From: Oscillospiraceae bacterium
Lineage (GTDB): Bacteria > Bacillota > Clostridia > Oscillospirales > Oscillospiraceae
Reading direction: 5' to 3'
Assembly: GCA_015068065.1 (NCBI GenBank)
Contig: SVLE01000002.1
Span: 19,172 to 83,171, forward strand
DNA: 64,000 nucleotides
The notes under the pieces were generated by a model, which was not told the origin of the DNA, ran no database searches, and worked only from the letters and a program-made list of their open reading frames with translations. Of the stretch, positions 1 to 64,000 are shown piece by piece. Position 1 is the first letter of the stretch. The number at the start of each line of letters is the position of its first letter. A program made the translations under genes and the position numbers.

Positions 1-5
1 CATCT

Positions 6-82
<77 letters not shown>

Positions 83-85
83 TTT

Positions 86-161
<76 letters not shown>

Positions 162-205
162 ACAACCAAAAGTCCTTGAGAGGGTCCCCCCTCTCAAGGC
201 AATCT

Positions 206-281
206 GCGAGTGTAGCTCATCTGGTAGAGCGCCACCTTGCCAAGGTGGAGGTAGCGAGTTCGAGCCTCGTCACTCGCTCCA
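206..281 (+). tRNA. tRNA-Gly (GCC)
   Basis: GCGAGTG...CACTCGC-T-CCA acceptor, anticodon loop TTGCCAA, AGTTCGAGCCT T arm. Confidence 0.95.
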
Positions 282-310
282 TTTTTTTGGAGCGGAACCC
301 CGCTTCATAT

Positions 311-384
311 GGTGCCATAGCCAAGTGGTAAGGCAGAGCTCTGCAAAAGCTCCACCCCCAGTTCAAATCTGGGTGGCACCTCCA
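311..384 (+). tRNA. tRNA-Cys (GCA)
   Basis: GGTGCCA...TGGCACC-T-CCA acceptor, anticodon loop CTGCAAA. Confidence 0.95.
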
Positions 385-387
385 CAA

Positions 388-422
388 GTTGCTGCGAACG
401 TTCTGTTCGCAGCAACTTTTTC
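388..422 (+). terminator. intrinsic terminator of tRNA cluster
   Basis: GTTGCTGCGAAC / GTTCGCAGCAAC stem followed by T run. Confidence 0.85.
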
Positions 423-613
423 TTTACACGGGAAAACGCCAGGCTGCATTCTGCCGCCTGGCGTTTATCATCGTTCCATCAACCAGCGTTCCATTCCTAT
501 CTTTTCGCATACAACTATCCTTTTCTGCCGGCAGAAGCGGTTGCTTTCTTTTCCAAAGGATGGTATGATGAACAGGCAGAAACCTGACATTTACATATAA
601 GGGGAAATGAACC

Positions 614-2116
614 ATGGATTACAAAAAACTGCAAAACGGCAGCGATATCCGCGGCGTGGCTCTGGAGGGTATCGAGGGCCAGCACGTCAACCTGACTGAG
701 GAGGTCTGCCGCAACATCGGCCGGGGCTTCGCTCTGTGGCTGCGCGAGCGTCTGGGCAAGAATGAGCTGCGTGTCTGCGTGGGTCGCGACTCCCGTCTGT
801 CCGGCCCCGCTCTGTCCGGCTGGATCTGCGATGCCATGGCCCAGCAGGGCATTCAGGTTACCGACATTGGCATGGCCTCCACCCCTGCCATGTTCATGAG
901 CACCGTCACCGGAGACAAGCCCTATGATGCATCCGTGATGATTACCGCCAGCCACCTGCCCTTCAACCGCAACGGTTTCAAGTTCTTCACCCGTGACGGT
1001 GGTCTGGAAAAGCAGGACATCGCCGCCATCCTCGCCAACGCGGCCGGGAATCAGGTCACCGGTCTTGCCCCCGCCGAGGTGGAGTCCGGCGCTTTTATGG
1101 ATGACTACGCCGCCATTCTGGTGGACAAGGTCCGCTCCGCCACCGGCGAGCAGCGTCCTCTGGACGGCTTCAAGGTCGTGGTGGACGCAGGCAACGGTGC
1201 AGGCGGCTTCTATGTCGAGAAGGTCCTGCAGCCTCTGGGCGCGGATACCACCGGCAGCCAGTTCCTTGATCCGGACGGCTCCTTCCCCAACCACATCCCC
1301 AACCCCGAGGATGCCACCGCCATGCAGGCCATTATGGATGCCGTAGCCGCTCAGAAGGCCGATCTGGGCATCATTTTCGACACCGACGTAGACCGCGCTG
1401 GCGCCGTGCTCTCCGACGGCAGCGAGCTCAACCGCAACCGCATCATTGCCATGCTGGCTGCCATCCTGCTGCGTGAGCATCCCGGTACTACCATCGTCAC
1501 CGACTCCATCACCTCCACGGGCCTTGCCAAGTTTATCGCAGATAAGGGCGGTGTACACCACCGCTTCAAGCGCGGTTACCGCAACGTGATCAACGAGTCC
1601 ATCCGATTGAACTCTGCCGGTCAGGACAGCCAGTTGGCCATCGAGACCTCCGGCCACGGCGCGCTGAAGGAGAACTACTTCCTGGACGACGGTGCGTATC
1701 TGGTTACCAAGCTGCTCATCGAGCTGGCCCGGGGCAAGAAGGAGGGCTACACGCTGGAGTCCCTCATCGCCGATCTGGCCGAGCCTGCCGAGAGCAAAGA
1801 GCTGCGCCTGAACATCATCCCCGAGGACTTCAAGACCTACGGCCAGAGCGTGCTGGACAGCCTGCAGGAGTATGCCGCCAAGCAACCCGGCTGGTCCATC
1901 GCCCCCAACAACTTCGAGGGTGTGCGTGTCAATCTGGATGCGGAACACGGAAACGGCTGGTTCCTGCTGCGCCTGTCTCTCCACGACCCCCTGCTACCTC
2001 TGAACATCGAGTCCGATGTTCCCGGCGGCGTGCTGACCATCGCCAGGGAGCTGGCCTGTTTCCTGCTGACCTGCGACGGTCTTGACACCGGTAAACTGGC
2101 CGAGTTCGTGGGCTAA
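614..2116 (+). CDS. phosphomannomutase/phosphoglucomutase family protein
   Basis: 500 aa; hexosephosphate mutase features (TASHLPFNRNGFKFF active-site region, DTDVDRAG metal loop); AAGGGGAA RBS upstream. Confidence 0.9.
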   Translation: MDYKKLQNGSDIRGVALEGIEGQHVNLTEEVCRNIGRGFALWLRERLGKNELRVCVGRDSRLSGPALSGWICDAMAQQGIQVTDIGMASTPAMFMSTVTGDKPYDASVMITASHLPFNRNGFKFFTRDGGLEKQDIAAILANAAGNQVTGLAPAEVESGAFMDDYAAILVDKVRSATGEQRPLDGFKVVVDAGNGAGGFYVEKVLQPLGADTTGSQFLDPDGSFPNHIPNPEDATAMQAIMDAVAAQKADLGIIFDTDVDRAGAVLSDGSELNRNRIIAMLAAILLREHPGTTIVTDSITSTGLAKFIADKGGVHHRFKRGYRNVINESIRLNSAGQDSQLAIETSGHGALKENYFLDDGAYLVTKLLIELARGKKEGYTLESLIADLAEPAESKELRLNIIPEDFKTYGQSVLDSLQEYAAKQPGWSIAPNNFEGVRVNLDAEHGNGWFLLRLSLHDPLLPLNIESDVPGGVLTIARELACFLLTCDGLDTGKLAEFVG

Positions 2117-2134
2117 ACTGCATTCGTTTTATGC

Positions 2135-2177
2135 ACACTCCCCACAGCGCAAAGTGCTGTGGGGAGTGATTTTTTGC
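2135..2177 (+). terminator. intrinsic terminator
   Basis: CACTCCCCACAGC...GCTGTGGGGAGTG followed by ATTTTTTG. Confidence 0.85.
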
Positions 2178-2224
2178 CCGATTTGACAAGATGAAATTTT
2201 TTTCGTTTTTTCGCAAAAAAGCAG

Positions 2225-2253
2225 TTGACATTCTATAGGTCCTGTGGTAATAT
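2225..2253 (+). promoter_or_regulatory. sigma-A promoter of tRNA-Leu
   Basis: TTGACA-17 bp-TAATAT immediately upstream of tRNA-Leu. Confidence 0.8.
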
Positions 2254-2290
2254 ACATCTTGCGCTGAGCAACAGCGCTCCACTACCAAAT

Positions 2291-2377
2291 GCGCGAGTGG
2301 TGGAATTGGTAGACTCGCTGGCTTCAGGTGCCAGTGCTCGCAAGGGCGTGTGGGTTCGACTCCCACCTCGCGCACCA
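2291..2377 (+). tRNA. tRNA-Leu (CAG)
   Basis: GCGCGAG...CTCGCGC-A-CCA, long variable arm, anticodon loop TTCAGGT. Confidence 0.95.
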
Positions 2378-2378
2378 C

Positions 2379-2412
2379 GGGACATCCGAAAGGATGTCCC
2401 GTTTCTTTTTTC
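2379..2412 (+). terminator. intrinsic terminator of tRNA-Leu
   Basis: GGGACATCC GAAA GGATGTCCC then T-rich run. Confidence 0.8.
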
Positions 2413-2427
2413 TGCATTAAGATTAAA

Positions 2428-2462
2428 CCCTGCACCTCCTTCAGGAGGTGCAGGGTTTTTCA
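2428..2462. terminator. bidirectional terminator
   Basis: AACCCTGCACCTCCTTCAGGAGGTGCAGGGTTTTT. Confidence 0.75.
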
Positions 2463-2473
2463 AATCGTTTGCC

Positions 2474-3019
2474 CTATCCGACGGTGTAGCTGCCACGGAC
2501 AAGGACCTTCACCGTATTGGCGGTGGCCTTGATCCCCCGCCCGGTGATGGTGGACATGTACAGGTTGTTGGTAACCAGATCCTCCCCGTTGTTCAGAGAG
2601 CTTCCCGCCGTGGTGTTGATCAGCCCCGGGTTGGAGGGAGACACACACTGAGCGGTTCCGATGCGCAGCATCACCTCGCAACCGATGTCCATGTTCAGCT
2701 TCTGTCCCTTTTGCAGCGTGACCACGGTATAAACAGCGGCGTGCTGCCCGCTTTCCTCACCCACTATCTCCTCCATCTTTGCAGAATAATCCCGGATGGA
2801 CTGGTCCAGCTTGTCCACAAGTTCCTGCTGGTGGGCCTCCGCTTTGCCGTCCACCTGCTCCAGAATGGCAGGAATCACAGTCTTGGTCAAATAGCTCAGG
2901 GTAATGAGAGGGTCAGCCTGTGTCCCTTCCCCGGCAGCCACCGACACGCCCACTGTCAGGCAAAGTGCAGCCAGCGCCGCAACACCCAAGCGAAAAATCC
3001 ACTTTCTTCCTTTGTTCAT
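2474..3019 (-). CDS. secreted hypothetical protein
   Basis: Start placed at MNKGRKW...; N-terminal signal peptide (RLGVAALAALCLTVGVSVAAGEG); no family recognised. Confidence 0.7.
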   Translation of the reverse strand: MNKGRKWIFRLGVAALAALCLTVGVSVAAGEGTQADPLITLSYLTKTVIPAILEQVDGKAEAHQQELVDKLDQSIRDYSAKMEEIVGEESGQHAAVYTVVTLQKGQKLNMDIGCEVMLRIGTAQCVSPSNPGLINTTAGSSLNNGEDLVTNNLYMSTITGRGIKATANTVKVLVRGSYTVG

Positions 3020-3068
3020 GCTATGTACTCCTTTATATGCGGGGCGCCCCACGGGCGCCCCGGCGACT

Positions 3069-3443
3069 TTACACCAAGGTCTGGCCGGACAGGCCAAAGC
3101 TGACCGCGATGGCGTTGTCCACCTGCTTCATCACACGCTCATCCACCTTGCCCATATGCTCTCGCAGGCGGCGCTTATCCAGTGTGCGGATCTGCTCTAA
3201 CAGGATCACAGAGTCCTTGGGCAGTCCGTAGCTCATGGCCGCCAGCGAAATATGAGTAGGCAACCGTGCTTTGCCGGTCTGTGAAGTGATGGCCGCAGCA
3301 ATGACTGTGGGGCTGTGCCTGTTTCCGGTATCGTTCTGAACGATCAGCACCGGACGCACGCCGCCCTGCTCGCTGCCCACCACCGGGCTAAGATCGGCAT
3401 AAAAGATGTCGCCCCGTTTCACACTGTTATCCACATTCTTCAC
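3069..3443 (-). CDS. mazF: type II toxin-antitoxin MazF/PemK-family endoribonuclease
   Basis: [30 protein letters not shown] and MazF-family C-terminal pattern; exact start uncertain. Confidence 0.9.
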
Positions 3444-3626
3444 ACTCCGCCGGAAAATAGTACGCGTTACCGGAAATCTCCTATGTAACGCAGCACTATG
3501 ATTTTCCCACGGGGCGGCCCGGATTATACCGTCCGAAAAAATTTACCTGCTGCCGCCCCCGCCCGGCGACGGGGCATTCAAACCCCGCTGCTCCGTGTCA
3601 TTCTATTCCACAGGCGGCAACAACGT

Positions 3627-4754
3627 TCAGGGCTGCCAGATTCGGGGCACTCGGGGCAGCATGTCGCACAGCAGTTCGTAGGAAATGGTGCCCAGCAGCT
3701 CGGCCGCTTCCTCCAGCGGATTGTCCTCACCAAACACAGTGGCCACGCTGCCCACCCTTACGTCAGGCAGGTCTGTAACATCCACCATGCACATATCCAT
3801 GCAGATCCGGCCCAAAATCGGAGCCTTATTCCCATCAAAGTCCACACAGAAACGATTGGACAGCGCCCGGTGGAAGCCGTCCCCATATCCCAGCGGAAGC
3901 ACCGCCACTCGGCTGTCCCGCTTCAGAATGTGTGTACCTCCATAGCTCACCGGCACACCTTGAGGCAGTTGGCGCACCGCACTCACCCGGGCATGCATGG
4001 ACATGACCGGCACAAGTCCCGGCCCGTCCAGTCCGCAGCAACTCGGATCGGGATAGTGTCCGTAAAGGGCAATACCCGGACGAATCATATCCAGATGGGT
4101 ACAGGGATATTTTAATGCAGCGGCGCTGGCTGCGCAATGGCGAATTTCAAAATTCAGGCCGTATTCTTTTTCCAGTATATCCAGCGTATCCAGAAAACGG
4201 GTAAACTGGAGCATGGTATACTCCTCGTCCCCGTCTGCGTTGGCAAAGTGGGTGAAGATGCCCTCATGCTCCAAATGGGGCAAGGCACAGACCTCAGCGG
4301 CCTCTTTTGCCGTCTGAGCGGGATCATAGCCCAAAAAGCCGATCCGACCCATACCCGTATCCAGCTTGACGTGGACGCGGGCCGTCTTGCCCAGTTCTCC
4401 GGCCGCATGGGACAGAGCCTGCCCCAATTCCAAGCTGGAAACCGCCTGAGTGATGTCATACTCCACCACCTGCCGGGCAAACTCTGCAGGTGTGATTCCC
4501 AAAATCAGGATTGGCGCCGTGATCCCGGCCCAACGCAATTCCACGGCTTCCGGCAGGCAGGCCACGGCCAGCATTTCACAGCCCAGCCTTTCCAGCCTGC
4601 GAGCCACCTCCAACGCTCCGTGTCCGTAAGCGTCGGCCTTGACCACGCCCAAAAGGCGGCATCCGAGGGGCACCATCCCCCGCAGGGTTCGATAATTATG
4701 TTCCAGTGCCCCGGCAGACAGTTCCACCCACGCCCGTTGTTTTTCCCAATCCAT
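3627..4754 (-). CDS. alr: alanine racemase
   Basis: AWVELSAGALEHNYR, VVKADAYGHG (PLP lysine), HCAASAAAL, SYGGTHI motifs. Confidence 0.95.
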   Translation of the reverse strand: MDWEKQRAWVELSAGALEHNYRTLRGMVPLGCRLLGVVKADAYGHGALEVARRLERLGCEMLAVACLPEAVELRWAGITAPILILGITPAEFARQVVEYDITQAVSSLELGQALSHAAGELGKTARVHVKLDTGMGRIGFLGYDPAQTAKEAAEVCALPHLEHEGIFTHFANADGDEEYTMLQFTRFLDTLDILEKEYGLNFEIRHCAASAAALKYPCTHLDMIRPGIALYGHYPDPSCCGLDGPGLVPVMSMHARVSAVRQLPQGVPVSYGGTHILKRDSRVAVLPLGYGDGFHRALSNRFCVDFDGNKAPILGRICMDMCMVDVTDLPDVRVGSVATVFGEDNPLEEAAELLGTISYELLCDMLPRVPRIWQP

Positions 4755-4778
4755 GTTTTTCCTCTTCTCTTTTGTACT

Positions 4779-5372
4779 TCAAGTTAAGTCAAATTTCCCA
4801 AATTCACACAAAATCACCCGGTATCCATCCTGCAGGATTTCTCCCTGCACCAACGCATGGGTCTGCACATCAAACCACAGCACAGTTTCTCTCCCCTGCC
4901 CGGCAGGCACTTCGGGCTGTCGGCACAAAACCCGCAGCACTTCCCGTTCTCCCATTGTTTCCCGGGTACAACTGTCCATAAAGCCGGAACGCGCGCTTTC
5001 CAACAGGGCAAAAACCGCACCCAAGGGCGTCAGCCCGTCCTCTCCAAGCGGTCCTGTTTCCAGAACAGCGCCATCATACTCCAGCTGTGTTTGTGCCCCG
5101 CTGCTGCGGACAGTCAGCCCGGCAACTTCCTCCGGTGCGGTCAGCGTGAGTACGCTCTGCCCGTCCGTAAGCGTCACATCCGCCTTATAAGTATACACCC
5201 GCTGTCCATAGTCCGCCACCAGCTTCACTTGGGCAACACAACCTGCCGCAGAAAGATACTCGCCGCGGACGGTCAGTGCCAGCCCTTCAGAACCTTTTTC
5301 TCCCCCCGCTCCGCCGCAGGCGGACAGCAGAAGGGTCATCATCAGTACGCACATCACACACGTTTTGCGCAC
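4779..5372 (-). CDS. putative lipoprotein, possibly GerS-like
   Basis: Lipobox LLLSACGG; position directly upstream of alr in the same operon. Confidence 0.6.
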   Translation of the reverse strand: MRKTCVMCVLMMTLLLSACGGAGGEKGSEGLALTVRGEYLSAAGCVAQVKLVADYGQRVYTYKADVTLTDGQSVLTLTAPEEVAGLTVRSSGAQTQLEYDGAVLETGPLGEDGLTPLGAVFALLESARSGFMDSCTRETMGEREVLRVLCRQPEVPAGQGRETVLWFDVQTHALVQGEILQDGYRVILCEFGKFDLT

Positions 5373-5386
5373 AGCAGTTTCCTCCG

Positions 5387-6226
5387 TTATTCACTCAGTT
5401 CCATCAGCGCCCGGGGCAAAAAGTCCAGCAGTTCTGTGGGTGTCATGGCATACTCCCCCAACTCACCGGCTGCAAAATCTCCTGCCCGACCGTGAAGCCA
5501 TACAGCCATAGCCGCACTCTCAGCCGCAGGAAAGCCCTGCCCGATCAGGGAGAGGATCATGCCTGCAAGCACATCGCCGCTGCCTCCCTTTGCCATGCCG
5601 GGGTTGCCACTGGTATTGACCCACACCCGGCCGTCCGGCGCAGCAGTAACCGTCTGGTATCCCTTCAGCACCACCACGCACCCATATTCTTCGGCGAAGG
5701 CCCGTGCCGCCCCGATTCGATCCGAAACAGGCAGTGGTTGCCCGGTCAGCCGGGCAAATTCTCCCTCATGGGGTGTAATGACCGTGGGTGCGGTGCGCCC
5801 GGTCAGCAGCCCGGTCCTCCCCTGCAGCACATTCAGCCCATCCGCGTCCAGCACAAGGGGGATCTCCAGACGTGAAACAAGGTCATGCACCAGTCCCCAC
5901 GCCCGGTCAGACTGTCCAAGACCCGGTCCGATGAGGGCTGCATCACAGGCCGATATCCGTTCATAAACCTTATTTTTGTCCTCATCCAGCGGGTGCGGCA
6001 TAGCCTCGTTACATTTAACCGCCACCACGCTCCAGATGGCTTCCGGCACGCCCAGAAATACAAGACCGGACCCGGTGCGCACCGCGGCATTGGCCGCAAA
6101 GACAGGCGCGCCTGTATAGCCCACACTGCCGCCCAGCACGTAGACCCGGCCGAAGTCACCTTTATGGGCCTGCCGCGCCCTGACAGGCAGACGGAAGGTA
6201 TGTTCATTCACCTGCACGATACTCAT
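5387..6226 (-). CDS. nnrD: ADP-dependent NAD(P)H-hydrate dehydratase (YjeF C-terminal family)
   Basis: KGDFGRVYVLGGSVGYTGAP, LVLDADGLN, NTSGNPGMAKGGSGDVLAGM motifs. Confidence 0.9.
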   Translation of the reverse strand: MSIVQVNEHTFRLPVRARQAHKGDFGRVYVLGGSVGYTGAPVFAANAAVRTGSGLVFLGVPEAIWSVVAVKCNEAMPHPLDEDKNKVYERISACDAALIGPGLGQSDRAWGLVHDLVSRLEIPLVLDADGLNVLQGRTGLLTGRTAPTVITPHEGEFARLTGQPLPVSDRIGAARAFAEEYGCVVVLKGYQTVTAAPDGRVWVNTSGNPGMAKGGSGDVLAGMILSLIGQGFPAAESAAMAVWLHGRAGDFAAGELGEYAMTPTELLDFLPRALMELSE

Positions 6227-6274
6227 ACCACACCCCCTCTCTTTTTGTTATCATACCACAATCCGGCATAAATG

Positions 6275-6799
6275 TCACCCGCCAAAACACAGCCGCACCG
6301 CCCATGCTGCTGCCATAAAGCCCGCAAGGTCGGCACACAGGGCTGCCGGCACCGCATAGCGGGTTTTCGTGATCCCAACCGCACCGAAATAAACGGCGAT
6401 GGTATAGAACGTAGTCTCCGTAGACCCAAGCATCACCGCCGCCACCCGGCCGATATAGGAATCCGGACCGTAAGCGGAAATCAATTCCGACCCCACCCCC
6501 AGCGCTGCACTGCCGCTCACGGGCCGGACCAGCATCAATGCCACCGTCTCCGGTGGGATTCCAAGGTGCTCCAGAACAGGCGCCAACAGGTGCGCGGCAA
6601 GCTCCAGCGCCCCGGAGGCCCGCAGCATATACACCGCCGTCAGCAGCGCAATTAGGGAAGGCACGATGCGCATCAGGGTGTTCAAGCCCTCCCCTGCCCC
6701 ATGGACCAGCGCTGTATATACATCCACCCTCCGACTTATGGCGTACAGAGAAACGGCAGCGATCACAAAGGGTACTAGCATGGTATAAAAAAGTTCCAC
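6275..6799 (-). CDS. spmB: spore maturation protein SpmB (GTG start)
   Basis: RPVSGSAALGVGSELISAYGPDSYIGRVAAVMLGSTETTFYTIAVYFGAVGI nucleoside-recognition (Gate) domain. Confidence 0.9.
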   Translation of the reverse strand: MELFYTMLVPFVIAAVSLYAISRRVDVYTALVHGAGEGLNTLMRIVPSLIALLTAVYMLRASGALELAAHLLAPVLEHLGIPPETVALMLVRPVSGSAALGVGSELISAYGPDSYIGRVAAVMLGSTETTFYTIAVYFGAVGITKTRYAVPAALCADLAGFMAAAWAVRLCFGG

Positions 6800-6801
6800 A
6801 C

Positions 6802-7380
6802 TCAATCCCTCCAGATCCGTGCGCAGATTTTTGCAGCGGTGATTCCCACACCCACCGAAACAGCAGAAGCCAACCACACCGCGGGCAGGATGTCAAAGGG
6901 GGTATTGCTGCCCGCAGCTGCCCGTACCGTAGCCACCGTTGTGGGAATCAGCTGGATGGATGCCGTATTGCACACCACCAACATGCAAAGGCTATCACTT
7001 GCCACCGTACCGCTCCTTCGGCTCATCCGCCGGGCCGCCTCCAGCCCCAGCGGTGTCGCCGCATTTCCCAGCCCCAACAGATTGGCCGATACATTGGCAG
7101 ATATACTGTCCATCACGCCTCGGTCATCTGCCACATCGGGATACAGCCGTTTCAGAACAGGCCGCAGCAGCCGGGACAGTTTCTCCGCCAGCCCCGCACA
7201 GCGCATGATCTCCATGATTCCCGTCCACAGGCACATCATCCCGGCGATGGAAAGGCACAGCTCCACCGCCGCTCCCGTTCCCTCCACCGCCGCTGCGGCC
7301 ACCTGCGCCCCCCTGCCTGTGGCAAGGCCGCACAGGATGGACACTACTACCATCCCTGTCCAGATCACTGACATGGTCAT
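6802..7380 (-). CDS. spmA: spore maturation protein SpmA
   Basis: MDSISANVSANLLGLGNAATPLGLEA and NTASIQLIPTTVATVRAAAGS motifs; adjacent to spmB. Confidence 0.9.
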   Translation of the reverse strand: MTMSVIWTGMVVVSILCGLATGRGAQVAAAAVEGTGAAVELCLSIAGMMCLWTGIMEIMRCAGLAEKLSRLLRPVLKRLYPDVADDRGVMDSISANVSANLLGLGNAATPLGLEAARRMSRRSGTVASDSLCMLVVCNTASIQLIPTTVATVRAAAGSNTPFDILPAVWLASAVSVGVGITAAKICARIWRD

Positions 7381-7523
7381 CGCCCGCACCCCCTCTCCAT
7401 ACACACATATGGGTGCGACCGAAAAAACATGCTCTGCCTGTCTGTTTCTCTTCCGGTTTTTCCAGTTTTTTACATATACTTCCATATTTTTAATATTGCT
7501 GACAAAATTTTCATTTTTTCCCG

Positions 7524-7551
7524 TTGACATCCAGTTTTGGAACTGTATAAT
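7524..7551 (+). promoter_or_regulatory. sigma-A promoter of AbrB-family gene
   Basis: TTGACA-16 bp-TATAAT. Confidence 0.8.
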
Positions 7552-7602
7552 GAAGGCACAGTGGCTCTATGTCTGATTTACATACAGAAAGGATCGATTG
7601 AA

Positions 7603-7848
7603 TTGAAATCAACCGGTATTGTGAGAAAAGTGGATGAGCTTGGCCGTATCGTCCTTCCCATTGAACTGCGGCATACGCTGGATATCGAGCCGAAGGACGC
7701 TCTGGAAATCTACGTGGACGGCAACACCATCATGCTGCGCAAGTATCAGCCGGCCTGTATTTTCTGTGATGATGCAAAGGATGTGCGCCTGTTTCGCGGT
7801 AAAAACGTGTGTGTAAACTGCATCAAAGATCTGAACAAGGACATCTGA
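7603..7848 (+). CDS. AbrB/MazE-type transition-state regulator (TTG start)
   Basis: LKSTGIVRKVDELGRIVLPIELRHTLDI SpoVT/AbrB N-terminal domain; AGAAAGGA RBS before TTG at 7603. Confidence 0.9.
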   Translation: MKSTGIVRKVDELGRIVLPIELRHTLDIEPKDALEIYVDGNTIMLRKYQPACIFCDDAKDVRLFRGKNVCVNCIKDLNKDI

Positions 7849-7856
7849 ACCGACAA

Positions 7857-7891
7857 AAAAGGAGAACGGCATTGCCGTTCTCCTTTTTTAT
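7857..7891. terminator. bidirectional intrinsic terminator
   Basis: AAAAAAGGAGAACGGCATTGCCGTTCTCCTTTTTT. Confidence 0.85.
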
Positions 7892-7893
7892 TC

Positions 7894-9126
7894 TTAAAGC
7901 TTCTTCCCCTTGTAGGTCAGCCCGCTGTAGCGGGTGACCGGGTCAATGCGCACGTTCTTCTCTCGAATCTCATAGTGCAGGTGATTACCGGTAGAACGAC
8001 CTGTGGTGCCCACATAGCCCAGCACCTGTCCCTGCTTGACTACATCTCCCGCCTTGACCGCCCGGGAGTTCATATGGGCGTAGAGGGTGGTGTTTCCGTT
8101 GCCGTGATCCACCACCACGTAGTTGCCGTAGCCGCCCTTGTTATAGGCAGAGGTCAGCACCACGCCGCTCTTTGCTGACAGGATCTTGACCCCTTTGGGG
8201 GCGGGTACGTCGATGCCGGAGTGGGTGGCAGGCTTGCCGGTAAAGGGATCCTTACGTCCGGCAAACAAAGAGGATAGATTGGTGTAATCAGGCAAAGGCC
8301 ACTTGTAGCCCGACTCACTGGTGATCTTTTTCCCCTGAGCTTCCAGCTGAGCCGCCAATTCCCTCTGCTTGCGGGCAATTTCCTCGTCCATCTTCTTGGC
8401 CAGAGCTTCCAGTTCCTTCACCGAATGCTCCACTTGCTTTTTTTCCTTGTTGATCTGGGCGATAAGCTTGTCCACTTCCGCTTCCCGGCTCTCCAGCTCC
8501 TTGCGCGCGGCCACCTGCTTATCCTTAGCTGTCTGCTGCTCAACACGGGCCTGTTCCAGCTGCGTTTTGTCCTCCTGCAGCTGCCGGCGGGTGGTAGCCA
8601 AACTGTCCATCACGGCGTTGTCATACTCCATGATCTCGTCCACCATGATCAGCCGGTCCAGCAGGTCGGAAAAGCTGGCCGCGTTGAAGAGGATAGCCCA
8701 ATAGTTGACGTCGCCCTCCTCCTCCATATAGCGCACCCGCTGGCAGAACAGCTCGTACAGCTTTGCCTCCTCCTGCTCGGTCTCGGCGATACCGGACTGG
8801 GCCTGTGCGATCAGTTCGTCATATTTTCCAATTTGTTGATTGATGTTGCCGATCTCGGACTGGATCACATCCACCTGCTGCTCCAACAGTTCTTTCTGAT
8901 CCATGGCCTTATTCTTGTCAGCGGCGATGGCCTTGAGTTGCTTTTGCAGCTCGGCCTTCTGCCTGTCCAGATCGCCGGCGTCCGCCTTCAGGCTGTCGAT
9001 CTCCGCCTGTGTGACTGCCATCACATCCGGCGAAATGACCATTGGCAGCGGCATCAGCATGGCCAGCGCCAACAGCACGCTCAGTATCCGTCCAAGCAAT
9101 GCCGTACATCCGTTTCTTTTACCCAT
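7894..9126 (-). CDS. murein hydrolase activator / M23 peptidase with N-terminal coiled coil (EnvC/CwlO-like)
   Basis: Coiled-coil N-terminus plus HSGIDVPAPKGVKILSAKSGVVL...VVVDHGNGNTTLYAHM and HLHYEIR LytM motifs. Confidence 0.9.
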   Translation of the reverse strand: MGKRNGCTALLGRILSVLLALAMLMPLPMVISPDVMAVTQAEIDSLKADAGDLDRQKAELQKQLKAIAADKNKAMDQKELLEQQVDVIQSEIGNINQQIGKYDELIAQAQSGIAETEQEEAKLYELFCQRVRYMEEEGDVNYWAILFNAASFSDLLDRLIMVDEIMEYDNAVMDSLATTRRQLQEDKTQLEQARVEQQTAKDKQVAARKELESREAEVDKLIAQINKEKKQVEHSVKELEALAKKMDEEIARKQRELAAQLEAQGKKITSESGYKWPLPDYTNLSSLFAGRKDPFTGKPATHSGIDVPAPKGVKILSAKSGVVLTSAYNKGGYGNYVVVDHGNGNTTLYAHMNSRAVKAGDVVKQGQVLGYVGTTGRSTGNHLHYEIREKNVRIDPVTRYSGLTYKGKKL

Positions 9127-9136
9127 GGGCGCCCCC

Positions 9137-9244
9137 TTACAGCACACTCAGAGCCTGGAGAACGATGGGTAGCACCATCAGCAGTGCCAGCAGCCCGGCC
9201 ATAACGGCCATAAAGATTTTCTGTCTCTTCTGTCTCTTGCTCAT
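9137..9244 (-). CDS. 35-aa predicted single-TM miniprotein
   Basis: Translated by hand: MSKRQKRQKIFMAVMAGLLALLMVLPIVLQALSVL*; GAGGTGA RBS 6 nt before ATG; fills the ftsX-M23 gap; absent from the supplied ORF track. Confidence 0.75.
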   Translation of the reverse strand: MSKRQKRQKIFMAVMAGLLALLMVLPIVLQALSVL

Positions 9245-9263
9245 GTTCAGTCACCTCGTTCTA

Positions 9264-10154
9264 TCAAACCTGCAGGAATTTGCGAATTGCCATCAAAGAG
9301 CCGCCTACGCCGATCACAAAGCCGGAAGCAGCAAAGATGGCCAGGATCCGTTTGGCCATGTTGGCATAGGGAATGATAACTACAAGGCTCATCCCGTTTG
9401 CCTCGATCACAAAATTACACACCAGCTGATAAATACCCCACTGGAAGAAGAATGCCAACACCGCGCCTGTCATGCCCAGAATTAGACCTTCGAACACGAA
9501 GGGCCAGCGCACAAAGGCATTGGTTGCACCGCACATCTTCATAATGGCAATTTCCTCCCGGCGGTGGAAGGTGGCCAGCTTGATGGTGTTGGAGATGATA
9601 AACAGAGAGATGATCATCAGGATCCCGATCAACACCACTGCCACGCCGGTGGCAATATTACGCAGCAACACAAAGCCTTGAGCCACCTTCAGCATCACGC
9701 TGATTTTGGCGATCCCGGCCACTTTTTCCACCAAATCCACCGTCTTGGACATGTCCTCAATGTCCTCCACATGGATACGGTAACGGTCACGCAGCACACT
9801 GGCCGGCAGATTGGACAGCAGTTCGTTCTCCTCACGGCCCTGCAAAAAGTCCTCCAGCGCCTGCTCCCGGGTAACAAAGGTAGCCGAGGCCACATTGTCC
9901 AATGCAGCAAGCTGCCCCTCCAGTTCCCGTGCCTGTTCCTGCGTGTAGCTTTCATCCACATAAGCAAGAAACTCGTTTTCTTTTTCCAGTTCGCCCAGCA
10001 TGTGCTCCAGATTGACCGCCAGCAAAGTAAACGTTCCCATGATAAGCAGGCAGGCCACGATCATGCACACGGCGGCAAAGGACATAAAGCCGTGGCTGAA
10101 CACATTGTGGAAGCCTTCGGTGATATAATATCCGGAATTAAGTCGTCTGGCCAT
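9264..10154 (-). CDS. ftsX: cell division permease FtsX
   Basis: FtsX topology and ATFVTREQALEDF, IMKMCGATNAFVRWPFVFEG motifs; overlaps ftsE. Confidence 0.95.
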   Translation of the reverse strand: MARRLNSGYYITEGFHNVFSHGFMSFAAVCMIVACLLIMGTFTLLAVNLEHMLGELEKENEFLAYVDESYTQEQARELEGQLAALDNVASATFVTREQALEDFLQGREENELLSNLPASVLRDRYRIHVEDIEDMSKTVDLVEKVAGIAKISVMLKVAQGFVLLRNIATGVAVVLIGILMIISLFIISNTIKLATFHRREEIAIMKMCGATNAFVRWPFVFEGLILGMTGAVLAFFFQWGIYQLVCNFVIEANGMSLVVIIPYANMAKRILAIFAASGFVIGVGGSLMAIRKFLQV

Positions 10155-10827
10155 TGTAATACCCGCCTGTCTCGTCGCTGATAATGCGTCCGTTCTCTAT
10201 GGCCACAACCCGCTTGGCAAAGCGGTTGACCAGTGCTTTTTCATGGGTGACCACAAGCACAGTGGTCCCCAGTCCGTTGATCCGTTCCAGCAGAGTCATG
10301 ATTTCCAAAGAGCGCTGGGGATCAAGATTTCCCGTAGGCTCGTCGGCAATAATCATACTGGGGTTGTTCACCAGCGCTCGGGCAATGGCCACACGCTGCT
10401 GCTCACCGCCGGACAGTTCTGACGGATAGTGATCCGCCTTTTTCTCCAGCCCCACCAATTCCAGCACGTAGGGGATGCGTCGGCGGATCTCCCGGTTGGA
10501 GGCCCCCACCGCCCGCATGACAAAGGCCAGATTCTCCCACACCGTCTTCTTGTCGATCAGCCGGAAATCCTGAAAAATGATTCCCAGCGTCCGGCGCATA
10601 TAAGGCACCTGACCGGGCCGAATGTTGTTCAGGTTGTACCCGTTTACCATAAGGCGGCCTTCGGTGGGTGCGATCTCCGCAGTGATCAGCTTGATGATGG
10701 TGGACTTTCCGGAGCCGGAGGCCCCCACCAAAAAGACAAACTCACCGTCATCAATGCGCATATCCACACCCTTCAGCGCTTTGGTGCCGTTGTCATATTC
10801 CTTTTCAATGTCAATCAGCCGAATCAT
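10138..10827 (-). CDS. ftsE: cell division ATP-binding protein FtsE
   Basis: GASGSGKSTIIKL Walker A, LSGGEQQRVAIARALV signature; start at MIRLIDIEKEY with AGGAAAC RBS. Confidence 0.95.
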   Translation of the reverse strand: MIRLIDIEKEYDNGTKALKGVDMRIDDGEFVFLVGASGSGKSTIIKLITAEIAPTEGRLMVNGYNLNNIRPGQVPYMRRTLGIIFQDFRLIDKKTVWENLAFVMRAVGASNREIRRRIPYVLELVGLEKKADHYPSELSGGEQQRVAIARALVNNPSMIIADEPTGNLDPQRSLEIMTLLERINGLGTTVLVVTHEKALVNRFAKRVVAIENGRIISDETGGYYNGQTT

Positions 10828-10903
10828 GTGTTTCCTCACTTAATCCTTGTATTTTACACAGGCCCGAAGCAAACCGGCCTGTACGCATTCCTTTTTTCAG
10901 TTT

Positions 10904-10933
10904 AGCATATTTCCTATGTTATGTAAATGACAA
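10904..10933 (-). promoter_or_regulatory. predicted ftsE promoter
   Basis: Minus strand TTGTCA-18 bp-TATGCT. Confidence 0.6.
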
Positions 10934-10990
10934 CTTTGGTGAAAACGCCCTGTTTTCCCCCATGGTCCGCCAACACCGCGCCCGTTTATT

Positions 10991-11027
10991 TGTAATTATT
11001 TTGTAACTTTTGTAATTTTATTGTAAC
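10991..11027. promoter_or_regulatory. two tandem WalR-type (TGTWAH-N5-TGTWAH) boxes
   Basis: TGTAAT-TATTT-TGTAAC-TTT-TGTAAT-TTTAT-TGTAAC upstream of the ftsE promoter. Confidence 0.55.
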
Positions 11028-11149
11028 TCTCCTTTTCCTCTTTTTCAACCCCTTTTACACAAAAAACTGCCGCCCGCCAGATTCCCGCAAAACGACAAAG
11101 CCGACCTGTGCTCCTGCCACAGATCGGCTTTGTCATACACTGAAGTATG

Positions 11150-11905
11150 TCATTTTTTCGCAATTACAATTGGCTGGTAAAAACCTGTTTCTTCCGGAAA
11201 CTTCCACACTACTTCGCTGCAACCGTTGGCAATAAGCATGTTCGTCAGTTCTTCCCTGCGCGTTGCCCTGTACTCACATTCAAACTTACTAATTTGCAGC
11301 ACTTCTTCATCGTCAATGATATACTGGACCAGTTTGTAGTGATCCCCCTCCCAGTTCCACGTCTGGAACGATACTCGCTGTCCCTTATCTGTCTTATGGA
11401 TGTAGGGGGGAGAATATGGCGGCTTGTTCGCAAGCAGAGCGTCATAATCCCTGATGCTGGCAATAAATATGCCGCCTGTCACCACGCGGCTTGTAATGCT
11501 TTTAACCGCCGCTTCCAGATTGTCCTTTGACAGCATGTGTGGCAGAGCATTATCCATAGCGATTACAATGTCAAACTGCTCGGAAAAGGTTTCGGACAGT
11601 GTTCGAAAATCCGCATGTTCAAACCGAATCGTTACAGCACTCTCTTCAGCTCGTTCTTTTGCCTGTGCAAGCTCCCCGTCGCTAACATCCGAAGCAGTTA
11701 CATGATACCCAAGCAACGCAAGCCCAATAGCCTGCGTTCCGATGCCGCAAGCGCAATCAAGGATTCGGGCGGTATCGCCAAAGCCGTGATCCCGAAAAAG
11801 TCTGTCCAAAATAACAGCCTGCTCCCGTGTTGTGGATTTCCAATCAAGAAAAAGCTTGTCGTATTGGCACGCCAACTTATCATAAAAAGCCTGTATGATA
11901 TCCAT
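11150..11905 (-). CDS. class I SAM-dependent methyltransferase
   Basis: RILDCACGIGTQAIGLALLGYHVTASDVSDGEL motif I; GGGAGGATGTCACG before ATG. Confidence 0.85.
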   Translation of the reverse strand: MDIIQAFYDKLACQYDKLFLDWKSTTREQAVILDRLFRDHGFGDTARILDCACGIGTQAIGLALLGYHVTASDVSDGELAQAKERAEESAVTIRFEHADFRTLSETFSEQFDIVIAMDNALPHMLSKDNLEAAVKSITSRVVTGGIFIASIRDYDALLANKPPYSPPYIHKTDKGQRVSFQTWNWEGDHYKLVQYIIDDEEVLQISKFECEYRATRREELTNMLIANGCSEVVWKFPEETGFYQPIVIAKK

Positions 11906-11993
11906 CGTGACATCCTCCCTCAACCACAGCATTATTTGGCAAAACAGGCGCAGCAGATCGGTCTGCTGCGCCTGCAAAGAATTCTAATTACGT

Positions 11994-13085
11994 TCAGGAC
12001 TCGATTCCCCGGGAGATGAGGTACTTTTTGACCATGAGGGCCACTTTAAACGTGATGGCGTCATCAAACTCTCTCAAATCAAGGCCGGTGAGCTTCTTGA
12101 TCTTCTCCAGTCGGTAAACCAGCGTATTCCGGTGAACAAACAGCTTTCGGGCCGTTTCGGACACGTTGAGGTTGTTCTCGAAGAATTTATTGATGGTGAG
12201 CAGAGTCTCCTGATCCAGCGCATCAATGGGGTTCTTCTTGAACACTTCCTGCAGGAACATCTGGCAAAGAGTGGTGGGCAGCTGATAGATCAGGCGGCCG
12301 ATACCCAGATTTTCATAGTTGATGATGAGTTTTTCCGTGTCAAACACCTTTCCCACATCGATGGCCACACCGGCCTCCTTATAGGCACGGGCCAGATCAC
12401 GGATGTGGTTGACCACAGTGCCGATACCAATGACCACCTTGATATTCAGTTCCTGTGCCACGGCGTCGGCAATCTGCTTTGCGATCTTATGCAGATCTCT
12501 GCTGTCCGCTCCCTCGGGCATCTGCTTGATCAGTGCCACGTCCGTCTCACTGATAGACAGAACAAAGTCCGTCTGCTTATCAGGAAACAGGTTTTGAATC
12601 ACGTCAATGATTGCAATATCAGCGGGGTCCAGCTGGCGTACCAGAAATGCGGCACGGGGTGCCTCAGAAACGAAGTGCAGTTCCTTGGCTCGGGTATAAA
12701 TATCCCCCAGCAGGATGTTATCGGAAATAATATTCTTGACAAAGGTAGCTTTGTCGTGCTTTTCCTCGTAATAGGACTTTGCACCGTTAAAGGCCACAGC
12801 AGCCATAGCACACAGGGATGCAGCCTGCTCGTCATCGCCCTGGACAAACGCAGCATAATCAAACTGCGCACCCAAACCGGCCAGTGGTTTGAAGCACTTT
12901 CCATCATAATGGGCCGCACCCGCTCCGGCGAGATTTACTGCATTGACCGCACCGGACCACTGTTCGCCCATCCAGGCCAGTTCACTGCAGGCAACAACAT
13001 TGCCCTCCGCATCGATCACGCCCACGGCACGGTCTATGTTCTCTTTCATCTGAAGTACCAGTCCCTGAAAAATCCGGTTGGCCAC
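11994..13085 (-). CDS. PucR/CdaR-family transcriptional regulator (GTG start)
   Basis: C-terminal PucR HTH: NNLNVSETARKLFVHRNTLVYRLEKIKKLTGLDLREFDDAITFKVALM. Confidence 0.85.
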   Translation of the reverse strand: MANRIFQGLVLQMKENIDRAVGVIDAEGNVVACSELAWMGEQWSGAVNAVNLAGAGAAHYDGKCFKPLAGLGAQFDYAAFVQGDDEQAASLCAMAAVAFNGAKSYYEEKHDKATFVKNIISDNILLGDIYTRAKELHFVSEAPRAAFLVRQLDPADIAIIDVIQNLFPDKQTDFVLSISETDVALIKQMPEGADSRDLHKIAKQIADAVAQELNIKVVIGIGTVVNHIRDLARAYKEAGVAIDVGKVFDTEKLIINYENLGIGRLIYQLPTTLCQMFLQEVFKKNPIDALDQETLLTINKFFENNLNVSETARKLFVHRNTLVYRLEKIKKLTGLDLREFDDAITFKVALMVKKYLISRGIES

Positions 13086-13190
13086 AATGATCCCCTCCTG
13101 TTTTTTGTCGCTGTAAGACTTATTATAAGCGGACGCCTAGTCTTTTTGCAAGAGTTTTTTTCGTTTTTTTGTGGAAAATGCCGAAACACC

Positions 13191-13910
13191 TCATTTGCCA
13201 TCCAATTCTGCCCGACCCAGCGCCTCCAACTCTCCCGCAGTCAGTTGCCGCCACTGGCCGGGAGCCAGTGCCTCGTCCAGCTTCAGCGGTCCCATGGACA
13301 GCCGCTTCAGATATTCCACCGGCTTACCCCGAAAGGCCAGCATTCGCTTGACCTGATGAAACTTTCCTTCCCGCAGGGTGACAAGGCAGCTACTTCCGTC
13401 TCCCAGCGGCTCCAGACCTGCCGGCATGCATTCCAGCCCGTCATCCAGAACCATGCCCTGTGCAAAGGCACTGACATCCGTCTGCTCCACCCGGCCCGTC
13501 ACCCGAGCCAGATACACCTTGTCCACGTGACTTTTGGGTGCCAACAACCGATGGGCCAGATCTCCATCATTTGTGAGCAGCAGCAGTCCCTCTGTATCCT
13601 TGTCCAGACGCCCCACAGGAAACAGTCCCTGTTTTTGATAGTGCTCCGGCAGCAGGTCCAGCACCGTCTTCTGTCGTTTATCCTCCGTGGCAGACAGTAA
13701 GCCTGCCGGTTTATTCATCATCAGCCAGGTGAATTTTTGGCAGCACACCGCCACTCCGTCTACAAAAATATCATCACTCAGTTCAAACTTTTCTTCCGAC
13801 CGCAGAACCTGTCTGCCTGCGGCAGTCACCCGTCCCTGGCGGACCAATTCCTTTACATCCTTCCGACTCCAGCGCCCTGTGGAAGCCAACAACTTGTCCA
13901 GTCGTTCCAT
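13191..13910 (-). CDS. 16S rRNA pseudouridine synthase, RsuA family
   Basis: S4 domain MERLDKLLASTGRWSRKDVKELV and GRLDKDTEGLLLLTNDGDLAHRLLAP motif. Confidence 0.9.
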   Translation of the reverse strand: MERLDKLLASTGRWSRKDVKELVRQGRVTAAGRQVLRSEEKFELSDDIFVDGVAVCCQKFTWLMMNKPAGLLSATEDKRQKTVLDLLPEHYQKQGLFPVGRLDKDTEGLLLLTNDGDLAHRLLAPKSHVDKVYLARVTGRVEQTDVSAFAQGMVLDDGLECMPAGLEPLGDGSSCLVTLREGKFHQVKRMLAFRGKPVEYLKRLSMGPLKLDEALAPGQWRQLTAGELEALGRAELDGK

Positions 13911-14011
13911 GTTACCGCCCCTTTCTCTGCATTCTTTTTTAACATTGTAACATATCCGGCGGAAAATGGACATACAAATGAACAGGATCAAACCGGAAGG
14001 AGAAATGCACT

Positions 14012-14491
14012 GTGCTGATCATGGCAACAAAGCTTCCCCGGCGCAAGCTTGCCCTGTGGGCTCTGGCCGCCGCCGCCCTGTGCTGCTGCGCTTTACTCGT
14101 AAATATCGATGCTTTGCGAATGTCCCGGGGAGTGGAAACCGCCGCTGTCAGTCCCAAAGGCATCAAAACCAACGAGGACAGGGTCGCTTATCTGCAAGAA
14201 TATGGATGGCAGGTAAAGGAACAGCCTATTGCCACACAGGAACTGATCATCCCGGACTCTTTTGACGAAAGTTACGCAGAATACCTCACATTACAGGAGC
14301 AACAGGGCTTTGACCTTGAAAAACATACCGGGAAGCGGGTCAAACGCTATACCTATGAGATCACCAACTACCCAACAGGCGAGCAGGGCGTGCAGGTCAA
14401 CCTGCTGATTTATAAAAACACTGTGATTGGCGGCGAGGTACTTTCCGCCCGGCTGGACGGTTTTCTGCACGGCCTGCCCATGCCCGAGTGA
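14012..14491 (+). CDS. DUF4830-like membrane-anchored protein
   Basis: N-terminal TM then NEDRVAYLQEYGWQV...ELIIPDSFDESYAEYLTLQEQQGFDL; GTG start after GGAAGGAG. Confidence 0.75.
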   Translation: MLIMATKLPRRKLALWALAAAALCCCALLVNIDALRMSRGVETAAVSPKGIKTNEDRVAYLQEYGWQVKEQPIATQELIIPDSFDESYAEYLTLQEQQGFDLEKHTGKRVKRYTYEITNYPTGEQGVQVNLLIYKNTVIGGEVLSARLDGFLHGLPMPE

Positions 14492-14493
14492 GC

Positions 14494-14535
14494 AGAAAAA
14501 ATCCCGGAGAAGCAGCTGCTTCTCCGGGATTTTTT
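14494..14535. terminator. bidirectional terminator
   Basis: AAAAAATCCCGGAGAAGCAGCTGCTTCTCCGGGATTTTTT. Confidence 0.85.
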
Positions 14536-14539
14536 ACGC

Positions 14540-15364
14540 TTATTTTACCACATGAACATTCAAATGGTCATAGGTCATCTCGATGCCCGCCGCATCAAAG
14601 GCAGGCTTCATAGCATCCATCAAATCAAAATAGATCCCCCAGTAATCCCCGGCAGCGCACCACACGCGCAGGGTATATTCAATGCTGCTGTTGCCGTAGT
14701 TGCTCACCCGCAGGAAAGGTTCAGGCTCACCGTGGATCCGTTTATCACGCTTTACCAGCTTCAGGATGGTATCCTTCACCGTCTGAATGGGCGCATCGTA
14801 GGATGCGGTCACCTTCAATTCCACACGACGGGTCTCCCGCCCGTTATAGTTGACGATGCGGGCGGCAGCGATGTCGCTGTTGGGCACATGGATCACCTTG
14901 TTATCCGGAGTTACCAGGACGGTATAGGCCAGACCAATGTGATGGACCGTTCCGCTGTTGGCTCCCGCCTCCACAAAGTCTCCTGCAGCAAAGGGCTTTG
15001 TGATCAGCAGCTGAATGCCGCCGGCCAGATTGGCCAGCGTGTTCTGCAGTGCCAGAGAGACTGCCAGCCCTGCCACGCTCAGCAGAGCCACAAGGCTGGT
15101 TACGTCCACGCCCAGTGTACTGAGCACAATAAGCACTGCCACGAAATAGATGACCACCCGGAGCATGGAATTGATAAAGCCGCTCAGAGTGCTTTCCAAT
15201 CGGCTCTTTTCCAGCACGCGGGTGATGATACCGCAAATCACCTTCACCGCCACCAGACAAATCAGTATGGTAAACAAAACCTTAATGATCATGGTCACGG
15301 AAATATTCAGAGTAAAGGAACTCAGCACGCCGCCCACGGTGCTGACGGCCTGGTCTGCTGTCAT
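14540..15364 (-). CDS. mscS: small-conductance mechanosensitive channel (MscS family)
   Basis: VALLSVAGLAVSLALQNTLANLAGGIQLLITKPFAAGDFVE MscS TM3/beta-domain signature; AAAAGGAG RBS. Confidence 0.9.
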   Translation of the reverse strand: MTADQAVSTVGGVLSSFTLNISVTMIIKVLFTILICLVAVKVICGIITRVLEKSRLESTLSGFINSMLRVVIYFVAVLIVLSTLGVDVTSLVALLSVAGLAVSLALQNTLANLAGGIQLLITKPFAAGDFVEAGANSGTVHHIGLAYTVLVTPDNKVIHVPNSDIAAARIVNYNGRETRRVELKVTASYDAPIQTVKDTILKLVKRDKRIHGEPEPFLRVSNYGNSSIEYTLRVWCAAGDYWGIYFDLMDAMKPAFDAAGIEMTYDHLNVHVVK

Positions 15365-15390
15365 GTTTATTTCTCCTTTTCCATTTTGTA

Positions 15391-15756
15391 TTATTCTTCC
15401 TCCACGTGCCGCTTGATGCACGCAAATGTCTCTGTACTCAGCGCATGCTCCATCCGACAGGCATCATTGGCGGCCACCTCCGGGCTGACCCCAATAGAGG
15501 TAAGCCACCGGGTGAGCAGCTTGTGCCGCTCGTACATGGTCCGTGCCACCCGCTCCCCTTCCTCAGTCAGGGTGATGGCACCGGAGCGCTCCATCTCGAT
15601 GTATCCGTCCGCGCGCAGGATGGACATGGCACGACTGATGGACGGTTTGGAGTAGCCCAGCCGCTGAGCAACATCCACTGAGCGCACTGCGCCCTTTTCC
15701 TGTCGCAGGACCAGAATGGTCTCCAGATAATCTTCTCCGGACTGATGCAGATGCAT
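15391..15756 (-). CDS. DtxR/MntR-family metal-dependent regulator
   Basis: HQSGEDYLETILVLRQEKGAVRSVDVAQRLGYSKPSISRAMSILRADGYI wHTH and dimerisation region. Confidence 0.85.
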   Translation of the reverse strand: MHLHQSGEDYLETILVLRQEKGAVRSVDVAQRLGYSKPSISRAMSILRADGYIEMERSGAITLTEEGERVARTMYERHKLLTRWLTSIGVSPEVAANDACRMEHALSTETFACIKRHVEEE

Positions 15757-15823
15757 GAACACACCTCAAAACCTTAAAGAATGGGATTATTATATCATGT
15801 AACGCCGGCCCATGCAAGAATTC

Positions 15824-16846
15824 TTACACCGGCTTGCCGGCCAGCACTTCAAGAAAGTCCCGGTAGTTGTCTTTCAGTAGTTTGGGCGTATCCAGACCAT
15901 AGGGACATTTGGCGCTGCACGCACCGCAGTTCAGGCACTTTTCGATTTTCTTCATGCGCTCCTGCCCTTTTTCGTCCGTCCACGCGGCAGTGGGCGCACG
16001 TCGGATCATCAGGGACATTCGGGCACAGTTGTTGATCTCGATACCCATCGGGCAAGGCATACAGTAGCCGCAGCCACGGCAGAATTCCCCCTGCAACTGG
16101 GTCCGGTCCCGCTCAACCACCGCCGTCAGTTCATCATTGAGTACAGGGGGCCGGCTCACAAAGGAGAGAAACTCATCCAGCTCACTTTCCCGCTGCACGC
16201 CCCAGATGGGCAGCACATGCTCATACTGATTCAGCCATGCGGCACAGGCCGCGGCATTGGTCAGCAGCCCGCCGGACAGGGCCTTCATGGCAATAAAACC
16301 CATATTTGCCTCTTTACAGGCCTGTACCACTTCCATATCCTTTTCGTTGGCCAGATAGCAGAAGGGAAACTGCAGCGTTTCATACAATCCGGACTCAACA
16401 GCCTCCAGCGCTACCTCAAATCTGTGGGTGGTGATGCCGATGTGTCGGATCTTTCCCCGCTCCTTGGCCTCCAGTGCTGCCTCATACAGGCCGCTCCCGT
16501 CTCCCGGTCTGATGCACCGGGTGGCCTGATGGAACTGGTACAGGTCAATATAGTCCGTGCGCAGATTGCGCAGGCTTTGGGTCAGATGCTTCTTCAGCTC
16601 ATCACCCGTCTTTGCGTGGCTCTTTGTGGCGATATAAAGCTGATGTCGAACGCCTTCAAAGGCCTCGCCCACCTTCTCCTCGCTGTCGGAATACATGCGG
16701 GCAGTGTCGAAAAAGCGCATACCGCCCGCAAAAGCCTTGCGCAGCAGGTGCACCGCCTCCTCCTTTGGAATGCGCTGAATAGGCAGGCATCCAAAGGCAT
16801 TCTTTTCCACGGTGATTCCGGTCGTTCCCAAGGTCACAACGGACAT
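15824..16846 (-). CDS. aldo/keto reductase with C-terminal 4Fe-4S clusters
   Basis: FFDTARMYSDSEEKVGEAF; CRGCGYCMPCPMGI and CLNCGACSAKCPYGL. Confidence 0.9.
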   Translation of the reverse strand: MSVVTLGTTGITVEKNAFGCLPIQRIPKEEAVHLLRKAFAGGMRFFDTARMYSDSEEKVGEAFEGVRHQLYIATKSHAKTGDELKKHLTQSLRNLRTDYIDLYQFHQATRCIRPGDGSGLYEAALEAKERGKIRHIGITTHRFEVALEAVESGLYETLQFPFCYLANEKDMEVVQACKEANMGFIAMKALSGGLLTNAAACAAWLNQYEHVLPIWGVQRESELDEFLSFVSRPPVLNDELTAVVERDRTQLQGEFCRGCGYCMPCPMGIEINNCARMSLMIRRAPTAAWTDEKGQERMKKIEKCLNCGACSAKCPYGLDTPKLLKDNYRDFLEVLAGKPV

Positions 16847-16908
16847 GCCGTTTCCTCCTCTCCAATTACAAGTTTCCCCGCCGCGTTTGCGGCGGGGAAA
16901 CGATTGTA

Positions 16909-19533
16909 TTACATGGTCTTGAGCTGCTCCTCCAGCTTGGCAACCAGTTCGGCCAGCTTTCCGGCGCGCTCCTTCTCAGCCTCCACCACATTGGCGGGAG
17001 CCTTGTTCACAAATCCGGGATTGGACAGCTTAGCGTTCAGCTTGGCAAGCTCGTCGGAATTCTTCTTCAGTTCCTTCTGGATTCGAGCCTTCTCCTTTTC
17101 CAGATCCACCAGCTCACCCATGGGGATGAACAGCTGAGCCACGTGGGTGACGATGACCACCTGACCGGCGGCATCGGGAGCCTGGTCGGCAGGGACGATG
17201 GACACCTCGCTGGCGTAACCCAGTCGTTTCAGGAAGGGAATGCCGGCAGCAAACACATCCTGCTGGGCTGTAGCCACAGTGAGCTGAGCCTTCTTGGAGG
17301 GGGGCACATTCATCTCGGCGCGGCGGGTACGGATGGCTCGGATGGCGTCCATGACCAGCTCCAGTGCCTTCTCCTCCTCTGCAAAGGCCAGATCCTCGCG
17401 GTACTCGGGCCACTGCTGCAGCATGAGGAAGTCACCCTCGTGGGGCAGAGCCTGCCAGATCTCCTCGGTGATGAAAGGCATGAAGGGATGCAGCAGCTTC
17501 AGGATCTGGGTCAGCACGTAGCACAGCACCTGCTGAGCGCGGACCTTGCTGTCCTCGTCCTCGCCCTGCAGGCGGGACTTGGTCAGCTCGATATACCAGT
17601 CGCAGTAGCTGTCCCAGATGAAGTCGTACACCTTCTGAGCGGCCACGCCCAGCTCGTACTTATCCATATTCTCCGTTACATCGGGGATCAGGCTGTTCAG
17701 CTTGGACAGGATCCACTTATCCTCCAGCTCCAGCTTCTCGGGCAGCTCGCACTTGTCGATGGTCAGGTTCATCATCAGGAAGCGGCTGGCGTTCCAAATC
17801 TTGTTGGCAAAGTTGCGCATGGCCTCACACCGCTCGGTGTAGAAGCGCATATCGTTGCCTGGGCTGTTGCCGGTAACCAGATTGAAGCGCAGGGCGTCCG
17901 CGCCATAGGTCTCGGCGATCTCCAGGGGGTCAATGCCGTTGCCCAGAGACTTGGACATCTTGCGGCCCTTGTCGTCACGGACCAGACCGTGGATAAATAC
18001 AGTGTGGAAGGGAGGCATCTTGGTCTGCTCACAGGCGGAGAAGATCATACGGGCCACCCAGAAGAAGATGATGTCATAGCCGGTGACCAGCACATCGGTG
18101 GGGTAGAAGTACTTCAGATCCTCGCTGTCCTCGGGCCAGCCCAGAGTGGAGAAAGGCCACAGAGCGGAGGAGAACCAGGTATCCAGCACATCGGGGTCGC
18201 GCTCGATGTTCTTGGAGTGGCAGTGGGCGCACTCGGTGGCATCTTCGCGGCTGACGGTCATCTTGCCACAGTCGGCACAGTACCACACGGGGATCTGGTG
18301 ACCCCACCACAACTGACGGGAAATACACCAGTCGTGGACGTTTTCCATCCAGTTCAGATAGGTCTTGGAGAAGCGGTCGGGAACGAACTTGGTCTCTCCC
18401 TCGGCTACCACGCGGATGGCCTCCTTGGCCAGAGGCTCCATCTTCACGAACCATTGGGCGGAGATGATGGGCTCCACGTCGGTGGAGCAGCGATAGCAGG
18501 TGCCCACGTTGTGGGAGTAGTCCTCGATCTTCTCCATCAGGCCCAGGCGTTCCATCTCGGCGATGACCGCCTTACGGGCCTCGTAGCGGTCCATGCCCTC
18601 GAACATGCCGCCCTCGGCGTTGACCACGCCGTTGTCGTCCAGCACGCGGATGGTGTCCAGATTGTGGCGCAGGCCCACCTCGAAGTCGTTGGGGTCGTGG
18701 GCGGGGGTCATCTTCACACAGCCGGAACCGAAGTCCATCTCCACATACTCGTCGGCCACGATGGGGATCTCACGGTTCATGATGGGCAGCAGGACCTTCT
18801 TTCCCACCAGATGCTGATAACGCTCGTCGTTGGGGTTCACGGCCACGCCGGTGTCGCCCATCATGGTCTCGGGACGGGTGGTAGCCACCACCAGATAGCC
18901 AGAGCCGTCGGCCAGAGGATAGCGCATGTGCCACATGTGACCGGGCTTATCCTTGTACTCCACCTCGGCATCGGACAGAGCGGTGGTACACTTGGGGCAC
19001 CAGTTGATGATGCGGCTGCCCTTATAGATCAGGCCCTTTTCATACAGGGACACGAACACCTCGCGCACGGCCTTGGAGCAGCCCTCGTCCATGGTGAAAC
19101 GGGAGCGATCCCAGTCGCAGGAGGCGCCCATCTTCTTCTGCTGGGCCACGATGCGGTTGCCATACTTGTTCTTCCAGTCCCACACACGCTCCAGGAACTT
19201 GTCACGGCCCAAATCATAGCGGGTCAGACCCTCCTCCACGCGCAGGGCCTCCTCCACCTTAATCTGGGTAGCAATGCCGGCGTGGTCGGTTCCGGGCACC
19301 CACAGGGCGGCGTAGCCCTGCATGCGCTTAAAGCGGATCAGGATATCCTGCAGGGCACAGTCCATGGCATGACCCATGTGCAGCTGACCGGTAACGTTGG
19401 GAGGGGGCATAACGATGGTAAAGGGCTTCTTGGCCGGGTCGCGGTGACCCTTGAAGCAGCCGTTCTTCTCCCAGGCTTCGTAGATACGGGATTCCACTTC
19501 CTGAGGTTCATAAACCTTGGGCAGTTCTTTCAT
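16909..19533 (-). CDS. valS: valyl-tRNA synthetase
   Basis: [15 protein letters not shown] (HIGH), [16 protein letters not shown] (KMSKS), C-terminal coiled coil; AAAAGGAG RBS. Confidence 0.97.
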
Positions 19534-19552
19534 TTGTAATACACTCCTTTTC

Positions 19553-19797
19553 GGGGCACAAAAAATCGCCCCAAGCAATTTGCTCAGGGCGAATTATAAA
19601 ATCCGCGGTACCACCTGAATTTCTCCTTACGGAGACACTCGTTGCCTCTGTAACGGGAGGACCCGCCGTTTCCTACTTTGTTCAGAAACGAAGCTCCGGG
19701 ACGACTTCCACCGCGCTGAAGACCGCCTTGCACCGTCCGGCGGCTCTCTGCACTTCAGGAGGGGGTGTACTGCTTCCCATCCAAGCTATTTACAGCT
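19553..19797 (-). ncRNA. T-box leader of valS, specifier GTC (Val)
   Basis: Minus strand GGTGGTACCGCGG T-box, GGTGCAAGG distal loop, GGAAGTCGTCCCGGAGC specifier region, terminator TCGCCCTGAGC...GCTTGGGGCGATTTTTT. Confidence 0.95.
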
Positions 19798-19801
19798 TAA
19801 T

Positions 19802-19830
19802 AGTATATGAGATGGTTTGAAATTTGTCAA
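19802..19830 (-). promoter_or_regulatory. sigma-A promoter of T-box/valS
   Basis: Minus strand TTGACA-17 bp-TATACT. Confidence 0.85.
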
Positions 19831-19846
19831 GTGCTGAACAAAACGC

Positions 19847-19880
19847 AATAAGACGACCCGCAACTACGGGTCGTCTTATG
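19847..19880 (-). terminator. probable mreB terminator
   Basis: AAGACGACCCGCAACTACGGGTCGTCTT hairpin just after the mreB stop. Confidence 0.65.
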
Positions 19881-19888
19881 ATTACATA

Positions 19889-20944
19889 TCAATAGTTCAT
19901 CTGCTTGCGGCGGGACAGGTTCATGGTGCCGTCCTGCATCTCGTCCAGGCTGTCCAGGCTCTTGCCGGTGCCGTAGGCCACACAGGAGATGGCATCGTCG
20001 GCCACGAGGGTCTGGATGCCGGTGTGGGACTCGATCAGCTTGTCAAAGCCCCAGACAAGGCTTCCGCCGCCGGTCATCACAATACCGTTGGTGGAGATGT
20101 CGGCCACCAGTTCGGGAGGCGTACGCTCCAGAACGCCGTGAATGGCTTCCAGAATGTGGCTGGAAACCTCTTCAAAGGCTTCGATGGTCTCGCTGGAGGA
20201 AACGGTGAACTCACGGGGCAGACCGGTCATCAGGCAACGGCCCTTGATCTGCATGGAGACCTCCTCGGGGCGGGGGAACACGCAGCCGATGGTCATTTTC
20301 AGTTCCTCAGCGGTACGCTCACCAATGAGCACATTGTACTTGCGGCGGATATACTTGATGATGGCCTCGTCAAACTTGTCGCCACCGGTCTTGATGGAGG
20401 CGGACTCCACCACACCGGACAGGGAGATGACCGCGATGTCGGCCGTACCACCGCCGATGTCCACGATCATGTGGCCGTCGGGCTTGACGATGTCGATACC
20501 GGCACCGATGGCGGCAGCCACAGGCTCCTCGATCAGATAAACCTTGCGGGCACCGGCCTGAATACCCGCGTCGATGACGGCACGCTCCTCAACCTCGGTG
20601 ATGCCGGAGGGCACACAGATGATCAGGCGGGGCTTGAAGATGCTCACGTTGCTCACCTTTTTGATGAACTCCTTGAGCATACGCTCGGTCATATCGTAGT
20701 CGGAGATGACGCCCTCACGCAGGGGACGCATGGCCACGATGTTTCCGGGAGTACGGCCCAGCATGGCCTGAGCATCGGAGCCGACCTTGAGCAGCTTGCC
20801 GGTGTTCTTGTCCATGGCCACCACAGAGGGTTCACGCAGTACCACACCCTTGCCCTTGATATAAACCAGAATGGTAGCGGTACCCAAGTCGATACCGATA
20901 TCCTTGCTAAACAGACCGCCGAACATTTTATTGAAAATTCCCAT
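19889..20944 (-). CDS. mreB: rod shape-determining protein MreB/Mbl
   Basis: DIGIDLGTATILVYIKGKGVVLREPSVVA, MIVDIGGGTADIAVISLSG, GIVMTGGGSLVWG. Confidence 0.95.
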   Translation of the reverse strand: MGIFNKMFGGLFSKDIGIDLGTATILVYIKGKGVVLREPSVVAMDKNTGKLLKVGSDAQAMLGRTPGNIVAMRPLREGVISDYDMTERMLKEFIKKVSNVSIFKPRLIICVPSGITEVEERAVIDAGIQAGARKVYLIEEPVAAAIGAGIDIVKPDGHMIVDIGGGTADIAVISLSGVVESASIKTGGDKFDEAIIKYIRRKYNVLIGERTAEELKMTIGCVFPRPEEVSMQIKGRCLMTGLPREFTVSSSETIEAFEEVSSHILEAIHGVLERTPPELVADISTNGIVMTGGGSLVWGFDKLIESHTGIQTLVADDAISCVAYGTGKSLDSLDEMQDGTMNLSRRKQMNY

Positions 20945-21028
20945 AATCACACCTATTTCCTTTACGCAAATACGCGTATTGTTTCCGTTTTATCAGGACG
21001 GCATCCCGCCGTGATTCTTTGCCCAAGT

Positions 21029-21057
21029 ATTATATCGGTTTACGGCGCGCATTTCAA
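21029..21057 (-). promoter_or_regulatory. predicted mreB promoter
   Basis: Minus strand TTGAAA-17 bp-TATAAT. Confidence 0.65.
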
Positions 21058-21083
21058 CCGAAATTTATGAAGATTTCCTGAAT

Positions 21084-21746
21084 TTATGTTTTTCCATCCA
21101 CTCCGGCCATAGCCAGTGTAACACAAACCACCCGCTCTGCTCCCGCGCCGCGCAAAATTCGAGCGCATTCGGACAGGGTGGCACCGGTGGTCACCACATC
21201 GTCCACCAGCAGGACACGTTCTCCCCGCATTTGCAAACTAGGGAGCGGCACATACGCGCCCAGCACATTGGCCCGGCGCTCGCTCTCTCCTTTTAATCCG
21301 GACTGTGCCTTTGTGTCCCGAATCTTTTTCAGCATAGGCTTGCAGGGCATGTCCAGCTGCTGCGCCAGACGCTCCGCCAGAAGCCGTGACTGATCGTATC
21401 CTCGACTGCGCAGGCGTTTCCTGCTCAGTGGCACCCATGAGATCACATCAAACTGTCCCTGCAGGCGATCGGCCACACACTGGGCCATAAGCGTGGCATA
21501 GGGCCGTGCGTAGGCCCGCACGCCGGAAAATTTGTACCTGTGGTGAGACTGACGCACCTCGTCCTGATACCACAGGGGCGCGGTACACAGGTCGACAAAT
21601 TCCAATTTTCGCTCTGCCGGCTTCCCCTGAGCCCAGGGCAGATTGCGCTGGCAATCCGGGCACAGCAAAGCTTGCCCATCCTCCAGCAATTTTCTGCAGA
21701 AAGGGCATTTAGGTGGGAACAACAAGTCCAGAAGCACGGGAATCAT
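21084..21746 (-). CDS. ComF family protein / phosphoribosyltransferase
   Basis: CPFCRKLLEDGQALLCPDC zinc finger, RVLLVDDVVTTGATLSECARIL PRPP motif. Confidence 0.9.
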   Translation of the reverse strand: MIPVLLDLLFPPKCPFCRKLLEDGQALLCPDCQRNLPWAQGKPAERKLEFVDLCTAPLWYQDEVRQSHHRYKFSGVRAYARPYATLMAQCVADRLQGQFDVISWVPLSRKRLRSRGYDQSRLLAERLAQQLDMPCKPMLKKIRDTKAQSGLKGESERRANVLGAYVPLPSLQMRGERVLLVDDVVTTGATLSECARILRGAGAERVVCVTLAMAGVDGKT

Positions 21747-21749
21747 GGT

Positions 21750-21932
21750 TTAGTCTTTCAAATCCTCCGTCTGGATGGGGCCGTGCTCTTTTTCAAAGTC
21801 ACGCACACACTTTTGGATCAAATAAAGGATTTGGCCACTCATCGTGCGTCCCTCTGCCCCGGCCACAAAGCGAAATCGGTCATGCAAATCTGTATTCATC
21901 CGAATACTTAGATGCGTTTTATCTTTTTTCAT
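21750..21932 (-). CDS. Arc-like ribbon-helix-helix protein
   Basis: MKKDKTHLSIRMNTDLHDRFRFVAGAEGRTMSGQILYLIQKCV RHH pattern. Confidence 0.7.
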   Translation of the reverse strand: MKKDKTHLSIRMNTDLHDRFRFVAGAEGRTMSGQILYLIQKCVRDFEKEHGPIQTEDLKD

Positions 21933-22054
21933 GCCTGACACCCCTTTGTTTGGTATGTATCAAGCATAATTTCTACACTAAGAAAAAATTTATTCTTAGT
22001 GCATTTTTACGGCTTATTTTTTAATGTTATTTCGCCGCTACGCGGCGAAACTCC

Positions 22055-24268
22055 TCAATTCCCCGCAATCAGCGCCAGCCGTGCCCTCAGGCCGGAATAG
22101 CGACGGGTCTGGCGGTCATTTTCCACCATCCGGGCCACTACAGTTTCATCGCCCACAATGATAAATAGCTCCTTGGCCCGGGTGATGGCGGTGTACAGCA
22201 CTCCCCGGGTCATCAGCACGGGCGCTCCGTCTACGGCGGCCAGAATCACCGCCCGATACTCGCTGCCCTGGGCCTTATGTACAGTAACGGCATAGGCAGG
22301 CTCCAGTTCCCCCAGCATATCCGGGGTGTACTCCACCTCCCGGCCATCAAAGTCCACGGTGATCACTTCCCCTCTGGGGGCCATGGCAGTGATGCGCCCG
22401 ATGTCACCATTGAAGACACCCATCCCCGACTGTCCGCTCTCCGCCTCCCGCCAGAGGATGTCATAATTGTTTTTGACCTGCATCACCCGGTCACCCAATC
22501 GGAAGATATACTCCCCGAACCGTCGCTCCCCTTTACGCTCCCCGGGTGGGTTGAGGGCATCCTGCAGCGCCCGGTTCAGGGCGGCAGTGCCTGTCCCCCG
22601 CCGCCGGGTGGGGGACAGCACCTGGATTTGGTCGGCAGGGATCCCCATCCGCTCAGGCAGACGCCGTCGGCACAGGTCTACAATGGTCTGCTCTGCGGCA
22701 ACAGCGTCAGTTCTGCTCAGGAAAAAGAAGTCATTGTTGTTGGTCCGCAGGTCAGGCATCTGCCCGCCATTGACCATGTGTGCGCTGCGCACAATGGAGC
22801 TTTGGGCCGCCTGCCGGAAAATTTCGGTCAGGCGCACCGTGGGTATTGCCCCGCTGCGGATCAGATCGGCAAACACGCAGCCCGGCCCCACCGAGGGCAG
22901 CTGATCCGGGTCGCCCACCAGAACAAGGCGGCAATCCTCCCGCAGAGCATCCAGCAGAGCCGCCATTAGCGTGACATCCACCATGGAGGTTTCGTCCACA
23001 ATGACTGCGTCCGCCGCCAGTGGATCGTCGGCGTTTCGGCTAAATACCAGCCGCCCGCTGTGCGGGTCAAAGCCTGTCTCCAACAGCCGGTGAATGGTGG
23101 CCGCCTCCGTGCCGCACAACTCTCCCAGCCGCTTGGCCGCGCGCCCGGTGGGTGCGGCAAGGGCGGTATCCAGCCCCATGCTGTCAAACAGGGCCAGCAC
23201 GCCCCGCAGGGTGGTGGTCTTACCGGTACCCGGACCGCCGGTGAGCAGCATGACCTGTCTGCAGGCGGCCAGCTCCACCGCCTCCACCTGCTGGGGCGCA
23301 TAGGTCATCCCCTGCTCCTTCTGGATGCGGCGCAGCAGTTTTTCCATATTACTGGGCGGGTTCAGCTGCTGATCGCTCATGACACTCAGTCGCTGGGCAA
23401 CAAAGGTCTCCGCCGCGTACAAATCGGCAAGGTAGACCGCCGTCTCCCCCGCCACCTGATCCTGTACCGCCTCGCCCCGCTCCAGCAGGGCATCCAGACA
23501 AATCTCCAGACTTTCCTCAGACACCTCGGCAAGCTGGGCGGTGGCCCACAGCAGCTTGTTCCGGGGCAAAAAGGTATGCCCGTTATTCAGATTATGGGCC
23601 AACTCAAACAGCAGAGCAGCCTCCAGCCGCAACGGGTCATCCACCCCCACGCCCAGAGCGTCGCCCAGCATATCCGCCGTGGCAAAATCCACCCCAAGTT
23701 CCTCGCTGACCAGCACATAGGGATTGGCGCGGATCACATCCATAGCCACGTTTCCCCACTGGCGGTACAAAGCCGTCCCCAGCTCTACAGGCAGGCCGTG
23801 GGCGGACAGAAATTCCAAAAGTCGGCGCATCCCCATCTGCTGACGGAACGCCTCGCTCATGGCCTGCGCCCGCTTGAGGGTAATGCCCTTGATTCTGGTC
23901 AGCTTCTCCGGTTCCCACTCCAGAATGTCCAGAGCTTCCTCACCAAACTCCTCCACCATGCGCCGGGCGGTGGATTCCCCTATCCCCTTGACTACACCAG
24001 AAGACAAGTAGTGGAATACTTCTTTCACGCCACGGGGCAGACGGCGTTCGATGCTCTCGGCCTTGAACTGCTCCCCGTAAGAGGGGTGGCGCACCCAGCT
24101 GCCCCGGACAGACAGGGATTCTCCGGGCGCCACGCCGGGCATACAGCCCACCACCGTGGTCTCCCCCTGTCCTGCGTCCAGCCGCAGGATGGTGTAGCCG
24201 TTTTCTTCGTTTTGGAAGATGATAGAGGACACGGTTCCCTCTATGAGATTCAGATTCTGTTCCTCCAT
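22055..24268 (-). CDS. recD2: RecD2-family ATP-dependent DNA helicase
   Basis: LLTGGPGTGKTTTLRG Walker A, VDETSMVDVTLMAALL, VGDPDQLPSVGPG, AYAVTVHKAQGSEY; N-terminal (HhH)2-like region. Confidence 0.93.
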   Translation of the reverse strand: MEEQNLNLIEGTVSSIIFQNEENGYTILRLDAGQGETTVVGCMPGVAPGESLSVRGSWVRHPSYGEQFKAESIERRLPRGVKEVFHYLSSGVVKGIGESTARRMVEEFGEEALDILEWEPEKLTRIKGITLKRAQAMSEAFRQQMGMRRLLEFLSAHGLPVELGTALYRQWGNVAMDVIRANPYVLVSEELGVDFATADMLGDALGVGVDDPLRLEAALLFELAHNLNNGHTFLPRNKLLWATAQLAEVSEESLEICLDALLERGEAVQDQVAGETAVYLADLYAAETFVAQRLSVMSDQQLNPPSNMEKLLRRIQKEQGMTYAPQQVEAVELAACRQVMLLTGGPGTGKTTTLRGVLALFDSMGLDTALAAPTGRAAKRLGELCGTEAATIHRLLETGFDPHSGRLVFSRNADDPLAADAVIVDETSMVDVTLMAALLDALREDCRLVLVGDPDQLPSVGPGCVFADLIRSGAIPTVRLTEIFRQAAQSSIVRSAHMVNGGQMPDLRTNNNDFFFLSRTDAVAAEQTIVDLCRRRLPERMGIPADQIQVLSPTRRRGTGTAALNRALQDALNPPGERKGERRFGEYIFRLGDRVMQVKNNYDILWREAESGQSGMGVFNGDIGRITAMAPRGEVITVDFDGREVEYTPDMLGELEPAYAVTVHKAQGSEYRAVILAAVDGAPVLMTRGVLYTAITRAKELFIIVGDETVVARMVENDRQTRRYSGLRARLALIAGN

Positions 24269-24281
24269 CAGCTTCCCCCCT

Positions 24282-24614
24282 TCAGCCTTTGTCCATGCGC
24301 TGTTCCAATTCCTCACGGGTACACAGGGTCAGTACCGGATATCGCCCGGCCAGACGGGCGGCCAGCGCCCGCCCCTCTTCGTTCAGGCCAACATCGGCAA
24401 TCATCACGGTGCACCGCAGCAGCCCACACTCCTGTAACCACACAAGGCTGCGCACCCGCTGTTCCAGTTCCTCGCCTGCGCCAACGCCCCACACCACTGC
24501 CATGGTTCCCCGAGCCGAGTGAGGACGCAGCATTTTGCTGTAAAGCAAACAAACTACACAGCACAGTCCTGCCATGCAAGCAAGAGCCAGAACACTTCCA
24601 AAAAACACGTACAC
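24282..24614 (-). CDS. hypothetical protein with single N-terminal TM
   Basis: TM segment VFFGSVLALACMAGLCCVVCLLY plus soluble C-terminus; GTG start after GGAGGTG; abuts recD2. Confidence 0.65.
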   Translation of the reverse strand: MYVFFGSVLALACMAGLCCVVCLLYSKMLRPHSARGTMAVVWGVGAGEELEQRVRSLVWLQECGLLRCTVMIADVGLNEEGRALAARLAGRYPVLTLCTREELEQRMDKG

Positions 24615-24663
24615 TGCACCCACCTCCGGCTCATTCTATGAAATGCGCCGGACAGATGTGTTT

Positions 24664-25164
24664 TTATGCAATTGCCCCGGAAAACAGGTTGATTCCCACA
24701 TGGGTCAGTGCCAGCATGATGCACCCGGCGGTAATGACCCCCAAGACAACAGCAGGCAGCGCCTTTTTCAGGCGCATGTCCAGAAAGGCCGCCACCAGAG
24801 AGCCTGTCCACGCGCCCGTTCCGGGCAGCGGGATGGCCACAAACAGCCACAGACCGATATGCTGATACTTCAGCATGGTAGCCCCTTTCAAATGGGCCTT
24901 GGCCTCCAGCTTGTCCACCACCCCGTTCAGCCGGGGCATATAGCGGCGCATCAAGGCAAAAATACGCCGAATAAACACGATGATAAAGGGCGCGGGGATC
25001 AGATTTCCGATCACAGCCGCCGGGAACGCCAGATGATAAGGCAACCCCAGCGCCACTCCAAAAGGCAGTCCGCCGCGCAGTTCGATGATGGGGATCATAG
25101 ACACCAGCATGGTAAATACAAACTGTCCCGCCGTGGTATCCGTCAGCCACTCAAACAGTTCCAT
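24664..25164 (-). CDS. COG2426-type small multidrug export / membrane protein
   Basis: SMIPIIELRGGLPFGVALGLPYHLAFPAAVIGNLIPAPFIIVFIRRIF. Confidence 0.85.
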   Translation of the reverse strand: MELFEWLTDTTAGQFVFTMLVSMIPIIELRGGLPFGVALGLPYHLAFPAAVIGNLIPAPFIIVFIRRIFALMRRYMPRLNGVVDKLEAKAHLKGATMLKYQHIGLWLFVAIPLPGTGAWTGSLVAAFLDMRLKKALPAVVLGVITAGCIMLALTHVGINLFSGAIA

Positions 25165-25205
25165 GGTGATTTTCCGCCTCTCTTTTTCTGTAAAGTGTTA
25201 TCGCT

Positions 25206-28040
25206 TTAATGTTCTTGTCGTAGCATCCGTTTCAGGTATTTCCCCGTATAAGATCCCGGGCACGCAGCCACCTGCTCCGGCGTCCCCACACAGACGATGC
25301 TTCCACCGCCGTCGCCTCCCTCGGGGCCAAGGTCGATGATGTGGTCAGCTGTCTTAATCACATCCAGATTATGCTCGATGACCACTACGGTGTTCCCCGC
25401 ATCCACCAGACGCTGAAGTACCTCGATCAGCTTCTGCACATCGGCAGAGTGCAAGCCGGTGGTGGGCTCATCCAGAATATAAATGGTCCGCCCAGTGGAG
25501 CGTTTGGACAGCTCCGTGGCCAGCTTGACACGCTGGGCTTCACCGCCGGACAGAGTGGTGGACGCCTGTCCCAGCTTCACATAGCCCAGTCCCACATCCA
25601 CCAGGGTCTGCAGGCGGCTATAGATGCGGGGCAGGTTTTCGAAGAAGGGCAGCGCCTCGTCCACCGTCATCTCCAGGACCTCGTAAATGTTCTTGCCCTT
25701 GTAGCGCACCTCCAGCGTCTCCCGGTTGTAGCGGCGTCCCTTACACACCTCGCAGGGGACGTAGATATCGGGCAGGAAGTGCATCTCGATCTTCAGCAGG
25801 CCGTCTCCCTGACAGGCCTCGCACCGTCCGCCCCGGGTATTGAAGGAAAACCGGCCCGGACCGTAACCCCGGCTTTTGGCATCGGGGGTAGAAGAGAACA
25901 GGTCGCGGATGTCGTTGAACAGGCCCGTATAGGTGGCCGGGTTGGAACGGGGCGTGCGGCCGATGGGAGACTGGTCGATATTAATGACCTTATCCAGATA
26001 CTCCTCGCCCTCTATGTGCTCATGCTTACCCGCCCGGGTTTTGGTGCGGTTCAGATCCGCCCCCAGTTTTTTATAGAGGATCTCATTGACCAGCGAGGAC
26101 TTGCCGCTACCGGACACACCGGTAACGCAGGTAAAGGTCTCCAGCGGGAATTCCACATCCACACCGCGCAGATTGTTCTCCGCCGCTCCCACAACGCGCA
26201 GGCTCTTTCCATTTCCACTCCGCCGCTTGATTGGCACAGGAATTTTTTTGCGTCCGGACAGGTAGTCGCCGGTGACGGACTCGTGGCAGGCCATGACCTC
26301 TTCCGGCGTGCCCGCCGCCACGATATAGCCGCCGTGGATACCCGCGCCGGGGCCCACATCCACGATATAATCTGCCGCGCGCATGGTATCCTCGTCATGC
26401 TCCACCACCAGCAGAGTGTTGCCCAGATCCCGCAGTCGCTTCAGCGTCTCAAGCAGTTTATCGTTATCCCGCTGATGCAGTCCGATGGATGGCTCGTCCA
26501 GAATGTAGAGCACACCCATCAGGGAGGAACCGATCTGGGTGGCCAGTCGGATGCGCTGGCTCTCGCCGCCGGACAGGGTTGCAGCTCCACGGGAGAGGGT
26601 CAGATACTGCAGGCCCACACTGCTCAAAAAGCCCAGACGAGCCTTAATTTCCTTTAAAATCCGTTCGGCAATGAGCATCTGGGTATCGGTCAATTTCAGC
26701 CCATCCACAAACGCCAGCGCATCGGTCACCGATTTGTCGCAGAACCGGTCGATGGACAGGTCGCCCACTGTCACCGCCAGCGACTCTCTGCGCAGACGGC
26801 GACCTTGACAGTCGGGGCAGGGAGACTGGGACATGCACTCCTCCAGTTCCCGCTTCACGGCGTCGGACTGGGTCTCGCGGTAGCGGCGCTCCAGATTGTT
26901 GCAGATACCCTCAAAGGCTTGATAGAGGGTCCCCTGTCCCCGGGGCTGGTCATAAAACAGCTGAAGCTTCTCCCCGTTGGTGCCGTAGAGGATCACGTCG
27001 ATAACCTCCTGCGGCAGATCCTTGACCGGGGAGTTCAGCTTGAATTTGTAGCGCTTGGCAAGTGCATCGAAATACATACGGCAGATGCCGTCAGACTTGA
27101 TGGAATTCCAGCCGGAGGCGGTGATGGCCCCCTCCAGAATGGACAGGTTTTTATTGGGGATGATGAGATCCGGGTCTACCTTCAGCTGAGCACCCAGTCC
27201 GGTACAGGCCGGGCAGGCACCAAAGGGGTTGTTGAAGGAAAACATGCGGGGAGTCAGTTCCTCAATGGACACACCGCAGTCCTCACAGGCGTAGTTCTGG
27301 GAAAACAGGATGTCCCGGTCCTCCCCCACGATGTTGACTACCACCAGTCCGCCAGACAGGTTGGAGGCAACCTCCACGCTGTCGGTCAGTCGGCGAGTGA
27401 TGTCCTCCCGGATGACCAGACGGTCCACCACCACCTCGATGTTGTGCTTTTTATTCTTATCCAGCGTGATCTCCTCGGACAGGTCGTACAGAGAACCATC
27501 TACCCGCACACGGACATAGCCGGACTTGCGGGCATCCTCAAAAATCTTCTGGTGCTCGCCCTTCTTGCCCCGGATGACGGGGGCCATGATCTGGATCCGG
27601 GTGGCCTCGGGCAGGGCAACGACCTGATCAATAATCTGGTCAATGGTCTGCTGTTGGATCTCCTTGCCGCACTTGGGGCAGTGAGGCGTGCCCACTCTGG
27701 CCCACAAAAGACGCAGATAGTCATAGATCTCCGTCACCGTACCCACTGTAGAACGTGGGTTCTTGCTGGTGGTCTTCTGGTCAATGGAAATGGCGGGGCT
27801 CAGTCCGTCGATATAGTCCACATCCGGCTTTTCCATCTGCCCCAAAAACATCCGGGCATAGGAGGACAGGGACTCCACGTAGCGGCGCTGTCCCTCGGCA
27901 TAGATGGTATCAAAGGCCAAAGAGGACTTGCCCGAGCCGGACAGTCCGGTGAGCACCACCAGTTTATCTCTCGGGATTTCCACATCAATGTTTTTTAAGT
28001 TGTTCTCCCGGGCACCTCTGATATAGATCTTATCCTGCAT
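25206..28040 (-). CDS. uvrA: excinuclease ABC subunit UvrA
   Basis: [35 protein letters not shown], two ABC signatures ([24 protein letters not shown]), Zn finger. Confidence 0.98.
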
Positions 28041-28058
28041 AGGATGTTCTCCTTGTCC

Positions 28059-28931
28059 TCAACGCAGCAGCAAAACCGCCGCAAGAATAAATACCACGCC
28101 CAGACCGGTGGCCGGGCTCATACTTTCGTGAAATACAATGATACCTACCAGCGCAGCCACTACCGGCTCCACCGAGGCGATGATAGCCGCCTTGCCGCTG
28201 TCCATGCGGGCAAGACCGGCGGTATAGAACAAGTAGGGCAGCACCGTACATACCACCGACAGCCCAAGGGCGGTCAGGGCTATGGACGCACCGCCCAGCA
28301 CCGCCAGCTGTGCCGGCCGCAGAAAGACCAGTGAGCCGATTCCGGCAAATGCAAAGGTGTAAAAGGTCACAGTATAAGGCTCGTAGTGAGCCAAAGCATA
28401 CCGTCCAAAGATGGAATACAGGGCATAGAAGAAGCCCGCACCTAACCCCAATAAAAATCCGCGCAGGGTAATGGTCATGCCGCCGGAATATACTCCGGTC
28501 ACGCACACACAGCCGAAAAAGGTCAGCCCCAGCGCCAACAATTTTCTGCCCGTCAGCCTGTCCCGCCACAGCAGGGCGGACAGCAAAACCACGAAGGCGG
28601 GCGAGGTGTAAAGTAAAATCGCCGCCACTGCCAGAGAGCATTCCTGCTGGCAGCTGAAGTAGCACCAGGTAAACAGCAGCACACTGATGATACCCGTGCC
28701 AAAGAAATAAATGAGGTGTTTCGGCTGAATACGGAATACATCCCGCTTCCACAACCCCAGCACCAATCCAAGCAAAATCAGGCCACCCAGATTGCGCACC
28801 AGCACGATGGACTCCGGGGTCAGCCCCGCCGCCATAAGGGTTCGGTTAAAAAGGCCGATCAGTCCCCACAGGGATGCCCCCGCCAATACCATGGCGGTTC
28901 CGCCTTGTTTTTGTAGTGTCATACTCTTCAC
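28059..28931 (-). CDS. EamA/DMT-family transporter
   Basis: Ten hydrophobic segments, two EamA repeats. Confidence 0.85.
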   Translation of the reverse strand: MKSMTLQKQGGTAMVLAGASLWGLIGLFNRTLMAAGLTPESIVLVRNLGGLILLGLVLGLWKRDVFRIQPKHLIYFFGTGIISVLLFTWCYFSCQQECSLAVAAILLYTSPAFVVLLSALLWRDRLTGRKLLALGLTFFGCVCVTGVYSGGMTITLRGFLLGLGAGFFYALYSIFGRYALAHYEPYTVTFYTFAFAGIGSLVFLRPAQLAVLGGASIALTALGLSVVCTVLPYLFYTAGLARMDSGKAAIIASVEPVVAALVGIIVFHESMSPATGLGVVFILAAVLLLR

Positions 28932-29419
28932 TCCACCGTAACATCTGCCATCTGTCCACCCACCAGTCCGATCAGATCGGCAGGCGTCAGTTCCACCTGA
29001 TAGCCAATCTTGCCCGCAGACACCATGATGGTGTCCACGACCTCAGCCGTCTCGTGGAATGTGGTGGTGTATTCTTTTTTCATGCCAACGGGAGAACAGC
29101 CGCCCCGAACATAACCGGTCAGGGCATTGATCTCCTTGACCTGCACCATTTCAATGGCCTTCTCCCCTACCGCACGGGCGGCCTTCTTCAAATCAAGGCT
29201 GTCCGCCACGGGAATAACAAAAACATAAATATTTTTGGAAGCGCCCCGGGCAACCAGTGTTTTAAACACACACTCCGGGTCCTGTCCCAGACTGCGGGCC
29301 ACGGTCACTCCATCCACAGCCACACCTTCCTCATGCTCGTAGGTGCGGGCGGTATAGGCGATCCCTTTCTGTTCCAGTATGCGCATGACATTGGTTTTTT
29401 CTTCTTTCTGTTTTGCCAT
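28928..29419 (-). CDS. ybaK: Cys-tRNA(Pro) deacylase YbaK
   Basis: YbaK/EbsC pattern: VFKTLVARG, KKAARAVGEKAIEMV, LTGYVRGGCSPVGMKK. Confidence 0.9.
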   Translation of the reverse strand: MAKQKEEKTNVMRILEQKGIAYTARTYEHEEGVAVDGVTVARSLGQDPECVFKTLVARGASKNIYVFVIPVADSLDLKKAARAVGEKAIEMVQVKEINALTGYVRGGCSPVGMKKEYTTTFHETAEVVDTIMVSAGKIGYQVELTPADLIGLVGGQMADVTVE

Positions 29420-29431
29420 GCTCTCACCCCG

Positions 29432-30184
29432 TTACAGACTGACCCCTGCCATAGCCAGCAGAGCAAGAATCAGAATATGGGCCGGATAGAACGCATAACC
29501 AAAATACTGCCATTTCTTTCCGCCCGGACCGCGCTGTCCGTTATACAGCCAGATCGGGATCAACGCCAACAGCGCAAAGGCCTGCTGAGGAATCCAGATC
29601 TCCCTGCCCCACAGGGTCAGCACATAGCTCATGCCGCCGATCAGTTCCACATTGATGTAGGCCAGCGCCGCCAGCTCCAACAGCCGGCCATAGCGCACCT
29701 TGCGCCCCAGCCAGAATATCAGAACGGTGATAATTCCGTAGCCGTAGTAATCCACAAAGGCAAGAAAGCCCAGCCCATAGCCAAGACAGCCGCCGAACAC
29801 AGCCACAAAGATACCTTTACCCCAGCTCCGCTCCCACGCCTTATCCACCATTCGCAGAAGAAGGAGTGCCAGACAGAAGGTAAACATCACATTCTGATGG
29901 AATGGGTTAATGAGTGCCCCTCCGGTCATCAGATTAAATGGAATCTCGCTGATGAGAGCAAATAGGAACATACGCTTGAGATATCGTTTGAAGTTTCCGG
30001 TATGTCGGTAGCCCTCCACAACAAGGAATGCAAACAGAGGGAACGCCAGCCGACCCACGCAGGTCATCCACTGATGATCAAACGCAATCGTCCAGCAGGT
30101 ATGATCCAGAAACATCAGGAACATAGCCAACGCCTTCAGCGTTGTTCCGTTCAGATATTTGGTTTTGATTCCTGTTCCGGTCAT
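29432..30184 (-). CDS. TraX family protein
   Basis: LNGTTLKALAMFLMFLDHTCWTI...RLAFPLFAFLVVEGYRHTGNFKRYLKRMFLFALISEIPFNLM. Confidence 0.9.
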   Translation of the reverse strand: MTGTGIKTKYLNGTTLKALAMFLMFLDHTCWTIAFDHQWMTCVGRLAFPLFAFLVVEGYRHTGNFKRYLKRMFLFALISEIPFNLMTGGALINPFHQNVMFTFCLALLLLRMVDKAWERSWGKGIFVAVFGGCLGYGLGFLAFVDYYGYGIITVLIFWLGRKVRYGRLLELAALAYINVELIGGMSYVLTLWGREIWIPQQAFALLALIPIWLYNGQRGPGGKKWQYFGYAFYPAHILILALLAMAGVSL

Positions 30185-30208
30185 GTTCCCGCTCCCCTTT
30201 CGTTGCGG

Positions 30209-32179
30209 TTATTTCTCTCCCCGCAGGCGGATGATCTGGTCACGCAGGTTGGCGGCCAGTTCGAACTCCAACATTTTTGCTGCCTCTTTCATCGCCTTTT
30301 CCAGTCGGGCGATCTCCACAGTACGCTCCTGTTTGGTCATAGACTTGCCCGTACCACGGCGCTGGTCCGTATCCTCGGCCACGCCGGACACCTCCAGCAG
30401 TTCCCGTACGGACTTGATGACCGTTCTGGGTACGATGCCGTTTGCCTTGTTAAAAGCATCCTGCTTCTCCCGGCGGCGTGCCGTCTCGTCCATAGCCCTG
30501 CGCATGGAGGGCGTAATGGCGTCGGCGTACATGATGACCTTGCCTTCCGCATTTCGGGCCGCACGCCCGATGGTCTGGATAAGTGAGGTCTCACTGCGCA
30601 GGAATCCCTCTTTGTCTGCGTCCAGAATGGCCACAAGGGACACCTCAGGCAGGTCAAGGCCCTCACGCAGCAGGTTGATGCCCACCAGAACATCGAAACT
30701 TCCCAGACGCAGGTCCCGGATAATTTCCATGCGCTCGATGGTGTCGATGGCGTGGTGCATATAGCGCACCCGGATGCCGGTATTCTGCAGATAGGCGGTC
30801 AGATCCTCCGCCATCTTCTTGGTCAGGGTGGTGACCAACACACGCTCTTTTCGGGCGGTACGCTGATTGATTTCCCCGATAAGATCGTCGATCTGTCCCT
30901 CCACGGGACGCACCTCTACCTCCGGGTCCAGAAGGCCGGTGGGTCGGATGACCTGCTCCACAATCTGTCCGGAGCGTGTACGCTCGTACTCCCCGGGTGT
31001 GGCGGATACATAGACGATCTGGTGCACCCGGTCCTCAAACTCGTCAAACTTCAACGGTCGGTTGTCAAAGGCACAGGGCAGACGGAATCCGTACTCCACC
31101 AGACTGTTTTTTCGGGCCCGGTCGCCGTTGTACATGGCCCGCACCTGAGGCAGAGTCACGTGACTTTCGTCGATAAACAGGACAAAATCATCCGGAAAAT
31201 AGTCCAACAGGGTGTGAGGTGGCGAACCCACGGGCCGCCCCTCGATAACCCGGGAATAGTTTTCAATGCCGGAACAGTAGCCCAGTTCCTGCATCATTTC
31301 CACATCGTACATGGTGCGCTGTTTCAGCCGCTGAGCCTCAACCAGCTTGCCATTGGCCTCGAAGAAGGCTACCCGCTCCTCCAGTTCTTTGTAAATCTGC
31401 TGAACGGCGGCATCCATTTTCTCCTTGGGGGTAACGTAGTGGGTAGCGGGCCAGACAGGTACGTTGATGAGTCGGCGCACCGGCGCACCGGTGACTACAT
31501 TCACTTCACTGATGCGGTCGATCTCGTCTCCAAAAAACTCAATGCGCAGGGCGGTGTCTTTCCAGTAAGCGGGCCAGATCTCCACCGTATCTCCCCGCAC
31601 CCGGAACATATTGCGCTCCCACGCGATATCGTTGCGCTCATAGCGGATGTCCACCAGTTTTTTCAGCAGTTCCTCGATTTTGATCTCCATGCCCACGCGC
31701 AGAGAGACCATCATCTTGGCAAAGTCTGCCGGTTCACCCAGACCGTAAATACAGGACACGGAGGAGACCACGATCACATCTCGACGTTCCATGAGCGAGG
31801 CCGTGGCAGAGATGCGCAGACGGTCGATTTCGTCATTGACCGAAGAATCCTTTTCGATAAAGGTGTCCGTGTGTGGGATATAGGCCTCAGGCTGATAATA
31901 ATCGTAGTACGAGACGAAGTACTCCACCGCGTTGTCGGGGAAGAACTCACGGAACTCCGCGCACAGCTGAGCGGCCAGTGTCTTGTTGTGGGCCAGCACC
32001 AGTGTGGGCCGCTGGATCTTTTCGATAATCTTGGCCATGGTAAAGGTCTTGCCTGAGCCCGTCACGCCCAGAAGTGTCTGCTCGTCAAGGCCCATCTCGA
32101 TACCCTGCGCCAGCGCACTTATAGCCTGCGGCTGATCGCCCGCGGGCTGATAGTCAGACACCACTTTAAATTCCGGCAT
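30209..32179 (-). CDS. uvrB: excinuclease ABC subunit UvrB
   Basis: [23 protein letters not shown] beta hairpin, C-terminal UVR motif. Confidence 0.98.
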
Positions 32180-32210
32180 GCTCTCCCCCCTTTCTTATGG
32201 AGTATACCCT

Positions 32211-32239
32211 ATTATAATCGAATATTTGTTCGATTTCAA
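32211..32239 (-). promoter_or_regulatory. uvrB promoter with embedded LexA/SOS-like box
   Basis: Minus strand TTGAAA-17 bp-TATAAT; spacer is TCGAACAAATATTCGAT. Confidence 0.75.
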
Positions 32240-32253
32240 GGGCAAATTATTGT

Positions 32254-32940
32254 TTAGATAACCATACTGTCCTTCATGGACACCATGTCATCGTCACAGA
32301 ACACCACATGGTCCAGAAGCTCGATGCCGATGGGCTCCAGCACCTGCTTGAGGTAGCGTGTGGTGGCACAATCCTCATTGGATGGGATTGCAAGTCCGCT
32401 GATGTGGTTGTGAGCCAGAATGACGGCGCTTGCCCGCAGGCTGACCGCTTCCTCGGTGATGCGGCGGGTAGTCACCTCGGCGGCATTGATGCTCCCCTCG
32501 GTGATCTTTCGCACCCCAAGCACCTTGCGTTTGCCATCCAGACACAGCAGATAAACCATCTCATTACGGGCACCGAAGAAGTAGGGCTCCAGCACTTCCC
32601 GCACCCGGGCAGAGCAATCCACAATGTCACTCACACTGCTCCGGCTGGCCACATAGCGTCCGCACAGCCCGGGGATCATGCGCAGGAGCAGGGCGGTATG
32701 CTCTCCCACTCCGGACACGGTGCACAGGTCCTCCACCGAAGCATCCAACACTCCCGCCAGAGAGCCGAACCGTTCGATAAGTCGATGGGCCAGTTCGTTG
32801 GTATCCCCCTGAGGGATGGCGTAAAAGAGCAACAGCTCCAGCACCCGGTGTTCCGGAAAAGAATCGAGACCACGCCGGAGGAATTCCTCCTTGACCCGAC
32901 TGCGGTGTCCGGCGTGCAGGTTTCCTTCTTTCTTCGGCAT
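32254..32940 (-). CDS. radC: RadC family JAB-domain protein
   Basis: HxH-motif LAHNHISGLAIPSNEDCATTRYLK, N-terminal HhH-like region. Confidence 0.9.
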   Translation of the reverse strand: MPKKEGNLHAGHRSRVKEEFLRRGLDSFPEHRVLELLLFYAIPQGDTNELAHRLIERFGSLAGVLDASVEDLCTVSGVGEHTALLLRMIPGLCGRYVASRSSVSDIVDCSARVREVLEPYFFGARNEMVYLLCLDGKRKVLGVRKITEGSINAAEVTTRRITEEAVSLRASAVILAHNHISGLAIPSNEDCATTRYLKQVLEPIGIELLDHVVFCDDDMVSMKDSMVI

Positions 32941-32967
32941 GGTCTCACATTCTTTCTGTCTGCAAAA

Positions 32968-33645
32968 TTATGCTCTGGGTCCGTACTCGGCCAGATACGC
33001 TTCCATTTTACCCTTCATCTCGTCATCGATGTAGACCTTGCCGTCCACAGGGCGGTTGTGCAGATAGGCAATGATGTCACGCACGGTAACGATGGGATAG
33101 ACCTGAATGCCGTACTCCCGGCGCAGTTCATCCAGGGTGGTACAGTCGCCGGTACCCCGCTCCATACGGTCCACGCTGACGAACAAGGCCTTCAGATTCA
33201 CATCGGCTACGTGCTTGAACAGTTCAATGGTCTCGCGCACGGCGGTACCGGCGGTGACCACATCCTCCACGATGGCGATATCGTCCCCATCCTGAGGCTT
33301 GTAGCCCACCATGGAGCCACCCTCGCCGTGGTCCTTGGCCTCCTTGCGGTTGAAGCAGTAGGGCAGGTCGCGCTCGTAGTTGCGGTACAGGGAAGCCGCG
33401 GCAGTCACAGCCAGGGGGATTCCCTTGTAGGCAGGGCCGAACAGGGCGGTGACGCCATCAGGCAGGTTCTCCTGAATGCAGGCGGCATAGTAGTCACCCA
33501 GACGGGCGGCCTGAGCGCCGGTCTTGTAGTTGCCGGTGTTGATAAAATAGGGTGTCTTGCGGCCACTCTTGGTGGTAAAGTCCCCAAAGGTGAGCACACC
33601 GGAACGCACCATAAAGGTAATAAATTCTTCCTGGTATCTGGTCAT
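32968..33645 (-). CDS. pyrE: orotate phosphoribosyltransferase
   Basis: FGPAYKGIPLAV, CFNRKEAKDHGEGGSMVG, IAIVEDVVTAGTAV. Confidence 0.93.
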   Translation of the reverse strand: MTRYQEEFITFMVRSGVLTFGDFTTKSGRKTPYFINTGNYKTGAQAARLGDYYAACIQENLPDGVTALFGPAYKGIPLAVTAAASLYRNYERDLPYCFNRKEAKDHGEGGSMVGYKPQDGDDIAIVEDVVTAGTAVRETIELFKHVADVNLKALFVSVDRMERGTGDCTTLDELRREYGIQVYPIVTVRDIIAYLHNRPVDGKVYIDDEMKGKMEAYLAEYGPRA

Positions 33646-33873
33646 AAACAGCAACTCTCTTTCCTCGTTTTGGAGCGCGCGGACAGCGCCCGAAAAATGT
33701 CGCAGATATTATATCATTTTTATCCCCTTCTTACAAGGAAATGGCTCGTATTTTTTGCTTTCTTTTCCCCGCACAGATAATCTGAACATCTTCTTAATCT
33801 CATCTTCCCTTTACTCCCCTCTTTTTCCTTGCTATAATGTTTAAAAATCCACTCTTTCGAAGGGAGGTTTCGT

Positions 33874-35052
33874 ATGTTTCCGGATGTGATTATCAAAAAA
33901 GCGACCCAATTATCCACGCCTCTGCCCATCTGGTTGAAAAACACGCTGGTCACTGTTTGTTTCCTTGCTCTGGCCTATGTTTCCAGCGCCATCCTGCTGA
34001 AACACACCGGTGCCGAAAACAACTCCGCCCTGGTATTCACTCTGGCAGTAGCCTGCATTTCTCTGCTGTCCACAGGGTATATTCCGGGCATCATCGCCTC
34101 TCTCATCAGTGCTGTGGCCATCAACTACTTTTTCATGTTCCCGTTCTCTCAGTTCACTCTGACCCTGACCGGCTATCCCGTGGCCTTTCTCAGCTTTTTG
34201 TGCATCGCCTGCATTGTCTCTGCCCTGACTACCCGGGTCAAGCTTCAGGCAGCGGAGGCCATCCGCAGGGAACAGCGCACCAGAGCCCTCTACGAGATGA
34301 ACCAAAAGCTAACAGAAGAGAAAAAAGAGATTGAGCTGGAGGCCGCACGGGAATCCATCCGTTCCAACATTCTGCGCGCCGTTTCCCATGACTTGCGCAC
34401 CCCCCTCACCGCCATCTCCGGTGCCGCCAGCGTCCTTCTGGAGAGTGAAGAAAACAAATCTCCCCAAAACCATTACCTTGTGCAGGATATCAAAGAAAAC
34501 GCCGACTGGCTCACCGCCATGGTAGAAAATCTGTTGTCCATCACCAAAATTCAACAAGCGGATATGCATCTGGCCAAAACACCGGAGGTGCTGGAAGAGG
34601 TTGTGGGCGATGCTCTGATGAAGATCCGCAAGCGTTTTCCGGATTACAACATCACTCTGACTCTAACGGACGAGCTGCTGATCCTTCCCATGGAATCCAT
34701 GCTGATCACACAGGTCATCATGAATCTGTTAGAAAACGCCATCCGCCATTCCGACGACCGGGATTACATCGAGCTTTCCATCTCCCGCCGGGATAATCGT
34801 GCCGCAGTGACAGTCAGTGACCGTGGTCGGGGCATTCCCACCAATATTCTGCAGGACATTCAGAATGGCCGTCAGCTCCCTCTGGACCGTTCTGGGGACT
34901 CCTCCCGGGGTATGGGCATCGGCCTTTCCGCCTGCCAGGGCATCATTCAGGCCCACGGCGGTCTATTTTTCGCGGACAACCGTCCTGAGGGCGGTGCGGT
35001 CTTCCGCTTTGAACTCCCACTGGAAACGGAGGCAGAAGAACATGTCGGATAA
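33874..35052 (+). CDS. KdpD-like sensor histidine kinase lacking the N-terminal KdpD/USP domains
   Basis: Four-TM DUF4118-like region then AVSHDLRTPLTAISGAASVLL (H box), NLLENAIRHS, DRGRGIP, GMGIGLSACQGI. Confidence 0.9.
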   Translation: MFPDVIIKKATQLSTPLPIWLKNTLVTVCFLALAYVSSAILLKHTGAENNSALVFTLAVACISLLSTGYIPGIIASLISAVAINYFFMFPFSQFTLTLTGYPVAFLSFLCIACIVSALTTRVKLQAAEAIRREQRTRALYEMNQKLTEEKKEIELEAARESIRSNILRAVSHDLRTPLTAISGAASVLLESEENKSPQNHYLVQDIKENADWLTAMVENLLSITKIQQADMHLAKTPEVLEEVVGDALMKIRKRFPDYNITLTLTDELLILPMESMLITQVIMNLLENAIRHSDDRDYIELSISRRDNRAAVTVSDRGRGIPTNILQDIQNGRQLPLDRSGDSSRGMGIGLSACQGIIQAHGGLFFADNRPEGGAVFRFELPLETEAEEHVG

Positions 35053-35749
35053 GCGTGTCATCCTTGTGGTGGAGGACGAAAAGACCATCAGCAACTTTAT
35101 CGGCCGCGCCCTGACGGTGAACGAATACCTCCCCGTCAATGCCGCCACCGCCAAGGAGGCGGTCTCCCTCTTTTTTGCTCATCACCCCTCCCTCGTCCTG
35201 CTGGATCTGGGTCTGCCCGATCAGGACGGCATGGACCTGCTGGTGGAATTCAAGGAACTCTCCCCCAACACCCCCATTATTGTGGTCTCCGCCCGGGATC
35301 GGGAGTCGGAAAAGGTCCGTGCCCTCGATCTGGGTGCGGATGACTACATCACCAAGCCCTTCGGCGTGTCCGAGCTTTTGGCCCGCATTCGGGCCACCCT
35401 GCGGCACACCGACCGTCTGCTCCAGATCCAGGACAGTACCCGGGAATCCTATCAGGTGCGTGACCTGTTGGTGGACATCCGCCGTCATCAGGTTTTTGTG
35501 GGTGGCAGCGAGATTCACTTTACTCAGAACGAGTTCAAAATTCTGGAGCTGCTCTGTCTCCATGCCGGAAAGGTACTCACCTACGACTTTATTATCAACC
35601 ATGTGTGGGGTCCTTACGGTGGCAGCAGCAACCAGATTCTCCGGGTGCATATGGCCAATATCCGCCGCAAACTGAGAGAAAATCCCTCCGATCCCAAATA
35701 CATTCTCACCGTCTTGGGTATCGGCTACCGCATGTTGGAAGACAACTGA
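35042..35749 (+). CDS. OmpR/KdpE-like response regulator
   Basis: VILVVEDEKTISNFI receiver, GADDYITKPFGVSELLARIRATLR, winged-helix C-terminus; overlaps kinase gene end. Confidence 0.92.
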   Translation: MSDKRVILVVEDEKTISNFIGRALTVNEYLPVNAATAKEAVSLFFAHHPSLVLLDLGLPDQDGMDLLVEFKELSPNTPIIVVSARDRESEKVRALDLGADDYITKPFGVSELLARIRATLRHTDRLLQIQDSTRESYQVRDLLVDIRRHQVFVGGSEIHFTQNEFKILELLCLHAGKVLTYDFIINHVWGPYGGSSNQILRVHMANIRRKLRENPSDPKYILTVLGIGYRMLEDN

Positions 35750-35757
35750 TGCAAACA

Positions 35758-35803
35758 AAGATCCCGGTCAACGCTCCAAGCGCGCTGACCGGGATCTTTT
35801 CAT
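35758..35803. terminator. bidirectional terminator
   Basis: AAAGATCCCGGTCAACGC...GCGCTGACCGGGATCTTTT. Confidence 0.85.
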
Positions 35804-36484
35804 TCAGATAAACATACACACAACAGAGGAAATAATACCGCACAGGCAGATGGCAATGCTGCTCATGGCCCCCTGCAGCTGTCCGATCTCCATGGCTCGA
35901 GTAGTGCCCAGAGCGTGGCTGCACGCGCCGATGGCCAGTCCCTCCGCCACCGGATCCTTCACCCGGAAAATTTTTGCGAACACCGGGGCAAAAATGGCTC
36001 CGGACAGCCCGGCTACCACCACACCAGCAGCAGCAATGCCACCTACGCCGCCCTTGCTCTCGGCAATTCCGATGGCGATGGCGGTGGTACAGCTCTTGGG
36101 CATCATGGACACAGCCAATACCCGGTCGATCCCGAACAGCCAGCACAGGCCCAAAATACTGAGAATGCTGGTCACGCTACCCACAAAGCAACCAATGACC
36201 ACAGGAACAAAATACTCTCCCAGCGCCTTGCGATGGTTGTAAATATTAAAGGCAAGCAACACGGTCACCGGGCCAAGAAGCATCTTGATAAAATCCCCGC
36301 CTATGGCGTACCGCTCGTAAGGGATACCGGTCAGCGCCAGAAACAGGATGATACCGCCTCCGGCAAAAATCATGGGATTGCACAGAATACTTCCTGTTTT
36401 TTTGCGCACCCAGCAGCCAAAGCACCATGCCACCGCCGACAGCGTCAGCCCGAAAAAAGGGGTTGTAGTCACTGCCTCAAACAT
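35804..36484 (-). CDS. lrgB: LrgB/CidB family protein
   Basis: MMPKSCTTAIAIGIAESKGGVGGIAAAGVVVAGLSGAIFAPVFAKIFRVKDPVAEGLAIGACSHALGTTRAME. Confidence 0.9.
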   Translation of the reverse strand: MFEAVTTTPFFGLTLSAVAWCFGCWVRKKTGSILCNPMIFAGGGIILFLALTGIPYERYAIGGDFIKMLLGPVTVLLAFNIYNHRKALGEYFVPVVIGCFVGSVTSILSILGLCWLFGIDRVLAVSMMPKSCTTAIAIGIAESKGGVGGIAAAGVVVAGLSGAIFAPVFAKIFRVKDPVAEGLAIGACSHALGTTRAMEIGQLQGAMSSIAICLCGIISSVVCMFI

Positions 36485-36854
36485 TCTGTTTGCCCCCCTT
36501 CCCCTTGCGTCGGCGCAGGGCCATGATGCCCTGCACCGTCCACGCCGTAGCCAGATAGACCAGCGGCGTAGTCAGAAAACAAATCAACAGGAAGACCAGC
36601 AGCTGCGGGCGGATCAGATGGTACTGCTCCATCACGCTGACGCAGGCGGGAACAAACACAAAGGCCATGTTCGCCATGAAAAACTCCGTGACACGCTGGA
36701 TATGCCGTGTCTTGATTATCCCGGTGAACAGCAGGATTATCAGCAGAAACAACCCAATCACACTGGCCGGAAACTGCACCGGGAGCAGAGCCGCAATAAT
36801 TTCACCCCCGAGGCACACGCCAAAAATCAGCGCCAGCTCCGCAATCACGCTCAT
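36477..36854 (-). CDS. lrgA: LrgA/CidA family protein
   Basis: FPASVIGLFLLIILL...FFMANMAFVFVPACVSVM; overlaps lrgB. Confidence 0.85.
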   Translation of the reverse strand: MSVIAELALIFGVCLGGEIIAALLPVQFPASVIGLFLLIILLFTGIIKTRHIQRVTEFFMANMAFVFVPACVSVMEQYHLIRPQLLVFLLICFLTTPLVYLATAWTVQGIMALRRRKGKGGKQNV

Positions 36855-36872
36855 TGATTCCGTACTCCTTTA

Positions 36873-38132
36873 TCAATCCCAGATTATGGTGGCAAAATAA
36901 TCTTCCGGCACCTCGGCCCGGCGGATGAGCCGGGTGGAGCCATCGGGCTGCAGCAGGATCTCTGCGGAACGCAGGCGGCCGTTGTACTGATAACCCATGG
37001 CATGGCCGTGAGCGCCCGCGTCATGGATGACCAGCAGATCACCCTTATCAATGCGGGGCAGCATGCGGTCCACGGCAAATTTGTCGCAGTTTTCGCACAG
37101 CGCGCCGGTCACGTCATACTTGTGGTCGCAGGGTTCGTTCTCCTTGCCCATGACGGTGATATGGTGATAGGCGCCGTAGATGGCCGGGCGCATCAGGTTG
37201 GAGGCACAGGCATCCACGCCGATATATTCCTTATAGGTATGCTTCTCGTGGGTGGCGCGGGTGACCAGTACACCGTAGGGGGCCAGCATAAAACGGCCCA
37301 ACTCGGTGCAGATGGACACATCGTCCATACCGGCAGGCACAAGCACCTCTTCGTAAGCTTTGCGCACACCCTCGCCGATCACAGCAATGTCGTTGGCGCT
37401 CTGCTCCGGACGATAGGGCACACCCACACCGCCGGACAGGTTGATAAAGGTAATGTGGCAGCCCGTCTCCTTCTTCAGTTCCACAGCCAGTTGAAACAGA
37501 ATGCGGGCCAGGGCAGGATAGTAATCGTTGGACAGGGTATTGGAGGCCAGGAATGCGTGGATGCCGAACTCCTCCGCCCCCAGTTCTTTCAGTCTCTTAT
37601 AAGCCTCTGATATCTGGGCGCGGGTCATGCCGTACTTGGCATCACCGGGGTTATCCATGACCTGGAATCCCTCTTTGCTCTCACCCAGCGTAAACACGCC
37701 GCCGGGATTGAACCGGCAGCAGATCTTTTTAGGAATGTAGCCGATGGTATCCTTCAGGAAATCAATGTGGGTGATGTCATCCAGATTGATGGTAGCACCC
37801 AGTTCGGCGGCCAGCTTAAACTCCTCCGCCGGGGTATCGTTGGATGAGAACATGATCTCCCCACCCTTGAAACCGCAGCGATCGGACATGATCAGTTCGG
37901 TCAGGGAAGAGCAGTCAGTGCCGCAGCCCTCCTCATGCAGGATATTCAGGATCTGGGGATTGGGCGTCGCCTTCACGGCAAAATATTCTTTAAAGCCGGG
38001 GTTCCACGCAAAGGCCCGATTCAAGGCGCGGGCATTTTCCCGGATTCCCTGCTCGTCATAGAGGTAAAAAGGGGTGGGGTATTCCTTTGCAATGGTCTCC
38101 AGCTGCTGTTTTGTCACAAAAGGTTTTTTCAT
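36873..38132 (-). CDS. lysA: diaminopimelate decarboxylase (divergent form)
   Basis: TPFYLYDEQGIRENARAL, EYFAVKATPNPQIL (PLP Lys), ELGRFMLAPYGVLVTRA. Confidence 0.85.
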   Translation of the reverse strand: MKKPFVTKQQLETIAKEYPTPFYLYDEQGIRENARALNRAFAWNPGFKEYFAVKATPNPQILNILHEEGCGTDCSSLTELIMSDRCGFKGGEIMFSSNDTPAEEFKLAAELGATINLDDITHIDFLKDTIGYIPKKICCRFNPGGVFTLGESKEGFQVMDNPGDAKYGMTRAQISEAYKRLKELGAEEFGIHAFLASNTLSNDYYPALARILFQLAVELKKETGCHITFINLSGGVGVPYRPEQSANDIAVIGEGVRKAYEEVLVPAGMDDVSICTELGRFMLAPYGVLVTRATHEKHTYKEYIGVDACASNLMRPAIYGAYHHITVMGKENEPCDHKYDVTGALCENCDKFAVDRMLPRIDKGDLLVIHDAGAHGHAMGYQYNGRLRSAEILLQPDGSTRLIRRAEVPEDYFATIIWD

Positions 38133-38167
38133 TATTCTTTCACTCCTAAAAAGGGAAAATCATTTCT

Positions 38168-38196
38168 AGTGTAACGATTTTACGTAAAATTGTCAA
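38168..38196 (-). promoter_or_regulatory. lysA promoter containing a perfect palindrome
   Basis: Minus strand TTGACA-17 bp-TACACT; spacer contains ATTTTACGTAAAAT (38177-38190). Confidence 0.7.
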
Positions 38197-38219
38197 TTCT
38201 CAAAAAGCATATTTTCCAC

Positions 38220-38248
38220 TTGCATACTACTGCGCATTCTGGTATGAT
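38220..38248 (+). promoter_or_regulatory. predicted promoter of uracil-permease leader
   Basis: TTGCAT-17 bp-TATGAT. Confidence 0.6.
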
Positions 38249-38273
38249 GATATCAATCGAAGGAGGGGTAAAC

Positions 38274-38351
38274 ATGTCGTTTGAACTTTATGCACACGTC
38301 ATTTCTACGGCATATTATCCCCTTTTTCCACTGGCAATCACGGTTGGGTGA
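38274..38351 (+). CDS. putative 25-aa leader peptide upstream of uracil permease
   Basis: MSFELYAHVISTAYYPLFPLAITVG*; AAGGAGGGG RBS at about 38260-38268. Confidence 0.6.
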   Translation: MSFELYAHVISTAYYPLFPLAITVG

Positions 38352-38363
38352 TTGTCTTTTTTT
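38333..38363 (+). terminator. intrinsic terminator/attenuator overlapping leader ORF stop
   Basis: GGCAATCA-CGGTTGGG-TGATTGTC followed by TTTTTTTA. Confidence 0.75.
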
Positions 38364-38415
38364 ATGTGATCTGCTGTCTTAGGACAGATCAAAAAAAGAA
38401 AAGGAGAGAAACAAA

Positions 38416-39764
38416 ATGAACAACGAACCCATCCGCGACGCACGCCAGCTGGGCATTCCCAAGATGCTCATTCTGGGCCTGCAGCACATGTTTGCCATGT
38501 TTGGCGCCACCATTCTGGTCCCCATCCTGGTGCAGAGCTACGGTCTGCCCCTGAATATCCAGACCACCCTGTTCTTCGCCGGTGTTGGCACCATTTTCTT
38601 CCACATCTGCGCCAAGATGAAGGTCCCCGCTTTCCTGGGTTCTTCCTTCGCATTCCTGGGCGGCTTTGCCACCATGGGCAGCATAACTTCCGGTATGTAT
38701 GAGAATATGCCTGCCGAAGAAAAGCTGGCCTACGCTCTGGGCGGCGTGGTGATCGCCGGTCTGGTGTACCTGGTTCTGGCTGCCATCATCAAGGTGGTAG
38801 GTGTGAAGAAGGTCATGCGCTTCCTGCCCCTGTGGTCACCGGTCCTATCATCATCTGCATCGGCCTGTCTCTGGCTCCCTCCGCCGTGACCAATGCCTCC
38901 AGCAACTGGCTGCTGGCCCTGATTGCTCTGGTTACCATCGTTATTTTCAATGTTTGGGGCAAGGGCATGTTCAAGATCATCCCCATCCTCATGGGCGTGG
39001 TTATCTCCTACGTGGCCGCCATCATCATGAACGCCTGCGGCATGACCAATGCCGACGGTTCCGCCATTCTGAACTTCACCGGTATCGCTTCTGCCAACTG
39101 GGTGGGTCTGCCCCCCTTCACCCTGGCCAAGTTTGACATCACCGCCATTCTGGTCATGGCCCCCATCGCTCTGGCTACCATGATGGAGCACATCGGCGAT
39201 ATGTCCGCCATCTCCGCCACTACCGAGCAGCCCTTCATGGAAGATCCCGGCCTGCACCGCACCCTGATCGGTGACGGTCTGGCCACCTCTCTGTCCGCCA
39301 TGTTCGGCGGCCCCGCCAACACCACCTATGGTGAGAATACCGGCGTGCTGGTGCTGTCCAACGTCCACGATCCCAAGGTCGTTCGTCTGGCTGCCGTGTT
39401 CGCCATCGTGCTGGGCTTCATCCCCAAGATGGCCGAAGTGATCGGCTCCATGCCCTCCGCTATCGTAGGCGGCGTGTCCTTCATCCTGTACGGTATGATC
39501 TCCGCCATCGGCGTGCGCAACATCGTGGAGAACAAGGTGGACTTCACCAACTCCCGCAACCTGATTATCGCCGCCGTCATTCTGGTGTGCGGCCTGGGCT
39601 TCTCCAGCGGCCTGACCTTCACCGTGGCCGGCACTCCTGTCACCCTGACCGGTCTGGCCATCGCCGCCATCGCCGGCATCGTTCTGAACGCCATCCTGCC
39701 CGGCAACGACTATGAGTTCGGCACCAACCCCGACGGCGATCAGAACCGCGGTATCCATCACTGA
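38416..39764 (+). pseudogene. uraA: uracil-xanthine permease (NCS2), frameshifted
   Basis: 38416..38889 encodes the N-terminal part and 38832..39764 continues (VTGPIIICIGLSLAP) in another frame; ...VMRFLP|PVVTGP... broken at CTGCCCCTGTGG (~38824-38834). Confidence 0.85.
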
Positions 39765-39783
39765 TTCATCCCACATACAGACG

Positions 39784-39815
39784 AACCCGGCGCGGAGTTC
39801 CGCGCCGGGTTTTCT
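39784..39815 (+). terminator. intrinsic terminator
   Basis: AACCCGGCGCGGAGTTCCGCGCCGGGTTTTCTTT. Confidence 0.85.
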
Positions 39816-39866
39816 TTGCGCAAAAAGGAGGCAGGACATATGTCCTGCCTCCTTTTGATTCTTTCT

Positions 39867-41045
39867 TTAACCTCTGCGATTGAAGATCTTCTGCAGAATA
39901 TCCCAATCCTCATCGGAAACGGAGGTCTTTTCCTCCGCCACAGGCTCCTGCTCAGCAACAGGGGCAACCTCGGGAACAACGGCAACCTCTTCCGCCACCA
40001 AAGGGACAGGTGCGGCCACAGGTGCAGCCTGCTCCTCCACCTTGGCCTTAGCCTCGGTATAGGGCTCGCTGGTCAGAACACCCTTATCCTCATCAAAACC
40101 GGTGGCGATGACCGTAACACGGATCTCGTCCTCCAGAGTCTCGTCAAAGGCGGCACCGAAAATAATGTTGGCATCGGGATGAGCGGCCTCCTGCACCAGA
40201 TTGGCGGCAGTCTCCACCTCTTCCAGACCGATATCCATGGAGCCGGTCACATTGATCAACACGCCGCGGGCGCCGTTGATAGAGGTCTCCAGCAAGGGGC
40301 TGGAAATAGCCATACGAGCAGCTTCCTCAGCTTTGCCCTTACCGGCGGCACGGCCAACACCCATGTGGGCACGGCCCGCGTCCTTCATAACAGCGGTTAC
40401 GTCGGCAAAGTCCAGGTTAATGAACCCGGTATTCTTAATCAGGTCGGAAATGGACTGAACCGCCTGCTGCAACACGTCGTCTGCGATCTCAAAGGCATTA
40501 AGCATAGTGATCTTCTGATCGGTGGCCAGCTTGAGACGCTCATTGGGAATGATGACCAGAGAGTCCACCTTGCCCCGCAGTTCCTTGATGCCTTCCTCGG
40601 CACGCATCATGCGGCGGCTGCCCTCAAAGCGGAAGGGCTTGGTGACCACACCAACAGTAAGTACACCCATCTCCTTGGCAATATCAGCCACGATGGGAGC
40701 CGCGCCCGTACCGGTGCCACCGCCCATACCGGCGGTGATAAAGACCATATCCGCATCCTCCAGCGCCTTGGAGATCTGTGTGCGGTTTTCCTCTGCAGAC
40801 TTGCGGCCCACCTCGGGGTCGGAACCGGCACCCTGACCGTTGGTCAGCTTTTCGCCGATCTGGATCTTGTAGGTGGCACTGGAAACGCTCAACGCCTGCT
40901 TATCGGTGTTGACGGCAATAAAGTCTACGTTTTTGGTGCCCGTGCGGACCATGCGGTTGACCACATTGTTGCCGCCGCCGCCTACGCCAACTACCTTAAT
41001 ATTGACAACACCGCTGTCATGTCCCATGTCTAATTCGAAACCCAT
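39867..41045 (-). CDS. ftsZ: cell division protein FtsZ
   Basis: [33 protein letters not shown] tubulin signature, C-terminal conserved peptide; AGGAGGAG RBS. Confidence 0.98.
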
Positions 41046-41212
41046 CGTTGCTCCTCCTAAGTAAAAGTGGGTGCTCCCAAACAACAAGCCCTTGGGGAAA
41101 CACCCCCACCTGATATCCCATATCTAGTTTATTGTATCGCTCTTTTTTCATCAGGTCAAGGGGGCAAACCGATTTTCCCCGCACTTTTCCTGCCTTTTTG
41201 CGTCGTTTTTTA

Positions 41213-41974
41213 TCATGCAGGGCTGAAAACCACAGTGTAATCCTTCACTGTCAGGTCCAGAGTGCCCGTTTCATAGTCCTCCAGTGTGTCTACCGCTTTT
41301 CCCATGGCACCCAGCAGATAGTCAAAATCTCCGCTGACCGGTAGCTTTACCGTAAATCGTCCATCATAGTCCATGAGGATACGGGAGGCAGAAGACATAT
41401 CGATCCAACTCACTTGTTCCAGTGCGCCGTATTTATCCAGACTCTGAAGCAAAGCCAGGAGTCCGTCGCCCCGAGCCTGCTGGCCTTCCCGCACCACCAG
41501 CGGCAGTCCGCTTTCCGGCTGCACAGCATGCAGGCCGTCCACCCGGATCACACCGGTGTCCGCCTGTTCCACAAACTCCAGCAACTTGCCTGACTTGCTG
41601 ATCAGCCACTCTCCCTCTTCAGCCGGCAGGCGGGCGGCCGGGCGGCACTCATTCACTGTTATAATCAGGGTATCAGGCCAGCCCCGGCGGATGTTCACAC
41701 CCTCCACATAGGGCAACAGCCGGCGAATCCGGCGGGCCGTATCAAATTTGTTCATCCCAAACAAATTATCCCCCTGCACGATGTCGGAAGCGTCAATGAT
41801 TTGTTGGGCGCTGTATCGCATGTTTCCCGCCACTACCACTTCCTCCACACGGAAGAACACCGTGGCACCAATCAACACGGCCACAACCATAGCGATCACG
41901 ACCAGCATTTTATAGAGGAAGCCGAAGCGTCCCCGTTTTCTGTACCGTCTGCGGTTGTGTCTGGCCGGTGACAT
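41213..41974 (-). CDS. ftsQ: cell division protein FtsQ/DivIB
   Basis: Single TM then POTRA-like VEEVVVAGNMRYSAQQIIDASDIVQGDNLFGMN. Confidence 0.88.
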   Translation of the reverse strand: MSPARHNRRRYRKRGRFGFLYKMLVVIAMVVAVLIGATVFFRVEEVVVAGNMRYSAQQIIDASDIVQGDNLFGMNKFDTARRIRRLLPYVEGVNIRRGWPDTLIITVNECRPAARLPAEEGEWLISKSGKLLEFVEQADTGVIRVDGLHAVQPESGLPLVVREGQQARGDGLLALLQSLDKYGALEQVSWIDMSSASRILMDYDGRFTVKLPVSGDFDYLLGAMGKAVDTLEDYETGTLDLTVKDYTVVFSPA

Positions 41975-41988
41975 GGTGCACCTTCTTT

Positions 41989-43245
41989 CTATGCGTGCTT
42001 TCTTTCTATGGCGGCATCCAGCCCGCTCAATTTCAGTTCCAAATGGTCATATCCGCGGTCGATGTGGTGCAGTTCTCCAACCCGGCTGGTCCCCTCTGCT
42101 GCCAACGCCGCAATCACCAGTGCCGCACCGCCCCGCAGGTCGGTACTGCACACATGCGCCGAGCGCAGGGGTGCACCGCGCACGACGGCCGTGCGTCCGG
42201 TCAGCCGAATGTCAGCCCCCATACGTGCAAGCTCACTCACATGGCGGTATCGGCTGCGGAAAATATTTTCTTCAAACACCGTTTCTCCCTGCCCGCTGGC
42301 CAGCGCAGCCATGACCACAGCCTGCGCATCCGTGGGAAAACCGGGATAGGGAGCCGTGCGAACGGGGCGTACCCCGTTCAGTCTGCCATTGCTGCGCAGG
42401 CAGATCAAATCCTTCTCGGTATGCAGTACACAGCCCGCTTCTTCCATGACATCCAGCACAGTGGACAGATGTTCCGGGCAGACACCGGTCAGTTCCAGTT
42501 CTCCCCCGGCGGCACCTACTGCAGATAGGTACGTGGCCGCAACAATGCGATCGGCCATCACGGTGTGTTCCGCTGCTCCGATACGGGTACTGCCCTGCAC
42601 CGTAATCACGTCACTGCCCGCACCCGTGACCCGGGCACCCAGTGCGTTCAAAAAGTTTTGAAGATCTTCTATTTCTGGCTCCCGGGCCGCACCCACGATG
42701 GTCGTCGTCTGCTGACTTCCGCAGGCAGCCAGCATGGTATTCTCTGTGGCCCCCACGCTGGGAAACGGCAGATGGATCCTGCAGCCCCGCAGCCCACCGG
42801 GGGTTCGACAGTGCAGCACGCCGTCTTCTTCCCAAATCTGCGCACCCAGTCTGCGCAGGGCGTCCAAATGCAGGTCAATGGGTCTTGGCCCCAGCTCACA
42901 GCCTCCGGGATAAGAGATCTGCGCCTGCCCCAACCGGGCCAGGATCGCACCCAGAAAAATCACAGAGGAGCGCATTTCCCGCATCAGATGCTCCGGAATC
43001 TCTCCACCGTTTACGCCGGAAGCATCTACGATGACTGCATCCGCTTCCCTGCGCACTTTGCACCCCAGACCGCGCAGGATCTGCAGAGTAGCCGTCACAT
43101 CAGACAGGTCGGGGCAGTTGCGTATCACACACTCCCCCGGCGAAAGGATGCAGGCGGCCAAAATGGGCAGGACGCTGTTCTTTGCTCCCTGGACCGCAAG
43201 CCTGCCGGACAAACGCCGGCGGCCGGTAATTTCAAAAAAACTCAT
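41989..43245 (-). CDS. murA: UDP-N-acetylglucosamine 1-carboxyvinyltransferase
   Basis: LAVQGAKNSVLPILAAC, GGCELGPRPIDLHL, PTDAQAVVMAALASGQG. Confidence 0.95.
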   Translation of the reverse strand: MSFFEITGRRRLSGRLAVQGAKNSVLPILAACILSPGECVIRNCPDLSDVTATLQILRGLGCKVRREADAVIVDASGVNGGEIPEHLMREMRSSVIFLGAILARLGQAQISYPGGCELGPRPIDLHLDALRRLGAQIWEEDGVLHCRTPGGLRGCRIHLPFPSVGATENTMLAACGSQQTTTIVGAAREPEIEDLQNFLNALGARVTGAGSDVITVQGSTRIGAAEHTVMADRIVAATYLSAVGAAGGELELTGVCPEHLSTVLDVMEEAGCVLHTEKDLICLRSNGRLNGVRPVRTAPYPGFPTDAQAVVMAALASGQGETVFEENIFRSRYRHVSELARMGADIRLTGRTAVVRGAPLRSAHVCSTDLRGGAALVIAALAAEGTSRVGELHHIDRGYDHLELKLSGLDAAIERKHA

Positions 43246-43312
43246 GGGATAGCCTCCAGACCTCACATATTCAGGCTATCCTATGCCGCTTTGGCAATTT
43301 TGGTTTATCTGT

Positions 43313-44431
43313 TCACTTCATCAGGTCGCGCAACACCTGATAGATGGTCTCACTTGCATTGGGCACCGCTGCGGCATTGAGTGCACGGGCCATATCCTCC
43401 CGACGTTTGGCGTCACCAAGCAGACCGGAAACCGTATCAAAGAGCACCGCGCCGGTGCAGTCCTTCTCCAAAAGAACCACAGCACCCTGCTGCTTCTCCA
43501 ACACCCGGGCGTTTTTCTCCTGATGATTGGCCGTCACGTTGGGGGACGGCACAAGAATACTCGGCTTTGCGATGGCAGTCAGTTCCGAAATGGTGGACGC
43601 ACCGGCCCGGCACAACACCACATCCGCCGCCGCCATGACAAGGGGCATGTCGTAGATATATTCCCGCACCTGCAGGTCTCCTTCACGGGCCTTCACCCCA
43701 CGCTTGTCCAACGCCTCCATAACGCGCTGATAATCCCGGCCTGCACCATGGATATGGTGGAATGGCGTTCCCGCCTTCTGCTCCAGTTCCATGAAGTCCA
43801 CGGTCTGGTCATTCATCACCCGTGCACCCAGAGAGCCCCAGTAAGACAACAACAAGGGCCGGTCATCGGTCAGGCCCAACTGCTGCCGTGCCTGAGCTTT
43901 GGTGTAGCGGAAAAAGTCTGCGCGCACCGGAGTTCCGGTGACGATCACCTTGTCCGGATCGTCATAATGGGCCCGACTGGCCTCAAATCCCACCAGCACC
44001 CGATCCACTACTTTGGACAGCGTCTTGGTTGTCAGCCCGGGAACAGCGTTAGACTCATGCACAGCGGTGGGAATGCCCCGCTTTGCCGCCTGCTTCACCA
44101 CCGGGTAGGATGCATATCCACCCGTACCCACGACCAGGTCTGGCTTGAATTCATCCAGAATATGTCGGGCCTGGCTCCGGGATCGCTGCATATTCACCAG
44201 TGTGCCCAGATTGTGGACAATATCCTTAGGCTTGAGCGAGCGGTGGAAGTTGGTAATGGTCACCGTGCGGATCTCATACCCCTCCTTGGGCACAAGGCGG
44301 GTCTCCATGCCGCCGTCCGCGCCCACAAAAAGCACCTTGCAGTCCGGGTGGCGCTCCTGAAACATGCGTGCCAGCGCCACCGCCGGATTGACATGACCGG
44401 CCGTTCCGCCGCAGGTAAAGAGAATATTCAT
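43313..44431 (-). CDS. murG: undecaprenyldiphospho-muramoylpentapeptide beta-N-acetylglucosaminyltransferase
   Basis: FTCGGTAGHVNPAVALA, VGTGGYASYPVVKQA, HESNAVPGLTTK, CRAGASTISEL. Confidence 0.97.
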   Translation of the reverse strand: MNILFTCGGTAGHVNPAVALARMFQERHPDCKVLFVGADGGMETRLVPKEGYEIRTVTITNFHRSLKPKDIVHNLGTLVNMQRSRSQARHILDEFKPDLVVGTGGYASYPVVKQAAKRGIPTAVHESNAVPGLTTKTLSKVVDRVLVGFEASRAHYDDPDKVIVTGTPVRADFFRYTKAQARQQLGLTDDRPLLLSYWGSLGARVMNDQTVDFMELEQKAGTPFHHIHGAGRDYQRVMEALDKRGVKAREGDLQVREYIYDMPLVMAAADVVLCRAGASTISELTAIAKPSILVPSPNVTANHQEKNARVLEKQQGAVVLLEKDCTGAVLFDTVSGLLGDAKRREDMARALNAAAVPNASETIYQVLRDLMK

Positions 44432-44530
44432 GGTTGTCTTCACTCCATCTTGTTTTGCGTGTCTGCCCCCTGCACTCAATCCTGTCAGGCTGCGGATTGA
44501 GCGCATGGCCGGGGCGCCTATCCTCCGCAC

Positions 44531-45751
44531 TCAATCCTGTTTGGGAGCCGGTATCTGTCTGGATATACTCAGCATAATTCCCACTTCTGCCAGTTGAATG
44601 ATCAGTGCTGTTCCGCCGTAGCTGAAGAAGGGCAGAGAGATACCCGTGTTGGGGATCAGATTGGTGACCACGCCGATGTTCAAAAACACCTGCACTGCGA
44701 ACAGGGTGGTGATTCCCACGCCCACCAGTGCACCGAACCGGTCGCGGGCGTGAAGAGCCAACCAGTATCCCCGCAGGATGAACAGCATAAACAGGATCAG
44801 GATCATTATTCCGCCGATCATGCCAAGCTCCTCCACCGCCACAGAGAAGATGAAGTCATTCTCCGCCTCGGGCAGAAACAGGAATTTCTGGCTGCTTTTG
44901 CCCAGTCCGCGTCCCAACAGGCCGCCCGACCCAATGGCATACAGAGACTGTATGGTCTGGTATCCCTTGCCAAGAGAGTCGCTCCACGGATCCAGCCACA
45001 GCTGGACGCGGGAGGTCATGTACGGAGTCATGGTGATCACGAACCACAGTCCGCCGGCCACCACACCGATGCCCAACGCAAACCACCGCAGGCTGATGCC
45101 CGCTGCGAACAGGACGGCAGCGCCGCCCGCCATGACCAGGATCGTACCGGACAGATGGGGTTCCAGCAGTAACAGGCCGGCAATGATTACCAACACAACG
45201 CCATAGGGAACCAATTCCATAAACCCGATCTTTTCCAGCCATGCACAGAAACGGCCCCAGCGTGTCCGCTTATTCCACTTGACTTTTTTCTTGTTAATGG
45301 CGTCCCGCTTGGAAAGACGGGCCGCAAAGTACAGAATCACCGCGATTTTGGCGATCTCCGAGGGTTGGAAGGTGGGACCGGCCACCAGCAACAGCTTCAG
45401 CCAGCGCTGGGCGCCGTTCAGGGTCACACCAAGAGGAGTGGGGACCAGTGCCAGCAGTACTATCGAACCGATCAGCGCAGGCAGGGACAGGATGCGCAGA
45501 TACTGATAATTGAATTTGGAAACCCCGTACATAACCGCAAGACCGATCAGCGCGTACCGGGTCTGTGCAATGGCATAGGCCAGTGGCGAGTCCGTCTTCG
45601 GGTCATAATAAGCCGTGGCATAGGAGGCAGACAGCACCATGATCAGCCCCACACCCAGCAGCAGCAGGGTCAGCATCAGCAGCGGCAGATCCACCGGTCC
45701 GCGGGCCAGTTGTTCTTCCACCGTCAGGTCACGTTTTGCTTTTCGGGCCAC
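44531..45751 (-). CDS. ftsW: SEDS-family peptidoglycan polymerase (FtsW/SpoVE)
   Basis: SEDS topology; LLVAGPTFQPSEIAKIAVI; FIFSVAVEELGMIGG; LIPNTGISLPFFSYGGTALI. Confidence 0.95.
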   Translation of the reverse strand: MARKAKRDLTVEEQLARGPVDLPLLMLTLLLLGVGLIMVLSASYATAYYDPKTDSPLAYAIAQTRYALIGLAVMYGVSKFNYQYLRILSLPALIGSIVLLALVPTPLGVTLNGAQRWLKLLLVAGPTFQPSEIAKIAVILYFAARLSKRDAINKKKVKWNKRTRWGRFCAWLEKIGFMELVPYGVVLVIIAGLLLLEPHLSGTILVMAGGAAVLFAAGISLRWFALGIGVVAGGLWFVITMTPYMTSRVQLWLDPWSDSLGKGYQTIQSLYAIGSGGLLGRGLGKSSQKFLFLPEAENDFIFSVAVEELGMIGGIMILILFMLFILRGYWLALHARDRFGALVGVGITTLFAVQVFLNIGVVTNLIPNTGISLPFFSYGGTALIIQLAEVGIMLSISRQIPAPKQD

Positions 45752-45812
45752 AGTGCTCCCTCCTTTCCTGATTTCTCCTGCAAAGCTTTTGCCACGAGCC
45801 TATCCTACGCAC

Positions 45813-46805
45813 TCAAAGTACAATTCGATCCATCACGCCCCAGAACGCCAGCAGACACATGAGCATGGTGATCAGGGAGAATACGCAAAACAGCTTGACT
45901 TCGCTCCAGCCACCCATTTCCAGATGGTGGTGCAGGGGAGCCATGCGGAAGATTCGCTTGCCGTGGCTCAACTTGAAGTAAGTGACCTGAATGATGTCGG
46001 AAAGTACTTCGGCCACATAGATAATACCAATGACCGGTATGATCAGTGGGATATTCAGGGCAAAGGCCATGCCGCACACCGCGCCTCCCAGAAACAGAGA
46101 GCCGGTGTCTCCCATAAACACCTTGGCCGGGTGGAAATTAAACAGCAAAAATGCCGTCAGACCACCTGCCAGCGCCGCAGCAAACAATCCCAGTTCCGTG
46201 TAGCCGTACCACGCCGCCACCGCCACATAGAACAGCGCCACCGGAATGGTCACACCGGCCGCCAGGCCGTCCACACCGTCCGTGATGTTGACCGCGTTAA
46301 CGGTAGCCACCATAACAAAGGCAGCAAACACCATGTATACCGGCCAGGACAGGATCAGTTCCACACCCAAAAAGGGAATGTACAGATTGGGCGTCAGTAG
46401 GCCCAGATGGCGCAGCAGCACTGTAAATGCAATAGACGCGGACAGCTGAAGCAGAAACTTCTGAGGAGCGGTCAGACCTGTGTTGTGGTGATGCTTCACC
46501 TTTTCGTAGTCATCCACAAATCCGATCACACCGAACACCAGCGCAAACAGAAATACCAGCAGATGGGCCACGTGCCCGTACAGCATCAGCTGCCAGCCCG
46601 CCACGATCAGCGCCACACCGATGCCTGCAATGAACATCAGGCCGCCCATGGTGGGCGTACCCTGTTTCGACATATGCCAGGTTGGGCCGATTTCCTTGAT
46701 AGACTGCCCCGCCTTCAGCGCCCGCAGTACAGGAATCAAAACTTTCCCAAGCACCGCCGAAACCACAAAGGCTACAATAAAACTAACGATCAATGACATG
46801 GTCAA
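45813..46805 (-). CDS. mraY: phospho-N-acetylmuramoyl-pentapeptide-transferase
   Basis: KQGTPTMGGLMFI, FVDDYEKV, NAVNITDGVDGLAAG, FMGDTGSL, HHHLEMGGWSE. Confidence 0.98.
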   Translation of the reverse strand: MTMSLIVSFIVAFVVSAVLGKVLIPVLRALKAGQSIKEIGPTWHMSKQGTPTMGGLMFIAGIGVALIVAGWQLMLYGHVAHLLVFLFALVFGVIGFVDDYEKVKHHHNTGLTAPQKFLLQLSASIAFTVLLRHLGLLTPNLYIPFLGVELILSWPVYMVFAAFVMVATVNAVNITDGVDGLAAGVTIPVALFYVAVAAWYGYTELGLFAAALAGGLTAFLLFNFHPAKVFMGDTGSLFLGGAVCGMAFALNIPLIIPVIGIIYVAEVLSDIIQVTYFKLSHGKRIFRMAPLHHHLEMGGWSEVKLFCVFSLITMLMCLLAFWGVMDRIVL

Positions 46806-46841
46806 AACCTCCCCCGCAGGGTCTCTTTTGTATCCCGTCCG

Positions 46842-48245
46842 TCATCTGCCGGTTGGGATTCTTTTCTCTTTTAAAATGCGATGGTGCGCGCAGATGCAAC
46901 TGCGGATAAACTCCCGCTCATCCGGCTGAGCCGACTTCTCTGCCTGCTCATCCGGCGGACCTGCAAATACGATCACATCACCCGGCCCGGCCTGTTCCAG
47001 CGCATATCGCACCGCTTTGGACCGGTCTGCCTCCACAACACAGGGCCGCTGCCACGCGCCCATGCCCTCACGCACATCATTAATAATATCTGTCCGGCCA
47101 CGCCGGGTCAAGTTACTTCCCGTCAGCACGACCCGGTCCGAAAGTTGCTCAGCCACACTACCCATGCCCACACGAACTGCCGACGCACCCTGCTCGTTGC
47201 AGCCAAGCACACATACAAGCTGCCCCGCCGTAAATTCACGGGCACTGGTCAATAATTTTTCCAGGCTCTGCGGGCAGTCCGCCCGATCCAGCACCACAGT
47301 GTAGGCCGCCGGTACGCTCAGCACTTCCATCCGCCCCTGTGGCCCCTGTACACAGCGCATCACTCTGGCCATCCGTTCCCACTTCAGGCCGAGGCACAGG
47401 CCGCAGGAAAGGGCACACAATCCGTGATATAAGGAAAATCCCCCGGGCACCGGCAGGTGAATGCGCTGCACATGACCCACAGCAACCGCTTCAAACTCCA
47501 TATGTCCGGGATAAAGCCGCAGATTTTTTGCCGTCAGGTCGGCACAGGTTTTATTTTCAGAATAAGTAAAGGTGTGTTCCGGGATGATATCAGCATAATC
47601 CTCCCAGTCTTTCTCGTCAAGATTCAGCACCACCGTATCGCTGGCACACAACAGACCGGAAAGTTCCTCCCTGCCGCTCACCGGGCCGGTCAGTGCCGTT
47701 ACACTCATCCGCAAACCACTGTAGAGTCGCCGCTCCATCCCTGTTTGATCCAGCTGTATGATCACATGGGTGCAGCGTGCATCCGCCATCCGCCGCAACA
47801 CGGCCTGTAACTGCACACAACTGTCCATCCACCGGCCCCGGGGCAGTTCTACTCCCCGAAACCGTATCCCATTGGGAGCAACAGTACCCACACGGGTATG
47901 GGGCATTCGTTCCAGCATCGCCCGCATCAGATGGACCACCAGATCGCCTTCTCCATCCCCGGCAACACAAATCAGAGTCATATTCCGGGCCGGATGACAA
48001 AACCAGTTCCCTGCCATCACCCCAAGGGTCTTCCATGGATCCTCTCCCCCGGGAACAATCGCCGCAGCACCCAGGTTTCTTGCCTGCACTCCGGTCAGTC
48101 CGCTGCCGGGCAGCTCCACAAATGCAGACCCGTACAGTTCATCCTCCGCCGCAGCAGAAATGGAATTTATTTCCAGTTCCGGGTCCAGCCGCCCTCCCTC
48201 AAGGGGTAGGCCGGCCATAAGGTCGCGCAATTTCAAGCCTGTCAC
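46842..48245 (-). CDS. MurE-like Mur-ligase-fold protein with degenerate catalytic motifs
   Basis: N-terminal MurE-like GSAFVELPGSGLTGVQARNLGAAAIV and domain order; P-loop reads CVAGDGEGDLVVHL; sits at the murE position between spoVD and mraY. Confidence 0.75.
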   Translation of the reverse strand: MTGLKLRDLMAGLPLEGGRLDPELEINSISAAAEDELYGSAFVELPGSGLTGVQARNLGAAAIVPGGEDPWKTLGVMAGNWFCHPARNMTLICVAGDGEGDLVVHLMRAMLERMPHTRVGTVAPNGIRFRGVELPRGRWMDSCVQLQAVLRRMADARCTHVIIQLDQTGMERRLYSGLRMSVTALTGPVSGREELSGLLCASDTVVLNLDEKDWEDYADIIPEHTFTYSENKTCADLTAKNLRLYPGHMEFEAVAVGHVQRIHLPVPGGFSLYHGLCALSCGLCLGLKWERMARVMRCVQGPQGRMEVLSVPAAYTVVLDRADCPQSLEKLLTSAREFTAGQLVCVLGCNEQGASAVRVGMGSVAEQLSDRVVLTGSNLTRRGRTDIINDVREGMGAWQRPCVVEADRSKAVRYALEQAGPGDVIVFAGPPDEQAEKSAQPDEREFIRSCICAHHRILKEKRIPTGR

Positions 48246-48279
48246 CCCTGAAGGGCGGTTTCATTCTCTTTTTTCCTCG

Positions 48280-50724
48280 TTATTCCAGAGGGGTATATGC
48301 GTCGGTCACACTGGTGTCCACAAACCGGACAGGAATCACCGTTCCGCGATCCACCAATTCTCCCGCACCCACGCTCTGATCCAGCGCATGGGTGGCCGCG
48401 CTGTAGTAGGATACGCCGGAGGCGCGCAGGTACAAGCCCTGCTCATTGAGCCGTTTTTTCGCCTGATCGTAGGTCAGGCCTTTCAGATTGGGCACGGGCA
48501 CCTGATCCGCAGGAGCTTCCTCACCCATATACAGGATCACTGTGCTGTTGCCGGGAACACTGGCACCCACCGCGGGGATCTGGCCGGTCACCACAGTTCC
48601 GTCACCCACCGTGCGGCAGGTAAGGTTTTTGCGTTTGAGAGCTGCTTTTGCCGTATCCAGATCATAGCCTGTCAGCTTGGGCACGGACACATCTGCCGCC
48701 GCAGCCTCGGCTTCGGTATACTGGCGCTCCACGCCCAGATAATCCAGTACATTGGCGATCAGCTGACCGGCCAGAGGGGCCGCCATCTGACCACCGCTGA
48801 TGTAATAGCCGGTGGAGCCATACTTGCTTCTGGGAGACGCGTGCTTGGGCGTGTCAAAGTAGAGCAGGGCGATCACCTGAGGATCGTTGGCCGGAGCAAA
48901 TCCCACAAAGGACACGATTTCCTCGTCATACACACCCACTTCGCCTTCTGCGGTACCCGTTTTTCCGCCGATACGATAGCCCGCCACATAGGCGTTGCGT
49001 CCCGTGCCCTCGGCAACCACGCTTTCCAGAATTTCCGCCGCCCGGCGGCTGGTCTGTTCACTGACCACCTGCCGCACCACGGTGGGCTCGTTCTGGTGAA
49101 GGATGGTCCCCTGTGCGTCACTGACGGACTTGAGCACATAGGGCTGCATCAGATAGCCGCCGTTCACAGTGGCAGAAAAGGCACTGAGCAGCTGAAGGGG
49201 ACTTACGGTAAAGCGCTGACCAAAGGAAGCGGTAGCAAGAGACAGATAGCCCTCCGCACTGGTGAAAAACTCCCGTCCCCAGTCAATTCCCTTTGCCTCG
49301 CCAGGCAGATCGATCCCCGTGATCTCGGTCAGTCCAAAGGACTCAAAATAGTCATAAAACTTCTCTGCACCCAGCTTCTGACCAATCATCATAAATGCGG
49401 GGTTGCAGGAATTCTGTACCGCTTCGGCCAGAGTCTGATCTCCGTGTCCGCTGCGTTCGGAGCAGGCAATGCTCCTGCCGTTGACCACGTAGAAACCCGG
49501 GCAGTAGAAATGGTCGCTGTCGGAGATGACTCCCGCTTCCAGTGCAGCAGCCAGCACCACAGATTTGAAGGTAGAGCCCGGTTCATAGGTATCGTTGAGC
49601 ACCTTACTGCGCCACTGCTTGTTCAGCGCCGCTCCAATGGCGGTATTTTTCGCCTTGGCCTGCAACTGCTCATCAGTCAGGGGAGTCCCATCCTCGTTTT
49701 TCAGTCCCTGCGTTTTCAGATTTTCATACTCCCGCTGGGTTTGGGCCGCAGCCTGTGCGTTCAGCGTTTCGTCATAGATGGTGCCGTAGCTGTTCAGGTC
49801 ATAGTTGGGTGCACTGGCCATACCCAGCACGGCGCCCGTCTTGGGATTCATGACCACGCAGATACCGCCGTTCTGCACCTCGTATTTCTCAATGCCCGCA
49901 GCCAGCGCCTGCTCAGCCATACGCTGGATGGAGGCGTCGATGGTCAGGGTGATATCATTTCCGTCCACAGCATCGATGTAGTCGGAATAACTGTTGTAGA
50001 TTTCCGTACCTGCGCCGGTCTTGCTGGTGACCACACGGCCGGAGGTCCCCTCCAGCACGTCCTCATAGGCGGCCTCCACACCGTAAGCACCGCCATTTTC
50101 ATTCACAAAGCCCACAATGTGCGAGGCAACGTTGGAATAGGGATAGTAGCGTTTGGTGGTTGGGGTCATGATCAGCGAGTAACCCAGCTTATTTTCCGAA
50201 ATAAAAGTCTGAAGTTCCTCCGCCTGCTCCCCTTCAATATTCTTTTTCAGGACCTCATATTGGGAGTTGGTCCGTTCCATTCGCTTGATGACCGAATCCC
50301 GATCCAGTTCCAGTACGGAACACACCTTATCCGCGATCAAATCCCGTCTTTCCTGAATGGCGGCATTGTAGGCCTGCTCATCCAGTACACCCTCATCGTC
50401 CTTGAATTTTCTCTGGTCGATGCTGTTGATCAGATCCAGAGGAGACAGGATCAGATTATACACTGTGGCCGACATTGCCAGCACATTCCCGCTGCTGTCC
50501 AGAATGGTCCCCCGGTTGGATCGAACTTCCACGTCCCGGGTGGACTGGTTGAGCTGGCGCATCTGGTATTCCTCGTGATGAACGATGGCAATATCCCACA
50601 ACTTCCATCCCAACGGGATAAAGGACAACACGCCGAAAATTACCATCAAACACACGGTTCTCCGGAAGATCAGCTGCTTGGATGTGCGCTCTTTGCGCTG
50701 TCTTTGTTCCAGTCTGTCCGCCAT
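48280..50724 (-). CDS. spoVD: SpoVD/FtsI-type class B penicillin-binding protein with two PASTA domains
   Basis: YEPGSTFKSVVLAAALE (SxxK), GGKTGTAEGEVG (KTG), two C-terminal PASTA repeats. Confidence 0.93.
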   Translation of the reverse strand: MADRLEQRQRKERTSKQLIFRRTVCLMVIFGVLSFIPLGWKLWDIAIVHHEEYQMRQLNQSTRDVEVRSNRGTILDSSGNVLAMSATVYNLILSPLDLINSIDQRKFKDDEGVLDEQAYNAAIQERRDLIADKVCSVLELDRDSVIKRMERTNSQYEVLKKNIEGEQAEELQTFISENKLGYSLIMTPTTKRYYPYSNVASHIVGFVNENGGAYGVEAAYEDVLEGTSGRVVTSKTGAGTEIYNSYSDYIDAVDGNDITLTIDASIQRMAEQALAAGIEKYEVQNGGICVVMNPKTGAVLGMASAPNYDLNSYGTIYDETLNAQAAAQTQREYENLKTQGLKNEDGTPLTDEQLQAKAKNTAIGAALNKQWRSKVLNDTYEPGSTFKSVVLAAALEAGVISDSDHFYCPGFYVVNGRSIACSERSGHGDQTLAEAVQNSCNPAFMMIGQKLGAEKFYDYFESFGLTEITGIDLPGEAKGIDWGREFFTSAEGYLSLATASFGQRFTVSPLQLLSAFSATVNGGYLMQPYVLKSVSDAQGTILHQNEPTVVRQVVSEQTSRRAAEILESVVAEGTGRNAYVAGYRIGGKTGTAEGEVGVYDEEIVSFVGFAPANDPQVIALLYFDTPKHASPRSKYGSTGYYISGGQMAAPLAGQLIANVLDYLGVERQYTEAEAAAADVSVPKLTGYDLDTAKAALKRKNLTCRTVGDGTVVTGQIPAVGASVPGNSTVILYMGEEAPADQVPVPNLKGLTYDQAKKRLNEQGLYLRASGVSYYSAATHALDQSVGAGELVDRGTVIPVRFVDTSVTDAYTPLE

Positions 50725-50823
50725 CATTTCACCTCCCTGTTATGGTCAAAAGGGCGCAAGAAGCATTTTCTTGCGCCCTCTCATTGAAGTCTTCTATCTG
50801 TCTGGTCCACTATATGTGCCCGG

Positions 50824-51372
50824 TCAGCGGAAATATTCAACCAGGCTGGAAAAAATCTCCTGCGCACCGTGGACCGCACCGGCAGCCCCCTCCATAGCGG
50901 AGGCTCTGGCATGGACGACCACGCTGTCAGGCTGGGACATATCAATGTAAGTAATCTGATCGGCAGTGGGCCGGATCATGGTAGCTCCCACGGCCGCCTC
51001 CAGATTTTCCATATCGAACACCTGCTCATACCGGGCCGACAGGGTCGCGTGCTGGGTCTGAAGCTCGCTCAGCTGTCCGCGCAGAGATACCACAGAGTCG
51101 GACACCATATGCAGCTGCAGGTAGCTCAGCAACAGCAGGGCTGCGAATACACCAACTGCCAGAAAACCGACCACCGCAAACGGTGCCACATGACCGGCCT
51201 GACGCACCTCCACCTGGGGCCGCTCCACAGGGCGGCGCTTGGGTGCTCTCTTAGGTACAGTGTACTGCTCTTCCTGACGGCGGGGGCTGCGGACTACGTT
51301 GCCCTCATACACAGGGGCGTAAGCCACACTGCCGTTGGTACGATAAGTTGTCATTCTCTGCCGCGCTGCCAT
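50824..51372 (-). CDS. FtsL-like septum/cell division protein
   Basis: Basic N-terminus, single TM, short coiled coil; located between rsmH and spoVD. Confidence 0.7.
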   Translation of the reverse strand: MAARQRMTTYRTNGSVAYAPVYEGNVVRSPRRQEEQYTVPKRAPKRRPVERPQVEVRQAGHVAPFAVVGFLAVGVFAALLLLSYLQLHMVSDSVVSLRGQLSELQTQHATLSARYEQVFDMENLEAAVGATMIRPTADQITYIDMSQPDSVVVHARASAMEGAAGAVHGAQEIFSSLVEYFR

Positions 51373-51391
51373 GGCGGTCCCTCCCAAACAA

Positions 51392-52330
51392 CTACTTCAG
51401 CTTTTCCGCCACACGCAGCTTGGCACTGCGGGAGCGGGGATTTTCTTCCAGTTCCTGCTCACTGGGCAGGATGGGTTTTCTTGTCACAAGACGGATATCA
51501 GGGGTTTTGCCGCACACACACACAGGAAAGTCCGGCGGGCAGGTGCACCCTTTTGCAAATTCAGCCATTCCGGTCTTTACGATGCGGTCCTCCAGCGAGT
51601 GGAATGTGATAACCGCCAGCCGCCCCCCCTGCTTCAGCCGGGGCACGGCCGCACGGATCATTTTGTCCACTGCGGTCAGCTCGTCATTTACCGCGATGCG
51701 AATGGCCTGAAAACTGCGCTTGGCCGGGTGCTGTTTTTCCTTGAGCGCCTTACCCGGCATGGCGCTTTTGATAATGTCCACCAGCTCAAGGGTGGTCTCA
51801 ATGGGCTTGTCCCCTCTGCGCCGCACAATGGCCGCAGCGATCAGTCCGGCATAGCGTTCCTCACCGTACTGGCTCAGGATGCGCCGCAGCTCATCCTGAC
51901 CCCAGCTGTTGACCACATCGGCAGCGGTCAGCCCCTCGGACTGATCCATGCGCATATCCAGAGGCGCATCTGCCATGTAGGAAAAACCTCGGGAGCTGTC
52001 ATCCAACTGAGGCGAGGACACACCCAAATCAAAGAGCATGCCGTCGATTTTATCCAGACCCAACTCGTCCAAAATCTCATCGATATCGGCGAAGTTGCTG
52101 TGCACCAGCGTTACCCGGTCCATCCATTCCGCAAGCCGTTCCCGGGCAGCGTCCAGCGCCGCCTGATCCCGGTCCACGCAAATGAGCCGTCCGCCGTTGG
52201 TCAACAGCTGAGCGATGCGGCGGGAATGGCCCGCCCGGCCCAGAGTGCCGTCCAGATAGATGCCGTCAGGCTTAATGTCCAGTCCTTCCAGACACTCTTC
52301 CAGAAGAACGGAGTAATGCGTAAATTCCAT
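51392..52330 (-). CDS. rsmH: 16S rRNA (cytosine(1402)-N(4))-methyltransferase
   Basis: HYSVLLEECLEGL, YLDGTLGRAGHS, DGMLFDLGVSSPQLDDSSRGFSY, FHSLEDRIVK. Confidence 0.97.
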   Translation of the reverse strand: MEFTHYSVLLEECLEGLDIKPDGIYLDGTLGRAGHSRRIAQLLTNGGRLICVDRDQAALDAARERLAEWMDRVTLVHSNFADIDEILDELGLDKIDGMLFDLGVSSPQLDDSSRGFSYMADAPLDMRMDQSEGLTAADVVNSWGQDELRRILSQYGEERYAGLIAAAIVRRRGDKPIETTLELVDIIKSAMPGKALKEKQHPAKRSFQAIRIAVNDELTAVDKMIRAAVPRLKQGGRLAVITFHSLEDRIVKTGMAEFAKGCTCPPDFPVCVCGKTPDIRLVTRKPILPSEQELEENPRSRSAKLRVAEKLK

Positions 52331-52343
52331 GATCGCAGTCCGT

Positions 52344-52763
52344 TTACAGCCGGATCTTCCGGGCCAGCGCTTTCATGCGGTCCGGCGACATATAAGTGTC
52401 CACCTTTTCGCTCCAGCGCTTGGCATTCCAGACCTTGGCCACATTGTTGGACCCCACGATGACCACATCTTTTTCCAGATTGGCAAATTCCCGCAGCAGG
52501 GGCGGGATCACGATGCGGTTCTGACTGTCCACAGTACAGCGGTAGGACTGAGCGAAGAAGACTTCCATTGCCTCGATATCCTCTTCCTCTTCCAGTTCCT
52601 CAGCACGAGCACACAAGGCATCCCATGCGTTCTGAGGATAAATGGTCAGGCACTGATCGGTGCCCATGGACAGGTGGAAGGTGTCACCCATTTCTTCCTT
52701 CAGGCGAGAGGGGATAAACAACCGGCCCTTGCCGTCGATGGTATGTTCATATGTACCGGTCAT
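52344..52763 (-). CDS. mraZ: transcriptional regulator MraZ
   Basis: YEHTIDGKGRLFIPSRLKEEM and CTVDSQNRIVIPPLLREFANL repeats; GGAGGAGGTGG RBS. Confidence 0.96.
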   Translation of the reverse strand: MTGTYEHTIDGKGRLFIPSRLKEEMGDTFHLSMGTDQCLTIYPQNAWDALCARAEELEEEEDIEAMEVFFAQSYRCTVDSQNRIVIPPLLREFANLEKDVVIVGSNNVAKVWNAKRWSEKVDTYMSPDRMKALARKIRL

Positions 52764-52831
52764 TCTGTCCACCTCCTCCACTTTAGTGTTCTTTTGAGGG
52801 AATTTACTCCATTTCCCTCCACCTTGCTATT

Positions 52832-52860
52832 AGTATACGAGTTTCACTACTAAAAAGCAA
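52832..52860 (-). promoter_or_regulatory. dcw cluster promoter
   Basis: Minus strand TTGCTT-17 bp-TATACT upstream of mraZ. Confidence 0.7.
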
Positions 52861-52888
52861 GTGTTTTTTTGAATTTTTTTCAAAGAAA

Positions 52889-52922
52889 AAACCGTGGATT
52901 TCCTTGAAAATCCACGGTTTTC
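52889..52922. terminator. bidirectional terminator
   Basis: AACCGTGGATTTCCTTGAAAATCCACGGTTTT. Confidence 0.8.
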
Positions 52923-53023
52923 GACACTAATACATTTGTTCGATAGTCGTTTTTTCGCTGCATTCTGTGCGTTGTCGCAAGTTGTTGTTTTTCGTCATTT
53001 CCTTGCCCACAACATCTTGTGTT

Positions 53024-54454
53024 TTACGGTTCAGAAAGCCTGTTTCGTAAAATTACGTTAACCTGTTTCGAATCCCCTTTTCCGCCCAGATTCCGCATGG
53101 TTTGTCCCACCAAAAAACCAAAACTTTTTTCTTTTCCGGCTCGGAATTCGGCTACAGGGCCGGGGTTTTGTTTCAAAACCGTTTCTACCGCCCGGGTGAT
53201 TTGTTCCGGATCGGACACCTGCCTCAGGCCGTTGACTTTGATGTACTCCTCCGGGTCACCCCCATCGAACACCCCATCAAAGACCTGCACCCCGGTATTG
53301 CGGTTGATTTCCCCCCGCTCCACCAGTTCGATGATCCGGGCCAGTGTCCGAGGCAGCAGCGTCATATCCTTGGCCTCCAGATTTCTCTGAGACAGCTGCC
53401 GCAGCACCTGCCCAAGGATCCAGTTGGATGCCGTCTTGGGGTCCGCTCCCCGGGCCACCGTTTCCTCAAAAAACTCCGCCAGCGCCTTTTGTCCGGTCAG
53501 CATATCAGCGTCGTAGGCAGGCAGACCGTATTCCTGGCGATAGCGTCTGCGTTTCTCTCCCGCCAATTCCGGCTGCTGCCGCAGCAGCTCCAAATACGCT
53601 TCATCCAGTCGCAACGGGGGCAGGTCAGGTTCAGGGAAATAGCGGTAATCCCGAGCATTCTCCTTGGCACGCATGGAAACACTCTTATTCCTGTCTTCAT
53701 CCCAGCGACGAGTCTCCTGAAGCACCGCCCCTCCGGACTCCAGCACCGCGATCTGCCGTTGACTTTCATATGCAACAGCCCGGCGCACTGCCCGGAAAGA
53801 ACCCAGGTTTTTCATCTCCGTCCGGCTCCCGAGCTGCGCGCTCCCTACCGGACGCACGGACAGATTCACATCACAACGCAGCGACCCCTCCTGCAGCTTG
53901 CAGTCGGACACCTCCAGATACTGCAGAATGCTCTGCAGCTCCTCCAGATAGGCCACCACTTCCTCCCCATCCCGAAAATCCGGTTGGGTCACGATCTCGA
54001 TCAGCGGCACGCCGCAGCGGTTGTAATCCACCTTGGTGCAACCGTTCTCCGGCTCGTGGATCAACTTTCCTGCATCCTCCTCCATGTGCATCTCACTGAT
54101 ACCGATGTCCTTTTCCCGCCCGTTTTCCAATTCGATGCGGACCGCCCCGTTTCGGGCAACAGGCAGATAAAGCTGGCTGGTCTGATACCCCTTGGGCAAA
54201 TCGGGATAAAAATAGTTTTTCCGGTCAAACCGGTTGTACTTTGTGATCTCGCAGTTCAGCGCCAGCCCCGTCCGCACCGCGTACTCCACCACCTTTTCGT
54301 TGAGCACGGGTAGCGTCCCAGGCATTCCCATACAAACAGGGCAGCACTGAGTATTGGGGGGCGCCCCGAACTTCGTGGAGCAGGCACAGAAGATCTTTGT
54401 CCGGGTAGCCAGCTCCACGTGGGTTTCCAACCCAATCACCGTCTCCCACTCCAT
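53024..54454 (-). CDS. gatB: Asp-tRNA(Asn)/Glu-tRNA(Gln) amidotransferase subunit B
   Basis: WETVIGLETHVELATRTKIFCAC, PVCMGMPGTLPVLN, MEEDAGKLIH. Confidence 0.97.
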   Translation of the reverse strand: MEWETVIGLETHVELATRTKIFCACSTKFGAPPNTQCCPVCMGMPGTLPVLNEKVVEYAVRTGLALNCEITKYNRFDRKNYFYPDLPKGYQTSQLYLPVARNGAVRIELENGREKDIGISEMHMEEDAGKLIHEPENGCTKVDYNRCGVPLIEIVTQPDFRDGEEVVAYLEELQSILQYLEVSDCKLQEGSLRCDVNLSVRPVGSAQLGSRTEMKNLGSFRAVRRAVAYESQRQIAVLESGGAVLQETRRWDEDRNKSVSMRAKENARDYRYFPEPDLPPLRLDEAYLELLRQQPELAGEKRRRYRQEYGLPAYDADMLTGQKALAEFFEETVARGADPKTASNWILGQVLRQLSQRNLEAKDMTLLPRTLARIIELVERGEINRNTGVQVFDGVFDGGDPEEYIKVNGLRQVSDPEQITRAVETVLKQNPGPVAEFRAGKEKSFGFLVGQTMRNLGGKGDSKQVNVILRNRLSEP

Positions 54455-55926
54455 CTGTCCGTACCCCCTTTCCCGAAGCATTCCGGACGCCGGCGGTGCC
54501 AGTCCGTCTCCTGCTGATAGGCATGAGCCGCGTTGAGCACTTTATCCTCCCCAAGCGCAGGTCCCGTCAGCTGCACCCCTACAGGCACGCCGCAGGAATG
54601 AAATCCACAGGGCATGGACAGAGCCGGCAATCCTGTCAGATTGGCACACACCGTATAAATATCGCTCAGATACATGCGTTTAGGGTCGTTCAAGCTCTCC
54701 CCAAGCCTGGGGGCCGGGCCGGGAGCCACCGGGGTCAGCAGCAGGTCATAGCGCTCAAGCAGCCGCGAAAACTCCTGTTTGATCTGTTCCCGTGCCATCA
54801 GCGCTTTCCTGTAATAATCGTCATAATAACCCGCAGACAGAACGAAAGTTCCTAACAAAATGCGCCGTTTTACCTCCGCCCCAAAGCCCTGCGTCCGGCT
54901 TTGCATATGGAGTTCCTCCGGATTGGCACACCCCGGTGCTCTATGTCCGTACCGTACCCCGTCATACCGGGCCAGATTGGAGCCGGCCTGGGCACAGGCC
55001 ATAACGTAGTAGGCGCTCACGGCATATTCCAGCGCAGGCAGTTCACATTCCTCCACCACCGCCCCCCGGTTCCTCAGCACATCCGCCACCTCCGATACAC
55101 GGGCACGCACCTCCGGGTCCAACTCATCCCCAAAGGACTGAACAGGCATACCGATGCGCATGCCCCGGATATCGCCGGTCAACCCGGCCAGCAGGTACCC
55201 GTATGCTCCAGGCAGGCTTGTGCTGTCCCGGCAGTCATGTCCCTGAATCACGTCCAGCACAGCAGCACAGTCCGCCGCATCTCTGCTCAGGGGCCCAATC
55301 TGGTCGAAGGAGGACGCATAGGCCACCAGTCCGCAGCGGGACACCGTGCCGTAAGTAGGCTTGATGCCGGTCAGACCGCAAAAAGCCGCAGGCAGCCGGA
55401 CCGAGCCGCCCGTGTCACTCCCCAGAGCATACCAGCACCCGCCCCGGCTCACAGCGGCAGCGCTCCCTGCAGAGGAGCCGCCCGCCACCCGGTCCGGCGA
55501 CCAGGGATTGACCACCGGCCCAAACACCGACGTCTCTCCGGTGGACCCCATCCCGAATTCGTCCATGTTGGTCTTGCCAAGACAAATTGCCCCGGCATTG
55601 TTCAGCCGCTCCACAACATAGGCATCGTACGGCGGGCGAAAATTTTTCAGCATTTCGGATGCGCATGTGGTTGGCAGTCCCGTAAAGCAAATGTTATCTT
55701 TCAGCGCCATCGGAACGCCAAACAACGGATTTTCAATCTTTTTCGCACCGTTTTCAAGAGCCTTTGCACGCTTCACAACCTCTTCTGCATCCAGTGAAAT
55801 AAAGGCACCGCCGCACCCGTCCCCGGCCACAGCCAAGGCCGCCCGAACCGCCTCCACAGGGGACACTTCACCCTTACGGATGGCTCTGCCAAGCTCCAGC
55901 ACCGTCAGGTCAAGCAGCGCGCTCAT
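54436..55926 (-). CDS. gatA: Asp-tRNA(Asn)/Glu-tRNA(Gln) amidotransferase subunit A
   Basis: GVPMALKDNICFTGLPTTCASEML, GGSSAGSAAAVSRGG, GSDTGGSVRLPAAFCG amidase signature. Confidence 0.97.
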   Translation of the reverse strand: MSALLDLTVLELGRAIRKGEVSPVEAVRAALAVAGDGCGGAFISLDAEEVVKRAKALENGAKKIENPLFGVPMALKDNICFTGLPTTCASEMLKNFRPPYDAYVVERLNNAGAICLGKTNMDEFGMGSTGETSVFGPVVNPWSPDRVAGGSSAGSAAAVSRGGCWYALGSDTGGSVRLPAAFCGLTGIKPTYGTVSRCGLVAYASSFDQIGPLSRDAADCAAVLDVIQGHDCRDSTSLPGAYGYLLAGLTGDIRGMRIGMPVQSFGDELDPEVRARVSEVADVLRNRGAVVEECELPALEYAVSAYYVMACAQAGSNLARYDGVRYGHRAPGCANPEELHMQSRTQGFGAEVKRRILLGTFVLSAGYYDDYYRKALMAREQIKQEFSRLLERYDLLLTPVAPGPAPRLGESLNDPKRMYLSDIYTVCANLTGLPALSMPCGFHSCGVPVGVQLTGPALGEDKVLNAAHAYQQETDWHRRRPECFGKGGTDRWSGRR

Positions 55927-56216
55927 CCCTCTTCCTCCTGCCCCAGGGCAGCGGGAACGATTATGTACTCTCCGTCCGTTTCAGGGGCGTTTTTCAACAG
56001 TTCAGTCCGTTCCATACTCTGTGTCTCTTCATCCGGTCGCAAAACATTCTCCCGCTCCTGCAAAGCATGTTCCCCGTCCAGCGTTAACCGGTCCAGCGCT
56101 GCCATGCTGCCAAGGATTTCCTCCAGTTGAACGGTCATCTGTTTCTTCTCTTCCTCCGACAAACTCAACCGGGATAACCCGGCAATACGTTCCACCAATT
56201 CCCGCGTAATTTTCAT
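55923..56216 (-). CDS. gatC: Asp-tRNA(Asn)/Glu-tRNA(Gln) amidotransferase subunit C
   Basis: VERIAGLSRLSLSEEEKKQMTVQLEEILGSMAAL; overlaps gatA. Confidence 0.93.
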   Translation of the reverse strand: MKITRELVERIAGLSRLSLSEEEKKQMTVQLEEILGSMAALDRLTLDGEHALQERENVLRPDEETQSMERTELLKNAPETDGEYIIVPAALGQEEEG

Positions 56217-56301
56217 CTTCCCGCCCCTTTCCAAGGACTTATATCAAATCCATTATACTATAACCCCCGCCCTTGTTCAAATGTTTCCTCCCTTCGGCAA
56301 A

Positions 56302-56343
56302 ACACCTCCGCCGGGCATATCGCGCCGAACGGAGGTGTTTTTA
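56302..56343. terminator. intrinsic terminator
   Basis: AACACCTCCG...CGGAGGTGTTTTTA. Confidence 0.7.
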
Positions 56344-56355
56344 TCCGGACTCAGA

Positions 56356-56562
56356 TCAGGTTCTGTGCTCCACGACTTCCCGTTCCCGGAACAGCAGCGT
56401 GATGCACCACACCGCAGACAGGCCCACCAGCGTGTAGACCGCGCGGCTGATGAGACTTGCGGACCCGCCACAGGCGAAGGCCACCAGATCAAAGGCAAAC
56501 AGGCCCACACTGAGCCAGTTCAGGCCACCGATAATCAGCAGCGTCAGGGCAATTCTATCCAT
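56356..56562 (-). CDS. DUF378 domain-containing small membrane protein
   Basis: LIIGGLNWLSVGLFAFDLVAFACGGSASLISRAVYTLVGLSAVWCI. Confidence 0.88.
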   Translation of the reverse strand: MDRIALTLLIIGGLNWLSVGLFAFDLVAFACGGSASLISRAVYTLVGLSAVWCITLLFREREVVEHRT

Positions 56563-56631
56563 GATCACGTCAGAATCCCTCCTTATTTCAGTGATCCGGC
56601 CTTAGTGTTGCCCTCTATTGACGTAACTATA

Positions 56632-56866
56632 CAAAAAAAATGAAAGCCGCAGCAACGCTGCGGCTTTCGGTCTTTTTAAAAAGCCCCGCTCTGGCCGTGT
56701 GGACCCGTTTAAAACCTGCACGTGTGGCAGGTGGGTCGCCTCCACTTCGCTTTACTGCTTCCAACATCCGGCTGACCTCGAAGGGGGCCGGGAGGCCTGC
56801 AATCCACGTCGTGAGGGGGCGTCCCGTTTAATAAATGTGGGTTTAAAAGAGCCCATCACGCACCGA
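56632..56866 (-). ncRNA. ssrS: probable 6S RNA, with terminator
   Basis: Minus strand: closing stem TTTAAACC/GGTTTTAAA, terminal stem GGGACGCC/GGCGACCC, small hairpin ACCTGCCACACGTGCAGGT in the 3' side of the bubble, terminator AAAGCCGCAGCGTTGCTGCGGCTTTCATTTTTTTT; no ORF. Confidence 0.6.
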
Positions 56867-56888
56867 GCAGGAAAACACCTTAACAGAT

Positions 56889-57200
56889 TTACTCCTCGTC
56901 CTCAAACAGGCGCTCCATGAATTTCTCATAGACCTCCTGCTCCTCTTCCTCACTATCCAGCGTGGAGAACAGCTCCTCGCCGTTTTCCTCGATGACCTTC
57001 ATGATGACCATGCCGTACTCCTCGTCATCGAGGTCTACATCCACGATCTCACCATCTTCGCCTTCCTCTCCCTCTACCGCGGGGAAAAAGGCCATGTAGA
57101 TATTGCCGTTATACTCCAGTGTGTCCAGATGCTCCAGTTCAAATTCATTGCCGTCCTCGTCGGTGACGGTGATGAAATCAGGGCCGAACTCTTCACTCAT
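56889..57200 (-). CDS. DUF1292 domain-containing protein
   Basis: FITVTDEDGNEFELEHLDTLEYNGNIYMAFFP and acidic tail; start MSEEFG with GGAGG-type RBS. Confidence 0.88.
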   Translation of the reverse strand: MSEEFGPDFITVTDEDGNEFELEHLDTLEYNGNIYMAFFPAVEGEEGEDGEIVDVDLDDEEYGMVIMKVIEENGEELFSTLDSEEEEQEVYEKFMERLFEDEE

Positions 57201-57413
57201 GCTTTTGTTCCTCCTTTGCTTTGTAGTTTGATTGTACCCTGTACGGCGAAAAATTGCAAGAGGAAGGAATGTCAAATTATGACCTGTCGTATAAATATCC
57301 CGCCAACATCCTCCAGGGGTGGACAAACCGAAAAACCGTGATATAATATTATAGATTTAGTATGTGTCTTTATATCCTTTCGCAACACAGTTTTTCCTGA
57401 TGGAGGTCATTCC

Positions 57414-59939
57414 ATGTCTGATATTTATCGCACCACCGACCACGAAGAGTCCCGGGAACAGCCCCGCCGCCGGCGCAGAAAGCGTCGTTCCCGTGCACGC
57501 CGTCTGCGAAATATTCTGGGCACCGTGCTGCTGGTTGCCCTGACCACGGCCGCTTTGCTGGCCTGCTTTGCCGCAGTCTACGTCAAAACGGTCATTATCC
57601 CCCTGACTCCCCTGGACCTGGACAACTTCCAGGTTGGCCTCAACTCCGTACTCTACTATGTGGACGAGAGTGGGCAGGAACACGAACTACGTACCCTCCA
57701 CGGAGACGAAAACCGCGTCTGGGTCGATTTTGAAGACATCCCGGAAGATCTGATCAACGCCACCGTGGCTATTGAAGACCAGCGATTCTGGACTCACCCC
57801 GGCGTGGACTGGAAACGCACCGCCGCCGCTGTTGTCTATATGTTTACCGGTAAAGATATTCAAGGCGGTTCCACCATCACCCAGCAGCTGATCAAGAACA
57901 TCACCACCTACAACGACACCACAGTCAAGCGCAAGGTGGTGGAGATTTTCCGCGCGCTGGAATTCACCAAAAACTACGACAAAAACACCACGTTGGAATG
58001 GTATCTGAACTATATCTATCTGGGCCGCAAATGCGATGGTGTGTATACCGCCTCTTATAAATACTTTGGAAAACACCTGAGCGAGCTGACGGTTGCCGAA
58101 TGTGCCAGCCTCATCTCCATCACCAACAACCCCTCCCTCTACGATCCCTACACAAATCCAGAAAACAACGAAAAGCGCAAAAATCTGGTGCTGCGGGCCA
58201 TGTACGAGCAGGAGTATCTGACCAAAGAAGAGTACGAGGAAGCCAAGGCGCAGGAACTGGTGTTCACCAGCCGGGCCGTGGAGTATCAGGATAACGAAAA
58301 CCCCGACATTTATTCCTGGTACGAGGAACAGGTCATCACCGATGTGACAAACGACCTGGCAAAAAAGCTGGGTGTAGAAAACGAAATCGCCTACAACATG
58401 GTCCTCTCCGGCGGTCTGTCCATCTACACCTGCGTGGACCCCAAAATCCAGGCTGTGGTCAATGATATCTACTCAAATACCGACAATTTCCCCTACCCCT
58501 CCGGCAGCGGGCAGCAGCTGCAGTCTGCCATCACCATCATTGACAACGCAACGGGTGACGTAGTGGCCATGGCCGGTCAGGTGGGCGAAAAGACAGGCAA
58601 CCGCTGGCGCAACAACGCCACCGCCGCCGCCAGACAGCCCGGTTCTTCCTTCAAGCCCCTGTCCGTCTACGCCCCCGCACTGGAGATGGGTCTGGTCACC
58701 CCCGCCACCATCATTGACGATTACCCCTACGAACTCAGCGCGGAGGGCAATCCCTACCCCGTCAACTCCGGCAACGCGAAATATGCCGGCCTGACCACTG
58801 TTTACGAGGGTCTGACTCACTCCACCAACACCATTGCGTTCCGCATCCTCACCGATCTTGTCACACCGGCAGAAAGCTTCCGTTTTGTTGAGGACCGGTT
58901 CAAAATCGACCTTGTTGAAGGCCGCGAGATCAACGGAAAGTTCTCCAGCGATCTGGATCGGGCTCCCCTGTCCATGGGCGGTCTGACCGACGGCGTAAAC
59001 ACCCGCGACATGGCTGAGGCCTTCGCCGTGTTTCCCAACCGCGGTATTTATACCCCCTCCCGCACCTATACCAAGGTTTTGAACGCCAACGGCGATGTCA
59101 TTCTGGAAAACAAGACGTCCGGCGAGGTAACTGTCAAAGAGTCCACTGCCTACTACGTGAACACTATGCTGCAAAACGTGGTAGCCGCCGGCACCGGTTA
59201 CGAGGCACGTTTTGACAACATGCATGTAGCAGGCAAGACCGGTTCCTCCACCAGCGACCACGACCGTTGGTTTGCCGGGTATACTCCCTACTACACCGCA
59301 GTGGTGTGGACTGGTTACTCTTCCCCTGAACGCGTGCGCAGCAGTGGCCGCAATCCTGCCTCCATCGCTTTTAATAAGGTGATGAGCCGGATCCACCAAA
59401 ATCTGCCCGACAAGGACTTCTTCTCCATCAACAATCTTGTCACCACTGACTACTGCATGGACAGCGGCCTGCTCCCCACCGACGCCTGCCGTAACGATCC
59501 CAGAGGCAGCCGCGTGTCAAAGATGACACTTCTGCGGGATGATGCCCCCACCACCTACTGCAGCCGTCACTCGGAAGAGGCAACCATTACCGTCTGCAAA
59601 GACTGCCCCATTCCGGATGCCGAGGGCAACCCCACCGGTCTGTACTATCCTGCCGGGCCTTACTGTCCTCAGGAAAGTCTGATGCAGGTCAATCTGCTGA
59701 ACTATTCCCGCCAGCCGGTAGGCAGCGCCGCGGCGTACGATGAAACCTACACGCTGGGCCACTTCCAGACGTTGGGTACCTGTTCCGTCCACACCACGCC
59801 CCCCGTGGAACCCGAGCCGCCTGTCGAGCCCATCGACCCGGATGACCCCAACTGGCCCGGAAACACCGTCGTTCCGGAGCCCATCGACCCGGAAACCCCG
59901 GCTCTGCCTCCCGAGAACGAGCCGTATATCCCCGCCTGA
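57414..59939 (+). CDS. class A penicillin-binding protein (PBP1A-type)
   Basis: Transglycosylase ATVAIEDQRFWTHPGVDWKRTAAA and GGSTITQQLIKN; transpeptidase RQPGSSFKPL and GKTGSS. Confidence 0.95.
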   Translation: MSDIYRTTDHEESREQPRRRRRKRRSRARRLRNILGTVLLVALTTAALLACFAAVYVKTVIIPLTPLDLDNFQVGLNSVLYYVDESGQEHELRTLHGDENRVWVDFEDIPEDLINATVAIEDQRFWTHPGVDWKRTAAAVVYMFTGKDIQGGSTITQQLIKNITTYNDTTVKRKVVEIFRALEFTKNYDKNTTLEWYLNYIYLGRKCDGVYTASYKYFGKHLSELTVAECASLISITNNPSLYDPYTNPENNEKRKNLVLRAMYEQEYLTKEEYEEAKAQELVFTSRAVEYQDNENPDIYSWYEEQVITDVTNDLAKKLGVENEIAYNMVLSGGLSIYTCVDPKIQAVVNDIYSNTDNFPYPSGSGQQLQSAITIIDNATGDVVAMAGQVGEKTGNRWRNNATAAARQPGSSFKPLSVYAPALEMGLVTPATIIDDYPYELSAEGNPYPVNSGNAKYAGLTTVYEGLTHSTNTIAFRILTDLVTPAESFRFVEDRFKIDLVEGREINGKFSSDLDRAPLSMGGLTDGVNTRDMAEAFAVFPNRGIYTPSRTYTKVLNANGDVILENKTSGEVTVKESTAYYVNTMLQNVVAAGTGYEARFDNMHVAGKTGSSTSDHDRWFAGYTPYYTAVVWTGYSSPERVRSSGRNPASIAFNKVMSRIHQNLPDKDFFSINNLVTTDYCMDSGLLPTDACRNDPRGSRVSKMTLLRDDAPTTYCSRHSEEATITVCKDCPIPDAEGNPTGLYYPAGPYCPQESLMQVNLLNYSRQPVGSAAAYDETYTLGHFQTLGTCSVHTTPPVEPEPPVEPIDPDDPNWPGNTVVPEPIDPETPALPPENEPYIPA

Positions 59940-59953
59940 ACAACACAGCGATA

Positions 59954-59986
59954 AGGAAGGTGGCCCCCGGCCACCTTCCTTTCTGC
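59954..59986 (+). terminator. intrinsic terminator
   Basis: GGAAGGTGGCC CCC GGCCACCTTCC then TTTC. Confidence 0.7.
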
Positions 59987-60159
59987 CCGCTATTGTGTAA
60001 TTCGTCCACAAACGCCCCGTTCCGACAGCCAAAATTGGTTGTCTTCTTTGGCCAACCTTGTTGCATCTATCGGTTTACTGTGCTAAAATAGACCGCAGCC
60101 GAAAAACAAATGCTCATGCAACGCGGACAATATTCGCGCATAAACTGGAGGGAGCGGCT

Positions 60160-60600
60160 GTGAGTCAATCGCCAAAATACTTTATCGTCGAAGCCGACGC
60201 CATGCCCGAGATCTTCCGCAAGGTTGCTCAGGCCAAACGCCTGTTGGAGACCGGAGAAGAATCCACGGTCAACGGCGCCGCCCGCGCCGTAGGCATCAGC
60301 CGCAGCGCCTACTATAAATACAAGGATACGGTACGCCCCTTTCAGGATATGCTCCACGGACGCATTGTTACCTTCCAGACCCTGCTGAAGGATGAGCCCG
60401 GCGTATTGTCCGGAGTACTCAATGTATTCGGCGCAAACGGGGGCAACATTCTGACCATCAACCAGTCCATCCCCACCAACGGCTGTGCCGTAGTCACCAT
60501 ATCCGCGGAGACCTCTGCCTCTGAAATCGCGCCGGATGCGCTGATGGACGCAGTCCGCGGCTGTCCCGGTGTACTCCGGTGTGAAATACTTGCAGGATAA
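60160..60600 (+). CDS. ACT domain-containing protein (PheB-like, GTG start)
   Basis: HTH-like GISRSAYYKYKDTVRPF plus ACT domain; upstream of hom; TGGAGGGAG RBS. Confidence 0.88.
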   Translation: MSQSPKYFIVEADAMPEIFRKVAQAKRLLETGEESTVNGAARAVGISRSAYYKYKDTVRPFQDMLHGRIVTFQTLLKDEPGVLSGVLNVFGANGGNILTINQSIPTNGCAVVTISAETSASEIAPDALMDAVRGCPGVLRCEILAG

Positions 60601-60631
60601 TCCAATCCTTACACATATGAGGTGAAAGAAA

Positions 60632-61843
60632 ATGGTTAATGTCGCAATTCTTGGTTTTGGCACCGTCGGTTCCGGCGTGGCCGAAGTTCTGACCATGAAC
60701 CAGGCGCTGATCGACCGGCGCACCAATCAGCAGGTCCGTCTGAAGTACATTCTGGACGTGCGTGACTTCCCCGACAGCCCTTATAAGGACTGCTTCGTCA
60801 AGGACTTCTCTGTCATTGAGAACGATCCCGAGGTGGATATCGTGGTGGAGACCATCGGTGGTGCCACCGTGGCTCTGGACTTTACCCGCCGTGCGCTGGC
60901 CGCCGGCAAGAGCGTGGTCTCCTCCAACAAGGAACTGGTAGCCACCCATGGCTATGATCTGCTGCAGCTGGCCAAAGAAAAGGGCGTCAGCTACCTCTTC
61001 GAGGCCAGTGTGGGCGGCGGCATCCCCGTGCTGCGTCCCCTGACCAACTGTCTGGCCGGCAACGAGGTCGAGCAGGTGTGCGGCATCCTCAACGGCACTA
61101 CCAACTACATCCTCACCCGGATGATCCGTGCCGGTCTGTCCTTCGAGCAGGCTTTGAAAGAGGCTCAGGACAACGGCTATGCCGAGCGTGATCCCTCCGC
61201 CGATATCGAAGGCCACGACGCCTGCCGCAAAATCTGTATTCTGGCCGCCCTGTCCTTCGACGAGCATGTCTATCCCGAGCAGGTGCCCACTCAGGGCATC
61301 ACCGCCATCACCCTTGCCGATGTGGATTACGCCAACTCCTGTGGTTACAAAATCAAGCTGTTGGGCCGCGCCCTGCGCATGGACGAAGGCAAGATCTGTG
61401 CTTACGTGGCCCCCCATTTGGTCAACGGCTCCGATCCCTTGGCAGGCGTAGAGGACGTATTCAACGCCATCAAGATCACCGGCAATGCCGTAGGTGACGC
61501 CATGTTCTACGGCCGCGGTGCCGGCAAGCTCCCCACCGCCAGTGCCGTGGTTGGCGATATCGCCGATATCGCCAAGGACGTCAAGACCCGCAAGTGCAAC
61601 GAGTGGGGTCCCGGCTCCAAGGAACTGGTGGAAACTCCCGACGCTCTGGCTTTCCGCTGGTACGTGCGTGCCAACGGCACCATGGATGCGGCCCGCAAGG
61701 CCTGCGGCGAACTCACCGCACTGGCCCGTGGCGGCGCCCCTGCGCAGGAGATCGCGTTCCTCACCGAGGAAATGACTCAGGCCCAGCTGGAGGTAAAGCT
61801 GGCCGGTCTGGACGTGCAGTCTGTGATCCGGGTACTGGCCTGA
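60632..61843 (+). CDS. hom: homoserine dehydrogenase
   Basis: VAILGFGTVGSGVAEVL, EASVGGGIPVLRPL, GILNGTTNYILT, C-terminal ACT. Confidence 0.97.
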   Translation: MVNVAILGFGTVGSGVAEVLTMNQALIDRRTNQQVRLKYILDVRDFPDSPYKDCFVKDFSVIENDPEVDIVVETIGGATVALDFTRRALAAGKSVVSSNKELVATHGYDLLQLAKEKGVSYLFEASVGGGIPVLRPLTNCLAGNEVEQVCGILNGTTNYILTRMIRAGLSFEQALKEAQDNGYAERDPSADIEGHDACRKICILAALSFDEHVYPEQVPTQGITAITLADVDYANSCGYKIKLLGRALRMDEGKICAYVAPHLVNGSDPLAGVEDVFNAIKITGNAVGDAMFYGRGAGKLPTASAVVGDIADIAKDVKTRKCNEWGPGSKELVETPDALAFRWYVRANGTMDAARKACGELTALARGGAPAQEIAFLTEEMTQAQLEVKLAGLDVQSVIRVLA

Positions 61844-61876
61844 TTTCCCAAGACCATTTTAGGAGGTATATAAATC

Positions 61877-63103
61877 ATGGCTCTTATCGTACAGAAATTC
61901 GGCGGCTCCTCCGTCGCCAACGCCGAGCGCATGTTCAATGTGGCTCGCATCATCTCCGAAACCTACAAGCAGGGCAACGATGTCGTGGTCGTTCTGTCTG
62001 CTCAGGGTGACACCACCGACGACCTGATCGCCAAGGCCAAGGAGATCAATCCCAACGCCTCCAAGCGCGAGATGGATATGCTCCTGTCCACCGGCGAGCA
62101 GATCTCCGTCTCCCTTTGCGCCATGGCGCTGGAGTCCATGGGCTTCCAGGCCGTGTCCCTGACCGGCTGGCAGGCCGGTATGCTCACCGACTCCAATTAC
62201 GGAGTCGCGCGCATCAAGCGGGTGCGCGCCGAGCGTATCCAGAAGGAGCTGGACAAGAAGAAGATCGTCCTCGTCACCGGCTTCCAGGGCATCAACAAGT
62301 ATGATGACATCACCACTCTGGGCCGCGGCGGCTCGGATACCTCTGCGGTGGCACTGGCCGCCGCCCTGCACGCCGACCTGTGCCAGATCTACACCGATGT
62401 GGACGGCGTGTACACCGCCGACCCCCGCCACGTCACCGGCGCCAAGAAACTGGATGAGATCACCTTCGACGAGATGCTGGAACTGGCCAGCCTCGGCGCA
62501 CAGGTGCTCCACAACCGCTCGGTCGAGATGGCCAAGCGCTATAACGTCAATATGGAAGTCCTTTCCAGCCTGAGCGGAAAGCCCGGCACCAAAGTCAAGG
62601 AGGTTGTCAAAACCATGGAAAAAACTCATGTCAGCGGCGTTGCCAAGGATAAAAATGTAGCCCGTGTGGCTCTGGTCGGTCTGGAGGACCGCCCGGGTAT
62701 CGCCTTTAAGATCTTCTCTCTGCTGGCCAAGGAAAAGGTCAATGTGGACATCATCCTGCAATCCATCGGCCGCAATGCGTCCAAGGACATCAGCTTCACC
62801 GTCTCTCAGGACGATATGGAGCGCGCCAAAGAGGTCATGGAGGCCAATCAGGATATCATCGGCTTCAACTCTCTGGAAGTCACCGACAAGGTCGCCAAGA
62901 TCTCCATCGTAGGTGCCGGCATGGCCAACAACTCCGGCGTGGCCTGCAAGATGTTCGAGGCCCTGTTCTCCGCCGGCATCAACATCAATATGATTTCCAC
63001 CAGCGAGATCAAGGTCTCCGTTCTGGTGGACGAGCGGGACGCGGAGCGTGCCGTTCAGGCCATCCACGACCGCTTCTTCAGCGAGTTTGGCGGCGCCAAC
63101 TAA
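61877..63103 (+). CDS. lysC: aspartate kinase
   Basis: LIVQKFGGSSVANAERM, TLGRGGSDTSAVALA, tandem C-terminal ACT domains. Confidence 0.97.
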   Translation: MALIVQKFGGSSVANAERMFNVARIISETYKQGNDVVVVLSAQGDTTDDLIAKAKEINPNASKREMDMLLSTGEQISVSLCAMALESMGFQAVSLTGWQAGMLTDSNYGVARIKRVRAERIQKELDKKKIVLVTGFQGINKYDDITTLGRGGSDTSAVALAAALHADLCQIYTDVDGVYTADPRHVTGAKKLDEITFDEMLELASLGAQVLHNRSVEMAKRYNVNMEVLSSLSGKPGTKVKEVVKTMEKTHVSGVAKDKNVARVALVGLEDRPGIAFKIFSLLAKEKVNVDIILQSIGRNASKDISFTVSQDDMERAKEVMEANQDIIGFNSLEVTDKVAKISIVGAGMANNSGVACKMFEALFSAGININMISTSEIKVSVLVDERDAERAVQAIHDRFFSEFGGAN

Positions 63104-63122
63104 CTCAATTCGTCCCTACATG

Positions 63123-63157
63123 GGCGGAGCATCGCTCCGCCCATGTTTTTTCTTAAA
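63123..63157 (+). terminator. intrinsic terminator
   Basis: GGGCGGAGC ATC GCTCCGCCC then TTTTTT. Confidence 0.85.
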
Positions 63158-63174
63158 AAAGTTTGTTTCAGCTA

Positions 63175-63203
63175 TTGACATTCCTCTTTTTGACTGGTAT
63201 ACT
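63175..63203 (+). promoter_or_regulatory. promoter of infC operon
   Basis: TTGACA-17 bp-TATACT. Confidence 0.8.
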
Positions 63204-63207
63204 GTCA

Positions 63208-63350
63208 ACGCAAAATAAAGCAGGAACGGTCCCCGTCCTCACCCCAGGCTTCGGGCTCAAGGGTTAACATGGTAACGTCGCGTCGGTTTTCCGGCGTTGT
63301 TTTCACGTGTGTGCGGGTGCCATTTCGGCTTGCCGCACATTTATTTTTGT
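63208..63350 (+). promoter_or_regulatory. infC-rpmI-rplT leader (L20-type) with attenuator
   Basis: ~160-nt structured leader ending in TGTGCGGGTGCC-ATTTC-GGCTTGCCGCACA + TTTATTTTT, upstream of infC. Confidence 0.65.
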
Positions 63351-63366
63351 CTGGAGGTGCTTTCCC

Positions 63367-63897
63367 ATCGCTAACACAGCTCATCAGATCAACGAAGAAA
63401 TCCGTGACAAAGAGCTCCGCCTGATTTCCGAAACCGGCGAGCAGCTGGGCATCATGTCCGCGCAGGAGGCCCTGAAGCTAGCCGAGGAGCAGGGTCTGGA
63501 TCTGGTCAAGATCTCTCCCAATGCCGTGCCCCCTGTCTGCAAGGTCATGGACTACGGCAAGTTCCGGTTCGAGCAGACCAAGCGCGAGAAGGAAGCCCGT
63601 AAAAACCAGCGCGTGGTAGAAATCAAAGAAGTCCGCATGTCCCCCAGTATCGACGTGAACGACTTCAATGTCAAGCTGCGCAACGCTCAGAAGTTCCTGG
63701 GCGAGGGAAACCGTGTCAAGGTCACCGTCCGCTTCCGCGGCCGCGAAATGGCTCACACCGATATCGGTCAGGGCCTGCTGGTCAAGTTTGCCGAGGATTG
63801 CAAGGACTGCGCTGTCCTGGACAAGGAGCCCAAGCTGGAAGGTCGGCACATGTCCATCTTCCTGTCCCCCAAGTCCGCAAAAGAAACGAAAAAATAA
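63367..63897 (+). CDS. infC: translation initiation factor IF-3 (probable AUC start)
   Basis: TAHQINEEIRDKELRLISETGEQLGIMSAQEAL; GGAGGT SD 8 nt before ATC; no in-frame ATG near. Confidence 0.95.
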   Translation: MANTAHQINEEIRDKELRLISETGEQLGIMSAQEALKLAEEQGLDLVKISPNAVPPVCKVMDYGKFRFEQTKREKEARKNQRVVEIKEVRMSPSIDVNDFNVKLRNAQKFLGEGNRVKVTVRFRGREMAHTDIGQGLLVKFAEDCKDCAVLDKEPKLEGRHMSIFLSPKSAKETKK

Positions 63898-63915
63898 GAA
63901 AAGGAGTTTTCTGTT

Positions 63916-64000
63916 ATGCCGAAGATCAAGACTCACAGCGGCGCCAAGAAGCGCTTCTCCCTCACCAAGAGCGGCAAGGTCAAGCGTGCCATGACCAAAA
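63916..64000 (+). CDS. rpmI: ribosomal protein L35 (partial, runs off window)
   Basis: [28 protein letters not shown]. Confidence 0.95.

Follow-up and report, generated by a model that had tools for sequence, protein, structure and literature searches.

MurE, the UDP-MurNAc-L-Ala-D-Glu:meso-DAP ligase (E. coli structure 1e8c, T. maritima structure 4bub; family TIGR01085), is a three-domain enzyme found in the dcw operon. The Mur ligase fold can also serve outside the MurC-F steps, as in MurT of the MurT/GatD amidotransferase, a Mur-ligase-fold protein that has a P-loop. MurT works with its partner GatD as an active ATP-dependent enzyme (PMC6085368), unlike the protein described here, and a Bordetella MurE-MurF fusion (8f5d), which binds MurG (PMC6420597), differs from it in that both halves are active enzymes. 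In land plants, the MurE-like subunit PAP11 of the plastid-encoded RNA polymerase represents a MurE that has turned from peptidoglycan ligation to a structural role. The Arabidopsis MurE does not rescue a moss mutant, and a different function, in chloroplast transcription, has been proposed; most seed-plant MurE homologues still keep the DNPR motif (PMC9434261). Our search of the open-access literature turned up no description of a bacterial MurE pseudoenzyme, and the terms MurE1 and MurE2 returned unrelated papers.

Here, we analyze a gene in the dcw operon of an Oscillospiraceae genome, contained in a 64,000-nucleotide stretch of DNA (the window), whose product shares with MurE its dcw position and its three-domain order and is homologous to it over the C-terminal two thirds. 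In contrast to MurE, every catalytic and substrate-binding motif tested is lost. The protein, hereafter pseudo-MurE, is very probably catalytically dead and yet retained, judging from its sequence and that of its relatives.

The initial annotation had described an uninterrupted ORF between spoVD and mraY, giving no strand. The ORF is indeed intact, with 467 codons from a GTG on the minus strand, and is separated by 34 bp from spoVD and by 36 bp from the mraY ORF within the order mraZ-mraW-ftsL-spoVD-ORF-mraY-ftsW-murG-murA-ftsQ-ftsZ (Table 1). Its true start may be a TTG at codon 4 (48236; 464 aa), more likely than the GTG at 48245, as an AGGGG lies about 8 nt upstream and the resulting N-terminus matches the MKLRDLL start of orthologues. 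The cluster does lack murD and murF, as had been claimed, but this is ordinary: the relatives that were checked have spoVD-murE-mraY-ftsW-murG, likewise without both. Elsewhere in the window, a uracil/xanthine-permease-like gene on the plus strand (38416-39764) is split across two frames near 38830-38890, from frame 1 into frame 3, which reflects either a frameshift mutation or a sequencing error in the assembly.

Table 1. Features of the pseudo-MurE locus and related loci (window positions unless a locus is named)
Feature	Position	Strand	Basis or remark
Pseudo-MurE (dcw-located MurE paralogue, MurE1)	46842..48245	-	ORF, families, motif table, dN/dS, structure model
Lost P-loop position, residues 96-102, GDGEGDL for GTNGKTT	47940..47960	-	alignment
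Lost meso-DAP recognition motif position, residues 377-380, SNLT for DNPR	47106..47117	-	alignment
Retained core, probably under selection, residues 226-350	47196..47570	-	dN/dS, conservation, structure model
N-terminal UDP-binding domain, residues 1-88, degenerate in the window protein	47982..48245	-	ortholog comparison
spoVD (transpeptidase), upstream neighbor	48280..50727	-	ORF, neighborhood comparison
mraY, downstream neighbor, own strong Shine-Dalgarno GGGGGAGG	45813..46805	-	
ftsW/spoVE	44531..45751	-	ORF, neighborhood comparison
murG	43313..44530	-	ORF, neighborhood comparison
MurE2 of the window genome (G000)	L009:6210-7685		adjoins dapF
g7 mini-MurE loci	L153 820-2049, L154, L155, L156		

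Profile searches confirmed that pseudo-MurE is homologous to MurE, with similarity far beyond chance. Pfam Mur_ligase_C (71.4 bits, E = 1.6e-19) and Mur_ligase_M (28.1 bits, E = 2.4e-6) scored above their cut-offs of 28.4 and 24 bits, respectively, and MurE chains in the PDB matched with E-values down to 2.1e-24, mostly over residues 265-433. NCBIfam MurE models also matched, with E-values down to 1e-45, but every score fell below the model cut-off, the best reaching 156 of 373 bits and the murE model TIGR01085 giving 145.6 against 257.3. By descent and predicted fold, pseudo-MurE belongs to the Mur ligase superfamily, and it scores below the TIGR01085 cut-off for MurE ligases (EC 6.3.2.13).

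We aligned pseudo-MurE with E. coli K-12 MurE, the MurE2 of the same genome, six degenerate orthologues and the intact orthologues, naming sites from the established biochemistry of E. coli MurE. The P-loop GTNGKTT reads GDGEGDL, the pair at E. coli T158/T159 is WM instead of TT, EVSSHGL has become QLDQTGM, R193 is replaced by leucine, and the DH motif is deleted, NLSRDHLDYH being reduced to GPVS plus a deletion. The site of the carbamylated lysine (E. coli K225) is a leucine, DYA reads DRA, and the DAP-recognition sites have changed from R390 to G, from DNPR to SNLT and from GKGHE to GPPDE. Judged against E. coli MurE and 51 intact orthologues, all the motif losses that the initial annotation had read by eye are correct. 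A shifted but intact P-loop was ruled out by both the alignment and a pattern search.

The window genome (G000; 1.68 Mb in 71 contigs, 87.6% complete) carries five further Mur-ligase-type genes, encoding MurE2, MurF, MurD, MurC and a CapB/PgsB-like protein. MurE2 (491 aa) is encoded directly after dapF, scores 444 bits to murE and keeps GTKGKTT, DNPR and GKGHE, which rules out that the genome has no other MurE. MurF adjoins a ddl-like gene and MurC lies just outside the window on the same contig; MurF, MurD and MurC were named from sequence and neighbors. With intact MurC, D, E and F all found outside the dcw cluster, the organism can make a DAP-type precursor without the pseudo-MurE gene. The CapB/PgsB-like gene, for a Mur-ligase-fold protein of the poly-gamma-glutamate synthase type (likewise named from sequence), sits at a contig end (L012:1114-2262; G000:C71).

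All 64 genomes of the genus have a gene at the position between spoVD and mraY. GTNGKTT is kept by the dcw MurE (MurE1) of 57, and the other seven carry a dead MurE1, in each case between spoVD and mraY and without stops. The motif state is all-or-none: across 58 loci, 51 have all five tested motifs and seven have none. Among the matches listed, the P-loop pattern in the seven genomes fell on MurE2, plus one unrelated position in G314. The equivalents of the UDP-MurNAc contacts S29, T158/T159, S185 and R193 are lost in all seven dead copies, and the motif loss of the window protein is common to its six orthologues. Because the same state recurs in seven separate metagenome assemblies, a single-genome artefact or assembly error is ruled out.

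The six relatives with a dead copy are the Oscillospiraceae MAGs RGIG5427 (sheep), RGIG8567 (water deer), RGIG1669 and RGIG1833 (goat), RGIG9422 (yak) and SIG489; a gut host is given in the five titled records and none is stated for the window's record and SIG489, and all seven members are known from metagenome assemblies alone. Intact relatives are Pseudoflavonifractor, Lawsonibacter, Flintibacter, Flavonifractor and Intestinimonas. Identity to the window protein over the alignment is 61% in G312 and 59% in G313, 45-47% in G309, G310 and G311 (335-337 aa, N-terminal domain gone) and 39% in G314 (378 aa); four of the seven copies have lost all or nearly all of the N-terminal UDP-binding domain. 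In a tree built from SpoVD, MraY, FtsW and MurG (47 taxa, 1,876 columns), the seven dead-copy genomes form one clade with a support of 1.0, showing that the catalytic motifs of MurE1 were lost once and that the clade then diversified. The three genomes with the shortest pseudo-MurE (G309, G310 and G311; L075, L074 and L073) differ from the rest of the clade in showing no murA between murG and ftsQ.

A contig search with the single pseudo-MurE protein gave no match, and an alignment of all seven was needed. We looked for parallel dead copies in weak-scoring genera, among them g7 and g66, both of which have a MurE above the cut-off. Four incomplete genomes (G048, G069, G085 and G107) gave only fragmentary or weak matches.

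MurE2 is intact in all seven dead-copy genomes, where it is 77-87% identical to the MurE2 of the window genome. In total it is found in 14 of the 64 genus genomes, the other seven having an active MurE1. Two active MurE genes therefore coexist in relatives, and a dead copy is found only in genomes in which MurE2 can stand in for it; because there was a single loss, the association counts as one event and is not statistically independent evidence. Under a strict cut-off, 9 of 106 sampled genera of the family have a MurE2-like gene. The dapF-linked MurE2 is patchy across the family and has the motif variants GTKGKTT, ASSQGF and DHIGDGEH (L009, L082-L089).

Estimates of dN/dS (Nei-Gojobori) among the dead copies are well below 1, at 0.19-0.27 within G309/G310/G311 and within G000/G312/G313 and up to 0.40 against G314, exact values being rough because synonymous distances approach saturation in the deeper pairs. 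MraY gives 0.09-0.19 in the same within-subclade pairs. Over residues 261-350 of the dead copies dN/dS falls to 0.07-0.17, although in most pairs dS is no lower there than in the rest of the gene, and this combination of free synonymous sites and low dN/dS shows purifying selection on the protein and not on the DNA. Neutral drift simulated to the observed distances would have left about 5-13 in-frame stops per copy, where we observed none in seven copies. Pseudo-MurE evolves faster than its neighbors, which also fits a dispensable or weakly constrained role.

Constraint within the protein has moved, with the catalytic half drifting and residues 226-350 still conserved. We compared sites that are at least 95% fixed in active orthologues: of 58 such sites across residues 91-225, all seven dead copies keep 5 and all seven have lost 26, while across residues 226-350 all seven keep 33 of 64. 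Mean pairwise identity over residues 76-225 is 0.29-0.44 among dead copies versus 0.71-0.81 among active ones; over residues 226-350 the dead copies reach 0.64-0.78, and residues 276-300 are more conserved among them than among active proteins (0.68 vs 0.55). This contrast between blocks is clear but not extreme, since 12 of 379 circular shifts score as high, and part of the conserved core is what active MurE1 conserves too. Nine derived residues are identical in all seven copies (P124, G187, E211, L242, H274, C277, L309, A313 and L347), and the core holds the derived-invariant H274, C277, L309, A313 and L347. Fixation of these nine residues would not be expected from unconstrained sequence.

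An AlphaFold model from an 83-sequence alignment (pLDDT 89.6, pTM 0.86) superposes on MurE, although the similarity of fold is partly built in because the alignment included active MurE orthologues; a model built from just the seven dead copies had a pLDDT of 66. The nearest solved structures are T. maritima MurE (4bub, TM 0.83) and PAP11 (8r6s_Q, TM 0.80), the latter being the best structural match with the lowest E-value (7.4e-33). PAP11 is the nearest precedent for pseudo-MurE, the likeness being one of fold alone: it is a plant protein with terminal extensions that acts in a transcription complex, whereas pseudo-MurE is encoded in a dcw operon, has lost its motifs more completely than the plant homologues and is of independent origin. 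In the model, residues 237-265 of the core form a small three-stranded antiparallel sheet and residues 272-297 a pair of helices, and residues 316-349 make up the first strand-helix-strand of the C-terminal domain.

A mirror case is found in the genus g7 of the same family, in which the dcw MurE of four species (G111, G176, G226 and G006) is about 410 aa long. This mini-MurE keeps the P-loop, YAH, DNPR and GKGHE and is without the small three-stranded antiparallel sheet of the central domain. MurE catalysis would apparently not need the sheet, and the fact that the dead copies keep it is the more telling for that.

The central claim of the initial annotation, that the gene encodes a MurE homologue which is intact and retained yet catalytically dead and serves some non-ligase role, has withstood the profile, genome, orthologue, dN/dS and AlphaFold comparisons. 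Since seven species keep a motif-less copy as a protein, it probably holds or steers other proteins. Once a retained dead protein is granted, an interaction or scaffold role is reasonably likely, and we lean, slightly less firmly, toward the reading as a whole, in which a bona fide bacterial pseudo-MurE acts as a protein-interaction module. The dcw MurE would have become redundant because the lineage also had an intact meso-DAP-type MurE2 beside dapF, and binding of ATP, UDP-MurNAc and DAP would have been lost a single time, in the common ancestor of the small-genome Oscillospiraceae from herbivore guts that make up the clade. The dead copy would then have been kept as a protein while MurE2 does the enzymatic work, and would act without catalysis as an interaction module of the cytoplasmic peptidoglycan and division machinery, binding a candidate partner (MurE2, MurF, MurG or MraY) through the surface of residues 226-350. 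We infer the cytoplasmic peptidoglycan context from gene position, and the interaction function and the identity of the partner likewise by inference. By analogy, the presence of MurE in physical Mur complexes, such as that of the Bordetella MurE-MurF with MurG, makes a non-catalytic scaffold derived from MurE plausible.

A special case of the interaction module would be an allosteric or stabilizing partner of MurE2, tuning it within a hetero-oligomer. Pseudoenzyme/enzyme paralogue pairs are common among pseudoenzymes, and every dead-copy genome also has MurE2; however, a genome with a dead MurE1 needs a working MurE in any case, which already accounts for their joint presence, MurE2 also accompanies an active MurE1 in seven further genomes, and nothing computed links the two proteins, so we regard this narrower version as unlikely. 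More improbable still is that the frame is kept for operon reasons alone, whether to couple translation to that of mraY, to protect against polarity or to house an internal promoter or RNA element. The short gaps to both neighbors and a weak promoter-like site at 47111-47083 would suit such a role, but in the core the synonymous sites vary as freely as in the rest of the gene and the amino acids are held, mraY has its own strong Shine-Dalgarno sequence, and the three shortest members lack the stretch of protein that overlies the promoter-like site. An Rfam search gave no match, and together with the free synonymous sites this led us to reject a nucleotide-level element.

The initial annotation had also offered a non-ligase sensor of UDP-MurNAc-peptide, and a sensor of this ligand or of a nucleotide now seems very improbable. 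The longest members retain the Mur ligase fold in the predicted model, and the Asn aligned with H274, at the adenine-contacting position in Mur ligases, is uniformly His and so has changed in one fixed way. Against this, the P-loop and the UDP-MurNAc and DAP contacts are lost and the UDP-binding domain is mostly or wholly gone in four of the seven copies. Faster evolution than the neighbors and the loss or near-loss of the N-terminal domain in four members might suggest a redundant gene in decay that is stop-free by chance, but this equally improbable account is already contradicted by seven species of one ancient origin without stops or frameshifts, the stops that drift would have introduced, a dN/dS of about 0.2 (down to 0.07 in the core) and derived residues fixed in every copy.

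Annotation pipelines that call murE by dcw position would misname pseudo-MurE and miss the real MurE beside dapF. It has long been asked whether the cytoplasmic Mur ligases associate physically in a complex with MurG, MraY and the divisome, and tests are difficult since the cell cannot do without the chemistry of any of these ligases. A naturally occurring MurE that has lost its chemistry but not the protein would separate the two functions, in that whatever pseudo-MurE still binds would reflect the structural role. We tentatively raise the further possibility that MurE has here been split into two jobs, with catalysis assigned to MurE2 and the dcw copy left as a dedicated non-catalytic assembly factor with one constrained module. 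If so, the dcw MurE would always have carried a separable structural function in a division/peptidoglycan complex, and the sheet of the constrained module would be the very part that is missing from the motif-intact mini-MurE of g7.
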